Shown here: positions 1 through 47,636 of the stretch, one piece after another
How positions within the stretch are numbered: position 1 is the first letter of the stretch
Layout: each line of letters begins with the position of its first letter
From: Thermoanaerobaculia bacterium
GTDB lineage: Bacteria; Acidobacteriota; Thermoanaerobaculia; UBA5066; DATFVB01
DNA length: 47,636 bases
Assembly: GCA_035717485.1 (NCBI GenBank)
Contig: DASTIQ010000068.1
Span: 1-47,636 of the forward strand
Direction: 5' to 3'
Notes under the pieces: generated by a model
The model's database searches: none
What the model saw: only the letters and a program-made list of their open reading frames with translations
What the model was told of the DNA's origin: nothing
Program-made: the position numbers and the translations under genes

Positions 1-11
1 CCCCCGCGTGC

Positions 12-17
12 TATCGT
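12..17 (+). promoter_or_regulatory. putative -10 box, leaderless hslV
   Basis: TATCGT ends exactly 6 nt before the GTG start of hslV, and no Shine-Dalgarno sequence lies between. A transcript starting 6-7 nt after the box would begin at the start codon. The -35 region lies outside the window. Confidence 0.4.
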
Positions 18-23
18 TTTTCC

Positions 24-572
24 GTGGCGTCCCTCCGCTCCCGCCAATGGCGCTCCACGACGGTCCTCTGCGTCCGCCGCGACGGGCGCGTCGCGATCGC
101 CGGCGACGGCCAGGTCACGATGGGAACGACCGTCATGAAGACCGGAGCCGCCAAGATCCGCCGGCTCTACGAGGGACGGGTTCTCGCCGGTTTCGCGGGC
201 ACGTCGGCCGACGCGTTCGCGCTCTTCTCGAAGTTCGAGCACAAGCTCGAGGAGTACCGCGGGAACCTCGAGCGCTCCGCGATCGAGCTCGCCCGCGACT
301 GGCGGACCGACAAGATCCTCCGCCAGCTCGAGGCGCTCCTGATCGTCGCCGACGGCGAGATCTCCCTGCTCATCTCCGGGACGGGCGACCTGATCTCCCC
401 GGACGAAGGCCTCCTCGCGATCGGCTCCGGGGGGCCGTACGCCCTCGCGGCGGCGAGGGCGCTCCTCGCGCACACTTCGCTCGCGGCGCCCGAGCTCGCC
501 CGGGAGGCGCTGACGATCGCCGCGGGAATCGACATCTACACGAACGACCGCATCAAGGTCGAGGAGCTGTAG
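24..572 (+). CDS. hslV: ATP-dependent protease peptidase subunit HslV
   Basis: Threonine protease of the cytosolic HslVU (ClpQY) proteasome-like complex; it degrades proteins unfolded by HslU. The 182-residue sequence carries the family signature [10 protein letters not shown] followed by AGDGQVTMG, and later the AIGSGGPYA and YTND motifs. The catalytic N-terminal Thr of the mature enzyme is Thr12 or Thr13, so an 11-residue propeptide ([11 protein letters not shown]) must be removed; some HslV proteins have such a short extension, whereas in E. coli only Met precedes the Thr. The GTG start is chosen because no other in-frame start exists before the Thr and a -10-like TATCGT lies 6 nt upstream. 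hslU follows 5 nt after the stop codon. Identification is secure. Confidence 0.96.
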
Positions 573-577
573 GCTAA

Positions 578-1969
578 ATGGTCTTCCTGATGCCGGGCGA
601 CGTCGCGGAGGGAGCTCCGGGCACCGCGCCGCCCGCCGACGCCGGCGCCACCGGCGGCGACGACCTCACGCCGCGCCAGATCGTCGCGGAGCTCGACAAG
701 TTCATCATCGGCCAGAACAAGGCCAAGCGCGCGGTCGCGGTGGCGCTGCGGAACCGCTGGCGGCGTCTCCAGCTCCCTCCCGAGGTCGCGCGCGAGATCC
801 TCCCGAAGAACATCCTGATGATCGGGCCGACGGGAGTCGGGAAGACCGAGATCGCGCGGCGGCTCGCGCGGCTCGCGCGCGCGCCGTTCCTGAAGGTCGA
901 GGCGTCGAAGTTCACGGAGGTCGGATACGTCGGACGCGACGTCGAATCGATCGTCCGCGACCTGACGGAAGCCGCCGTCGGACTCGTGCGCGAGGAGAAG
1001 ACGCGCGAAATCGCCGCGCAGGCCGAAGCGCGCACGGAGGAGCGCCTGCTCGATCTCCTGCTCCCCCGAGTTCCTCCGGAAGAGGCGGCGGAGACGCGCG
1101 CGAAGCTCCGGACGCTCCTGCGGGAAGGAAAGCTCGACGACCGGATGGTCGACGTCGAGGTGACGGAGCAGACCTTCCCTTCCTTCCAGATCATGACCAA
1201 CCAGGGCGCCGAGGAAATGGACGTGTCGCTCAAGGACATGCTCCCGAACATCTTCGGCGGGAAGAAGAAGAACCGCTCGTGCCCGATCTCCGAAGCGCGC
1301 CAGATCCTCCGCAGCGAAGAGGAGTCTCGGCTGATCGATCCCCAGCAGCTCTCGCGCGAGGCGGTCGCCCGCGCGGAGTCGTCCGGGATCGTGTTCCTCG
1401 ACGAGATCGACAAGGTCGCGGGACGGGAGGGGAACCGCGGCGGTCCCGACGTTTCGCGGGAAGGCGTGCAGCGCGACCTCCTGCCGATCGTCGAGGGAAC
1501 GCAGGTCCACACGAAGCACGGCACGGTCCACACGGACCACGTCCTCTTCATCGCCGCCGGGGCTTTTCACGTCTCGAAACCGGCCGATCTGATCCCCGAG
1601 CTCCAGGGGCGCTTTCCGGTGCGCGTCGAGCTCGATTCCCTCACCGAGGCAGATTTCGTGCGGATCCTGACCGAGCCCGAGAACGCGCTGACGAAGCAGT
1701 ACCGCGCGCTCCTCTCGGCGGAAGGGCTCGACCTCCAGTTCACGGAGGATGCCGTCGCCGAGATCGCGAAGTGGGCCGAGCGCGTGAACCGCCAGCTCGA
1801 GAACATCGGCGCGCGGCGGCTGCACACGATCCTCGAGCGTCTGCTCGAGGACGTTTCGTTCGACGGGCCGGAGCTCTCGGGGCGGACCCTGTCCGTCGAC
1901 GCCGCGATGGTCCGCGAGCGGGTCGCCGATCTCGCCAAGAACGAAGACCTCTCCCGATACGTCCTGTGA
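578..1969 (+). CDS. hslU: ATP-dependent protease ATPase subunit HslU
   Basis: AAA+ unfoldase that feeds substrates to HslV; cytosolic. The 463-residue protein has Walker A (GPTGVGKTE, about residues 87-95), the Walker B segment IVFLDEIDK (about residues 270-278), an I domain between them rich in Arg/Glu, the sensor-type motif IGARRLHTI, and the characteristic C-terminal tail DLSRYVL that docks into HslV and activates it. A roughly 30-residue Ala/Gly/Pro-rich N-terminal extension precedes the LTPRQIV motif where most HslU proteins begin; an in-frame ATG at 590 is an alternative start. It is in an operon with hslV (5 nt gap), and its stop overlaps the GTG start of the next gene, indicating translational coupling. 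Confidence 0.97.
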
Positions 1970-3108
1970 ATCGGCGCGCCGCGGGGGCTCTTCTCCTCGC
2001 CGTCGCCGCGGCCGGATGCGGCAAGAAAGGCGATCCGCTGCCGCCGCTGCCGACGCGACCCGCCCGGACGCGCGACCTCGCCGTCGAGCAGCAGGGAGAA
2101 GCGGCCGAGCTTTCCTTCACGTTCCCCTCGCTCCGCGTCGACGGCGCGCCGCTCCGGGACCTGGTGGAGATCGACGTTTACCGGATGGAAAGTCCCTCGC
2201 CGGCGCTGACCTCGGAAACGCTCGCGACCGGCGGTCGGTCGGACCGCGCCCCGATCCCGGGCGAGCGGCGGCGCGCCGAAGCGGAACGGCGCCGCGAGGA
2301 GCAGATCGTGTCGGCCTCGCGTCGGGTGGCGACGATCCCGTCGGATCTCTTCCCGGCCGCGACCCGGGGAAGCCGCGTGGTCTGGCGCGACGACCTGCGC
2401 CCCTTCCTGTCGATCCCCCATCCCCCGCCGCTCGCCTGGGCGGTCGTCACCGTCCGGCGAAACGGGGAGCGCAGCGAGATCTCCAACATCGCGACGCTCA
2501 CTCCCGCCGTGCCGCCGCAGGCGCCCGCGGACCTCACGGCGGAAGCGGAGCCGGCGCGCATCTGCCTCGCGTGGAGCCCGCCCGGGAAGGACCTCTCCGG
2601 GGCGCCGGTCGAGATCGCCGGATACCGCGTGTATCGCCGCCCTCTCGCCGACGCCGATTACGGGCCGCCGTTGAACGCCGATCCGGTCTCCCTTCCGGAG
2701 CTCGCCGACACGACCGCGGCGTACGGGTCGACCTACGTCTATACCGTGACCGCGATCGCGAAGGATCGGGCGAAGGCGGAGAGTCCGCCGGCCATCCAGT
2801 TCGGGATCGCCTACCGCGACGTCTTCCCGCCGCCGCCGGTCGCGCGCGTCGATGCCCTCCCGGAAGAACACCGCGTGCGGCTTTCCTGGAGCCCGGTCGA
2901 GGCGTCCGATCTCGCCGAGTACCGGATCTTCCGGAGCGAAGGGGACGGCGCGCCGGTTCTTCTCGGTAAGACGGCGGCCGATCGGGTCGAGTTCGACGAC
3001 GAGACGGTCGAGCCCGGCCGGACGTACCGCTACACCGTGGCGGCGGCCGACAAGAGCGGAAACGTGAGCCCCGCGTCTCCCGAGGCCGTCGCGAAACCGT
3101 TCGAATAG
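1966..3108 (+). CDS. lipoprotein with fibronectin type III repeats
   Basis: Predicted lipoprotein of 380 residues. The N-terminus ([18 protein letters not shown]) is a lipoprotein signal with the lipidated Cys at residue 18, followed by the [10 protein letters not shown] linker common in small bacterial lipoproteins. The rest reads as an N-terminal beta domain and two fibronectin type III modules, each with the pattern L-x-W-S-P, a Y-R-[IV][YF]-R strand and a Y-x-Y-T-V strand (about residues 185-290 and 290-378). The GTG start at 1966 overlaps the hslU stop (GTGA), so it is coupled to hslVU. The family often follows other housekeeping genes; its exact role is unknown. Probable location is the periplasmic face of an envelope membrane. 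Confidence 0.8.
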
Positions 3109-3225
3109 GGCTGCGACCGCCCGCGTCATGGCGAGCGGCGGCGAAGCGATCTCCGGGACTTTCTTCGGGCGCCGGATACTGCCGCCCGGCGGGTCGACCC
3201 CCGGTCTTCCGGGGCGCTTTTAGCC

Positions 3226-3251
3226 AAAAAAAAGGCGCCCCGAGGGGCGCC
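3226..3251 (-). terminator. Rho-independent terminator (minus strand)
   Basis: A GC-only hairpin (GGCGCCCC / GGGGCGCC, arms 3234-3241 and 3244-3251) is preceded on the + strand by eight A residues, giving a U8 tract after the hairpin for the minus-strand transcript. It lies 25 nt beyond the stop codon of the small secreted protein at 3276-3728. On the other strand the following CTTTCC is weak, so it may only partly stop transcripts from the hslVU side. Confidence 0.8.
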
Positions 3252-3275
3252 CTTTCCGGACTCTTTCGGGCAGTC

Positions 3276-3728
3276 TTACTTGGTGCTGGGAGCGGGCTCG
3301 GTCGTCTTGGTGCTCTTCTTCATGGTCTTGTGGTGATGCATCGCGGTCTTCCCCGTGTACGGCGAAACCGTGAGCGTCTTCTTGCCCGCGTCGTCGGTCG
3401 CTTCGACGACCTTGACCTTGTTTCCGACCGCGACGGCCGGATCCACCGTGGCGGCCATGTCCTTGTCGTCGAGATCGAAGCTGTAGTCCTTGTTCTTCGG
3501 GCCGGTCACGACGATCTTCTTGCCGGCGTCGAGGGTCTTCACCGTTCCGATGACGGTCTTCCCCTTGGTCTTCGTGTTCGGGCCGGGGCCGGTGTGCTTG
3601 GTCTCGGTCGTCTGGGCCATCGTCTTGCCACCGGTCGCCGCCGTCTCGCTCGTGTTGGTCTGCGCGGCCGCGGTGTAGGCCACCGCGAAAATCGCCGCCG
3701 CCGAGAGTGCCATCCAGTTCTTCTTCAA
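3276..3728 (-). CDS. small secreted protein, beta-rich core
   Basis: Protein of 150 residues of unknown function. The start is TTG at 3728, because a perfect AGGAGG lies 6 nt upstream and it gives a clean signal peptide (MKKNWMALSAAAIFAVAYTAAAQ). The mature part begins with a Thr-rich low-complexity stretch, then a predicted beta-strand core around residues 55-125 (VIGTVKTLDAGKKIVVTG, later VGNKVKVV and KTLTVSP), resembling small OB-like domains of DUF5666 type, and ends with a His/Lys/Thr-rich tail containing HHH. It is probably periplasmic or extracellular. It is monocistronic, convergent with the hslVU operon, with a strong terminator just after the stop. The domain comparison is by motif impression only. 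Confidence 0.72.
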   Translation of the reverse strand: MKKNWMALSAAAIFAVAYTAAAQTNTSETAATGGKTMAQTTETKHTGPGPNTKTKGKTVIGTVKTLDAGKKIVVTGPKNKDYSFDLDDKDMAATVDPAVAVGNKVKVVEATDDAGKKTLTVSPYTGKTAMHHHKTMKKSTKTTEPAPSTK

Positions 3729-3892
3729 GAGAAACCTCCTAATAAATGCTCGGACCCTCTTCTTCACTCGAGGCGGGGGCCAAAACCTCACAATACCGGG
3801 ATACTGGAAGACGCATGCCAGAACGGTGCCAGCGGAAACCGTTTCTTATCAAACAGCTCGTTTTTTATTCCCGGACGGGGCGCACCATTTGG

Positions 3893-5299
3893 TCAGGTGG
3901 CGCGCCTCCTATCGTCGGCCACCCGGCGGCGGAGGCCGGCGAGATCGCCGGAGGACATGAGCAGGACGACGTCGTCGGGCCGCGCTTCGCGCTCGAGGAT
4001 CGGCTCGATCTCCTCGACCCGATCGGGGACGAAGACGCGCCGCCCGAGCGCGGAGAGCGCCCGCCGCACCGCCTCCCGGTCGATCAGCTGGTCGGGCGCG
4101 AATCGCCCCGCGTGGAAGACGGGCGCGAGGACGACGCAGTCGGCGGCCGCGAGCGCCCGCTCGTATTCCTTCTCGAAGAACTTCCGGCCCGCGGTGATCG
4201 AGCGCGGCTCGAAGAGCCCCCAGACGCGCCGCCCGGGCCAGCGCTGCCGGGCCGCGGAGAGCGTCTCGAAGACCGCCGTCGGATGGTGCGCGAAGTCGTC
4301 CACGTAGAGGACGCCTCCGCGGGTGCCGATCACCTCCAGCCGGCGCTTCACTCCCGCGAACCGGGGAAGCGAGCCGGCGATCTCCGCGGCGGTGAGCCCC
4401 AGCCGGCGCGCGGCCGCGAACGCGATCGCGGCGTTCCTCACGTTGTGGAGGCCGAACAGCGGCGAACGCAGCTCGACCGCCGCGCCTCCCGGCTCCGCGA
4501 CCGAGAACGCCGTCCCCGAAGGGTCGACGGAGATCCTCGAGACCCGGAAATCGCCCTCCCCGTCGAGCGATACGAAGACGGCCGGCGCCCGGGAGGCGCG
4601 CGCGAGCGCCCTCACCCGCGGGTCGTCGCCGTTGCCGACGACGACCCCGTCCGGCGGCACGAGCTCGATCACGCGCCGGAACGCCTCTTCGACGGCGGCG
4701 ACGTCGGGGTAGAGATCCGCATGGTCGAATTCGACGTTGTTGACGAGGAGCGTCCGCGGCTCGTAGTGGAGGAATTTCGGACCGCGATCGAAGAACGCGG
4801 CGTTGTACTCGTCCCCCTCGAGGAGGAAATGCGGTCCCGCGCCGTCGCGGAACCCCGCGCCGAAGTTCTTGAGCTCGCCCCCGACGAGGAAACCGGGGTC
4901 GCGGCCCGTATCGGTCAGGAGCCACGCGAGAACCGCCGACGTCGTCGTCTTGCCGTGCGTCCCGGTCACGACGACCGAATGCCGCCCGGGCAGGAGATAG
5001 CGCCGGATCGCCTGGGGGAGCGACACGTAGGGCAGCCCGAGCTCGAGCATCCGCTCGACCTCGGGATTCGTCCGCGGCACGGCGTTCCCCACGACCACGG
5101 CGTCCGCGTCGGCGGGGACGTTTTCCGCCCGAAACCCGGCAACGACCGGGATCCCGGCGCGCGCGACGAGGTCCGACATCGGCGGATAGAGCGCCGTATC
5201 GGAGCCGCTCACCCGGTATCCGCGTCCCGAGAGGAGTACCGCCAGCGGCGCCATCGCGGTGCCGCCGACCGCGATGAAATAGAGCTTTTTCCCGTTCAC
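3893..5299 (-). CDS. mpl: UDP-MurNAc:murein tripeptide ligase Mpl
   Basis: Peptidoglycan-recycling Mur ligase; it joins the recycled tripeptide L-Ala-gamma-D-Glu-meso-DAP to UDP-N-acetylmuramate in the cytosol, using ATP. The 468-residue protein has the N-terminal Rossmann domain (LYFIAVGGTAMAPLA), the ATP loop GTHGKTTTSA, the Mpl-type central motif FLLEGDEYNAAFFD followed by KFLHY, and the C-terminal DDFAHHPTA. The EGDEY...FFD block distinguishes Mpl from MurC. The GTG at 5299 is selected over longer options because the hexamer CAGAAT ends 6 nt upstream, matching the leaderless pattern seen elsewhere in the window; upstream in-frame codons run into the promoter of the divergent gene. Confidence 0.93.
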   Translation of the reverse strand: MNGKKLYFIAVGGTAMAPLAVLLSGRGYRVSGSDTALYPPMSDLVARAGIPVVAGFRAENVPADADAVVVGNAVPRTNPEVERMLELGLPYVSLPQAIRRYLLPGRHSVVVTGTHGKTTTSAVLAWLLTDTGRDPGFLVGGELKNFGAGFRDGAGPHFLLEGDEYNAAFFDRGPKFLHYEPRTLLVNNVEFDHADLYPDVAAVEEAFRRVIELVPPDGVVVGNGDDPRVRALARASRAPAVFVSLDGEGDFRVSRISVDPSGTAFSVAEPGGAAVELRSPLFGLHNVRNAAIAFAAARRLGLTAAEIAGSLPRFAGVKRRLEVIGTRGGVLYVDDFAHHPTAVFETLSAARQRWPGRRVWGLFEPRSITAGRKFFEKEYERALAAADCVVLAPVFHAGRFAPDQLIDREAVRRALSALGRRVFVPDRVEEIEPILEREARPDDVVLLMSSGDLAGLRRRVADDRRRAT

Positions 5300-5305
5300 C
5301 GCCCC

Positions 5306-5311
5306 ATTCTG
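5306..5311 (-). promoter_or_regulatory. putative -10 box, leaderless mpl
   Basis: On the minus strand CAGAAT ends 6 nt before the GTG at 5299 with no purine-rich ribosome site between. It matches four of six consensus -10 positions. Confidence 0.3.
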
Positions 5312-5355
5312 CCTCACGGACCCGAATTCGGGAACGCGGCCGCGCGCCGAGAAAC

Positions 5356-5385
5356 TTGAAATAAAGCCGTCCCCGATGCTAGTTT
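5356..5385 (+). promoter_or_regulatory. putative sigma70-type promoter of DUF1573 gene
   Basis: TTGAAA (5356-5361), an 18 nt spacer and TGC-TAGTTT (extended -10, hexamer 5380-5385) lie 39 nt before the ATG at 5425. A GAGGAG ribosome-binding site follows at about 5406. The -10 hexamer is a weak match, so this is tentative. Confidence 0.4.
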
Positions 5386-5424
5386 CCTTCGTTTGTTTGA
5401 CCATTTGAGGAGAAAGGACGAACC

Positions 5425-6507
5425 ATGCGCCGATTTCTGACCCGCGCGGCTGTTCCGGTGATCGTGGCCGGGGCGGTCGCCCTCGGCTCTTCGCCCGTTC
5501 GGGCCGCAGCCCCGCCCGCGAAGAAGCCCGCCGCCGCCACGACCCCCGCCAAGGCCGACGAGAAGGTCGGCACGCCCAAGATCTCGGTGGATCCGATGAT
5601 GAAGGACGCCGGCACCGTCGCCAAGGGCGACCGCGTCGAGGCGGTTTTCAACGTCAAGAACTCCGGGACCCAGGACCTCATCATCTCCGACGCGCGTCCT
5701 TCCTGCGGCTGCACGGTCGCGTCGTTCGACCGGACGATCAAGCCGGGCCAGACCGGAAAGATCACCGCGGCGGTCGACACGAAGAACTTCTCGGGGCCGA
5801 TCACGAAGACGGTCTCGGTCGTTTCGAACGACCCGGAGAACCCGCAGCTCGCGCTGACGATCAAGGCGATCGTCAAGCCGTACGTCGAGGTCGCGCCGCA
5901 GGAGTTCGTCCGCTTCTCGGCGATCAAGGGGGACACGGCGAGCCAGGACCTGATCCTCTTTTCGAGCGAGGCGGACTTCCATCCGACGGTCGCCGAATCG
6001 TCGCAGCCGTACGTGCAGGCGCAGATCGCTCCCGCGACCGACAAGGAAAAGATCGAAGGAAAGACGGGATCGCAGTACAAGCTGCACGTGATGCTCCAGC
6101 CGAGCGCGCCCGTCGGCGTGCTGAACGCGCCGGTCCACGTCAAGACCGGAGTCGCCAAGCAGCCCGACCTGGAGATCCGGGTCTCCGGGATCGTGCGCGA
6201 CCGGATCAGCGTCACGCCGGCCTCGATCGTGTTCGGGAACTTCACTCCCGGCAAGGACGTCATCTCGCGCAACGTGATCTTCACGAACAACAAGCCGGCG
6301 CAGGCCGTCCGCGTCCAGAAGGTCGAGAGCACCGTCTCCGGCATGTCGGCCGAGCTCGTGCCGATGACCGAGGGAATCAACTACACGATCGTCCTCAAGC
6401 CGAAGACCGATCTGAAGAAGGGCGAGTTCTCGGGAACGCTCAAGATCTACACGTCCGACAAGGAACGTCCGGAGATCGACGTGCCGATGTCCGGCAACGT
6501 CCTCTGA
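5425..6507 (+). CDS. secreted DUF1573 protein
   Basis: Exported protein of 360 residues with a signal peptide (about residues 1-28, ending in PVRAAA), an Ala/Pro/Lys linker, then the DUF1573 Ig-like fold: [29 protein letters not shown] and VVSNDPENP. The PSCGCT motif is the family hallmark. Two further beta-sandwich regions follow (about residues 155-260 and 260-360), the last with an FGNFTPGKD motif, so it is a tandem-Ig protein. The function of DUF1573 is unknown; such proteins are common in the periplasm of Bacteroidota, Planctomycetota and Acidobacteriota. GGAG at a good distance supports the ATG start. An FKBP gene follows 22 nt after the stop, so both are probably co-transcribed envelope proteins. 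Confidence 0.87.
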
Positions 6508-6529
6508 TCCGGCGGAAGGAAGACGACCG

Positions 6530-6973
6530 ATGAAGAAATTCCTCTGGGGAGCGGCGGTCCTCGCCGCGGCGGCGCTGTCGACCGGTCCCGTTCGCGCCGA
6601 AGACAAGGCGGCGAAATCGGCCGACGAAGGAAAGGTGGTGCGCTTGCACGACGGACTGCAGTACGAGGATCTCAAGGTGGGCACCGGCGCCGAGCCGAAG
6701 ACCGGTCAGACCGTCGTCGTCCACTACACGGGATGGCTCACGAACGGGAAGAAGTTCGACTCTTCCGTCGACCGCGGCCGCCCGTTCGAGTTCGCGATCG
6801 GGGAAGGGCACGTGATCAAGGGGTGGGACGAAGGAGTCGCGACGATGAAGGTCGGCGGCAAGCGCAAGCTGACGATCCCGCCGGAGCTCGCCTACGGTTC
6901 CCGCGGCGCGGGCGGCGTCATTCCGCCCAACGCGACGCTCGTGTTCGACGTGGAGCTGCTCGGCATCAAGTGA
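6530..6973 (+). CDS. exported FKBP-type peptidyl-prolyl isomerase
   Basis: Peptidyl-prolyl cis-trans isomerase of 147 residues. It has a signal peptide ([25 protein letters not shown]) and a complete FKBP domain: [50 protein letters not shown] and [14 protein letters not shown]. The conserved active-site residues Tyr, Phe, Asp, Trp and the Val-Ile pair of HVIKGW are all present, so it should be active. It probably acts as a periplasmic folding catalyst. GGAAGGAAG lies upstream of the ATG. It is the second gene after the DUF1573 gene and is followed by a hairpin terminator. Confidence 0.94.
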
Positions 6974-7001
6974 TCCCTTCTCCGGATGCCGGTTCCGTTT
7001 C

Positions 7002-7035
7002 GCGGCGGGGGCCCTCCCCCCGCCGCTTTCCTTTT
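7002..7035 (+). terminator. Rho-independent terminator
   Basis: A perfect 9-bp stem (GCGGCGGGG at 7002-7010 with CCCCGCCGC at 7018-7026), a 7 nt loop and a T-rich tail (TTTCCTTTT) end the DUF1573-FKBP transcript 29 nt after the FKBP stop codon. Confidence 0.75.
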
Positions 7036-7044
7036 CGGCTGCGA

Positions 7045-7050
7045 TAGCAT
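7045..7050 (+). promoter_or_regulatory. putative -10 box, leaderless GNAT gene
   Basis: TAGCAT ends 6 nt before the GTG start at 7057. The spacer CGCGAG could be read as a very short ribosome site, but its spacing to the start is zero. Confidence 0.35.
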
Positions 7051-7056
7051 CGCGAG

Positions 7057-7554
7057 GTGGCCCCGTTCCCCGTCACCGTTCGAGAGGCTCGTCCCGCCGA
7101 TGGTCCCGCGATCCTCGCGCTCGAGCGCGAGCTCGCCGACTTCGAGCGGCTCGAAGGACCTTCCGAAGCCGAGGGAAAGCGGCTCCTTTCCTGGATCTTC
7201 GACGAGGAGCGCTTCCACGCGCTGATCGCCGAGCGCGGAAGCGCGGTCGTCGGGATCGCGATCTATTTCTTCTTCCCCACCTCGTTTCGCGCGCGCCCCG
7301 GGCTCTACCTCGAAGACATCGTCGTCTCGAACGCGGCGCGCGGGGAAGGGGTCGGCCGCGCGCTCATGACCGAGCTCGCGCGGATCGCGGAAAGCCGGGA
7401 TTGCGGGCGGATCGAGTGGGCCGTCCTCGACTGGAACGAGCGCGCTCTCGATTTCTACCGGCAGCTCGGCGCGCGCCAGCACCGGGAGTGGCTGCGATAC
7501 TCGCTCGAAGCCCCGGAGATCCGCGCTCTCGCCGCCGACGCCGCGCGGCGCTGA
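7057..7554 (+). CDS. GNAT family N-acetyltransferase
   Basis: Acetyl-CoA-dependent N-acetyltransferase of 165 residues, cytosolic. The GNAT fold is complete: the N-terminal VREARPADGPAIL strand-helix, the central YLEDIVVSNAARGEGVGRAL segment containing the acetyl-CoA loop (R-G-E-G-V-G-R) and the C-terminal WAVLDWNERALDFYRQLGA. The LEDI-VV and DWN-A-FY-GA pattern is that of the spermidine/spermine (SSAT-like) or thialysine acetyltransferase subgroup, so a diamine or amino-acid substrate is plausible but not shown. The GTG start is supported by the upstream -10-like TAGCAT rather than by a ribosome-binding site. It is convergent with the next gene, with only 6 nt between the stops. Confidence 0.87.
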   Translation: MAPFPVTVREARPADGPAILALERELADFERLEGPSEAEGKRLLSWIFDEERFHALIAERGSAVVGIAIYFFFPTSFRARPGLYLEDIVVSNAARGEGVGRALMTELARIAESRDCGRIEWAVLDWNERALDFYRQLGARQHREWLRYSLEAPEIRALAADAARR

Positions 7555-7560
7555 TCCGTT

Positions 7561-9531
7561 TTAGCGCCGGCCCGATACCGGGGACGGAGCGGGAGGGGCG
7601 GCCGGATCGATCGCGGGACGCGCGGGCGCGGCGGACGGCGCCGCCGCCGACTCGTACCCGAACACGCCGCCGCCGTACGTCCCCGCGTAGAGGGTCGACG
7701 GGGCCGCCGGATCGAAGGCGAGGGAAAAAACCGTGGGGTTCGTGAGGCCGGCGTTCACCGGCGTCCAGCTCGATCCGCCGTCGTCGCTCCGGAAGACGCC
7801 TCCGTCGCGAGTCCCCGCGTACAGCGAGTCGCCGGCGGGATCGAAGGCGAGGCTGTAGACGCTCGCCGCCGCCAACCCCGAGCTCGACGACCGCCACGTG
7901 CTCCCGCCGTCGGCGCTCGACCAGATTCCGGCGCCGTCGACGCCCGCGTAGAGGCGCGCGGGATCGCGGGGATCGATCGCGATCGAGAACACGGACCCGG
8001 AGAAGGCGCCCGCCCCCGCGGCGGTCCACGTCGCGCCGCGGTCCGTGCTCCGAAACAGCCCGTTCCCGGTTCCCGCGTAGAGCAGCGCTCCGCCGGGGGC
8101 GACCGCCATCGAGAACACGGTCTCGTTGGCGGAGCCCAGGGGGATCGCCGTCCAGGTCGCGCCGGAATCCTCGCTCCTCATCAGGCCTCCGAGATACGTC
8201 CCCGCGTAGACGACCGCGGGGTTGGCCGGGTCGATCGCCAGCGAATACACGTTGTTCGTCCCGGGAAGGCCCGCGGAAGGCGTCCACGTCACGCCGTCGG
8301 GAGAGGTCCAGAGCCCCTGGTCGGTTCCCGCGTACATCTTCTGGCCGCTGCGCGAAAGGGTGAAGACGGTCAGCGCGTCGATTTCGGCGGGCTGCCACGT
8401 CGCTCCTCCGTCGACGCTTCGCAGGATCCCGCTCCCTCCGGTCGCCGCGTAGACGGCTTCCGGCGTCGCGGCGATCGCGTTGACGACGGTCCCGTTCATC
8501 CCGCGGTTGCCCGCGGCCCAGGTCGCGCCGCCGTCGCCGCTCCGGAACGTTCCGAGATTCGTGCCCGCCCACACCGTTCCGGGGGATCGCGGGTCGGTGC
8601 GCAGAGCGAAGACCGTCGCGCGAGAGACCGCCGGCGCCGACTGTTCCCAGCTCGTTCCGCCGTCGGCGCTCCGCCAGACGCCGCCGTCGAGCGTGCCGGC
8701 CCAGACCGTTCCGGCAACTGCGGCGTCCGCGGCGACCGCGTAGACGTTGGCGGACGAGAAAGGAGAAGCAGAGGGCGCCCACGTTGCACCGCCGTCGTCG
8801 CTCTTCCAGACGCCCTCTCCAAATGTCGCTGCCCAAAGGGTCGAAGGATTCGCCCGGTCGATGTCGAGGTCCATGACGAAAGTGGAGGCGATCGGCCCCG
8901 ACGCCGTCGTCCAGGTCGTTCCTCCGTCGGTGCTGGCGAGGACGCCGCCTCCGGCGGTTCCCGCCCAGATCCGGCCCGAGTGCGCGGCGTCGGCCGCCAG
9001 CGCATAGACCGCCTGCCCCGCCGCCGCCGAGGCGGTCGCGGTCCAGGATCCGCCGGCGTCGGCGGAACGGAAGACGCCCGAGGATTGCGTGCCCGCGTAC
9101 ACCGTGCCGCCCGCGTCGACCGCGATCGAATACACGGTCGTCTCGGGAAGGCCGGCGTTGGCCGCGCTCCAGCTCTTGCCTCCGTCGACCGATCGCAGCA
9201 CCCCGTCGTCGGTCGCGGCGAAAAGCGCGCCCCGTCCGGCGGCGAGGTCGTTGACGACGGATCCCACGCCGCCGCCCGTCGCGATCCGGGACCAGCTCGC
9301 GCCCGCGTCGCGGCTGACGAACAGGCCGCCTCCGTATGTCCCTTCCCACACGACCCCCGCCGACGACGGATCGGGAAGGAGCGCGCTGACGAGCCCCCCT
9401 TCCGGGCCGAGGCTCGACCACTTGCCGATCGCGGCGGCCGACGGGGCCGCGAGGGCGGCGGCGACGATCCACGCGGCCGAAACCGTCCGGATTCGACACG
9501 ACGGACGGGCGGGGATCGAAAGTCCTTTCAT
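7561..9531 (-). CDS. secreted BNR-repeat propeller protein
   Basis: Exported protein of 656 residues. After an N-terminal signal region (MKGLSIPARPSCRIRTVSAA with a hydrophobic stretch ending in APSAAA) it has about 13 BNR/Asp-box repeats of about 43 residues with the core S-x-D-G-G-x-[ST]-W, each preceded by a strand of the type V-Y-A-G-T. This is the sortilin/VPS10-like or photosystem-stability-factor-like beta-propeller fold. The C-terminus is a short Pro/Ala-rich tail with no anchor. The ATG at 9531 is chosen for AAAGGAGAAG just upstream. Function is unknown; such proteins are surface or secreted, often glycan- or protein-binding. It lies downstream of another large exported protein in the same orientation, with a terminator between. 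Confidence 0.85.
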   Translation of the reverse strand: MKGLSIPARPSCRIRTVSAAWIVAAALAAPSAAAIGKWSSLGPEGGLVSALLPDPSSAGVVWEGTYGGGLFVSRDAGASWSRIATGGGVGSVVNDLAAGRGALFAATDDGVLRSVDGGKSWSAANAGLPETTVYSIAVDAGGTVYAGTQSSGVFRSADAGGSWTATASAAAGQAVYALAADAAHSGRIWAGTAGGGVLASTDGGTTWTTASGPIASTFVMDLDIDRANPSTLWAATFGEGVWKSDDGGATWAPSASPFSSANVYAVAADAAVAGTVWAGTLDGGVWRSADGGTSWEQSAPAVSRATVFALRTDPRSPGTVWAGTNLGTFRSGDGGATWAAGNRGMNGTVVNAIAATPEAVYAATGGSGILRSVDGGATWQPAEIDALTVFTLSRSGQKMYAGTDQGLWTSPDGVTWTPSAGLPGTNNVYSLAIDPANPAVVYAGTYLGGLMRSEDSGATWTAIPLGSANETVFSMAVAPGGALLYAGTGNGLFRSTDRGATWTAAGAGAFSGSVFSIAIDPRDPARLYAGVDGAGIWSSADGGSTWRSSSSGLAAASVYSLAFDPAGDSLYAGTRDGGVFRSDDGGSSWTPVNAGLTNPTVFSLAFDPAAPSTLYAGTYGGGVFGYESAAAPSAAPARPAIDPAAPPAPSPVSGRR

Positions 9532-9584
9532 CTTCTCCTTTGTCGAGGTGTGTCGAGTGTGTGCACTCGCCACCCTCGTGAAGA

Positions 9585-9634
9585 AGAGAAAAGCAAGACA
9601 CGTGCCCGCGGCCAACTCTCACGGCCGCGGGCAC
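9585..9634 (-). terminator. strong hairpin terminator
   Basis: A perfect 12-bp inverted repeat (GTGCCCGCGGCC at 9602-9613, GGCCGCGGGCAC at 9623-9634) has a 9 nt loop. On the minus strand it is followed by a pyrimidine-rich run containing CTTTTCTCTTC. It lies 14 nt after the stop of the SLH-domain protein and separates it from the next minus-strand gene. Confidence 0.75.
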
Positions 9635-9648
9635 TTGCAGGGCTCTCT

Positions 9649-12600
9649 TTACTGGAGGGTGAGCCCGTACGTGTTCGTGAGGAACTTCGACATCTCGCCG
9701 CGCGTGACGGCGTCGCCCGGCCCGTACAGGCCGTTTCCGTATCCGTCCACGATGTTCTTCGACCAGATGAAGTAGATGTACCTGCATCCGGTGTCGGAGT
9801 CGGGAACGTCGGTGAAAGCGTTGGCACCGCCGTCCGTGCAGTCGTACCCGCGCCCGTTGCCCGGATCCGCGAGCTTCGCGGGGACCGAGGAATCGCCCCC
9901 CGCGAGATCCCGCGCCAGCATCACGGCCATGCTCCGCCGGAGAATGTTCGTCCCGGGGCAGAACGTCGACGTGTACTGCGCCGCGTCCGTGCAGCCGTAC
10001 GCGAGACCGTGCGCCGCCACCCAGTGGATGTTCGCGCAGAACTCCGCCGTCGGCGCCACGTCGGAAAACAGGCTGTGCCCGCCCGATTGGCAGTCGTAGG
10101 TCCCCAGGCCGGGAACGGTCCCGGAAACCGGCACGTTCTGATCGCCGCCCGTGTGGCCGCGAGAGATGAAGGCGGACATCTGCCCGCGCGTCGTGTCGTC
10201 GTCGGGACTGTACGTGCGATAACCGGTGCCGACGGTGATCGAACGGTGAAAGATCGTCTCGACGTCGGAGTAATAGATGTTCGACGTCGGAACGTCGGTG
10301 AAGCTCCGGCCGATGTGGATCGTCCAGTCGTGGGCTTCCGAGGTATTGAGCGCTTCCGAGGCGACCGCATCCCAGTGCGCCGCGGGGCGGGACGTCGTCT
10401 TGACGAGGAGCTGATACCCTCCGCCCGCCGAGGCGGTCGCGCCGGCCGCGATGTCCCCGTACGACGCGTTCCCGTCGACGATCGTGTACGTGGCGCCGCC
10501 GGTCGTGGGACCGGTGAAGCTCGTGATCGTCCCGGTCGTTCCCGCGACGACTCCGTCGCTGGTGTTCTTCCAGGAAGGAGAGAACGCGGAGGTCTCGCCC
10601 CCCTCGAGGACACCGTTCGGCTCGGTGGTGGTCGCGGGATACGGCGATCTCCCCTCGATCGTCGCCGTCGTCGGCGCCATGACGTCTCCCTGCGAGATGT
10701 ACGTGGCGGTGTACGTCGCGGAGGCCGCGCCGGCCACGATCGAATGCGTCTGGGCGCCGCCGTCGGACCACCCGTCGAACCAGTAGGCCGAGGCGTTCAG
10801 GCTCTCCGGAGAAGCCGCGCTGATCGTGTTGGTCGAACCGACGATGACGGTCTTCGAGAACGGCGTCGTGACGCCGCCGTCTCCGGCGTCGAGCTGAAGC
10901 CCGGACGGCGAGGCCGCGAAGTGGAGCACGACCGTCTGCGGCTGGAGGATGACGCTCGTCGTGCCGGTGAGACCCAGCGAGTCGGTCGCCGTGAGCTGCA
11001 GCTCCAGAAATGACGGATACCCGTGATCGGGAGCGGAAAACGACCCGCTCGAAACGCCGGCGAAAGACTGGATCTCGTGCGTGTGACAGTTCGACGGACA
11101 GTGGTGCATGACGAGCGTCCACGTCAGCGCCGACGCGGGGATCGTGCCGTCCTGCGGGTCGGTCGCGTGTCCGGAGAACGAGATCGGGTCGCCGACCTTC
11201 CAGGTGAGCGACGACGAGGGCGTGTCGATCACGGGCGAGGGCGCCCCCTGGGCCACCGTCACCGTCAACGGATCGCTCACCCCCGACACGCCGTGCTCGT
11301 CGGTGACCTTGAGTCTCACCGTGTACTGGCCCGCCGTCGAGTAGGTCTTCGCGGGCGAGACCGCGGTCGAATCGTTGAAGACGCCGTCGCCGTTCAGATC
11401 CCACGCGTACGTCAGCGTGTCTCCCGCCGCCGCGCCGTGGGAGCCGCTCCCGTCGAACTGCACGGTCAGCGGCGGCGCTCCGGACTCGGGGGTCGCCGTC
11501 GCCACGGCGGCCGGCGTCATGTACTGGATGCGGTGGATCGCGCCGCCCTCGTGATCGACGTAGAACAGATCGCCCCCGGGCCCGATCTCGAGGTCGACCG
11601 GGTGCGACGCGCCCCCGATGAAGAGCGCGCGGCTGGACGCGTTCGGCTGGCCGCCGGAGCCGGGAAAGAGCACCCACGCGCAGTTCCGGGTGTGATCGGC
11701 GAAGAAAAGCGCGCCGTCGTAGGTCGAGGGGTAGCTCCCGCCGCCGTAGAACGCGAGGCCGGTGATCGACGAACCTCCCGTCGCGCAGCCGTCGCCGGAG
11801 ACGACGCTGTCGGTGTGGCGATAGCCGAGAAACGGCGCCGTCACGACCGAAGGATTCTTGTACAGGTCGTTCATGCAGATGTCGACCTGCGCGCTGACCC
11901 AGTCGGGTTCCTGGTCGGGCCCTTCGTAGCAGGGCCACCCGAAATTCTTCACTTCCGTCGTGGGGCTCGGCGCGACGTCGATCTCCTCCCAGACTTCGTT
12001 GCCCACGTCGCCGATCCAGAGCTTGTTCGTGTTGGGCTGGATCGTGAAGCGGAACGGCTGGCGAAGACCCTCGACGACGATCCGGCGCGCGTTGGCGTCG
12101 GCGCTCGACGCGAGCGGGTTGGTCGAAAGCCCGCTTCCGGTCGCGGGGTCGACGCGGATGACCGTCCCGTTCAGGACCGCGGGCTCGCCCGGCTGCCGCC
12201 GCAGGCTCTGGCTTCGGAGCGCCCCTCCTTCCGCCGTCGGCGGCTCCATCGTCCCTCCGACGCCGCCGGGCGGATCGCCGAGCGGGTTGCCGCCGAACTG
12301 GCCGTAGTCGACCGTTCCCATGCTCGCTCCGTCGCCGTCGCTCGCGTAGAGCGCGCCGTCGGCGCCGAACTGGAGCGCGCCGAGGGAGTGGCTGGGAAAC
12401 TGCTGTCCCCACGCGTTGATGAGGACCTTCTCGGAACCCGACATCACGCTTCCGTTCGCCGTCAGACGGGAGAGCCGTCCGCTGACGACGCAGCCGTCGG
12501 TATTCGGCCCGGGAGGCGTGGGACACGCGTCGTTCCAGACCGGCGCCGTCCCGCCGATCGGGGCATCGTAGGCGTACAGGACGTAGACGTACGGGCTCGT

Positions 12601-12933
12601 CGGGAAATTGGGGTCGAGAGCCATCCCGAGGAGGCCGCGATCCCAGTAGTTGTCCACGTTCGTGGTCAGGTCGGCGAAGATCGTCGGCGTCGTCGCGGTC
12701 AGGCTCGAGAAGACCTTGATCACGCCGCTCTTCTCGGCGACGAAGATCCGTCCGTCCGGAGAAAACCGCACGACGGTCGGGCGGATGAGGCCGCTCAGCA
12801 CGATCGAGTCGTGGAATCCCGGCGGGAGCGTTTCGGTCTGAGCCGCGGCCGAACCGGCGAGAGTTCCGAAGGCGGCGGCGAAAATGGGAACCAGAAATCC
12901 GGCAAACATCCGGGTCGGGAATTTGGAATGCAC
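9649..12933 (-). CDS. GSDH-like propeller with PKD and SLH domains
   Basis: Large exported protein of 1094 residues. A signal peptide is followed by a six-bladed soluble glucose/sorbosone dehydrogenase-like propeller (about residues 30-490) with signatures such as FSPDGRIFVAEKSG, RGLLGMALDPNFP and NFGWPCYEGPD. A PKD domain (TYAWDLNGDGVFNDS) comes next, then further Ig-like or Big-type segments, and three S-layer homology repeats at the C-terminus (FTDVP..., FSDVAPT..., FTDVPDSD...) ending in TRGEMSKFL. It is likely surface-attached through the SLH domains and may oxidise or bind sugars with PQQ, but the cofactor residues were not verified. The GTG start at 12933 has GGAGGG 7 nt upstream. Confidence 0.85.
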   Translation of the reverse strand: MHSKFPTRMFAGFLVPIFAAAFGTLAGSAAAQTETLPPGFHDSIVLSGLIRPTVVRFSPDGRIFVAEKSGVIKVFSSLTATTPTIFADLTTNVDNYWDRGLLGMALDPNFPTSPYVYVLYAYDAPIGGTAPVWNDACPTPPGPNTDGCVVSGRLSRLTANGSVMSGSEKVLINAWGQQFPSHSLGALQFGADGALYASDGDGASMGTVDYGQFGGNPLGDPPGGVGGTMEPPTAEGGALRSQSLRRQPGEPAVLNGTVIRVDPATGSGLSTNPLASSADANARRIVVEGLRQPFRFTIQPNTNKLWIGDVGNEVWEEIDVAPSPTTEVKNFGWPCYEGPDQEPDWVSAQVDICMNDLYKNPSVVTAPFLGYRHTDSVVSGDGCATGGSSITGLAFYGGGSYPSTYDGALFFADHTRNCAWVLFPGSGGQPNASSRALFIGGASHPVDLEIGPGGDLFYVDHEGGAIHRIQYMTPAAVATATPESGAPPLTVQFDGSGSHGAAAGDTLTYAWDLNGDGVFNDSTAVSPAKTYSTAGQYTVRLKVTDEHGVSGVSDPLTVTVAQGAPSPVIDTPSSSLTWKVGDPISFSGHATDPQDGTIPASALTWTLVMHHCPSNCHTHEIQSFAGVSSGSFSAPDHGYPSFLELQLTATDSLGLTGTTSVILQPQTVVLHFAASPSGLQLDAGDGGVTTPFSKTVIVGSTNTISAASPESLNASAYWFDGWSDGGAQTHSIVAGAASATYTATYISQGDVMAPTTATIEGRSPYPATTTEPNGVLEGGETSAFSPSWKNTSDGVVAGTTGTITSFTGPTTGGATYTIVDGNASYGDIAAGATASAGGGYQLLVKTTSRPAAHWDAVASEALNTSEAHDWTIHIGRSFTDVPTSNIYYSDVETIFHRSITVGTGYRTYSPDDDTTRGQMSAFISRGHTGGDQNVPVSGTVPGLGTYDCQSGGHSLFSDVAPTAEFCANIHWVAAHGLAYGCTDAAQYTSTFCPGTNILRRSMAVMLARDLAGGDSSVPAKLADPGNGRGYDCTDGGANAFTDVPDSDTGCRYIYFIWSKNIVDGYGNGLYGPGDAVTRGEMSKFLTNTYGLTLQ

Positions 12934-13007
12934 CGTGTCTCCCTCCGAGGTCGCTCCGGACCACACCGGAACGTGCGGGCCCAAGGTGCAAGTCGGATGC
13001 CGCGGGG

Positions 13008-13016
13008 TGCTACAAT
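13008..13016 (+). promoter_or_regulatory. extended -10 promoter
   Basis: TGC-TACAAT (hexamer 13011-13016) matches an extended -10 element. It lies 43 nt before the GTG of the small zinc-ribbon gene, which has its own GGAGGTGA ribosome site, so this is a leadered transcript. No clear -35 was seen. Confidence 0.4.
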
Positions 13017-13059
13017 CCGCTCATCGTTTTCCACCCCCGTCGATCCCGGAGGTGAGATC

Positions 13060-13269
13060 GTGTCGTCCGAGGAATTCGACTACACCGCCCTCGACTTCGG
13101 CGAGACCGTCGAAAATCGCAGCGGCGTGATCGCGATCTGCCCCGCCTGCGGACGGAACGGCCTCAAGCAATCCCAGGGCCCGGGCGGCGACTCGACGCGC
13201 TATCTGCACCGGATGACGAGAAGCGACGAGGCGCCGGACATCTGCGTGGTCACCCGCCGAAGGGCGTAG
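13060..13269 (+). CDS. small zinc-ribbon-like protein
   Basis: Protein of 69 residues with no assigned function. The GTG start is supported by GGAGGTGA 5 nt upstream. An acidic N-terminus is followed by ICPACGRNGLK, then YLHRM, DE and a C-terminal DICVV. One CxxC pair plus a later His and Cys could bind a single zinc. The pattern CPxCxR...YxHR...DE...C[IV] recurs in two other small proteins here (43620-43823 and 43895-44080), which defines a small local family. It is divergent from the SLH-domain protein and may be transcribed alone. Confidence 0.7.
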   Translation: MSSEEFDYTALDFGETVENRSGVIAICPACGRNGLKQSQGPGGDSTRYLHRMTRSDEAPDICVVTRRRA

Positions 13270-13372
13270 CGCAGACCGGCGCGGACCCTTCCCTCGACCG
13301 ATCCGGGCGCGTGCCGCCCGCGTCTCGAAACAAACGCGAACGAGTCGACGATGGCCGACGAACGGTCCGCGC

Positions 13373-13378
13373 TAATAT
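13373..13378 (+). promoter_or_regulatory. putative -10 box, leaderless operon start
   Basis: TAATAT ends exactly 6 nt before the ATG at 13385 and there is no Shine-Dalgarno sequence. This would start the three-gene operon transcript at or next to the start codon. Confidence 0.45.
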
Positions 13379-13384
13379 CTCCGC

Positions 13385-14776
13385 ATGCCGTTTCCGTTCA
13401 CGCCCGGCCTGACCGAACCCCGCCTCGTCGATCTCTCCGACCCTTCCGCCGACGTCCTGCTGAACGCGACGCGGGCCGAGCTCACGGAAGCCGTCCGGGC
13501 CGGCGACGTGGACGCGCTCGCCGGAATCGGCGGAGCGTTCGCCGCCGTCGCGCAGGAAGGAGTGACGATCCGCCTCGCGCGAACGATCGGGCGGCCGCTC
13601 CGCTACTTCGTGGCGAAGCGGGCGGCCGGCCCCTACCTCGTCGTCGCCGACCGCATCGACGCGATCGCCCGGTACTGCGCGGGCGAAGGGATCCCCGAGC
13701 AGTTCCACCCTTCCTACACGCGCATGGTGCCGGCGCACCACGTCGTCGAGCTCGATCAGATCGGATGTCCGGATCCGAATCCGCGGTACCGGCGGTTCTT
13801 CACGCCGGAGGCCGGCCGCGCCGCCGCGGATCTCCGGGCTCTGGGAGAGCGATACGTCGCCGCGATCGAGGACACCGTCGCCGCGCTCCTCCGCCGGATT
13901 TCGGCGGACGCGCCGATCGGCGTGGCGCTCTCCGGCGGGGCCGATTCGTCGCTCACCGCCTGGGCGGTCCTCTCGGCGGCGCGAGCCTCCGGCCGCGCGG
14001 GGCGGGTCGCGCTCTTCACGCTCTCGATCGGCGAATCCGACGACCGCCGTTCCGCGGAGGCGGTGGCCGACGCCCTCGGCGCCCGGGAGGCCTGGCGGAT
14101 GGTGGAAGCGGCGCCGGAGGATCTCTCGCTCGCCCGGGCGGTCGCCGCGATCGAAGACTACCGGCCGCTCGACGTCCAGTGCGCGGCGGCGGGGCTCGCG
14201 TTCGCGCGCAACCTCCGCCGCTCCGAGCCGGATCTCGTTCACCTGTTCGACGGGGACGGCGGGGACGAGAACTGGAAGTCGTACCCGCTCGGAGACTCGG
14301 AGCTCACGATCAAGAGCGTCCTGAACAACCCGCTCCTCTACCACGAGGGATGGGGAATCGACTCGATCAAGCACTCGCTCACTTACACCGGCGGTTTCTC
14401 GCGCGGCGTCACGCGCGGCTTCGCGCCGGCGCGCGCGTTCGGCTTCGTCCCGCTTTCCCCCCACGCGATGCGGCCGGCGATCGCCGCCGCGCTCGAGGCC
14501 CCGCTGCGCGATCTCGTCGGAGAGGACCCGGAACGGCTCGCCGTCCTGAAGGGCGAGGTCGTGGCGGCGGGGCTCGAAGCGCGCGGTGTCCGCCTGCCGA
14601 TCGCCCGGAAACGGCGTTTCCAGCAGGGCGCGATGTCTTCCGAGCACTTCGCCGCGCTCGCCGCGTCCCGGGCGGAGCTCCGCGCCATGCACGAGAGGCG
14701 GTTCGGCCCACCTCCGGACGCTGCCGAACCGGGCCGCGACGAGCCCGAGGCGCCTCCCCTTCCCGCGTTCGCATGA
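13385..14776 (+). CDS. asparagine synthetase-like ATP-dependent ligase
   Basis: Protein of 463 residues with an AsnB-type ATP pyrophosphatase domain. The PP-loop SGGADSS is at residues 183-189 and a second nucleotide/aspartyl loop, DGDGGDENWKSY, lies at about 289-300. The N-terminal 140 residues look like a degenerate class II glutaminase: PLRYFV and the strand-turn pattern remain, but the nucleophile Cys2 is absent (sequence begins MPFPF). Ammonia or an amine must therefore come from elsewhere, or the enzyme adenylates a carboxylate for another nucleophile, as in lasso-peptide cyclases and beta-lactam synthetases. It is the first gene of a tightly coupled operon; its stop overlaps the next ATG (ATGA). 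The substrate is unknown. True asparagine synthesis is less likely given the missing glutaminase and these partners. Confidence 0.82.
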   Translation: MPFPFTPGLTEPRLVDLSDPSADVLLNATRAELTEAVRAGDVDALAGIGGAFAAVAQEGVTIRLARTIGRPLRYFVAKRAAGPYLVVADRIDAIARYCAGEGIPEQFHPSYTRMVPAHHVVELDQIGCPDPNPRYRRFFTPEAGRAAADLRALGERYVAAIEDTVAALLRRISADAPIGVALSGGADSSLTAWAVLSAARASGRAGRVALFTLSIGESDDRRSAEAVADALGAREAWRMVEAAPEDLSLARAVAAIEDYRPLDVQCAAAGLAFARNLRRSEPDLVHLFDGDGGDENWKSYPLGDSELTIKSVLNNPLLYHEGWGIDSIKHSLTYTGGFSRGVTRGFAPARAFGFVPLSPHAMRPAIAAALEAPLRDLVGEDPERLAVLKGEVVAAGLEARGVRLPIARKRRFQQGAMSSEHFAALAASRAELRAMHERRFGPPPDAAEPGRDEPEAPPLPAFA

Positions 14777-15693
14777 CCCGCGGCGCGGACGCGCCGGACG
14801 GACCGCCCGTCGCGATCGCCCGGGAAACCGAGATCTTCCCGGGCGGAGCACCGCAAGCGATCGGAACGGCGTACCTCCGAAACGGCGCGTGCCCGCTCTC
14901 CTGCGTCTACTGCGCGCTCTACCGCCAGGCCGGCGACCGTCCCGCGACGGGCGCGGAAATCGCGCGGCAGATCCGGTCCGCCCGCGCGCGCCTGGGGGAC
15001 GTGGCCGGGATCAAGCTGTACAACGCCTCGTCGCTCTTCGAGGCCCGATCGATCCGGCAGACGACGGATGATCTCGCGGCGATCGCCGCCGAGGTTTCCG
15101 ATCTCGAGCTCGTCGTCGTCGAATCCCGTTCGGAACAGGCCGGCCGCGCGGCGGTGCTGGCGCCGCTCCTGCGGGGCCGCCTGGAAGTCGCGATCGGGCT
15201 CGAAGTCGCCGACGACTCCCTGCTGCGGCGGCTCGGGAAGCCGACTTCCGTCGCGCGGTTCACGCATGCCGCGCGGGAACTCGGACGCGCGGGGATCCTT
15301 CTCCGGGCGTTCGTGCTCGTCCAGCCGCCGTTCGTCGCTCCGGATCGTTCGCGGAGTCTCGCGCTCGACACCTTCCGGGTCGCGCGCGACTCCGGGGCGC
15401 GGGTCGTCTCCCTCCTGCCGGTCGTGTCGGACCACGCGCCGATGGAGCGGCTCCGCGCGGAGGGAGCCTTCGCGGAGATCGCCCTCGAAGCGTATTTCGA
15501 CGTCGTCGCGGATTGCGTCGCCGAGGGAGGCGCCGTGGTCCTCGCGGAGCTCGGTTCTCTCGACCGCCTGCCGGGGTGTGACCGCTGCCGCGCGGCCCGC
15601 ACCGCCGCGCTCGCGGCGCTGAACGCGGGCGGAGCGCTGCCGGCGGTTTCCTGCGACCGCCACCGCCGGCCGGACGCGGCGGCGGGCGCGTGA
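14773..15693 (+). CDS. radical SAM enzyme of unknown substrate
   Basis: Radical SAM protein of 306 residues. The cluster-binding motif is CPLSCVYC (Cys40, Cys44, Cys47), followed by a partial TIM barrel with E-S-R-S and GLEVADDSLLRRLGK segments like those of the Elp3/oxygen-independent coproporphyrinogen oxidase superfamily. A second Cys group near the C-terminus (CDRC, then Cys in VSCDRH) could hold an auxiliary cluster or zinc. The start ATG overlaps the preceding stop (ATGA) and its own stop overlaps the next GTG (GTGA), so all three genes are translationally coupled. No SPASM domain of normal length is visible. The reaction is unknown. Confidence 0.85.
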   Translation: MTRGADAPDGPPVAIARETEIFPGGAPQAIGTAYLRNGACPLSCVYCALYRQAGDRPATGAEIARQIRSARARLGDVAGIKLYNASSLFEARSIRQTTDDLAAIAAEVSDLELVVVESRSEQAGRAAVLAPLLRGRLEVAIGLEVADDSLLRRLGKPTSVARFTHAARELGRAGILLRAFVLVQPPFVAPDRSRSLALDTFRVARDSGARVVSLLPVVSDHAPMERLRAEGAFAEIALEAYFDVVADCVAEGGAVVLAELGSLDRLPGCDRCRAARTAALAALNAGGALPAVSCDRHRRPDAAAGA

Positions 15694-17222
15694 GGAGGTT
15701 CGACCTCGCGGTCGTCGGCTCGGGGTTCGGCGGCGCTCTCCTCGCGCTGGCCGCGCGCCGGCTCGGACGGAGCGTCGTGGTCCTCGAGAAGGGCGCGCAC
15801 CCGCGCTTCGCGATCGGCGAATCCACGTCGCCTCTGGCGAACCTCCTCCTCGAGAGGCTCGCGCTCCGTTACGATCTCCCGCAGGTCCTTCCGCTCGCGA
15901 AATGGGGAACCTGGCAGGCTCGGCTTCCGCACCTGCGCGGCGGCGTCAAGCGCGGCTTCACGTTCTTCCATCACCGGCGCGGCCGCGAGCCCTTGGACGA
16001 GGGCGAACTGCGAAATCCCCTTCTCGTCGCCGCGAGCCCGAATGCCGCCGTGGCCGACACGCACTGGTACCGCGCGGACGTCGATCTCCACCTCCTCGAA
16101 CAGGCGCGCGCCGCGGGCGCCGAGTACGTGGATCGGATCGCGCTCGATCGTTTCGAGGCCGACGGGAAGGCCGTTCGCCTGTCTGGCCGGCGCGGCGGGG
16201 AGCGCGTCGACGTGGAGGCGCGATGGGTCGCGGATGCCTCGGGACCGCGAGGCTTCCTCCACGGGGTCCTCGGACTCGGCGAATCGGAGTTTCCCGGACT
16301 CCCCCGGACGGCCGCGCTGTACGCGCATTTTCGCGGCGTCGCGCCGATGACGGAGATCGCGCCTCTCTCCTCTCCGCCTCCCTATCCCGTCGACGACGCC
16401 GCTCTCCACCACGTCTTCGAGGGCGGATGGATCTGGGTGCTTCGCTTCGCGGACGGCACCGTGAGCGCGGGAGCGATGCTTTCGCCGGAACTCGCCCTCG
16501 AGGTGCGAGCCGAGGAAGGCGAGGCGGCGTGGCGGCGGCTGCTGAAGACGTTCCCCGCGATCGACCGCCAGTTTCGCCGGGCGGAGTCCCTGTTCCCGCT
16601 TCGCTACTCCGAGAAGGTCGCCTTCCGCACGACGGCCGCGAGCGGCCCCGGCTGGTGGATGCTCCCGTCGGCCGCGGCGTTCGTCGATCCGCTGCTGTCG
16701 ACCGGCATTCCGCTGACGCTCCTCGGCGTCGCGCGCGCGGCCGCCGCGCTCGAGGAGAGCAACGGCGATGCGGGCTTCGAGCGGAGCCTCGCCGAGCTCT
16801 CGGCACGGACGCTCGACGAGGCGGATTCCGCCGCGTCGCTCGTCGCCGCACTCTGGAGGAGCTTCGACGATTTCCCGACGTTCTGCGCGGCGACGATGCT
16901 CTATTTCGCCGCCGCGAGCTTCGGGGAGGCCTCGTGCCGGCTGGGCCGGGACGGACTGCCCGGATTCCTCGGATCCGACCGGCCGCCCCTGCGCCACGCG
17001 ATCTCGGAGGCGCTGCGGAGCGTCGACGGCGACTCTTCTTCCGCCGTCGGCGTCATCCGCCGCGCGATCGAGCCGTGGAACGTCGCGGGCCTCCTCGATC
17101 CGGCGAGGCGCAACTGGTATCCGGTGTGCGCATCCGATCTGCGCGAGGGAGCCTCGAAGCTCGGAGCGTCATCGATCGAGGTCGAACGGCTCCTCGAGCG
17201 GAGCGGGTTCGGAAACGGGTGA
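15690..17222 (+). CDS. halogenase-like FAD-dependent oxidoreductase
   Basis: Flavoprotein of 510 residues. The N-terminal dinucleotide fold has GSGFGG (residues 10-15) and an acidic strand end (VVVLEKG). The GESTSP motif (43-48) matches the GE[AS]xxP motif of tryptophan-halogenase and geranylgeranyl-reductase-type flavoproteins. WIWVLR (247-252) is where flavin-dependent halogenases have WxWxIP; the Pro is missing, so halogenation is doubtful and a dehydrogenase or hydroxylase role is as likely. The FAD-contact region WWMLPSAAAFVDPLLSTGIP (about 324-343) fits the family. The GTG start overlaps the radical SAM stop. It is the last coupled gene of the operon. Confidence 0.83.
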   Translation: MRRFDLAVVGSGFGGALLALAARRLGRSVVVLEKGAHPRFAIGESTSPLANLLLERLALRYDLPQVLPLAKWGTWQARLPHLRGGVKRGFTFFHHRRGREPLDEGELRNPLLVAASPNAAVADTHWYRADVDLHLLEQARAAGAEYVDRIALDRFEADGKAVRLSGRRGGERVDVEARWVADASGPRGFLHGVLGLGESEFPGLPRTAALYAHFRGVAPMTEIAPLSSPPPYPVDDAALHHVFEGGWIWVLRFADGTVSAGAMLSPELALEVRAEEGEAAWRRLLKTFPAIDRQFRRAESLFPLRYSEKVAFRTTAASGPGWWMLPSAAAFVDPLLSTGIPLTLLGVARAAAALEESNGDAGFERSLAELSARTLDEADSAASLVAALWRSFDDFPTFCAATMLYFAAASFGEASCRLGRDGLPGFLGSDRPPLRHAISEALRSVDGDSSSAVGVIRRAIEPWNVAGLLDPARRNWYPVCASDLREGASKLGASSIEVERLLERSGFGNG

Positions 17223-17344
17223 CGGGCCCTTCCCGCCGTACGGGTGGCGCCGACAAAACGAGGCGGGCCGGCCGCGCCGGAGCTCGCTCAGGCGAGCGAA
17301 GGCCGGTGGCACGCCCCCTGCTCCCGGTTTCCCCGGGAGGAACC

Positions 17345-17515
17345 ATGCGAGACGACGAAGAGACGGGCGCCGAGCACGACACCTACGACTCGAACGACCC
17401 CGACCGCGATCGGGAGACGGCGCAGGGCGCGCGGGTTGCCGACGGAAAGACGGCGGGGACGAGAAAACCGGATACCGAGCGGCGCGATGCTCCGCCGCGC
17501 CACCCGCGCGCTTGA
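17345..17515 (+). CDS. small acidic/charged hypothetical protein
   Basis: Open frame of 56 codons with a good ribosome-binding site (GGGAGGAA ending 2 nt before ATG). The product is highly hydrophilic: an Asp/Glu-rich first half containing DTYDSNDPDRDRE and a Lys/Arg/Pro-rich second half. There is no Cys, no signal peptide and no membrane segment; it is probably disordered. It starts 122 nt after the flavoprotein stop on the same strand, so it may be the last gene of that operon and could in principle be a peptide substrate or partner. It has no recognised family, and the evidence for expression is only the ribosome site. Confidence 0.4.
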   Translation: MRDDEETGAEHDTYDSNDPDRDRETAQGARVADGKTAGTRKPDTERRDAPPRHPRA

Positions 17516-17582
17516 CCGCACGGGGAACACGCCGGATCGCGGCGTGCTTCCTCCGCGGCGGGGAATTCTCGACGCGGCGTTC

Positions 17583-17852
17583 CTAGAGGGCGCGTTCGGA
17601 GGAGGACGTCCCGGGGCGACGGAAGACGTATCCGCACGTGGGACACCATTCTTCGCCGCTCGCGTCCACGCGCGCATAGAGCTCGCCGTCGCAACCGTCG
17701 GGGTTCGGGCAGTGGCGGACGGCCTTCGCCGGCTTTCCCGCGTGGAGAACGTAGCCGCACTTCGGACACCATTCTTCGCCGGAAGCATCCGCGCGCGCGT
17801 AGAGCTCTCCGTCACAGCCGTTGGGGTTCGGACACTTTCCGGACGTCGTCAT
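17583..17852 (-). CDS. tandem double zinc-ribbon protein
   Basis: Protein of 89 residues made of two nearly identical zinc ribbons. Each runs CPNPxGCDGELYAR, then DASGEEWCPxCGYV, so each has four Cys ligands (C-x5-C ... C-x2-C). The two units (about residues 7-36 and 48-77) are joined by a short basic linker and followed by a Ser/Arg tail. The duplication is evidently recent. Function is unknown; such ribbons bind nucleic acid or protein. GGAGGAG lies just upstream of the ATG. It is divergent from the Cys-rich protein at 18063. Confidence 0.75.
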   Translation of the reverse strand: MTTSGKCPNPNGCDGELYARADASGEEWCPKCGYVLHAGKPAKAVRHCPNPDGCDGELYARVDASGEEWCPTCGYVFRRPGTSSSERAL

Positions 17853-18062
17853 GGCTCCTCCTCCGATTCCGAGACAGGGTTGCGGCGCATCCTACCATCG
17901 GTGACGCGGCCTTTTCGGACCGAACCGTGGTGCGCCGCTCGGCGAGCTCGGCGGCGCTGGCGCAATTTTTGCTCGAATTCGGGCACCGTTCCCTCGTTCC
18001 CGGCGACAGTTGCGCGCGGGAGAGGGGAAACCGAAAGCCCCGCGCGCGCGTGGAGAGGCAGC

Positions 18063-18710
18063 ATGAGGAGCATCGCGATTTCGGACGGCGAAATGTTCCG
18101 GGAGAACGTCCAGCGCTGGTCGGAAAACGAATGGCCGAACGCGGCGGCGGTGGCTCACGTGACCGGGATCCTCGCCGGCCCGGATGGTCCGAACTCCCGT
18201 GGAATGTTCTGCGAGCGCTGCGGGTTCGGCTTGCGCCGGGAATTCGGACCCTATCCGGCCAACGAATCCCGGACGAGCCTCGCCAACGACTTCACCGACG
18301 AAGCGCACCGCCGGGACTGCCCCCACTGGAAGCCGTTCGTGGAGCACCCTCGCGCGTTCGCGAGATCGACTCCGATCGATCCCGTTCCCCCCGACGCGCC
18401 GTCGGAGACGCCGCACTCGTGCGGCCGCTGTTCCAAGCGCGTCAGCGCCCTGTTTCGTTGTCTCGGCATCCGCGTCTGCTTTCGTTGCCTCGGGGAAGTG
18501 CTCCAGCTGACGGGTGGCTATCGGGGCCTGAAAATGTTGATGACGGTCGAATCCGCGTCCGAAAAACGGGGCCGGCCGCTCCGGGAGCCGGACATGGGCC
18601 GGTGTCGTGCCTGCCGCTCGTACGCGCGCCTCATCCCGATCAAGTCTTCCCGCTACTGCCGACCCTGCGCGACGACGAGGATCCAGAAGCTCCTCGCGAC
18701 CAGCTCCTAG
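18063..18710 (+). CDS. multi-CxxC zinc-ribbon protein, unknown
   Basis: Protein of 215 residues not matched to any family. It has a rich set of possible metal ligands: C50-x2-C53 with C86-x-H88, then C120-x2-C123, C133 and C139-x2-C142, and finally C181-x2-C184 with C199-x2-C202. That suggests three zinc sites, the last being a compact C-terminal ribbon (CRAC ... CRPC). The linker between sites is Pro-rich. No signal peptide is present, so it is cytosolic; a nucleic-acid- or protein-binding role is guesswork. The ATG at 18063 has GAGAGGCAGC before it. A 210 nt region upstream separates it from the divergent double-ribbon gene and probably holds both promoters. Confidence 0.65.
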   Translation: MRSIAISDGEMFRENVQRWSENEWPNAAAVAHVTGILAGPDGPNSRGMFCERCGFGLRREFGPYPANESRTSLANDFTDEAHRRDCPHWKPFVEHPRAFARSTPIDPVPPDAPSETPHSCGRCSKRVSALFRCLGIRVCFRCLGEVLQLTGGYRGLKMLMTVESASEKRGRPLREPDMGRCRACRSYARLIPIKSSRYCRPCATTRIQKLLATSS

Positions 18711-18729
18711 GCCGTCGCCGCGCCGGCTT

Positions 18730-19104
18730 CTAGACGGCGGAGCGGTACTGCCGAACGGCCTCCAGCACCCTCGTGGGATTCACGGGCTTCGGAATCATCT
18801 CGTCGACGTCGAGCTCGACGGGATCGACGCGCATTCGCTGCATCGCCGACACGACGACGACCGGGATCGAAGCCAGGTTGGGATCGGCCTTTCGGGCTCG
18901 CAGGAAGCGTTCGCCGTCCATCACCGGCATCATCAGATCGAGGAGAATCAGAGAGGGGCGGAAGCCGGCCTCGAGGCGTTCCAGCGCGTCGCGCCCGTCC
19001 GTCGCGCCGACGGCACGCACTCCTTCGTTTTCGAGAAGCAGCAGGAGCGCCTCGCGGACGTCATCGTCATCCTCGACCACCAGAACGTCGAAGGGGGCCG
19101 TCAC
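18730..19104 (-). CDS. single-domain response regulator
   Basis: Stand-alone CheY-like receiver of 124 residues. The acidic pocket is VEDDDD near residue 10, the phosphoacceptor Asp lies in LILLDLMMPVMDG (about residue 56), the Ser/Thr switch is in VVVVSAM and the conserved Lys is in PKPVNP (about 106). There is no output domain, so it works by protein contact or phosphotransfer. No histidine kinase is encoded nearby. The GTG start has no ribosome site; TAAGAT lies 9 nt upstream. It is convergent with the multi-CxxC gene (20 nt between stops). Confidence 0.9.
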   Translation of the reverse strand: MTAPFDVLVVEDDDDVREALLLLLENEGVRAVGATDGRDALERLEAGFRPSLILLDLMMPVMDGERFLRARKADPNLASIPVVVVSAMQRMRVDPVELDVDEMIPKPVNPTRVLEAVRQYRSAV

Positions 19105-19140
19105 CGGCCGCGGATCTTAACAAGAAACGGGCAGGCCCCG

Positions 19141-19326
19141 TCAATTGAGGGTCAGGCGGAATTCTTCGCGGAGCCGGTCGATTTCGGAGCGGATCCCCTC
19201 GAGCCGCCGCGTGAGGACGTCGAGCTCCTCTTCGGGAAGCGATTCGGAACTTCGCGCCGACAGCTCGAAAAGCTCCCCCGCGAGCTTTCCGATCCGCTCG
19301 AGGATCGCCCGGTGCCGTTCGTCCAC
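19141..19326 (-). CDS. short coiled-coil hypothetical protein
   Basis: Protein of 61 residues. From the GTG at 19326 the sequence is a continuous amphipathic helix pattern (ILERIGKLAGELFELSA, then LDVLTRRLEGIRSEIDRLRE), with heptad-spaced Leu/Ile typical of a coiled coil. The start is chosen because GGGAGAGG lies 3 nt upstream; the longer open frame upstream runs antisense through fdhD and has shadow composition. It lies 36 nt upstream of the receiver-domain gene on the same strand, so the two may be co-transcribed. Function is unknown. Confidence 0.5.
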   Translation of the reverse strand: MDERHRAILERIGKLAGELFELSARSSESLPEEELDVLTRRLEGIRSEIDRLREEFRLTLN

Positions 19327-19397
19327 GACCACCTCTCCCGGGCGCCGCCCCGGCGTCCGCCCGGCAAGCTTAAACCACGGCGGATCGCTCCGGCTGG

Positions 19398-19403
19398 TAC
19401 GAT
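19398..19403 (+). promoter_or_regulatory. putative -10 box, leaderless fdhD
   Basis: TACGAT ends 7 nt before the ATG at 19411. No Shine-Dalgarno sequence precedes this start. Confidence 0.4.
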
Positions 19404-19410
19404 CCGCGCC

Positions 19411-20250
19411 ATGGATCCGGTCGGCCGGGAGCGCGTCCGCGTGTACGGCGAAGAGGGGGACTCCGAGCGCGAGGACGCCGTCGCCGTCGAGGAGCCGCTC
19501 CGGATCGCCGTCCGCTCCGCGTCGGTCGCCGCGCCGGTCTCCTTCGCGACGACGATGCGGACCCCGGGCGACGACGCCGAGCTCGCCGCCGGTCTCCTCT
19601 TCACGGAAGGCGTTCTCGAACGTCCCGACGACCTCCTTTCCTTCGCGCTCTCCGAAGCCGCGCCTTCGGGAAAGAAGGACAACTCCCTCGTCGCGACGCT
19701 CGCGGACCGGGCCTTCGAGCGGGCGCGGCACCTCCGCCGCGAAATCGTGATCGGGTCGGCCTGCGGGATCTGCGGCAGCGATTCGATCGACGAGGCGGTC
19801 GCGCGCGCTCCTCGCCGGGTCTCCGGCGGCGTCCGGATCGCCCGCGACGTCCTCTTTTCCATGCCCGACCGGCTCCGCGCGCGCCAGTCGATCTTCGCGC
19901 AGACCGGCGGGCTCCACGGCGCCGCGCTCTTCGACGCCGCCGGCTCGATTCTCGAGATCCGGGAGGACATCGGGCGGCACAACGCCACCGACAAGGTGAT
20001 CGGCGCGGCGTTCCGGCGCGGCGTCCCGCGGTTTTCGGAGACCGCCCTCCTCGTCTCCGGGCGCGCCGGCTTCGAGATCGTCCAGAAGGCGAACGCGGCG
20101 GGAATCCCGGTCGTCGCGTCGGTTTCCGCGCCCTCCAGCCTCGCGGTCGCCCTGGCGGACGCCGCCGGCATGACCCTCGTCGGCTTCCTGCGCGACCGGC
20201 GGTTCAACGTCTACGCGCATCCCGGGCGGATCGCGCCGCTCTCCTCCTGA
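19411..20250 (+). CDS. fdhD: formate dehydrogenase sulfurtransferase FdhD
   Basis: Maturation factor of 279 residues that passes sulfur to the bis-MGD cofactor of formate dehydrogenase; cytosolic. The signatures are clear: the catalytic Cys loop SACGICGS (about residues 119-126), TGGLHGAALFD and REDIGRHNATDKVIGAA, and the C-terminal SAPSSLAVALADAAGMTLVGF. Both Cys of CGxC are present. ATG 19411 is chosen because a -10-like TACGAT lies 7 nt upstream and family N-termini begin close to here; upstream in-frame codons are antisense to the coiled-coil gene. It is directly upstream of the formate dehydrogenase operon, consistent with its role. Confidence 0.95.
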   Translation: MDPVGRERVRVYGEEGDSEREDAVAVEEPLRIAVRSASVAAPVSFATTMRTPGDDAELAAGLLFTEGVLERPDDLLSFALSEAAPSGKKDNSLVATLADRAFERARHLRREIVIGSACGICGSDSIDEAVARAPRRVSGGVRIARDVLFSMPDRLRARQSIFAQTGGLHGAALFDAAGSILEIREDIGRHNATDKVIGAAFRRGVPRFSETALLVSGRAGFEIVQKANAAGIPVVASVSAPSSLAVALADAAGMTLVGFLRDRRFNVYAHPGRIAPLSS

Positions 20251-20281
20251 ACCGCCGCGGCGCGGGGCCCCCCTCCCGGCC

Positions 20282-20310
20282 TTGACAAAGCCGGCCTTTG
20301 GGACTCCAAT
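20282..20310 (+). promoter_or_regulatory. putative promoter of fdh operon
   Basis: A perfect TTGACA (20282-20287), a 17 nt spacer and TCCAAT (20305-20310) lie 38 nt before the ATG of fdnG, with AGGAGG at 20338-20343 as the ribosome site. The -35 box overlaps a small inverted repeat (CCGGC ... GCCGG), which could serve as an operator or as the end of the fdhD transcript. Confidence 0.55.
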
Positions 20311-20348
20311 ATTCTCACGCTCAAATGGCGCCGAACTAGGAGGGCCGC

Positions 20349-23300
20349 ATGGAACTCTCGCGCCGCGGATTCTTCAAAGCCACGACAATCGGCGGGACTC
20401 TCGCGCTCGGCTTCGACGTCTCGAAGGCGCAGGCGGAGATGCGGGAGCTCAGGATCTCGCGCACGACCGAGACCCGGAGCACCTGCCCGTACTGCGCCGT
20501 CTCCTGCGGCGTGATCGTCCACACGCTCGGGGACAAGTCGAAGAACGCGACTCCCGCGGTCGTGCACGTCGAGGGCGATCCCGACCACCCGATCAACCGG
20601 GGAACGCTCTGCCCGAAGGGGACGACGCTGCGCGACGACATCAACAGCCCGAACCGGCTGAAGAAACCGCAGGTTCGCCGGCCGGGATCGGACAAGTGGG
20701 AAGACATCTCCTGGGACGACGCGATCGCGAAGATCGCGCGCCACATCAAGGACACGCGGGACCGCTGCTTCGTCGCCAAGAACGCCAAGGGAGAGACCGT
20801 CAACCGAAATCCCGGCATGGCGCTGATCGGCGGCTGCACGGACACGACCGAATTCAACTACCTCTACTGGAAGGCGGCGTCCGCCTGGGGAGTCCCGTAC
20901 AGGGATACCCAGGCACGGGTTTGACACGGCCCCACGGTGGCCAGTTTGGCCGCCACGTTCGGCCGCGGGGCGATGACCAACGGATGGGTCGACATCAAGA
21001 ATGCCGACGTCGTTCTGTGCATGGGCGGCAATCCCGCCGAGAACCACCCCTGCGGCTTCAAATGGGCGATCGAAGCGAAGAAGACCCGTAACGCGAAGCT
21101 CATCTCGGTCGATCCGCGGTTCACCCGCACCTCCGCCGTCGCCGACCTCTATTCGCCGATCCGCTCCGGCACCGACATCGCCTATCTCCTCGGCATCATC
21201 CGGTACGCGATCGCCAACAACCGGTTCCACGAGGAATACGTCAAGATCCACACGAACGCCCCCTACATCATCGGCTCGAAGTTCGATTTCCAGGACGGTC
21301 TCTTCTCCGGGTTCGACGAGGGGAAGGGGGAATACGACAAGACGACCTGGGCGTACGAGGCCGACCCGAAGACGAAGACGTACTCGCTCGACCCGACGCT
21401 CCAGAACCCGCGCTGCGTGTTCCAGCTGCTGAAGAAGCACGTCGAGCGGTACACGCCGGAGACGATCGAGAAGATCTGCGGTACCCCGAAGGAGACGTTC
21501 CTCAAGGTCGCCGAGCTCGTCACGTCCACGGGCAACGCCGCCCGCGTCGGAACGATCATGTACGCGCTCGGATGGACGCAGCACTCGATCGGGGTTCAGA
21601 TGATCCGCACGGCGGCGATGCTCCAGCTGCTGCTCGGCAACGTCGGACGGCCCGGAGGCGGCGTCAACGCGCTGCGCGGCCACTCGAACATCCAGGGCGC
21701 GACCGATACCGCGGGCGTCTTCGACATCCTTCCCGGGTATCTCAAGACCCCTCCCGCCGCCTCGCAGACGCTCTCGACGTACCTCGAGGGCGCGACCCCG
21801 ACGGTCCTGGGGAAGCAGGCGTGGGCGACGATGAACTACTGGGTCAACTACCCGAAGTTCACGGTGTCGCTCCTGAAGGCGATCTACGGAAAGAACTCCA
21901 CGAAAGAGAACGACTGGGGATACAACTGGCTCCCGAAGATCGACGGCAACTACTCGTGGATGTACATCTTCGACGACATGTACCGCGGCAACTCGATGCG
22001 CGCGGGGGGGAAAGAACCCGGCCCCGAGGGGCTGATCACGTTCGGCATGAATCCCGTCGGCATCGGGCCGAACTCGCCCAAGATGATCGGCGCGCTCTCG
22101 AAGCTCAAGTGGCTCGTCGTCGTCGAGAACCACGACATCGAGACGGCCACCTTCTGGAAAGCCCCGAAGGAATACGGCGGCGCCGATCCTTCGAAGATCG
22201 CGACGGAGGTGTTCAACCTGCCGGCGTCGAACTTCATCGAGAAGGACGGCAGCTTCACGAACTCCGCGCGGTGGATGCAGTGGAAGTGGAAGGCCCTCGA
22301 TCCTCCGGGACTCATCAAGACCGACCAGGAGATCCTCGCGCGGATCTTCCTCGCCGTCCGCGACCTCTACAAGAAGGAGGGCGGCGCGCTCCCCGAACAG
22401 GTCGCCAACGTCGACTGGTCCTATTCCAATCCCGCCGCGCCCGATCTGTCCGAGGTCCTGAAGGAGTTGAACGGCAAGGCGCTCGCGGACATCCCGGACC
22501 CGAAGGACAAGACCAAGCCGCTCAAGACCGCCGGGCAGCAGATCGACGGCTTCGCGCAGCTCCAGGACGACGGCTCGACGATGTGCGGCAACTGGCTCAT
22601 GTCGGGCGTCTTCACCGAAGCCGGCAACATGGCGCAGCGGCGGAGTCCCGTCGACGACCCGAGCGGCCTCGGCATGTACCACAACTGGGGTTTCTCCTGG
22701 CCCGCGAACCGCCGTGTCATGTACAACCGCGCATCCGCCGACGCCGAGGGGAAGCCCTGGGACCCGACGCGCGTCGGCATCCAGTGGAACGGCCAGAAGT
22801 GGGTGGGCGACGTCCCCGACATGAAGCCCGACGCCCCGCCCGGGACGTACGGCGCCTTCATCATGCTGCCCGAGGGGGTCGGGCGCCTCTACGCGCCGGT
22901 CCTCTCCGACGGGCCCTTCCCGGAGCACTACGAGGCGGTCGAGGCCCCCGTCGAAAACATGCTCCATCCCAAGGTGACGTCCAATCCGGCCTCGAAGAAA
23001 TTCAAATCGGACAAGGACGTCTACGGGTCGCCGAAGGATTTCCCGATCGTGTGCATGACCTACCGGTTGACCGAGATGTACCACTACTGGACCAAGCACA
23101 TCGAGCGATTGAACCAGCTCCAGCCCGGGTTCTTCATCGAGATCCCCGAGGAGCTCGCGAAGGAGAAGGGAATCGCCAACGGCGGCCGCGCCCGGGTGAC
23201 CTCCGCGCGCGGCTCGATCGAGGGGGTCGCGATGGTGACGAAGCGCCTTCGCCCCATGCACGTCGACGGGAAGCCGCTGTGGCAGATCGGATTCCCGCTG

Positions 23301-23429
23301 CACTGGGGCTACGAAGCGACCGCGGACCACACGGGCCCGCTCGCGAATTTCCTGACGCCGACCGCGATGGACCCGAACACGTGGACGCCGGAATACAAGA
23401 CGTTCCTCGTCAAGCTCGAGAAAGCGTGA
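20349..23429 (+). CDS. fdnG: selenocysteine formate dehydrogenase alpha subunit
   Basis: Catalytic subunit of a periplasmic formate dehydrogenase-N type enzyme (formate to CO2). Length is 1026 residues when the in-frame TGA at 20922-20924 is read as selenocysteine 192; reading stops at 191 residues otherwise. A Tat signal (SRRGFFK, residues 4-10), a 4Fe-4S site (C46, C49, C53, C88) and the active-site motif RV-Sec-HGPTV followed by FGRGAMTN match FdnG/FdoG closely (E. coli enzyme about 1015 residues). Both flanks of the TGA align with the family and a SECIS hairpin follows, so this is not a frameshift or pseudogene. The enzyme binds Mo or W with two MGD. AGGAGG lies 5 nt before the ATG. Its partners FdnH and FdnI follow directly. 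Confidence 0.95.
20922..20965 (+). promoter_or_regulatory. bacterial SECIS element
   Basis: The UGA (20922-20924) is followed after exactly 11 nt by a 7-bp stem (20936-20942 with 20948-20954, one G-U pair) closed by the loop AGUUU, which carries the GU that SelB requires. A lower stem CGGCC/GGCCG (20927-20931 with 20961-20965) extends it. The 11 nt spacing and GU apical loop match the known E. coli fdhF/fdnG requirement. The hairpin lies inside the coding sequence and directs Sec-tRNA insertion. Confidence 0.88.
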
Positions 23430-23436
23430 GGCGGCC

Positions 23437-24312
23437 ATGAGTCTCGAAATTCGCCGCTCCTCCGCCTCCGTCTGGGGAAGCTCCTCCGGCATGCGGACGC
23501 TCCCCGCCGTCTCGAAGTACATCGACACGACCACCTGCATCGGCTGCAAGGCGTGCGAGGTCGCCTGCCAGGAGTGGAACGACCTCCCCGTCGTCGAGAC
23601 GAAGCAGGTCGGGACGTACCAGACGCTGCCGACGCTCCAGGCCGGCTACTGGAACCTGATCCGCTTCAACGAGCGCGACGTCGACGGCGGGATCGCCTGG
23701 CTGATGCGCAAGGACCAGTGCATGCACTGCGAGGAGCCCGGGTGCCTCGCGGCGTGTCCCGCGCCGGGCGCGATCGTCCAGTACGCCAACGGGATCGTCG
23801 ACGTCAACGCCGACCGGTGCATCGGGTGCGGCTACTGCGAAACGGGATGCCCGTTCGACGTGCCGCGCTTCCACAAGACGACGGGGAAGATGGCCAAGTG
23901 CACGCTCTGCGTCGACCGGGTCGAAGTCGGCCTCGAGCCCGCGTGCATCAAGGCCTGCCCGACCGGATGCCTCCATTTCGGAACGAAGGAAGACATGGTC
24001 GCGCTCGGGATGGGACGGGTCGCGCAGCTGAAGGCGAACGGCTTCGCGCAGGCGGCGCTCTACGACCCGAAGGGCGTCGGCGGCACGGGAGTCGTGACCG
24101 TGCTCGCGCACGGCGACCATCCGGAGTGGTACGACCTTCCCGCGGATCCGCACGTTCCGATCCTCGTCCGACTCTGGAAATCGGTGCTCCGTCCGCTCGG
24201 CGCGGCCGCGATCTTCGGCGCCGTGATCGGCGCTTTCGCCCACTTCACGAAGTACGGGCGGAAAGAAGCGGAAGGAACCGACGACGACGACACGAACCTG
24301 CCGACCGTATGA
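23437..24312 (+). CDS. fdnH: formate dehydrogenase iron-sulfur subunit FdnH
   Basis: Electron-transfer beta subunit of 291 residues. Four ferredoxin-type cluster motifs are visible: CIGCKACEVAC, CMHCEEPGCLAACP, CIGCGYCETGCP, and CTLC with a distal CIKACP. A single C-terminal membrane helix (about residues 245-265, LGAAAIFGAVIGAFAHF) anchors it as in E. coli FdnH, and an acidic tail follows. It carries electrons from the catalytic subunit to the cytochrome b subunit on the periplasmic side. It starts 7 nt after the fdnG stop, so they are co-translated. The N-terminal residues include MRTLPAVSKYIDTTTC with no separate signal peptide, consistent with export in complex with the Tat-targeted alpha subunit. 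Confidence 0.95.
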   Translation: MSLEIRRSSASVWGSSSGMRTLPAVSKYIDTTTCIGCKACEVACQEWNDLPVVETKQVGTYQTLPTLQAGYWNLIRFNERDVDGGIAWLMRKDQCMHCEEPGCLAACPAPGAIVQYANGIVDVNADRCIGCGYCETGCPFDVPRFHKTTGKMAKCTLCVDRVEVGLEPACIKACPTGCLHFGTKEDMVALGMGRVAQLKANGFAQAALYDPKGVGGTGVVTVLAHGDHPEWYDLPADPHVPILVRLWKSVLRPLGAAAIFGAVIGAFAHFTKYGRKEAEGTDDDDTNLPTV

Positions 24313-24336
24313 CGCGGCGGGAAGAGGGGTGAGCCT

Positions 24337-25038
24337 ATGACTACCGCCAAGCATCCCCGACCGGTCGACCGGGCGGTCATCGCCGCCCAGTCCCGCGAAG
24401 ACGTCGTCGTCGGCAACGAGATCGTCCGGCACGACCGGGCTTCGCGCCTGATCCACTGGACCGTGTCCCTCACGTTCTTTCTCTGTCTCTTCACCGGCAT
24501 GCCGATCTGGACGCCGGTCTTCGGCTGGATGGCGTCGCTCTTCGGCGGGCTGACGGTCTGCCGCGTCATCCACCCCTGGACCGGGGCGGCGTTCTTCCTC
24601 TCGACGATCGTGATGTTCTTCTACTGGCTCGACGACATGCACCTCGAACCGGGAGAGCGCAAGGCCTGGGTGAGCGGCGGCCGCGCGATGCGGTACATGC
24701 GATACGAGACCGACGACACGAACGTCGGCAAGTACAACGGCGGCCAGAAGCTCCAGTTCTGGCTCGTCTGTCTCGCCGCTCTGGGGCTCCTTCTCTCGGG
24801 GCTGATGATGTGGTTTCCGCGCGCGTTTCCGAGGCTCCTCATGGAGCTCGCCTACGTGATCCACGACGTGACGTTCGTCCTCTTTGCGATGCTGATCGTC
24901 TTCCACATCTACCTGGGGACCGCGGCGGAGCCGGGAACGTTCGGCTCGATGACGCGGGGAACCGTCACCAAAGCGTGGGCGCGCCTCCACCACGGCCGCT
25001 GGTACCGCGACGTGACCGGTGAAGAGCGCCATCGCTGA
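24337..25038 (+). CDS. fdnI: formate dehydrogenase cytochrome b subunit FdnI
   Basis: Membrane subunit of 233 residues that passes electrons to the quinone pool. Four hydrophobic helices are evident (LIHWTVSLTFFLCLFTG, HPWTGAAFFLSTIVMFFYWL, LQFWLVCLAALGLLLSGLMM and LAYVIHDVTFVLFAMLIVFH). His residues in helices 1, 2 and 4 (in LIHW, IHPW, VIHD and VFHIY) fit the two-haem-b pattern. The N-terminus is extended by about 35 hydrophilic residues compared with E. coli FdnI. A GAGGGGTGA site precedes the ATG, and its last 20 nt overlap the start of fdhE, so the four genes form one operon. Confidence 0.94.
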   Translation: MTTAKHPRPVDRAVIAAQSREDVVVGNEIVRHDRASRLIHWTVSLTFFLCLFTGMPIWTPVFGWMASLFGGLTVCRVIHPWTGAAFFLSTIVMFFYWLDDMHLEPGERKAWVSGGRAMRYMRYETDDTNVGKYNGGQKLQFWLVCLAALGLLLSGLMMWFPRAFPRLLMELAYVIHDVTFVLFAMLIVFHIYLGTAAEPGTFGSMTRGTVTKAWARLHHGRWYRDVTGEERHR

Positions 25039-25831
25039 GTCGAAAGCCGTCCGGGAACTGAACCGCCGCGCCGCCCGAGCCGAATCGCTCGCGCCGGGCG
25101 CGCCCTCCGCCGCCGAGCCCCTTCGCTTCGCGGCGGGGCTCTACCGGGCGCAGGCGCGCGCCGCGGAGTCCCTCGAAACCGCCCACGCCCGCCGGCCTCT
25201 GACCGGCCGCCTCGCCGACGACGCGGACGCCGTCCTGCTTCCCGCGGCCGCGATCGTGCGGTACGCCGCGAAATCGGGCCCCGACGCGCTGTCGGAGGAA
25301 GCCGGGCGGCGCGAAAACGACGATCCGTCGACGGCGCGATCCCGCCTTCTCGCCTTCTGGGAGGGAGGACGGCCGTCGTCGGAGGACTATCTCTCGCGGG
25401 CGATCCTCCGGCCGTACGTCGAGCTGCTGAGGGATCTCGGCATCGCGCCGGACCGCCTTCACCGCCGGGGAAAGTGTCCGTTCTGCGGGGGAGAGCCGGG
25501 AATCGCCGCCCGGCGCGAAGGCTCGCTGACGGAAGGCGCGCGCCGGATGCTCGGATGCGCACTCTGCGGCACGGAATGGCTGTTCGAAAGGATCCTCTGC
25601 CCTTCCTGCTTCGAAGAAGACCCGCGGAAGCTGCCCTCGTTCCGCGACGCGGGACATCCGGCGGTCCGCATCGAGGCGTGCGAAACGTGCCATCGGTACG
25701 TCAAGTCGCTCGACCTCTCCGAGGACGCCCGCCCGATCCCCGAAGTCGACGACCTCGTCTCGATCGCGATGGATCTCTGGGCCGCGGAGCAGGGCTTCAC
25801 GAGGATCGAGCCCGGGCTCGCCGGGCTGTGA
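25019..25831 (+). CDS. fdhE: formate dehydrogenase accessory protein FdhE
   Basis: Cytosolic accessory factor of 270 residues needed for active FDH-N/O in enterobacteria. The first half is helical and Ala/Arg-rich; the second half holds the paired rubredoxin-like metal sites typical of FdhE: CPFCGG, CALCGTEW, CPSC and CETCHRYVK. The helix near the end (VDDLVSIAMDLWAAEQGF) is also characteristic. The GTG start at 25019 lies inside fdnI (20 nt overlap), giving translational coupling; no better start exists downstream close to the family N-terminus. Together with FdhD it provides the maturation set for the selenoenzyme. Confidence 0.92.
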   Translation: MKSAIAESKAVRELNRRAARAESLAPGAPSAAEPLRFAAGLYRAQARAAESLETAHARRPLTGRLADDADAVLLPAAAIVRYAAKSGPDALSEEAGRRENDDPSTARSRLLAFWEGGRPSSEDYLSRAILRPYVELLRDLGIAPDRLHRRGKCPFCGGEPGIAARREGSLTEGARRMLGCALCGTEWLFERILCPSCFEEDPRKLPSFRDAGHPAVRIEACETCHRYVKSLDLSEDARPIPEVDDLVSIAMDLWAAEQGFTRIEPGLAGL

Positions 25832-25868
25832 TCGGCGGCCCGGCCCGCCGCCCCTCGTAACGGCGCCG

Positions 25869-26309
25869 ATGGAACGGACGCGCGACGGGCTCCTCTCGGT
25901 CCAGCGGTCGCTCCGCAGCCGCTTCGACGATTTCCGCCGGGCGCTCGACCGGCGCGACGAGCCGGCCTACCGGTTCGGTCTCCACGATTTCCACCGGTGT
26001 TTCTGCCGCTGGTCCGACGCGGCCGAGAAGGCGCTCCTTCCCGCCCTGCGGCGTTCGGATCGGGGCGGCCCGGCTCCCGCGCGCGAGCTCCGGCCCGAGT
26101 GGGTGCAGCTCCGCGAGCTGACGCGGTTCCTGACGACGCAGCTCGACGGCCACGCGCCGCTCTCGGACGTCCTCGGCCTCGCCGACAACCTCGAGCGGAG
26201 GCTCTCCGCGCACGAATCGGGAATGGAGCGCGACTATCTTCCGGCGGCGGCGCCCGAATTGACCGAATCCGAATGGAAAGTGCTCGCCGAAGCGGCGCCC
26301 GAGCTCTGA
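25869..26309 (+). CDS. possible hemerythrin-like (HHE) protein
   Basis: Helical protein of 146 residues. The arrangement H-DFH (residues 39-42), E-KALLPAL (about 54-61), LTRFL in the middle and SAHESGMERDYLPA near residue 115-128 resembles the hemerythrin HHE pattern, where His and Glu residues on four helices bind a di-iron site. Not every expected ligand can be assigned by eye, so the family call is tentative. It starts 37 nt after fdhE on the same strand and may belong to the formate operon, where an oxygen- or iron-related role would fit an O2-sensitive enzyme. It is convergent with the moaA side. Confidence 0.6.
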   Translation: MERTRDGLLSVQRSLRSRFDDFRRALDRRDEPAYRFGLHDFHRCFCRWSDAAEKALLPALRRSDRGGPAPARELRPEWVQLRELTRFLTTQLDGHAPLSDVLGLADNLERRLSAHESGMERDYLPAAAPELTESEWKVLAEAAPEL

Positions 26310-26317
26310 GGGGGGAT

Positions 26318-26500
26318 TCAGCCGAGCTGCTGGGTCTCGAAAGAGTCGGGTTCAGGGTCCGAGCGCAGCGTCGCGTAGGCCGCGGCCAGGCGATCCTGCG
26401 TCCAGCCGAGAAAGATCCCGTCTCCGCGATAGAGGGGAACGCCCGCCACCGATTCGAGAACGAGGATCGAGCCGCTCCCCTCTTCGCTTTCGATCGCCAT
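26318..26500 (-). CDS. small hypothetical protein after moaA
   Basis: From ATG 26500 the product has 60 residues (core motif VAGVPLYRGDGIFLGWTQDR), with no recognised family, no signal and no Cys. The same frame is open further upstream and protein-like in composition back to the moaA stop; a CTG at 26605, only 1 nt past that stop and preceded by the purine-rich GAGAGGGGG, would give 95 residues. The longer form is attractive because the extra region reads like a normal protein, but CTG starts are rare. It is co-directional with moaA and likely co-transcribed. Confidence 0.5.
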   Translation of the reverse strand: MAIESEEGSGSILVLESVAGVPLYRGDGIFLGWTQDRLAAAYATLRSDPEPDSFETQQLG

Positions 26501-26606
26501 TCGCCACGCCGACAGCGTCGACGAGCTTTCGCGCGTTCGGATCGCCGACCGCTCGAGCGAGACGGCTCGGGGCTGCGTCAGGCCGGGGACGAGCGGTTCG
26601 GGCAGC

Positions 26607-27629
26607 TCAGCCCCCTCTCGTGTGCATCTCGAGATGCGGATCGCGTTTGAGCGAGTTCGCCGGAAGGAGAGGAGAACGGTCGCGCAGCGCGAAGCGCTCT
26701 TCCGCGCCGCGGTCGGAGCGGCCGCGCCAGGTGTTCTCGATCAGCGCCTTCAATTGTTCCCGCGAGGCGCCCGCGCGGAGCGGCGCCCGCAGGTCCATCC
26801 CGCGCGCCGCGTAGAGGCAGAGATACCAGAGCCCGTCGGCGGTCAGCCGGCTGCGGTCGCACGCGCGGCAGAACGGGGCGGTCGTCGACGCGATGATCCC
26901 GAACACCGTCCCGTCGGCCAGCCGGAAACGCTCGGCGGGAGCCGAGCCCTCCGCCGGCTCGGGACGGATCGGTCCGAAGCGCCGGGCGAGGGCGCCGAGG
27001 ATCTCCGCCCGCGGGACGACCTTTTCCGACGACCACCGCGTCGCGCCGCCCACGTCCATGTACTCGATGAAGCGCACCTCCGCGCCGACCTTCTTCCCGT
27101 ACTCGAGGAGCGCGGCGAGCTCGTCGTCGTTCACGCCCCGGATGACGACGCTGTCGATCTTGAGCGTGCCGAATCCGAGCCGGGACGTTTCCTCGATTCC
27201 GGCGAGGACCCGCGCGTGTCCGTCGATCCGCGTGAGCTCGCGGAAACGATTGGCGTCGAGCGTGTCGAGGCTGACCGTCACGCGACCCAGGCCGGCGGCG
27301 CGAAGAGCGGCCGCCTGTTCGGCGAGAAGAATCCCGTTCGTCGTCAGCGCGAGGTCCCGGATCGCGGGCTTGTCCGCGATCATCCGGACGAGCCTGGCGA
27401 GATCGCGGCGGACGAGAGGCTCTCCTCCCGTCAGCCGGACGCGATCGACACCGCACTCGGCGAAGACGTCGACCAGCGCGGAGAGCTCTTCGAAATCGAG
27501 GATGTCGCGCCGCGGCAGCCACGCGTAGTCCCGCTCCGGCATGCAGTACTGGCAGCGCAGGTTGCACCGGTCCGTCACCGAGACGCGGAGGTTCGCGAGC
27601 GGTCTTCCGAGCGTGTCCCGGGGGTTCAC
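26607..27629 (-). CDS. moaA: GTP 3',8-cyclase MoaA
   Basis: Radical SAM enzyme of 340 residues that starts molybdenum cofactor synthesis by converting GTP to 3',8-cyclo-GTP. The N-terminal cluster motif is CNLRCQYC in the segment VSVTDRCNLRCQYCMP; RLTGGEPLVR is the SAM-binding GGE motif; the C-terminal second cluster uses C-x2-C in PFCRACDRSRLT and a distal Cys in YLCLY. The chain ends in the Gly-Gly tail (TRGG) that reaches the active site in MoaA. The GTG start lacks a ribosome site but has TAGAAT 6 nt upstream. Its position next to a Mo/W formate dehydrogenase locus is functionally coherent. Confidence 0.96.
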   Translation of the reverse strand: MNPRDTLGRPLANLRVSVTDRCNLRCQYCMPERDYAWLPRRDILDFEELSALVDVFAECGVDRVRLTGGEPLVRRDLARLVRMIADKPAIRDLALTTNGILLAEQAAALRAAGLGRVTVSLDTLDANRFRELTRIDGHARVLAGIEETSRLGFGTLKIDSVVIRGVNDDELAALLEYGKKVGAEVRFIEYMDVGGATRWSSEKVVPRAEILGALARRFGPIRPEPAEGSAPAERFRLADGTVFGIIASTTAPFCRACDRSRLTADGLWYLCLYAARGMDLRAPLRAGASREQLKALIENTWRGRSDRGAEERFALRDRSPLLPANSLKRDPHLEMHTRGG

Positions 27630-27635
27630 GGGAGG

Positions 27636-27641
27636 ATTCTA
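27636..27641 (-). promoter_or_regulatory. putative -10 box, leaderless moaA
   Basis: TAGAAT on the minus strand (five of six consensus positions) ends 6 nt before the GTG start at 27629. The spacer CCTCCC is anti-Shine-Dalgarno in sense, which argues against ribosome-site initiation. Confidence 0.5.
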
Positions 27642-27717
27642 TCCGCGCGGCTCCGGCCCGGCTCGATTCCTCCCGGCGGAGCCCCGCTCGCGGGCGGTCG
27701 GGCGCCTGGCTCCCGCC

Positions 27718-28248
27718 TCAGCGTTTCGCCGATTCCCGGCCGATCGTGAGCTTGAACCCGTCGGGATCGGTCAACGAGAAATCGCGGCTTCCCCACGGCA
27801 TGTCGGCGGGCTCCGAGTCGAGCGTGCCTCCCCGCGCCTTGATCCCGGCCGCCAGCCCGTCGACGTCCTGCGCCGTCGAGAAGTAGATCCGGAATCCCTC
27901 GCCCTTCCGGCGATCCCGCCCCTTCTGCCAGTCGTCCTGCGCGAGCATCAGCGACACGTCTCCCGCCCGCAGGGACACTCCGCGGAGCACGCCGTCGCGC
28001 TCCCACTTCTCCTCGATGGCGAATCCGAGGACGTCCCGGTACCAGCCCATGCTCCTCGAGAGGTCGTCGACCGTGAAGGCCGGCGAGGCTTCCGTCATCC
28101 GGAAACCGGAAGAGCTCCGACCGCTCTTCGCCGCCGACGCTTTCGGCCGGCGCGCGGCGCTCGCCCGGGATGCGCTCTTCTTCTTCGCGGACATCGTCTT
28201 CGTGGCCGACTTCGTCTTCTTACTCGTCTTTTTCTTCGTCGCTGGCAT
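27718..28248 (-). CDS. VOC/glyoxalase protein with basic N-terminal tail
   Basis: Protein of 176 residues in two parts. Residues 1-48 are a Lys/Ala/Ser-rich low-complexity tail (KKKTSKKTKSATKT and similar) resembling histone H1-like tails. Residues 50-170 are a vicinal-oxygen-chelate fold: FTVDDLSRSMGWYRDVLGF, the LMLAQDDW strand and the closing SLTDPDGFKLTIG. Metal ligands are incomplete, so it may be a binding or bleomycin-resistance-like member rather than an active glyoxalase. A very good GGAGG site precedes the ATG. The tail suggests nucleic-acid or polyanion binding; this is inference. Confidence 0.78.
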   Translation of the reverse strand: MPATKKKTSKKTKSATKTMSAKKKSASRASAARRPKASAAKSGRSSSGFRMTEASPAFTVDDLSRSMGWYRDVLGFAIEEKWERDGVLRGVSLRAGDVSLMLAQDDWQKGRDRRKGEGFRIYFSTAQDVDGLAAGIKARGGTLDSEPADMPWGSRDFSLTDPDGFKLTIGRESAKR

Positions 28249-28374
28249 GGCTACCTCCTTCGCGCGTGTTTGCGTCGACTCCCCATCCTACCGCCGCCGC
28301 GGTCGAGAGAACGCGGGTACGCGCGGCGCGTCGCGGCGCGAGGGGATCGTGGGATTCGATAGACTGGAACGCGG

Positions 28375-28451
28375 GCGCCCGTAGCTCAACTGGATAGAGC
28401 ATCAGACTTCGGATCTGAGGGTTGGGGGTTCGAATCCCTTCGGGCGCGCCA
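28375..28451 (+). tRNA. tRNA-Arg (anticodon UCG)
   Basis: A 77 nt cloverleaf. The acceptor stem GCGCCCG/CGGGCGC is followed by discriminator G and an encoded CCA. The D stem is GCTC/GAGC, the anticodon stem TCAGA/TCTGA with loop CTTCGGA (anticodon TCG), and the T arm GGGGG-TTCGAAT-CCCTT. The anticodon reads CGA and probably other CGN codons as arginine. It is divergent from the VOC gene. The 149 nt after it (to 28600) hold nothing I can identify. Confidence 0.95.
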
Positions 28452-28600
28452 TCGATTCAGGGGGACAGGCTTCTCGGAAACCTCGGATATTCGCGGATTG
28501 TCGGCCGTCCGGCTACTGGTCCCGCACGCCGGGAGCGTGCTCAGGTCTCGGAACGGCGGTCTTTGCGATCCTGATCCCTTCGCAGGCGACCCGGAGACCG

Positions 28601-28789
28601 CTACTTCTTGGCGGGCCGCTCTTCGTCGGGATTCCAGTCCCGCCGGAGGAGGTGGGTCGTTCCGTCGGGACAATGCCAGTTCGTCATCGGTTCGCCGTTC
28701 TGAACGGCCTCTTCCTTGAAATGAAACCCACGCCCCCCGCACTTCCCGATGGGGCATGCCGAGCCTTCGTCGCGCACCCGTTTGACCAT
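28601..28789 (-). CDS. small Cys-containing hypothetical protein
   Basis: Protein of 62 residues with three Cys (CPIGKC and HCPDG) plus nearby His that could form one zinc site; the ends are basic. GGAGGA lies just upstream of the ATG. No known family. It follows another small Cys protein (28800-28955) by 10 nt on the same strand, so the two probably form a tiny operon. Confidence 0.55.
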   Translation of the reverse strand: MVKRVRDEGSACPIGKCGGRGFHFKEEAVQNGEPMTNWHCPDGTTHLLRRDWNPDEERPAKK

Positions 28790-28799
28790 GCTTCCTCCG

Positions 28800-28955
28800 T
28801 CACGCCCGCCGCAGCCGCGAGCTCGTCCCCGAGTCGTCCAGGCGCCGGCACTGGCGCGCCGGACACGCCTCCGGGTCCGGGCGGTCGGCCGGCCAGCGGA
28901 ACGCCTGCCCGCACCTCCCGCAGGTCCATGTCACGTATTTTCGGTTGTCGTCCAT
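28800..28955 (-). CDS. 51-residue zinc-ribbon-like protein
   Basis: Short open frame encoding a 51-residue protein that starts MDDNRKYVTWTCGRCG and has a second pair in CPARQC, giving four Cys in a ribbon-like spacing (CxxC ... Cx4C), then a basic tail ending LRRA. The start is strengthened by TACACT exactly 6 nt upstream, the leaderless pattern seen at other starts in this window. A zinc-binding role is likely; the family is unknown. Confidence 0.55.
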   Translation of the reverse strand: MDDNRKYVTWTCGRCGQAFRWPADRPDPEACPARQCRRLDDSGTSSRLRRA

Positions 28956-28961
28956 CCGCCC

Positions 28962-28967
28962 AGTGTA
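28962..28967 (-). promoter_or_regulatory. putative -10 box, leaderless small gene
   Basis: TACACT on the minus strand ends 6 nt before the ATG at 28955, with no Shine-Dalgarno sequence. Confidence 0.35.
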
Positions 28968-29126
28968 CGCCTCTTACCCGTCGACAGGGGGATTCCATCG
29001 GGCTTCGGGGCTGAGGTCGGCCGTTCGATCCGTTCGGTCCCACGGCGGTCGGTCCGGAAGACCGGGCCACCCCAGGACGTCTTCGTTTTCACCGGAAAGC
29101 AATCCTTCCGGGAGTCCCGGAAAAGC

Positions 29127-30149
29127 TCAGTTCCGGTCCTCGTAGACGCCCACGATGACCATCTCGTACGGAAGATTTCCGGTCAGGAGGTCGGGCCGAC
29201 GATCCGATCGCGCGGTCCGGGACGCGATTTCCGCCAGATCGATTCTCGGCAGACCGAAGACGTGAAGCCGGCTCCCGGGCGGAAGAGAGCGGACGATCCT
29301 CTCGGGGGGAGAGCCCTTCACGAAGGCCATCCGGAGTTTCGGCACCAGGAGATTCCCTTTCAGGTCGAGCGCCGCCGCGTTGACGAATCTCCCGTCGGGG
29401 ACGACCTGTTGCCGGTCCCGGCCGACCTCCAGGAGGAACTCCGCGTCATTGAACTGTTTGCTGGGCGTCACAACCGTCGTCGTGCGTCCCGGCACGATGC
29501 GGCAGGGGATCTTTTCGAGGGTTCGAAAAATCAGATCGGCGCTGCCGGGTCGATAGCCATCGACGGGGCGCAGAGATTCGAGGAGGTCGATCCCCGCGAC
29601 CCTGATCAGCGGATGGATCTCGAAGACGTGGTCGGGGTTCGTGCTCATGGTCGAGGGGAAGTCGTCGCCCTGAATCTCTTTGGCTTTACCGACGTGTTCG
29701 CTCCATATCCGCCACGCACCGGCGACCTTGAGCGATCGCCCGCTGCCCTCGGCGCGGCGGACGACGTCGGACGCTTCCTTTTCACCCGCCGCATTCTGGA
29801 TTTCCGCCACCGCGGGGAGACGGATTCCCGGCGCGCTTCCGGCCAGATGAAAGTCTCCGTCGAAGACCGCGGGGTGCGGTCTCTTGTCCGCGCGGTCGAC
29901 GGTCAGGTCGACGTCGATCGTGACGCGGTTCTTGTAGGCCTCGATGAACGCTGGGTCGAGAGTGATGGCGATCTCCGCGGTCGAATTCGCGGCATGCACG
30001 CGAATCAGGTCCTCCTTCGCTTCCCGGACGATCACGGCGCAGCCACCGAGGAGAACGGTCAGGCAGGCGAATCCGGAGAGACGGCGAAGGAGAACGTTTC
30101 CTCCTCCGGCGCGCCGCGACGGACGGGCGGTCCGGGACGTCTTCGTCAC
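29127..30149 (-). CDS. predicted lipoprotein, unknown function
   Basis: Protein of up to 340 residues. An Arg-rich leader and hydrophobic segment end in the lipobox LLGGC (Cys at about residue 37), so it is probably a lipoprotein. The mature part has mixed alpha/beta composition with segments such as VFEIHPLIRVAGIDLL and ALDLKGNLLVPKLRMAFV and no recognised domain. The leader is longer than usual, and the GTG start at 30149 has no ribosome site or -10-like hexamer, so the true start may lie closer to the hydrophobic segment. It is divergent from a lipoprotein of the phospholipase D family (137 nt between starts), so a joint envelope role is possible. Confidence 0.7.
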   Translation of the reverse strand: MTKTSRTARPSRRAGGGNVLLRRLSGFACLTVLLGGCAVIVREAKEDLIRVHAANSTAEIAITLDPAFIEAYKNRVTIDVDLTVDRADKRPHPAVFDGDFHLAGSAPGIRLPAVAEIQNAAGEKEASDVVRRAEGSGRSLKVAGAWRIWSEHVGKAKEIQGDDFPSTMSTNPDHVFEIHPLIRVAGIDLLESLRPVDGYRPGSADLIFRTLEKIPCRIVPGRTTTVVTPSKQFNDAEFLLEVGRDRQQVVPDGRFVNAAALDLKGNLLVPKLRMAFVKGSPPERIVRSLPPGSRLHVFGLPRIDLAEIASRTARSDRRPDLLTGNLPYEMVIVGVYEDRN

Positions 30150-30274
30150 GGGTCGCCATCACCACGGGCGAGGGGACGTTCGCGGGGGACGTGTTCGACC
30201 GTGACGCGCCGGGCCCTTCCCCATGCGAGCCGCCGAGCTCGTTCTCCTTCCCGTCGGGGGAACGGGCGCCGCTG

Positions 30275-30280
30275 TAGGAT
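30275..30280 (+). promoter_or_regulatory. putative -10 box, leaderless PLD gene
   Basis: TAGGAT ends exactly 6 nt before the ATG at 30287 and no Shine-Dalgarno site is present. Confidence 0.42.
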
Positions 30281-30286
30281 CCCCAC

Positions 30287-31678
30287 ATGACGCCGCCCCG
30301 GCGTTTCGTTTCCTCTCTTCTGACGGTCTCCGTGCTGATCGCCGGCGGAGGCTGCGCGACCCTGCCGAACGTTTCGGAAACGATGGGCGAGGCGCCCGAA
30401 GGCAAGGCGCCCGACCGGATCGTTTCCGCCAAGGGGCTCCTGTCCCCCGCGACGAGCAAAGCCATCATGGAGCGGCTCGAGCGATCCGTCGACCCGACCG
30501 ACGTCGTCCAACGCTTCACCGCCGTCATCGAATCGGTGACCGGCACTCCGGCGGTGAAGGGAAACGCCGTCAAGCTGCTCATCGACGGTCCCGCCACCTA
30601 CGCCGCGATGTTCGCGGCCATTCAGGCCGCCCGGGTCGATATCGATCTGGAGAGCTACATCCTCGAGGACGACGAGGAAGGCCGGCGGTTCGCGGATCTG
30701 TTGATGAAGAAGGCCGCGGAGGGTGTTCCGGTCCACGTCATCTACGACAGCCTCGGCAGTCTCGGGACCGCGGCCGCTTTCTTCGATCGCCTGCGGGACG
30801 CCGGGATCCAGGTCGTCGAATTCAACCAGACGAATCCCCTCAAGGATCACGGGAAATGGGGCCTGCTCCACCGGGATCACCGAAAGATTCTCGTCGTCGA
30901 CGGCAAGCTCGCCATCATCGGCGGCATCAACATCAGCAAGGTGTATTCGAGCAGTCCTTCCGGAACCCGGAAGCGAAAGGGCGCGCCCGTCGGGTGGCGC
31001 GACACGGACGTCCAGATCGAAGGCCCCGCCGCGGCCGAGTTCCAGAAACTCTTCCTCGACACCTGGCGCCAGCAGAAGGGCCCGAGCATTCCGGAACAGG
31101 CCGAGCTCCCGGTCCGGAACGACGCGGGCACCGCTCTGGTGCGGGCCCTGGGCAGCACGCCGGGAGAGACCAACCGAATCACCTTCGTGGCGTACGTGGC
31201 CGCGATCACTTTCGCGCAACATTCGATTCATCTCACGAACGCCTATTTTGTACCGGATGACCAGATCCTCGAGGCCTTCGAGGACGCCGCCCGGCGCGGC
31301 GTCGACGTCGAAATCATTCTTCCGTCGATTACCGACGCGCCGGCGGTGCTTTCCGCCCAGCGGTATCGATATTCGGAGCTGCTGAGAGCGGGAGTGAAGA
31401 TCTTCGAGCGCCGCAACGTCGTCATGCATGCGAAGACCGCGGTCATCGACGGCATCTGGTCGACCGTCGGCTCGACGAACATGGATTACCTGAGCTTTCT
31501 GAGCAATAACGAGGTCAACGCCGTCATCCTGAGCCGCGAGTTCGCCGATGAAATGGAGAAGGCGTTCGCCCGGGACCGGGCGGCGTCCGACCCGATCTCA
31601 TGGGACAAATGGCGGAGAAGGGCCGAAGCGGAAAAGGTCGAGGAGTGGGTCGCGCACCTGTTCTTCCGGTGGCTGTAG
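30287..31678 (+). CDS. phospholipase D/cardiolipin synthase-like lipoprotein
   Basis: Protein of 463 residues with two HKD active-site motifs: HRKILVVDG (about residue 200) and HAKTAVIDG (about residue 382), each followed by a G-G or GSTN loop. This is the layout of bacterial cardiolipin synthases and phosphatidyltransferases. Unlike ClsA it has no N-terminal transmembrane pair; instead it has a lipoprotein signal (LIAGGGC, Cys23), which places it on the periplasmic side. Both catalytic His, Lys and Asp are present in each half, so activity is expected on phospholipids, either transphosphatidylation or hydrolysis. The leaderless-type -10 supports the ATG start. Confidence 0.88.
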   Translation: MTPPRRFVSSLLTVSVLIAGGGCATLPNVSETMGEAPEGKAPDRIVSAKGLLSPATSKAIMERLERSVDPTDVVQRFTAVIESVTGTPAVKGNAVKLLIDGPATYAAMFAAIQAARVDIDLESYILEDDEEGRRFADLLMKKAAEGVPVHVIYDSLGSLGTAAAFFDRLRDAGIQVVEFNQTNPLKDHGKWGLLHRDHRKILVVDGKLAIIGGINISKVYSSSPSGTRKRKGAPVGWRDTDVQIEGPAAAEFQKLFLDTWRQQKGPSIPEQAELPVRNDAGTALVRALGSTPGETNRITFVAYVAAITFAQHSIHLTNAYFVPDDQILEAFEDAARRGVDVEIILPSITDAPAVLSAQRYRYSELLRAGVKIFERRNVVMHAKTAVIDGIWSTVGSTNMDYLSFLSNNEVNAVILSREFADEMEKAFARDRAASDPISWDKWRRRAEAEKVEEWVAHLFFRWL

Positions 31679-31775
31679 GGAGTGGGGCCCTTCGGGCTCT
31701 CGTCGTTGTTTTCGAAGAGCGTGGGACTTCGGGAACGGGGGGGGCGGTATTCCGCTCGGAGACGTCTGAGAAGTC

Positions 31776-31937
31776 CTACGAGCGAGTCTGGACCTTGTTG
31801 ATGAAGATCACCGCGATGAACAGCATAACGAAGGCGGTCATCCGTTCGCCGCGTCGAAGCGCGTCGTTGGAGGCCAAGATCGCGTAGCCGGCCAGCACCA
31901 TCAGGACGGTCATCAGCACTCGAATCGGATTCTTCAT
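31776..31937 (-). CDS. small two-helix membrane protein
   Basis: Open frame of 53 residues. Two hydrophobic segments (VLMTVLMVLAGYAIL and MTAFVMLFIAVIFI) are joined by a polar loop (ASNDALRRGER), giving a helical hairpin with a basic C-terminus. TATCAT lies 10 nt upstream of the ATG and could be a promoter -10 with a very short leader. No family recognised; it would be an inner-membrane microprotein. Confidence 0.5.
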   Translation of the reverse strand: MKNPIRVLMTVLMVLAGYAILASNDALRRGERMTAFVMLFIAVIFINKVQTRS

Positions 31938-32095
31938 GATCGCCGGGATGATAGCAGGACGTGCGAAACGGCTCCCTGGTACACCGTTGTGCCGCGCCGG
32001 CGCCGACGCACCCTCCCCCGACGGTCAACCGCCGACGAGAACGGATCCCGCGATACCGCCCTCCTCCCGCGCCGATCTTCGGGCGGCTCTCCCGC

Positions 32096-34315
32096 TCAGA
32101 AGAGCGCGGGGCGGGCCGCGGCTTCGACGAGCCGCTCCTTCAGGGTCGTGATCCGCCGCCGCGACGACACCCGGTTCGTCGCGATCGCGAGGGCGCTCTT
32201 CGTTCCGACCAGGACGACGAGCTTCCTCGCGCGGGTGACCGCCGTGTAGAGGAGGTTGCGCTGCAGCATCACGTAGTGCTGCGAATGGATCGGCACCACG
32301 ACCGCCGGGTACTCGCTCCCCTGGCTCTTGTGGACCGTCGCGGCGTACGCGAGGATCAGCTCGTCGAGCTCGCCGAAGCCGTACGCGACGGAGCGGCCGT
32401 CGAAGGCGACCGTGACCTCCTGCTCGCCCGCATCGATCGACCGGACGCGCCCGATGTCCCCGTTGAAGACGTTCTTCTCGTAGTCGTTGACGGTCTGCAT
32501 CACCCGGTCGCCCACCCGGAACGTCCAGCCGAACCGGTCGACCGACTCGCCGGAGGGATTCAGGGCCTCCTGCAGCTTCACGTTCAGGTTCCGCGCGCCG
32601 AGCTCCCCTTTCTGCATCGGGCAGAGCACCTGCACGTCTTCGCGCGGATTCAGCCGGAAGCGCCGGGGGATGGCCTCGGTCACGAGCTGGATCACGCGCG
32701 CGACCCCCTCCTCCGGTTCGTCCGCTTCGACGAAGTAGAAATCGGACGTCTCGGACTTCACCCCGCTCTCGGGAAAGACGGGAAGGACGCCCCGGTTGAT
32801 CCGGTGGGCGTTCGTGATGATCGCGCTCCGCGCGGCCTGGCGAAACACTTCCGTCAGGCGCAGGACGGGAACCGTTCCCGAATCGATGACGTCGCGGAGC
32901 ACCGACCCCGGCCCGACCGAGGGCAGCTGGTCCACGTCGCCCACGAAGAGGAGGGCCGCCGCCGGCGGAACCGCGCGCACGAGCTGCTGGCAGAGCGTCA
33001 CGTCGAGCATGCTCGCCTCGTCGACGACGAAGAGGTCCCCCTTCAACGGATGGGCCGCATCGTGCTTGAACGCCAACGACGCCGGATCGAATTCGAGGAG
33101 CCGGTGGATCGTCTTCGCTTCGAGTCCCGACGTCTCCGAGAGCCTCTTCGCCGCCCGGCCCGTGGGAGCGCAGAGGACGACCTCCCGCTTCTTCGCGCGG
33201 AAGATCTTCACGATCGAGTCGACGAGCGTCGTCTTACCGACTCCCGGCCCCCCGGTGATCACCATCACCTTCGCGGTCAGCGCCTTCGCGAGCGCCGCGC
33301 GCTGGGTCGCGGAGAGCGTCAACCCGACCTTCATCTCCACCCAGTCCGCGGCTTTCGCGGAGTCGACCGGCGGGAGCGGGTGCGGACGGCGCGAGAGCCC
33401 GGCGAGGCTCTTCGCCAGCTCCCGCTCGGCGTCGTCGAGCGGGGCGAGGTAGACGAGCGGCGCGCCGTCCGGGCCCGGGTGTTCGGCGAGCCGCTTCGAC
33501 GCGATGCCGTGCGCGATCGCCGCGTCCGTGAGCCCGGCCGGAATGCCGAGGAGATCCGAGGCCCGCTTCGCGAGGTCTCCCCGGGGATAGGCGCAATGTC
33601 CGTCGTGGGTCAGCTCCTGGAGAGTGAATTCGACGCCGGCTCGCGCGCGGAGCTCCGAGCTCGGAGCGACGCCGACGCGGGCGGCGATCGCGTCGGCGGT
33701 CTTGAAGCCGATTCCGCGGATGTCGCGTGCGAGGCAATACGGGTCCGCCTGGACGGTTTCGATCGCGTGCTCGCCGTACGTCTTGAAGATCCGGTAGGCC
33801 CGCGACGAGGAGACGCCGTGGCTGTGGAGGAACACCATGATCTCGCGGACGACCTTCTGGGCCCGGAACGATTCCGTGATCGCGCGCTGGCGGCTCCTCC
33901 CGATCCCCGCCACCTCGCGGAGGCGGCCCGGCTTCTCGGCGATGACGGTGAAGACGTCCTTCCCGAATTTCTTCACCAGCCGCGCAGCGAACGCCGGACC
34001 GATTCCCCGGATCAGCCCGGAGGCGAGATAGCGCTCGATCCCCTCGGCATTTTCGGGCGACGACGTCCGGATCTGGTCGGCCTTGAACTGCGGCCCGTGT
34101 CTCGGGTCGATCGTCCACTGACCGGTCGCCGAGAGCCATTCCCCGACCGACACGGCCGGCACCGTGCCGACGACCGTGCAGAGCTCCTTCCGGCCCCGCA
34201 CGCTCACCTTGACGACGCAGAACCCCGACTCGTCGCTGTGGAACGTCACCCGCTCGACCTGCCCCGTGACGCCGTCGGACGGCGCGGGGGGAGCCTGGCC
34301 TTCGGGAGAACGCAT
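32096..34315 (-). CDS. recD2: ATP-dependent DNA helicase RecD2
   Basis: SF1B 5'-3' DNA helicase of 739 residues, of the RecBC-independent RecD2 type. The N-terminal part holds an OB-like domain (VTGQVERVTFHSDESGFCVVKV) and helix-hairpin-helix motifs (IRGIGPAFAARLVKKFG, VAGIGRSR, IRGIGFKTADAIA). The motor has Walker A GGPGVGKTT (about residue 355), motif II VDEASMLDV, GDVDQLPSVGPG, and the C-terminal TVHKSQGSEY and LYTAVTRARK. It acts in repair and replication restart. The ATG has no ribosome site; CACAAT lies 6 nt upstream. It ends in a basic ARPALF tail as the last residues. Confidence 0.96.
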   Translation of the reverse strand: MRSPEGQAPPAPSDGVTGQVERVTFHSDESGFCVVKVSVRGRKELCTVVGTVPAVSVGEWLSATGQWTIDPRHGPQFKADQIRTSSPENAEGIERYLASGLIRGIGPAFAARLVKKFGKDVFTVIAEKPGRLREVAGIGRSRQRAITESFRAQKVVREIMVFLHSHGVSSSRAYRIFKTYGEHAIETVQADPYCLARDIRGIGFKTADAIAARVGVAPSSELRARAGVEFTLQELTHDGHCAYPRGDLAKRASDLLGIPAGLTDAAIAHGIASKRLAEHPGPDGAPLVYLAPLDDAERELAKSLAGLSRRPHPLPPVDSAKAADWVEMKVGLTLSATQRAALAKALTAKVMVITGGPGVGKTTLVDSIVKIFRAKKREVVLCAPTGRAAKRLSETSGLEAKTIHRLLEFDPASLAFKHDAAHPLKGDLFVVDEASMLDVTLCQQLVRAVPPAAALLFVGDVDQLPSVGPGSVLRDVIDSGTVPVLRLTEVFRQAARSAIITNAHRINRGVLPVFPESGVKSETSDFYFVEADEPEEGVARVIQLVTEAIPRRFRLNPREDVQVLCPMQKGELGARNLNVKLQEALNPSGESVDRFGWTFRVGDRVMQTVNDYEKNVFNGDIGRVRSIDAGEQEVTVAFDGRSVAYGFGELDELILAYAATVHKSQGSEYPAVVVPIHSQHYVMLQRNLLYTAVTRARKLVVLVGTKSALAIATNRVSSRRRITTLKERLVEAAARPALF

Positions 34316-34321
34316 CCGGCT

Positions 34322-34327
34322 ATTGTG
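34322..34327 (-). promoter_or_regulatory. putative -10 box, leaderless recD2
   Basis: CACAAT on the minus strand ends 6 nt before the ATG at 34315 and there is no Shine-Dalgarno site. It matches four of six consensus -10 positions. Confidence 0.3.
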
Positions 34328-34385
34328 GACGATCGCGCGAGAAGGGCAAAGGCGTTGAACCGCGGACCATGAGGCGCCAGTGGTC

Positions 34386-34589
34386 TCAGTTCAGGGATAC
34401 CGACCGGACCTCGATCTCATCTCCCTGCCGTTCCCCTTCGAGATTGACGCGCAGGTGGGTCCGCCTTGCCCGTGTCCTTCAATACCGCCGCGGCCTGCTC
34501 GTTTCCTTTCCGGTCGAACTTCAGGTAGCGGCCCTCGGCCGTCAGGATCCCGTAACCGCTCGCCCGGCACTGGACCTGTCGAATTTCAT
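34386..34589 (-). pseudogene. small beta-domain gene with two frameshifts
   Basis: AGGAGG (34600-34605) precedes the start region (ATG 34589). The first five codons then need a one-base correction in an A run to enter the frame coding QVQCRASGYGILTAEG and YLKFDRKGNEQAAAVLKDTG; a second, opposite one-base shift near a CCC run leads to LRVNLEGERQGDEIEV and a final TGA. The corrected product is about 67 residues, a compact beta domain similar in style to small OB/tRNA_anti-like modules. The two shifts cancel, so it is either a recent pseudogene or carries homopolymer sequencing errors. Confidence 0.55.
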
Positions 34590-34702
34590 CGGACCCATGC
34601 CTCCTGGCGGGTACAGAGTCGGAAGGGAGGGATCGGTGACGCCTGCCCCGGTCTCCCCATTAAGATTCGCCGACGTCACCTTTCGGCCCGCCGGAGCTCT
34701 GT

Positions 34703-34708
34703 TAGCGT
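34703..34708 (+). promoter_or_regulatory. putative -10 box, leaderless sigma gene
   Basis: TAGCGT ends 8 nt before the ATG at 34717. The GAGG touching the ATG is too close to be a normal ribosome site. Confidence 0.28.
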
Positions 34709-34716
34709 GGCCGAGG

Positions 34717-35439
34717 ATGATCTTGAACACGGGGACGGCCAGAGCCGAGGAATGGGATGACTTCTCCGACGACGACGTCATCACGAGAGTCCGCGCGGGG
34801 GAGATCGATCTCTTCGAGATCCTCATGCGCCGTTACAACCAGCGCCTCTATCGGCTGGCGCGCGCCGTCTTGCGAAGCGACGGCGAGGCCGAAGACGCGG
34901 TCCAGGACGCCTGGGTCCGGGTGTACACGCACCTCGACCAGTTCGCCGGGCGCGCGGCTTTTTCGACGTGGGTCTCGCGCATCGTCCTTCACGAGTCGTG
35001 GGCGCGCGCGCGGCGCGGACGCCGCTTCCCGGCGATGGAACCGGATTCCGCGGGAGAGACCTTCGAGATGAAGCTGCCCTCCCGCGAACCCGATCCCGAG
35101 GGAGTGGCCGTGAGCGGCGAGTTTCGGACGCTTCTCGAGTCCGTGATCGAAAACCTGCCCGAGACCTATCGGACGGTCTTCGTGTTGCGCGAGATCGAAC
35201 AGCTTTCGACGGCGGAAACGGCGGCGTCCCTGGAAGTGAGCGAGGAAGTCGTCAAGACCCGCCTCCACCGGGCTCGGGCCGCGCTGCGGCGCGAGCTCGT
35301 CGCCCGGGCGGGCGTCGGAACGCGGCAAGCCTTCCCGTTCCTCGGGCCCCGCTGCGACCGGATGGTCGAATCGGTGATGAGCCGCGTCCGGAACATCCGA
35401 GAGGCGCGCCCCCGCGCCGTCGATCCGACGATCGAATAG
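34717..35439 (+). CDS. ECF-family RNA polymerase sigma factor
   Basis: Sigma-70 family ECF factor of 240 residues. Region 2 is FEILMRRYNQRLYRLARAVL with DGEAEDAVQDAWVRVY and FSTWVSRI; region 4 is ENLPETYRTVFVLREIEQLS with AETAASLEVSEEVVKTRLHRA. The C-terminus carries about 50 residues beyond region 4 (containing CDRM and an Arg-rich end), somewhat longer than typical. No anti-sigma factor is encoded next to it, so it may be regulated in another way. The start lacks a ribosome site; TAGCGT lies 8 nt upstream. The 283 nt after it (35440-35722) contain no gene I can support. Confidence 0.92.
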   Translation: MILNTGTARAEEWDDFSDDDVITRVRAGEIDLFEILMRRYNQRLYRLARAVLRSDGEAEDAVQDAWVRVYTHLDQFAGRAAFSTWVSRIVLHESWARARRGRRFPAMEPDSAGETFEMKLPSREPDPEGVAVSGEFRTLLESVIENLPETYRTVFVLREIEQLSTAETAASLEVSEEVVKTRLHRARAALRRELVARAGVGTRQAFPFLGPRCDRMVESVMSRVRNIREARPRAVDPTIE

Positions 35440-35708
35440 CCCCGGGATCAGGTGATCCCGTCGATCCGGTCCGGCCGTGGTTCGGCTTCCTCGATGCCTC
35501 TCCTCCGAAACCGGGTTTCCCTCATTTGCCGGCCACGCGGGAACGTCGTCCGGACGGGTGATCCGTCCCGAACTGCGGTATTCACGGGACTTCCAACCCA
35601 TCGAGAATCGGGCACCGCGAATCGCAAGGACGCATCCGGCTCACGAACCGGGCCGCCCGCGATCTCTCGCCGGAGGTCGAAAGGGGAATACCTGTCCTTC
35701 TGCTGCGT

Positions 35709-35714
35709 TAACAT
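35709..35714 (+). promoter_or_regulatory. putative -10 box of peptidase gene
   Basis: TAACAT ends 8 nt before the ATG at 35723, and no Shine-Dalgarno sequence is present. Confidence 0.3.
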
Positions 35715-35722
35715 CCCTGACC

Positions 35723-36571
35723 ATGCGGAAAATCGCTTTCGTCCTCGGCCTCTGCATTGCCCTGTTCGCCTGGGTGCGGCCGGGCTCGGGCCGCGGCGTC
35801 GAGCTCGCCTCGCTCCACGACGCCGGGGGGATCTCCGGCGCGATCCACGCGCTCTTCCTGACTCCGGACGAGGCCGCGCGCATCGAGCCCGGAAACGACG
35901 TCCATCCCGGCGTCCGGCCCGTGAAGGCGGTTCCCGGTCTCGTCGAGGTCGTCCTGACGCCCTTCTCGGCGAAGATCGACGGCCGGATCGGGCACTACGA
36001 TCTGGGCCGCTGGCCGTTCGAAAACGCTCCGCCGATGAGCGCTGCCTACGCGGATCCCCGCGGGTTCGTCGAGGTGACGCCGGAAAACGCCTCCCTCCAC
36101 GTGTCCGAACATTTCACGCTCGGCGAATTCGTCACCAAGAACCAGTCGAACCTCTGGCCCAAATACATCGTTCTCGAGCCGCGGCTGCTCGACAAGCTCG
36201 AGCTCACGATCGCGAAGCTCAAGGAGACCGGGCATCCCGTGCGGAATCTCTTCGTCATGAGCGGCTTCCGGACGCCCGACTACAACGCGCTCGACCTGGG
36301 GCCGAAGGCGCGGTCGAAGGTCTCCCGGCACATGTACGGCGATGCCGCCGACGTGTACCCGGACGATCACGGGCGGGGCGTCATGGATGACCTGAACGGC
36401 GACGGCCGGGTCGATCTCGCCGACGCGCGGATCCTGGCCGATGCGGCGGAAGCCGTCGAGCGCGAGCATCCGAGTCTCGTGGGCGGGATCGGCATCTACC
36501 CGGCCAACCGGATCCACGGCCCGTTCGTGCACATCGACGTGCGCGGCAAGCGGGCCCGCTGGAACGGATAG
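35723..36571 (+). CDS. exported M15-type peptidase with EF-hand insert
   Basis: Protein of 282 residues with an N-terminal signal or anchor (MRKIAFVLGLCIALFAWV). The C-terminal half is a DUF882/peptidase M15-like domain: SEHFTLGEFV, VMSGFRTPDYN, the zinc motif RHMYGDAADV (about 203-212) and the last ligand in FVHIDVRG (about 270-276). This fold trims peptidoglycan peptides as a D,D- or L,D-carboxypeptidase in the periplasm. Between the zinc residues lies DLNGDGRVDLADA (about 222-234), an EF-hand/dockerin-like calcium loop that is unusual for the family. The ATG at 35723 is chosen over upstream codons because it begins the signal peptide and has TAACAT 8 nt upstream. Confidence 0.83.
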   Translation: MRKIAFVLGLCIALFAWVRPGSGRGVELASLHDAGGISGAIHALFLTPDEAARIEPGNDVHPGVRPVKAVPGLVEVVLTPFSAKIDGRIGHYDLGRWPFENAPPMSAAYADPRGFVEVTPENASLHVSEHFTLGEFVTKNQSNLWPKYIVLEPRLLDKLELTIAKLKETGHPVRNLFVMSGFRTPDYNALDLGPKARSKVSRHMYGDAADVYPDDHGRGVMDDLNGDGRVDLADARILADAAEAVEREHPSLVGGIGIYPANRIHGPFVHIDVRGKRARWNG

Positions 36572-36699
36572 CGAACCCGCCCGCATCGATTCCCTCACCC
36601 GGACGGCGCGGCTCGGCCCATGACCGGGTCGGCGTCGAGCCCATCGGGCTCACCTCTTCCGCGGGCCGGCGGGACGAACGCGGCGGCCGGGCGCGAGTA

Positions 36700-37692
36700 A
36701 TGCATGTAACAATGGATTCGACGATGGACCAGGATTTCCTCCGCTCTCCCCACCCGCCGCCCCACCGGGAACGCACGCAGCGCATTCTCGCGGCGCATCC
36801 GGAGGTCCGGCAGTTCATCGGCCTCAATCCCGCGAGTTTCGGGATCATCGCCTTCGGGATCGCCCTCCAGCTGGGGCTCGCGTTCCTCCTGAGATCGCAA
36901 TCCTGGTGGCTCGTCGTGGGGACCGCGATGCTCGTGGGCGCATTCGCCAGTCACGCGCTCTGGGTGATGATCCACGAGTGCACCCACAACCTGCTGTTCC
37001 GGGATCCGCGGTGGAACACCGTCGCCGGCATCTTCGCGAACCTCCCGCACATTCTGCCGAGCGCCGTTTCCTTCCAGCGGTATCACCTGAAGCACCACGC
37101 CTACCAGGGGGTCTACGAGCTCGACGCGGACCTGCCCAATCGGTGGGAAGCGCGTCTCGTCGGCCATTCCCCTCTCGGAAAAGCGATCTGGATGCTCCTC
37201 TTCCCGATCTTTCAGATCACCCGGCCGCCCCGGCTGCGGGAGATCCGGCCGATCGACCGGTGGGTCGTCACGAATTTCCTCGTCCAGATCGGATTCGACG
37301 TCGCGGTCTGGGCGTGGCTCGGCCCGAAGGCGTTCTTCTATCTCCTGTTCTCGACGTTCTTCGGTCTCGGGCTCCATCCCCTCGGCGCCCGATGGATCCA
37401 GGAGCACTACGTCTTCGCGCCTCCGCAGGAAACGTACAGCTACTACGGACCGCTCAACACCGTCGCTTTCAACGTCGGTTACCACAACGAGCATCACGAC
37501 TTTCCCTCGGTGCCCTGGAACCGCCTTCCGCGGATCCGGAAGGCCGCGCCCGACGCGTACGAGAGTCTCGTTGCTCACCGATCGTGGAGCGGCCTCCTGT
37601 ATCGCTTCCTGACGGATCCGGCCGTCACGCTCTTTTCGCGCGAAGTGCGCGTGCAGCGCGGCGCCGGCGAGAGCGACGCGACGTCCGCATAA
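36700..37692 (+). CDS. sphingolipid delta-4 desaturase-like fatty acid desaturase
   Basis: Membrane di-iron desaturase of 330 residues. The three His boxes are HECTH (92-96), HLKHH (129-133) and HNEHH (262-266), in the context NVGYHNEHHDFPSVPW, the diagnostic block of eukaryotic dihydroceramide delta-4 desaturases (DES1). The N-terminal region (RTQRILAAHPEVRQFIG) also matches the Lipid_DES leader, and the Y-x-G-x-x-ELDADLP segment after box two is typical. Hydrophobic helices lie at about 45-90, 160-175, 190-225. It probably introduces a double bond into a dihydroceramide-like or other long-chain lipid. Starts at 36712 and 36724 are alternatives. No serine palmitoyltransferase gene is in the window. 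Confidence 0.87.
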   Translation: MHVTMDSTMDQDFLRSPHPPPHRERTQRILAAHPEVRQFIGLNPASFGIIAFGIALQLGLAFLLRSQSWWLVVGTAMLVGAFASHALWVMIHECTHNLLFRDPRWNTVAGIFANLPHILPSAVSFQRYHLKHHAYQGVYELDADLPNRWEARLVGHSPLGKAIWMLLFPIFQITRPPRLREIRPIDRWVVTNFLVQIGFDVAVWAWLGPKAFFYLLFSTFFGLGLHPLGARWIQEHYVFAPPQETYSYYGPLNTVAFNVGYHNEHHDFPSVPWNRLPRIRKAAPDAYESLVAHRSWSGLLYRFLTDPAVTLFSREVRVQRGAGESDATSA

Positions 37693-37812
37693 CGCGAGCG
37701 CCGAGTAGGCGATCGCGCTCCTCTCCCGTCGCAACCCTCGAGAAAGCGATCGTCCGACGGGATCTCGAACGGGAACACGTCCGGAGCACGAAACCGGGAC
37801 AGGCCGGGAGAA

Positions 37813-40047
37813 TCAGGTCCCGGCCGTCTTTTCCGGATACAGCTTTTCGAACTCCGGAAGATCGTGCAGGAGGTCGAGATCGGGATCGCGCCGCGCCCAG
37901 TCGGCGTCGGTGAACCCCGCCGTCCACGCCTTCGCCAGCGCGTCCATCCCTTCCGTCTTCCGGCCGAGCTTGCAGAACGTGCACGCCGCGTTGTAGTGGA
38001 CCGTCGCCTCGTTCGGGCGCAGGAGCATCGCGAGGTTCGCCTCGCGCATCGCGTCTTCGGTGCGGTGTTCGTCGGCGTAGTCCGAGGAGAGCAGGATGCG
38101 CGCCCGCGCATCCTCCGGGACCTCGCGGATGTGACTCTCGAGCACCTGCATCCGGCGAAGACGAACGTTCCGCTTCGCCTCGGTCTTTCCCAGGGCGCCG
38201 AGCGAATTCATGATCGGCACGAAGACGTTGTAGTCGGTGCCGCACGCCTCGATCGCGGCTTCGGCGATCTTTTCGACATCCTGATGGCGGCCGGACGCGA
38301 ACAGACAGCGGAGGAGGAGGTAGTAGGCCCCTTCGCAATCCGGCTTGCGGGCGATCACGTTGCGCACGACTTCGGACGCCGCGCCGTACTCCCCTTTGGC
38401 GTAGAGGGTCCAGGCCTGCGCCACCATGACCTCCGGAAGCTGGGGCTGGAGCGCGACGGCACGATCGGAGGCCGCGCGGGCCCGGTCGATCCAGGCGGAT
38501 TCGCGCGAGTAGTTGCAATGATAGTAGGCGCAGACGTTGGCGATCGCCGCGTAGGCGAGCCCGAAATTCGGGTCCTGCGTGACGGCGTTCTCGTACATCT
38601 GCAGCGCGAACTCGAGGTCCTGACGGGTCAGGCGACGGGCGTAGCTTCGGCCGCGGAGGTAGAGATCGTAGGCATGCAGGTTCTCCGTCGGCTTGGCGGC
38701 GAGATCCTCCTGCTCGCGGGGGGTCAGCGTGAGCCGCAGGGCTCCGGCGATCTTGTGCGCGATTTCGTCCTGGACTTCGAAGACGTCCTTCATCTCGCGG
38801 TCGTATCGCTCGGACCAGAGCGGGAAATCCGTATGCGCGTCGAACAGCTGCGTGTTGATGCGGAGCCGGTCTCCCGCCCGCCGAATGCTCCCCGAAAGCA
38901 CGTAGGCGGCGCCGAGCTGCTGGCCCACGTGCGAGGGGGTGACCTGCTTGTCGCGAAACGCGAGGACCGCCGGCCGCGGATAGATCTTGAGACCCGCGAT
39001 CTTCGAGAGCTCCGTGACCACGTCTTCCGTGATGCCGTCCCGGAAATACTCGTCTTCCTTGGCTCCGGAGAGGTTCTCGAAGTAGAGGACGGCGATCGAC
39101 TTCTCGGCGGGCTTCGCGACGCCCCCCTTGGACTCGGAGAGCTCGGCCGCCCGCTTCTCCCCCGAATCGAGCTTGCGCTTGAGCCGCAGGAGGTCGGTCT
39201 TCAGCTCCGTCGCCGTCTGGCAGCGCAGCTGCCGGTCCTTTTCGACCGCCTTTTCGATGATCCGTCCGAGCTCCGGCGGCATCGCCGGATTCACCTGCTC
39301 GAGCGGTTTCGGGTCGCGGTTCAGGATCGCGTCGAAGACCATCGCGTCGGTATCGCCGCGAAAAGGGAGCTCGCCGGTCGCCATCTGGTAGAGCACGGTG
39401 CCGAGCGAGAAGAGATCCGTCCGCGCGTCGGTGAGCTGGCCCTTCGCCTGTTCCGGGGACATGTAGTGGACGGTGCCCATGACCGTTCCGGCGGTCGTCA
39501 GCGGACCGGAATTGACCGCGGTCTCGAGCCCCGAGACTTCCTCCCCCTTCTGGGTCGAGACCGCCGCGTTCTCGACTTTCGCCAGGCCGAAGTCCAGGAT
39601 CTTGACCTGTCCCCGGTCGTTGATCATCAGGTTCGCGGGCTTGAGGTCCCGGTGCGCGATCCCCTTGGAGTGCGCCGATTCGAGCGCGTCGGCGATCTGG
39701 ATGCCGAGGTCCAGCAGGACCCCGATCGCGAACGGCTGGCGGCCCATCTTCTCGGCAAGCGTCGATCCCTTGATCAGCTCCATCACGATGAAGGGGCGCC
39801 CCTGATGCTGCTCGATCGCGTAGACCGTGCAGATGCCGGGGTGGTTCAGCGACGATGCGGCGCGGGCCTCCCGCTTGAAGCGTTCGAGCATCGGCGCGTC
39901 GTTCTTGAAGTCGTCGGAAAGGACCTTGATCGCGACGTGGCGGCCGAGCTGCGTGTCCTCGCCTTCGTATACCGCGCCCATTCCGCCGGAGCCGAGCAAG
40001 GCGACGATACGGTAGTGAGCGATGGTCTGGCCGACCAGCGATTCCAT
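37813..40047 (-). CDS. Ser/Thr kinase with TolB-like domain and TPRs
   Basis: Cytosolic protein of 744 residues. The N-terminal Hanks-type kinase (about 10-290) is complete: GSGGMGAVYEGE (glycine loop), Lys41 in VAIKVL, HRDLKPANLM (132-141), DFGLA (152-156) and MSPEQ. A linker leads to KSIAVLYFENLSG (316-328), the start of the TolB-N/FlgO-like nucleotide-binding-type domain frequent in bacterial kinase and cyclase fusions, with RDGITEDV and LYDREMKDVFEVQDEIA-type motifs. TPR repeats fill the remainder (about 440-744). No transmembrane helix is visible. GGAGGCG precedes the ATG, with a TATCGT box about 28 nt upstream. It is a tandem paralogue of the next gene. Confidence 0.92.
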   Translation of the reverse strand: MESLVGQTIAHYRIVALLGSGGMGAVYEGEDTQLGRHVAIKVLSDDFKNDAPMLERFKREARAASSLNHPGICTVYAIEQHQGRPFIVMELIKGSTLAEKMGRQPFAIGVLLDLGIQIADALESAHSKGIAHRDLKPANLMINDRGQVKILDFGLAKVENAAVSTQKGEEVSGLETAVNSGPLTTAGTVMGTVHYMSPEQAKGQLTDARTDLFSLGTVLYQMATGELPFRGDTDAMVFDAILNRDPKPLEQVNPAMPPELGRIIEKAVEKDRQLRCQTATELKTDLLRLKRKLDSGEKRAAELSESKGGVAKPAEKSIAVLYFENLSGAKEDEYFRDGITEDVVTELSKIAGLKIYPRPAVLAFRDKQVTPSHVGQQLGAAYVLSGSIRRAGDRLRINTQLFDAHTDFPLWSERYDREMKDVFEVQDEIAHKIAGALRLTLTPREQEDLAAKPTENLHAYDLYLRGRSYARRLTRQDLEFALQMYENAVTQDPNFGLAYAAIANVCAYYHCNYSRESAWIDRARAASDRAVALQPQLPEVMVAQAWTLYAKGEYGAASEVVRNVIARKPDCEGAYYLLLRCLFASGRHQDVEKIAEAAIEACGTDYNVFVPIMNSLGALGKTEAKRNVRLRRMQVLESHIREVPEDARARILLSSDYADEHRTEDAMREANLAMLLRPNEATVHYNAACTFCKLGRKTEGMDALAKAWTAGFTDADWARRDPDLDLLHDLPEFEKLYPEKTAGT

Positions 40048-40075
40048 GAAGCGCCTCCGAATTGCGAAGAAAGGG

Positions 40076-40081
40076 ACGATA
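40076..40081 (-). promoter_or_regulatory. putative -10 box of kinase gene
   Basis: TATCGT on the minus strand ends 28 nt before the ATG at 40047, which has GGAGG as ribosome site. The paralogous gene has the same hexamer at a similar distance (42367-42372). Confidence 0.35.
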
Positions 40082-40108
40082 TCACGCGGAACCGATCCGC
40101 TCCCCTCG

Positions 40109-42334
40109 TCAGCTTCCGGCCGGCGCCTCCGGATAGAGCTCGTGGAACTCCGGCTCGTCGTGGAGGATCGCCAGATCCGGGTCGCGGCGCACCCACACCG
40201 AATCTCGATAGCCGAACTTCCACGCCATCTTGAGCGCTTCGATCGCTTCGCTCTTCCTGCCGAGCCCGCAATACGTGCACGCGGTGTTGTAGTGCATCGT
40301 GGGATCCGTGGGGCGAAGGGCGACCGCGAACTGCATCTCGCGGATCGCGTCGTCGGTACGGCCGATCTGCCCGTAGAAGTTCGCGAGAAGGGATCGCGCG
40401 CGCGCGTCTTCGGGAACCCGGGCGATCTGGTTCTCGAGGGTCTGGATCGCGCGCTGCCGGACGTTTCGCATCTGGTCTTCCTTGCCGAGAGCGGAGAGAG
40501 CGTTCGTGATCGGAACGAACACGCTGTAATCCTCTCCGGAAGCTTCGATCGCGGCGTCCGCGGTGTCGACGAGCTCCTGGTAGTGCCCCGAGCTGAAGAG
40601 GGAACGGCCCAGCAGGTAGTACGCTCCTTCGCAGTCGGGCTTCGACGCCACCACTTCGCGCACGATCGCCTGCGCTTCCGCGTTCTTTCCCTCGCTGTGC
40701 AGGACCCACGCTTCCGCGACCCGGACCTCGGGGAGGTCCCGGCCGAGCGCGCTCGCCCGATGCGACGCCTCGACCGCCTTCTCCGTCCATTTCGGCGTCC
40801 GCTCGTAGTCGAAGTGGTAGATCGAGCACACGCTGGCGATCCCGGCGAAGGCGAGGGCGAACCCCGGGTCCTGCGCGACTGCGTTCTCGTACATCTGGAG
40901 CGCGAACTCGAGATCCTGGCGCGTGCGCCGCCTCGCGTAACTGCGACCCCGGAGGAAGAAGTCGTACGCCTGAAGGTTCTCGGTCGGGCGCGCCGCGATC
41001 GCCTTCTCCTCCGTCGGACTGAGCGTCAGGCGCAGGGCCGAGGCGATGTTGCGGGCGATCTCGTCCTGCACCTCGAAGACGTCCTGCATCTCGCGGTCGT
41101 AGCGCTCGATCCAGAGCGGAAAATCGGTGTGGGTGTCGACGAGCTGCGCGCTGATGCGCAGCCGGTTCCCGGCGCGCCGGAGACTCCCCGCGAGGACGTA
41201 CGCGGCCCCCAGCTGCTGCCCGATCTGGGCGGGGGTGGCCGGCTTGTCGCGGTACGCGAGGACCGTCGGCCGCGAGAAGACCCTGAGCCCTTCGATCTTC
41301 GAGAGCTCCGCGATGATGTCCTCGGTGATTCCGTCGCGGAAGTACTCGTCTTCCTTCACGCCGGAGAGGTTCTCGAAATAAAGGACCGCGACCGACTTCT
41401 CCGCCGGCTTCAACGCGCCGCTCTTGGAGTCCGAGAGCTCCGCCGCGCGCCTCGGGCCCGAGTCGAGGTCCCGCTTGAGGCGCAGGAGCTCGGTCTTCAG
41501 ATCGGTCGCGCTCTGATAGCGCATCGAGCGGTCCTTTTCGAGAGCGCGCCCGATGATCCGCCCGAGCTCCAGCGGCTGGGCGGGATTGACCTGGGCGAGC
41601 GGAAGCGGGTCGCGATTCAGGATGGCGTCGAAGATCACCGCCTGGGTGTCTCCCTGGAACGGAAGCGTGCCCGTCGCCATCTGGTAGAGGACCGCGCCCA
41701 GCGAAAAGATGTCCGTCCGCGCGTCGGTGAGCTGGCCCCGGGCCTGCTCCGGCGACATGTAGTGCACGGTGCCCATCACGGTCCCCGTCATCGTCAGCGG
41801 ACCGCCGCCGATCGCCGTGTCGAGGCTGGAATCGTCGCCCTTCTGCGCGAACGCGGCCTCGACCTTCGCCAGGCCGAAATCCAGGATCTTGACCTGTCCG
41901 CGGTCGTTGATCATCAGGTTCGCGGGCTTCAGGTCCCGGTGCGCGATCCCCTTGGAGTGCGCCGACTCGAGGGCATCCGCGATCTGGATTCCGAGATCGA
42001 GGAGCGGACCGGTCTCGAACGGCTGCCGGCCCATTTTCTCGGCCAGCGTGGACCCCTTGATCAGCTCCATCACGATGAAGGGCTGGCCGTCGTGCTGCTC
42101 GATCGCGAAGACCGTACAGATGCCGGGATGATTCAGCGCCGAGGCCGCGCGCGCCTCCCGCTTGAAGCGTTCGAGCATCGCCGTCTGATTCTTCAGATCG
42201 GCGGACAGGACCTTGATCGCGACGCGGCGGCCGAGGTCGGCGTCCTCGGCTTCGTAGACGGAGCCCATTCCCCCGGTGCCGAGGAGCCCGACGATCTTGT
42301 AGTGAGCGATGGTCTGACCGACCAAGGATTCCAT
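40109..42334 (-). CDS. Ser/Thr kinase-TolB-like-TPR protein, tandem paralogue
   Basis: Cytosolic protein of 741 residues with the same architecture as the gene at 37813-40047, beginning MESLVGQTIAHYKIVGLLGTG. The kinase has GTGGMGSVYEAE, VAIKVL, HRDLKPANLM and DFGLAKVE; then KSVAVLYFENLSG starts the TolB-N-like domain and TPRs follow to a C-terminus ending in LYPEAPAGS. Long identical stretches show a recent duplication, with divergence greatest in the TPR half, which may select different partners. GGGAGG lies upstream of the ATG. The longer frame reaching 43543 is antisense to the next gene and is not coding. Confidence 0.92.
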   Translation of the reverse strand: MESLVGQTIAHYKIVGLLGTGGMGSVYEAEDADLGRRVAIKVLSADLKNQTAMLERFKREARAASALNHPGICTVFAIEQHDGQPFIVMELIKGSTLAEKMGRQPFETGPLLDLGIQIADALESAHSKGIAHRDLKPANLMINDRGQVKILDFGLAKVEAAFAQKGDDSSLDTAIGGGPLTMTGTVMGTVHYMSPEQARGQLTDARTDIFSLGAVLYQMATGTLPFQGDTQAVIFDAILNRDPLPLAQVNPAQPLELGRIIGRALEKDRSMRYQSATDLKTELLRLKRDLDSGPRRAAELSDSKSGALKPAEKSVAVLYFENLSGVKEDEYFRDGITEDIIAELSKIEGLRVFSRPTVLAYRDKPATPAQIGQQLGAAYVLAGSLRRAGNRLRISAQLVDTHTDFPLWIERYDREMQDVFEVQDEIARNIASALRLTLSPTEEKAIAARPTENLQAYDFFLRGRSYARRRTRQDLEFALQMYENAVAQDPGFALAFAGIASVCSIYHFDYERTPKWTEKAVEASHRASALGRDLPEVRVAEAWVLHSEGKNAEAQAIVREVVASKPDCEGAYYLLGRSLFSSGHYQELVDTADAAIEASGEDYSVFVPITNALSALGKEDQMRNVRQRAIQTLENQIARVPEDARARSLLANFYGQIGRTDDAIREMQFAVALRPTDPTMHYNTACTYCGLGRKSEAIEALKMAWKFGYRDSVWVRRDPDLAILHDEPEFHELYPEAPAGS

Positions 42335-42366
42335 GGAAAGCCTCCCGATGTCCGACGAGAACGAGG

Positions 42367-42372
42367 ACGATA
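42367..42372 (-). promoter_or_regulatory. putative -10 box of kinase paralogue
   Basis: TATCGT on the minus strand ends 32 nt before the ATG at 42334, the same hexamer and nearly the same spacing as its tandem copy, so the promoter was duplicated with the gene. Confidence 0.35.
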
Positions 42373-42466
42373 CCACGCGGCATCGCTCGCGGGCCGCGCC
42401 GAACGGGCTCGGGAGAAGGGCCGGAGGGGCAATCCCGGTTAAAATTCGCTCAAAGAGAGGAAAGCG

Positions 42467-43615
42467 ATGAAAAGGTTCGCGCGTCCGTTCCGCCGAGCGC
42501 CGCTTCTCGCCGCGGCACTGGCGTTCCCGCTTCTCGCTCCCGCGTTCGGGGAGGTCGTCGTCGTTTCCAGTGGCCCGCTGCTCGATAAAGACCAGCCGAA
42601 CTTCCAGACCGTCGTCACGAAGGACCTGATTCTCCGGATCCCGACTTCGCGGAACGTCGGCGAGGTCCTGACCCTGACGCCGGGTCTGGCGGAGCCGGGC
42701 CCGATCGAATCGGTTCCGGGAGTGGAAACGATCCACTACAAGGTGGACGGAAGCGGCAGCCGACCGACGTTCCCGCCCGGCACGACGGTCGACTTCGGCG
42801 ACGGCAAGGCGCTCCACTTTCCATCGATCTACGGAATCCGTTTCGCCGGACCGAGCGACGGCATGCGGATCATCGTGCGCCGTCCCGGGGAGAAGAAGCC
42901 CTTTCTGGATCAGCCGATCCGGATCCCGATGCCTCAGACGCGCGACTTCGGGGTCATCGTCGCGCCCAATCGATTCGAGACGCCGCCGGTCGCCGTCGCC
43001 GGCCGAATGCACGTCGTCCGCGGATCGCTCTCCGGGGACGGCACGAAGACCGCGATCACGATCGGGGGGCGGCCCGCGAAGATCGTCGCCGAGAATCCTC
43101 GTTCCGTCTTCTTCGAAGTGCCGGACGACGCGCCCGCCGGCTATGCGACGATCGTCGTCGAGGATGGCGGCCGCCGCGCCGAGATCCGGGTCGCGGTCCT
43201 GAAGCTCTCGATGAGCGCGGACCAGCTGAAATTGAAGCGCGGGCAGACGACCCATTTCCACGCGACGATCTCGGGTCCGGAGTCGTGGACGGCCGAGGAC
43301 TGGAAGAGCGCGATCCCGTACGACCTGTGCGACGTCGACGCGCTTCGGAAGAAATTCCCCGACTTCCAGCCGCCGGCGCCGGGAGGCGACGGGTTCCTGC
43401 TGTTCTCCGTCACGAACATGTCGCCCGGCGTGATCTCGATGGAGGAATTCGCGAAGCGTCTCGGCAAGGCCGACTTCCGCTCCGGCGTCTACAGCTACGA
43501 CGGCGGGATCGGGGCGGTCAACGACGGCGGCTTCGGAATCCACGGCGAGGTCGAGGCGTTCCTCGCGCCCGCTTCGGCCGAGGCCGCGCCGGTCGCGCCC
43601 GCGGAGAAGAAATAG
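42467..43615 (+). CDS. secreted protein with Ig/IPT-like domain
   Basis: Exported protein of 382 residues with a signal peptide (residues 1-28, ending LAPAFGE). The mature part is beta-rich: a first domain near 30-150 (KDLILRIPTSRNVGEVLTLT, later YGIRFAGPSDGMRIIVRR), then a segment at about 180-250 of IPT/TIG-like character (ITIGGRPAKIV, PAGYATIVVEDGG), and a C-terminal region from about 255 (ADQLKLKRGQTTHFHATISG, then VTNMSPGVIS). The end is Ala/Pro/Glu-rich. No catalytic motif is recognised. AGAGGAAA precedes the ATG, and TAAAAT at 42440-42445 is a possible -10. It is divergent from the kinase pair. Confidence 0.75.
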   Translation: MKRFARPFRRAPLLAAALAFPLLAPAFGEVVVVSSGPLLDKDQPNFQTVVTKDLILRIPTSRNVGEVLTLTPGLAEPGPIESVPGVETIHYKVDGSGSRPTFPPGTTVDFGDGKALHFPSIYGIRFAGPSDGMRIIVRRPGEKKPFLDQPIRIPMPQTRDFGVIVAPNRFETPPVAVAGRMHVVRGSLSGDGTKTAITIGGRPAKIVAENPRSVFFEVPDDAPAGYATIVVEDGGRRAEIRVAVLKLSMSADQLKLKRGQTTHFHATISGPESWTAEDWKSAIPYDLCDVDALRKKFPDFQPPAPGGDGFLLFSVTNMSPGVISMEEFAKRLGKADFRSGVYSYDGGIGAVNDGGFGIHGEVEAFLAPASAEAAPVAPAEKK

Positions 43616-43619
43616 GGAC

Positions 43620-43823
43620 CTAGGTCTTCGGTTTCGGGATGATGCAGGTTTCCCGGGTTTCGTCCGGGCTGACCCGCCGATGCTCGTACGTCTGGTTCTG
43701 GTCCATTTCCGAGAACCGCCCCATCCGGTCGCAACGCGGGCAACGGGCGATCACCGCGCCATCGGGAGTCTTCGATCCCTCGACCATGTCGGTGTAATCC
43801 TCGAACGTCGTTTCCAGGTCCAC
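43620..43823 (-). CDS. small zinc-ribbon-like protein (family copy 2)
   Basis: Protein of 67 residues from the GTG at 43823, which has GGGAGGA 8 nt upstream; the longer open frame upstream is compositionally shadow-like. Core: VIARCPRCDRMG, TYEHRR, DETRETCIIPK. It shares the CPxCxR...YEHR...DETREx-C-I pattern with the neighbouring gene at 43895-44080 and with the gene at 13060-13269. One zinc or iron site from CxxC plus His/Cys is plausible. Function unknown. Confidence 0.7.
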   Translation of the reverse strand: MDLETTFEDYTDMVEGSKTPDGAVIARCPRCDRMGRFSEMDQNQTYEHRRVSPDETRETCIIPKPKT

Positions 43824-43894
43824 GCGCAGTCCTCCCTGCCCTTGCCATTGCAAGAGCGGTGCCTGCGGCGTGCTGGCGAAGAGGAGGAGGTGCG

Positions 43895-44080
43895 CTACGG
43901 CAGGATGCAGACTTCGCGGGTCTCGTCGCCGATGCTCGGCCGGTGCTCGTAGACGGTGAAGTCGTGCTCGACGAACATCAGCGCCTCGCGGCCGCAACGC
44001 GGGCAGGGCATGAACAATCCCAGGGAGCTGACCGTCCGAGTCCGCGGGTGGATTTCGTCCAAAAGGGCTTGCGCTTCCAT
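43895..44080 (-). CDS. small zinc-ribbon-like protein (family copy 3)
   Basis: Protein of 61 residues. The ATG at 44080 is preferred over the one at 44089 because GGAGG lies 9 nt before it and only 0-2 nt before the other. Core: PCPRCGREALM, VYEHRPS, DETREVCILP. Close paralogue of the gene 71 nt downstream (43620-43823). The pair are probably co-transcribed. The 193 nt upstream (44081-44273) show no gene. Confidence 0.7.
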   Translation of the reverse strand: MEAQALLDEIHPRTRTVSSLGLFMPCPRCGREALMFVEHDFTVYEHRPSIGDETREVCILP

Positions 44081-44273
44081 TGGTGTCATCCTCCGAAGGG
44101 GACGGAGTGCAAGGGCGATGCCTGTCCGTCGCGAAGGCTTACTCGAGGGGCCGGGTCGACGTCGCGCCGACGCGGCCCGCCAAACGACCGCTGATCAGAT
44201 GGCTCTCCGCGGAGGCGCGCCGTGACGGGTTGGAAGACGCGTCCGGGGCACCCGCCCGCCGCTGAGGGATGCC

Positions 44274-44333
44274 GCGTACGTCGTGCCGGTGCCGGGCGGC
44301 ACGCGCCCGCCCGGCTCGATGCATCGCCGCGCC
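44274..44333 (-). repeat. structured intergenic repeat, partial copy
   Basis: A 60 nt stretch identical to 44445-44504. It contains the inverted repeat GCCGGGCGG...CCGCCCGGC and the palindrome CGATGCATCG. This copy does not border a gene and its flank on the left diverges from the other copies. Confidence 0.8.
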
Positions 44334-44378
44334 AAACCGTCAGTAAGAGCCCAGAGTCGATTCGGTTCAGACGACCGG

Positions 44379-44506
44379 AAAGCGCGGCGAGGCGCGAACC
44401 CGGCGGGATGCGGGTCGCCCGGCGGCGGCTAAGGCGTACCGTGAGCGTACGTCGTGCCGGTGCCGGGCGGCACGCGCCCGCCCGGCTCGATGCATCGCCG
44501 CGCCGG

Positions 44507-44509
<3 letters not shown>
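44379..44509 (-). repeat. structured intergenic repeat, copy next to fumC
   Basis: About 130 nt. Its first 40 nt (GCGCGGCGAGGCGCGA onward) and last 28 nt (ending CGCGCCGGCTA) match the copy at 46021-46150; the middle holds the 60 nt shared with 44274-44333. A strong 9-bp hairpin and the CGATGCATCG palindrome are present. Its last three bases are the TAG stop codon of fumC. Confidence 0.8.
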
Positions 44510-45910
<1,401 letters not shown>

Positions 45911-45928
45911 GTCGCCTCCGAAGAGACG

Positions 45929-45934
45929 ATTCTA
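45929..45934 (-). promoter_or_regulatory. putative -10 box of fumC
   Basis: TAGAAT on the minus strand, five of six consensus positions, ends 18 nt before the ATG. The leader carries a GGAGG ribosome site, unlike the leaderless starts elsewhere in this window. Confidence 0.4.
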
Positions 45935-46020
45935 TCGACCTCGGCGCGCCGGCAATGAGGCAAATACTTCAATTCGGGGAGCGCTGAGCTCGCCTGGACG
46001 AGCCCGATGGCGATTCACGG

Positions 46021-46150
46021 GGAAGCACGGCGAGGCGCGAGCCCGCCGGGATACGGGTCGCCCGCGAGATCCCGAAGCGTACACGCGCGGTACGTCGCCG
46101 GGTCTCGCGGGGCGGCACGCGGCCGGCTCGATGCATCGCCGTGCCGGCTA
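46021..46150 (-). repeat. structured intergenic repeat, third copy
   Basis: About 130 nt, similar at both ends to the copy at 44379-44509 with a diverged middle. In minus-strand sense it begins TAGCCGGCACGG and contains GCCGGC...GCCGGC flanking the palindrome CGATGCATCG, a stable hairpin. The leading TAG is the stop codon of the BNR protein gene. Confidence 0.75.
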
Positions 46151-47636
46151 CTCTTTCTTCCAGTCCGGGAGGCGGCCCGGCGTATACGGCGCCCCGGCTC
46201 CTTCCATCTTGTCTTCGAGCGCCTTGAGGTCCTTCCCGACGAGGGTGCGGAGCGCCGCGAGTTGTGCCCCGAAGTCGTCCGCCGCGATCGAGTACGCGTC
46301 CACGCTCGTTCCCGTGGGCGCGGACGTCGCCGTCCACTGCGTTCCGACGATTCCTTCGACGCGGTCCGTGATCGACGGCGCCGTCGGCATCTCGTAGCGC
46401 GCCGCGACCCGGTCGCCGCGAAGCTTCGTGTCGATGTCGCGGAGGCGCTCCTCGATCGCGCGGGCGTCCGCGCCGAGCGACGCGGTGTCCTTCCCGGGCG
46501 TGTCGAGGAGCGACCGCTTGATGTGCTCCAGGCGCTCGTGCACCTCGTCGACGACTTCGCCCGCGCCGCGCACGGCGCGCTGCAGGCGCGCGGTCTTCAG
46601 CTCGAACGCCAGGAGGGCGGCGCGGTCCTTCTCGGGAATCGTCCCGACGCCCGAGGCTTCGAACGTCCGGGGCTCTCCGACGGGAACGAGCTTCCCTTCG
46701 ACGCGCTTGGCGAGGGCGACCGTGTAGCGCCCCGGAACGACCATGGGGCCGGTCGGCGGAGGGGCAAACGGATCGGCCGAAGGAGGCTTCAGCGAGGTCG
46801 GCACCGCGGCCGGGTAGCGGAGATCCCAGGCGATCCGGTGCACGCCCTTCTCCCCTTTCGCGGTCAGGCGGCGGACGACGTTCCCATCGGAATCCGTGAT
46901 GGTGAAGATCAGCGACGGCTCTTCTTCCGCCGTTTCCGCGCGGAGATCGGAAAGGGAAGCGAAAGGCATGTCTCCGCCTTCCTTGTCGATCTTCTTCTCC
47001 CGCTCGTGCCGCGCCTCCTTCCTCGTCTTCAGCTCCTCCTTCAGGTAATACGTGAACACCGCGCCGAAGGGGGGATTCGGGGCCGCGTAGAAGGCATCCC
47101 CCTGGAAGGCTTTCCCGGGAAGCCCGAGCGGCGCTTTCGGCATCGTCACCCTCGCCGGCTTGACCGGAAAGAGCACCGCTTCCTTCTCGAGCATCTCGGA
47201 CGTCGCCCCCCGGAGCGGCGTGTAGTCGTCCAGGACGTAGAAGCCCCGCCCGAAGGTGGCGGCGACGAGATCGTTCTCCCGTTTCTGGATCGCGAGGTCG
47301 CGGACCTCGATCGTCGGGAGGCCGCCCTTCAGCGCGATCCAGCGGTTTCCCCCGTCCTTCGTGAAGAAGAGCCCGAATTCGTTTCCGGCGAAGAGGAGTT
47401 TCCCGTCGACCGGGTCCTCGGCCAGCGCATAGACCGTCCCGCGCTTCGGGAGATCGCCCGCGATCGACCGCCACGTCCGCCCTTCGTCGTCGCTGCGGAG
47501 GAGATACGGGGCGAAGTCTCCCATCTTGTGGTTGTCGAACGCCGCGTAGACGGTCCCCTTGTCGTGCGACGAAGCGACGAGGCGACTCACGTAGGTCATG
47601 TCGGGGACGCCGGGGAACTTCTCGATCCGGCGCCAG
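46148..47636 (-). CDS. sortilin/VPS10-type BNR glycosidase-like protein, 5' partial
   Basis: C-terminal about 495 residues of a larger protein; the frame is still open at the window edge, where it reads WRRIEKFPGVPDMTYVSR, so the start is missing. The first 130 residues have two Asp-box repeats (SDDEGRTW and TKDGGNRW) with the partner strands GTVYALAEDP and DLVAATFGRGFYVLDD, then a domain with ITDSDGNVVRRL and HRIAWDLRYP, a helical region (about 320-440, with VDEVHERLEHIKRSLLD) and a Lys-rich end. This matches the large exported VPS10/sortilin-like 'glycosyl hydrolase' family common in Acidobacteriota and Gemmatimonadota; enzymatic function is unproven. The TAG stop lies at the repeat edge. 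Confidence 0.87.
   Translation of the reverse strand, partial: WRRIEKFPGVPDMTYVSRLVASSHDKGTVYAAFDNHKMGDFAPYLLRSDDEGRTWRSIAGDLPKRGTVYALAEDPVDGKLLFAGNEFGLFFTKDGGNRWIALKGGLPTIEVRDLAIQKRENDLVAATFGRGFYVLDDYTPLRGATSEMLEKEAVLFPVKPARVTMPKAPLGLPGKAFQGDAFYAAPNPPFGAVFTYYLKEELKTRKEARHEREKKIDKEGGDMPFASLSDLRAETAEEEPSLIFTITDSDGNVVRRLTAKGEKGVHRIAWDLRYPAAVPTSLKPPSADPFAPPPTGPMVVPGRYTVALAKRVEGKLVPVGEPRTFEASGVGTIPEKDRAALLAFELKTARLQRAVRGAGEVVDEVHERLEHIKRSLLDTPGKDTASLGADARAIEERLRDIDTKLRGDRVAARYEMPTAPSITDRVEGIVGTQWTATSAPTGTSVDAYSIAADDFGAQLAALRTLVGKDLKALEDKMEGAGAPYTPGRLPDWKKE

Follow-up and report, generated by a model that had tools for sequence, protein, structure and literature searches.

Three overlapping genes on one strand of an acidobacterial contig raise the question of whether an AsnB-like protein, a radical SAM enzyme and a halogenase-like flavoprotein act as a single unit, and what such a unit might make. 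The genes lie within the window, a 47,636-nucleotide stretch of contig DASTIQ010000068.1 (Thermoanaerobaculia bacterium, assembly GCA_035717485.1), where the trio extends from the start of the unit at 13385 to the end of the last gene at 17222 (Table 1). The four-nucleotide overlaps described in an earlier note on this DNA proved to be exact at both junctions, with ATGA between the synthetase and radical SAM genes (14773-14776) and GTGA between the radical SAM and flavoprotein genes (15690-15693), and the motifs listed there (a PP-loop without Cys2, CPLSCVYC, GESTSP and WIWVLR) were all found again. Since all three proteins match Pfam or NCBIfam models and approximately 50 relatives elsewhere have the same order, the genes are not chance open reading frames. 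Their neighbours in the window resemble housekeeping genes.

Table 1. Positions of the three genes and of their main motifs in the window
Feature	Position	Strand	Remarks
AsnB-like (class B asparagine-synthetase superfamily) ATP-dependent amide synthetase, predicted	13385..14776	+	463 aa; without Cys2 glutaminase front end
PP-loop SGGADSS, synthetase residues 183-189	13931..13951	+	S183, G184, G185, D187 and S188 invariant among relatives
Radical SAM enzyme, RaSEA-like	14773..15693	+	306 aa; Cys pairs at C-terminus
CPLSCVYC, CxxxCxxC iron-sulphur motif, residues 40-47	14890..14913	+	C40, C44 and C47 invariant in the alignment of relatives
Flavin-dependent halogenase-like protein (flavoprotein)	15690..17222	+	510 aa; PltM/CtcP kind
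GESTSP, flavoprotein residues 43-48	15816..15833	+	GES and P in 80/81 rows; remaining row gapped
Lys87 of flavoprotein	15948..15950	+	81/81 rows; aligned with catalytic lysine PltM K87, CtcP K98
WIWVLR in WxWxIP position, flavoprotein residues 247-252	16428..16445	+	alignment of 81 rows

The distribution of the trio was examined by scanning 84,980 species genomes for the flavoprotein with six peptide patterns, a search that was not exhaustive. It yielded 62 loci, mostly in Acidobacteriota and also in Verrucomicrobiota and Planctomycetota, with single loci in records titled Gemmatimonadota, Rhodothermota and Armatimonadota. A locus on a 7.5-kb contig in a record titled Nevskia may reflect a binning error. 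Relatives of the trio occur in at least six phyla, and most loci (about 50 relatives) share the same gene order; among 64 linked trios, the exact four-nucleotide overlap was present at the first junction in 30 and at the second in 38.

In a sample of 297 genomes from the window's phylum, 30 carried the synthetase; the flavoprotein was detected in 28, every one of them among these 30 (hypergeometric 3e-37). The two genes are adjacent on one strand in 26 of these 28 genomes and lie on separate contigs of fragmented assemblies in the other two; G094 and G169 have the synthetase and lack the flavoprotein at the threshold used. In all 11 genomes with an incomplete flavoprotein locus, a synthetase and a radical enzyme, one copy each, are encoded elsewhere. 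A second sample comprised 292 genomes from the phylum of locus L059 (titled Planctomycetota), where an identical set of 19 genomes carries the synthetase and the radical enzyme; 18 of the 19, and no other genome, have a flavoprotein scoring at least 480 bits (next score, 340 bits), the exception being G578, which has only the first two. The flavoprotein gene is not beside the other two in 10 of the 18; on a single contig of G500, for example, the synthetase and radical enzyme are at 4.02 Mb and the flavoprotein at 4.35 Mb, 333 kb away. The synthetase adjoins the radical enzyme in 16 of the 19 genomes, a tighter pairing than either has with the flavoprotein, in agreement with the distance correlations (r = 0.92 for these two proteins versus 0.79 and 0.78 for the pairs with the flavoprotein), which are supportive only, as vertical descent alone gives some correlation.

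The co-retention p-values (3e-37 and 3e-30) treat related genomes as independent and are overstated; the copies that are unlinked yet kept are the stronger argument for a unit. Because the genes are kept or lost together even when far apart on the chromosome, the trio very probably represents one pathway, and we have little doubt that it is a real unit. The neighbourhood search proposed in the earlier note found order and co-retention in at least six phyla, and the finding that it said would speak against the idea, homologues mostly alone or with different neighbours, did not materialize (28/28, 19 = 19 and 11/11). The presence of the trio is patchy (10% and 6.5% of the two phylum samples), and in Planctomycetota and Verrucomicrobiota its genes are dispersed as single copies with housekeeping genes around them. 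Spread on plasmids was considered and rejected, with neither the radical enzyme nor the synthetase found on plasmids.

The synthetase matches PF00733 (1.1e-14; 55.3 bits against a cut-off of 21) and, by sequence, is a member of the Asn_synthase superfamily. Its score against TIGR01536 is 49 bits, below the curated cut-off of 267.1, and 88 columns are invariant in an alignment of 45 relatives. The closest solved fold to its AF2 model (pLDDT 84.6) is beta-lactam synthetase (Z 25.0, rmsd 4.1, 361 aligned residues), followed by human ASNS and E. coli AsnB (Z 24.6). In VIA-align, the model pairs from residue 10 with AsnB from residue 40 onward, and the first 30-40 or so residues of the solved folds, which hold the nucleophile site, have no counterpart. 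No usual start codon lies further upstream of this open reading frame, and the N-terminal nucleophile Cys is absent from the consensus of the relatives. Judged by its score and predicted structure, the protein is not an ordinary glutamine-hydrolysing asparagine synthetase B, which the earlier note had named as the outcome that would undo its proposal; the N-domain whose structure it wished to see predicted appears as a remnant Ntn domain without the nucleophile end. The PP-loop, D289-G290-D291-G292-G293-D294-E295 and K409, which we take to be the counterpart of the AsnB catalytic lysine, are conserved. The SGEGSDE of ASNS reads DGDGGDE in the alignment; since Asp replaces the catalytic Glu (Asp291 at the position of AsnB Glu348), the nucleophile of the synthetase may be unusual. 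Beta-lactam synthetase has a Tyr at this position, which sets the trio enzyme apart from it, and no clavam or carbapenem genes were noticed among the neighbours of the trio.

The second protein belongs, by sequence and predicted structure, to the radical SAM superfamily, with an ordinary radical SAM fold (partial TIM barrel) in its AF2 model (pLDDT 93.8) and a score of 27.5 bits against PF04055, just below the cut-off of 29.5. Its best families are RaSEA and MnmL, and its structural neighbours include Elp3, RlmN and MgmA. In sequence it is nearest to RaSEA, yet far below that family's cut-off: against TIGR01210 it scores 52.7 bits (3.7e-14) and the relative at L042 83.8 bits, where 212 is demanded. 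The signatures of the family are CxxxCxxCDLW, KLYN, GLET and C-terminal CxxC pairs; the proteins of the window and of its sister genome have CALY instead of CDLW.

For the third protein the earlier reading needs amendment, as the flavin redox step proposed there understated its likeness to halogenases (lysine in 81/81 rows; WxWxIP in two relatives). Its phmmer matches among solved structures are PltM (2.1e-42) and CtcP (3e-41); it also matches PF04820 above the cut-off (4.7e-08) and QhpG (2.2e-21). In the 81-row alignment, G43-E44-S45, P48, K87 and W247 are conserved in 80-81 rows. The K87A variant of PltM is inactive (PMC6424973), and the counterpart lysine of CtcP is K98 (PMC12400496). Position 249 is W in 72 rows and Y in 9, while position 252, where halogenases have Pro, carries R in 51, Q in 15, H in 8 and P in 3. 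A full WxWxIP motif (WMWVIP) was found only at L063 and L064 among the trio flavoproteins; since these two lie inside the trio group, the WIWVLR of the window is best read, on sequence grounds, as a drifted halogenase motif. On the other hand, the loss of the Pro in most members makes hydroxylation or another oxidation possible. Five plasmid halogenases, one adjoining a PrnB homologue, have the complete WxWxIP and the lysine, and are split from the trio flavoproteins by a 100/100 branch in the tree. No flavin reductase was found travelling with the trio.

A fourth, small gene had been suspected downstream. The 56-residue open reading frame at 17345-17515 exists and has a good ribosome site, as first described, and its membership of the system was not upheld: the sister genome G001, with a trio 71-82% identical, has no such frame 3' of the flavoprotein gene, and no convincing counterpart was seen at any other relative. 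It was therefore rejected as a component or precursor, being not conserved. A precursor-peptide search across relatives revealed no conserved small frame within 2.5 kb of the trio; the clusters recovered resembled antisense shadows cast by conserved genes, and a small precursor peptide within this range was rejected as well, though a more distant one may exist. An NMT1-type ABC importer and an HMA protein were observed near the trio at L013, L019, L043, L045, L118 and other loci, and were set aside as partners, being recurrent yet rare.

More frequent neighbours are the products of an UnbV/UnbU-like operon, FG-GAP/ASPIC proteins together with an RnfD-like membrane protein; this operon often adjoins the trio in Acidobacteriaceae and does so at L055 too. 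At L116 and L118 a co-directional UnbV-like gene shares a 4-nt overlap with the flavoprotein gene, followed at L118 by a second UnbV-like gene and then an UnbU-like gene. The RnfD-like protein is homologous to the enediyne UnbU of Streptomyces clavuligerus (8e-7), which sits in an UnbL-UnbV-UnbU-PKS run; the DUF1702 protein of this run is presumably UnbL. A close UnbU-like gene was found in 13 genomes, with the trio in 8 of them (2e-6) and without it in 5, and was missing in 20 of the 28 trio genomes of the window's phylum; none was found in the window's own genome, and neither a PKS nor UnbL lies beside the trio. With most trio genomes lacking a close UnbU-like gene, an obligate partnership was rejected, and UnbV/UnbU is a frequent helper and no constant part.

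As to what the trio does, we are evenly divided on whether it forms a compact three-step pathway of ATP-driven amide formation, a radical step and halogenation or oxidation. Our confidence in its chemistry is moderate: the reactions, their order and the substrate are what we infer, beside the observed co-retention, operon and motifs and the predicted folds. The synthetase would adenylate a carboxylate with ATP, releasing PPi, and join it to an amine, with no glutaminase and no glutamine-derived ammonia. The RaSEA-like enzyme would make a radical change on the intermediate of the synthetase and, by analogy with ArcS/RaSEA, may cut an amino-acid N-C bond so that the nitrogen stays. RaSEA acts once ArcS has added lysine to the substrate, and the product is the amidine archaeosine (PMC11298593); a similar two-step nitrogen transfer would fit the close association of the synthetase with the radical enzyme. 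After or before this, the flavoprotein would halogenate, or else hydroxylate or oxidize, an electron-rich phenolic or indolic ring, and in Acidobacteriaceae and a few others the added UnbV/UnbU-like envelope proteins possibly move or finish the product. The earlier proposal that the three proteins act on one substrate holds as regards joint action, with one aromatic carboxylate as the best reading of the common substrate. As no further gene is constant beside the trio, the pathway probably draws on a common metabolite or a host macromolecule as its substrate; a common metabolite is the probable choice, and host RNA or protein its main rival. A precedent for a halogenase and an asparagine-synthase homologue on one core is ammosamide (PMC12715798): an FDH chlorinates this core, and its amidation is probably the work of the homologue. 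A more specific version, in which an obligate gene set in at least six phyla makes a small halogenated, amidated metabolite (signal- or cofactor-like) in three steps and the synthetase loads an amino acid as nitrogen donor to be cut by the radical enzyme, is a speculation that we think unlikely to hold in full. To our knowledge, loading an amino acid as nitrogen donor and then cutting it off radically is known only from archaeosine.

The alternative closest to this pathway differs in its last enzyme: the flavoprotein would be a hydroxylase or dehydrogenase and no halogenase, and the product an amidated, oxidized aromatic. The change of the WxWxIP Pro to Arg, Gln or His in most members, the Tyr in place of the second Trp in nine and the absence of a dedicated flavin reductase make this a substantial possibility, though the universal catalytic lysine (81/81), the WMWVIP of two members and the true halogenases as closest solved relatives lead us to lean against it. 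That the trio instead alters a protein or tRNA and builds no small molecule seems somewhat unlikely. tRNA is a common target of PP-loop and RaSEA/Elp3/MnmL-like enzymes, and the best families (RaSEA, MnmL) and structural neighbours (Elp3, RlmN, MgmA) of the radical enzyme are of this kind; the dispersed single copies among housekeeping genes, unlike typical natural-product clusters, and the lack of a nearby precursor peptide point the same way. QhpG, a halogenase-fold flavoprotein, hydroxylates a peptide Trp (PMC7876137). The flavoprotein of the trio matches QhpG (2.2e-21) but much more strongly PltM and CtcP (2e-42), both of which use free phenolics as substrates; no RNA-binding domain was found in any of the three proteins, and the patchy presence of the trio also argues against macromolecule modification.

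Less probable still is an enediyne-related tailoring or export cassette, in which the trio and the UnbV/UnbU-like proteins would act on an exported polyene or aromatic. The adjoining genes in Acidobacteriaceae and at L055, the overlaps at L116 and L118, the presence of the trio in 8 of the 13 genomes that have a close UnbU-like gene (2e-6) and the homology to the S. clavuligerus protein (8e-7) suggest it, but the 20 of 28 trio genomes without such a gene, the window's own genome, in which none was found, the five genomes with such a gene and no trio, and the absence of a PKS or UnbL beside the trio weigh heavily on the other side. Coincidental neighbours with three unrelated functions are hardly credible: all three superfamilies are common and promiscuous, but order, overlap and co-retention recur in two separately sampled phyla, unlinked copies included.

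Several known systems resemble parts of the three-step pathway favoured here. The trio flavoprotein aligns with PltM/CtcP over residues 1-414, which cover the FAD domain and some of the C-terminal region, and has in common with them the GE-motif, catalytic lysine and WxW; unlike them, most trio flavoproteins lack the IP of WxWxIP and have no dedicated flavin reductase adjoining, and in the tree they make up a well-supported group of their own, apart from the five plasmid halogenases included. Beta-lactam synthetase, AsnB and carbapenam synthetase share the PP-loop synthetase fold with a remnant Ntn domain (Z 20-25), whereas the trio synthetase lacks the nucleophile end and is 22% identical at best. 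For the radical enzyme, RaSEA (TIGR01210, archaeosine) is the best family match, and its partner ArcS also forms a C-N bond on an intermediate, but the trio enzyme is bacterial, has C-terminal Cys pairs and is accompanied by no ArcS relative. The late steps of ammosamide C (Amm3 halogenase, Amm20 asparagine-synthase homologue) likewise combine an FDH with AsnB-type amidation, which for Amm20 is proposed only; that pathway is far larger in gene number, employs PEARLs and a precursor peptide, and has no cysteine-motif radical SAM enzyme. QhpD/QhpG of tryptophylquinone maturation (QHNDH) also pair a radical SAM enzyme with a halogenase-fold flavoprotein within a single operon, but with a peptide substrate gene and no AsnB-like protein, and QhpG is more distant from the trio flavoprotein than PltM is. 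The enediyne UnbL-UnbV-UnbU-PKS cassette has UnbV and UnbU homologues adjoining the trio in many Acidobacteriaceae, with the differences in PKS, UnbL and close UnbU-like proteins given above.

An open-access literature search returned no paper on this three-enzyme set, and the pathway is apparently undescribed; as all three enzymes belong, distantly, to known superfamilies, the novelty lies in the combination and its conservation. The trio marks a pathway in soil and water bacteria about which little is known, and its three genes are few enough for rebuilding in a laboratory host. Moreover, it offers a context for UnbV and UnbU, proteins of the enediyne cassette, outside enediyne clusters.

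The formate dehydrogenase alpha subunit gene located 3' of the trio (the genes of the AsnB-like synthetase, the radical SAM enzyme and the halogenase-like flavoprotein) probably encodes a selenoprotein, which plain ORF calling would break into two genes. Its in-frame TGA occupies the selenocysteine position of FdnG-type enzymes, within the residues QARV-U-HGPTVASLAATFGRG.

Features flanking the trio in the window
Feature	Position	Strand	Remark
Two large, putatively secreted proteins (genes)	7561-12984	-	upstream of trio
Small Cys-rich protein gene	17583-17852	-	
Formate dehydrogenase alpha subunit gene	20349-23429	+	read through in-frame TGA
In-frame TGA	20922-20924		

The small protein is a tandem pair of Cys-rich repeats (CPNPxGCDGELYAR...CPxCGYV), whereas only one repeat is present in the sister genome. 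Judging from sequence alone, one of the two large genes may encode a propeller of the BNR/VPS10 type, and the other a protein that resembles glucose/sorbosone dehydrogenases and carries PKD-like parts. At the sister genome's locus (L132), genes similar to this pair also adjoin the trio.

Among other relatives in Acidobacteriota and Armatimonadota, an NMT1-type ABC importer was found close to the trio at six loci (L013, L019, L029, L043, L045 and L118), and an HMA-domain protein was additionally observed at L013, L019, L043 and L023. Five genomes of the planctomycete sample (G514, G340, G367, G416 and G574) contain a more distant halogenase-like protein, with neither the trio synthetase nor the trio radical enzyme. 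With regard to enediyne-cluster homologues, no UnbU-like gene could be detected in the window's own genome; four UnbV/ASPIC domains are located on its contig C270 (L072-L075), and two further ones elsewhere.
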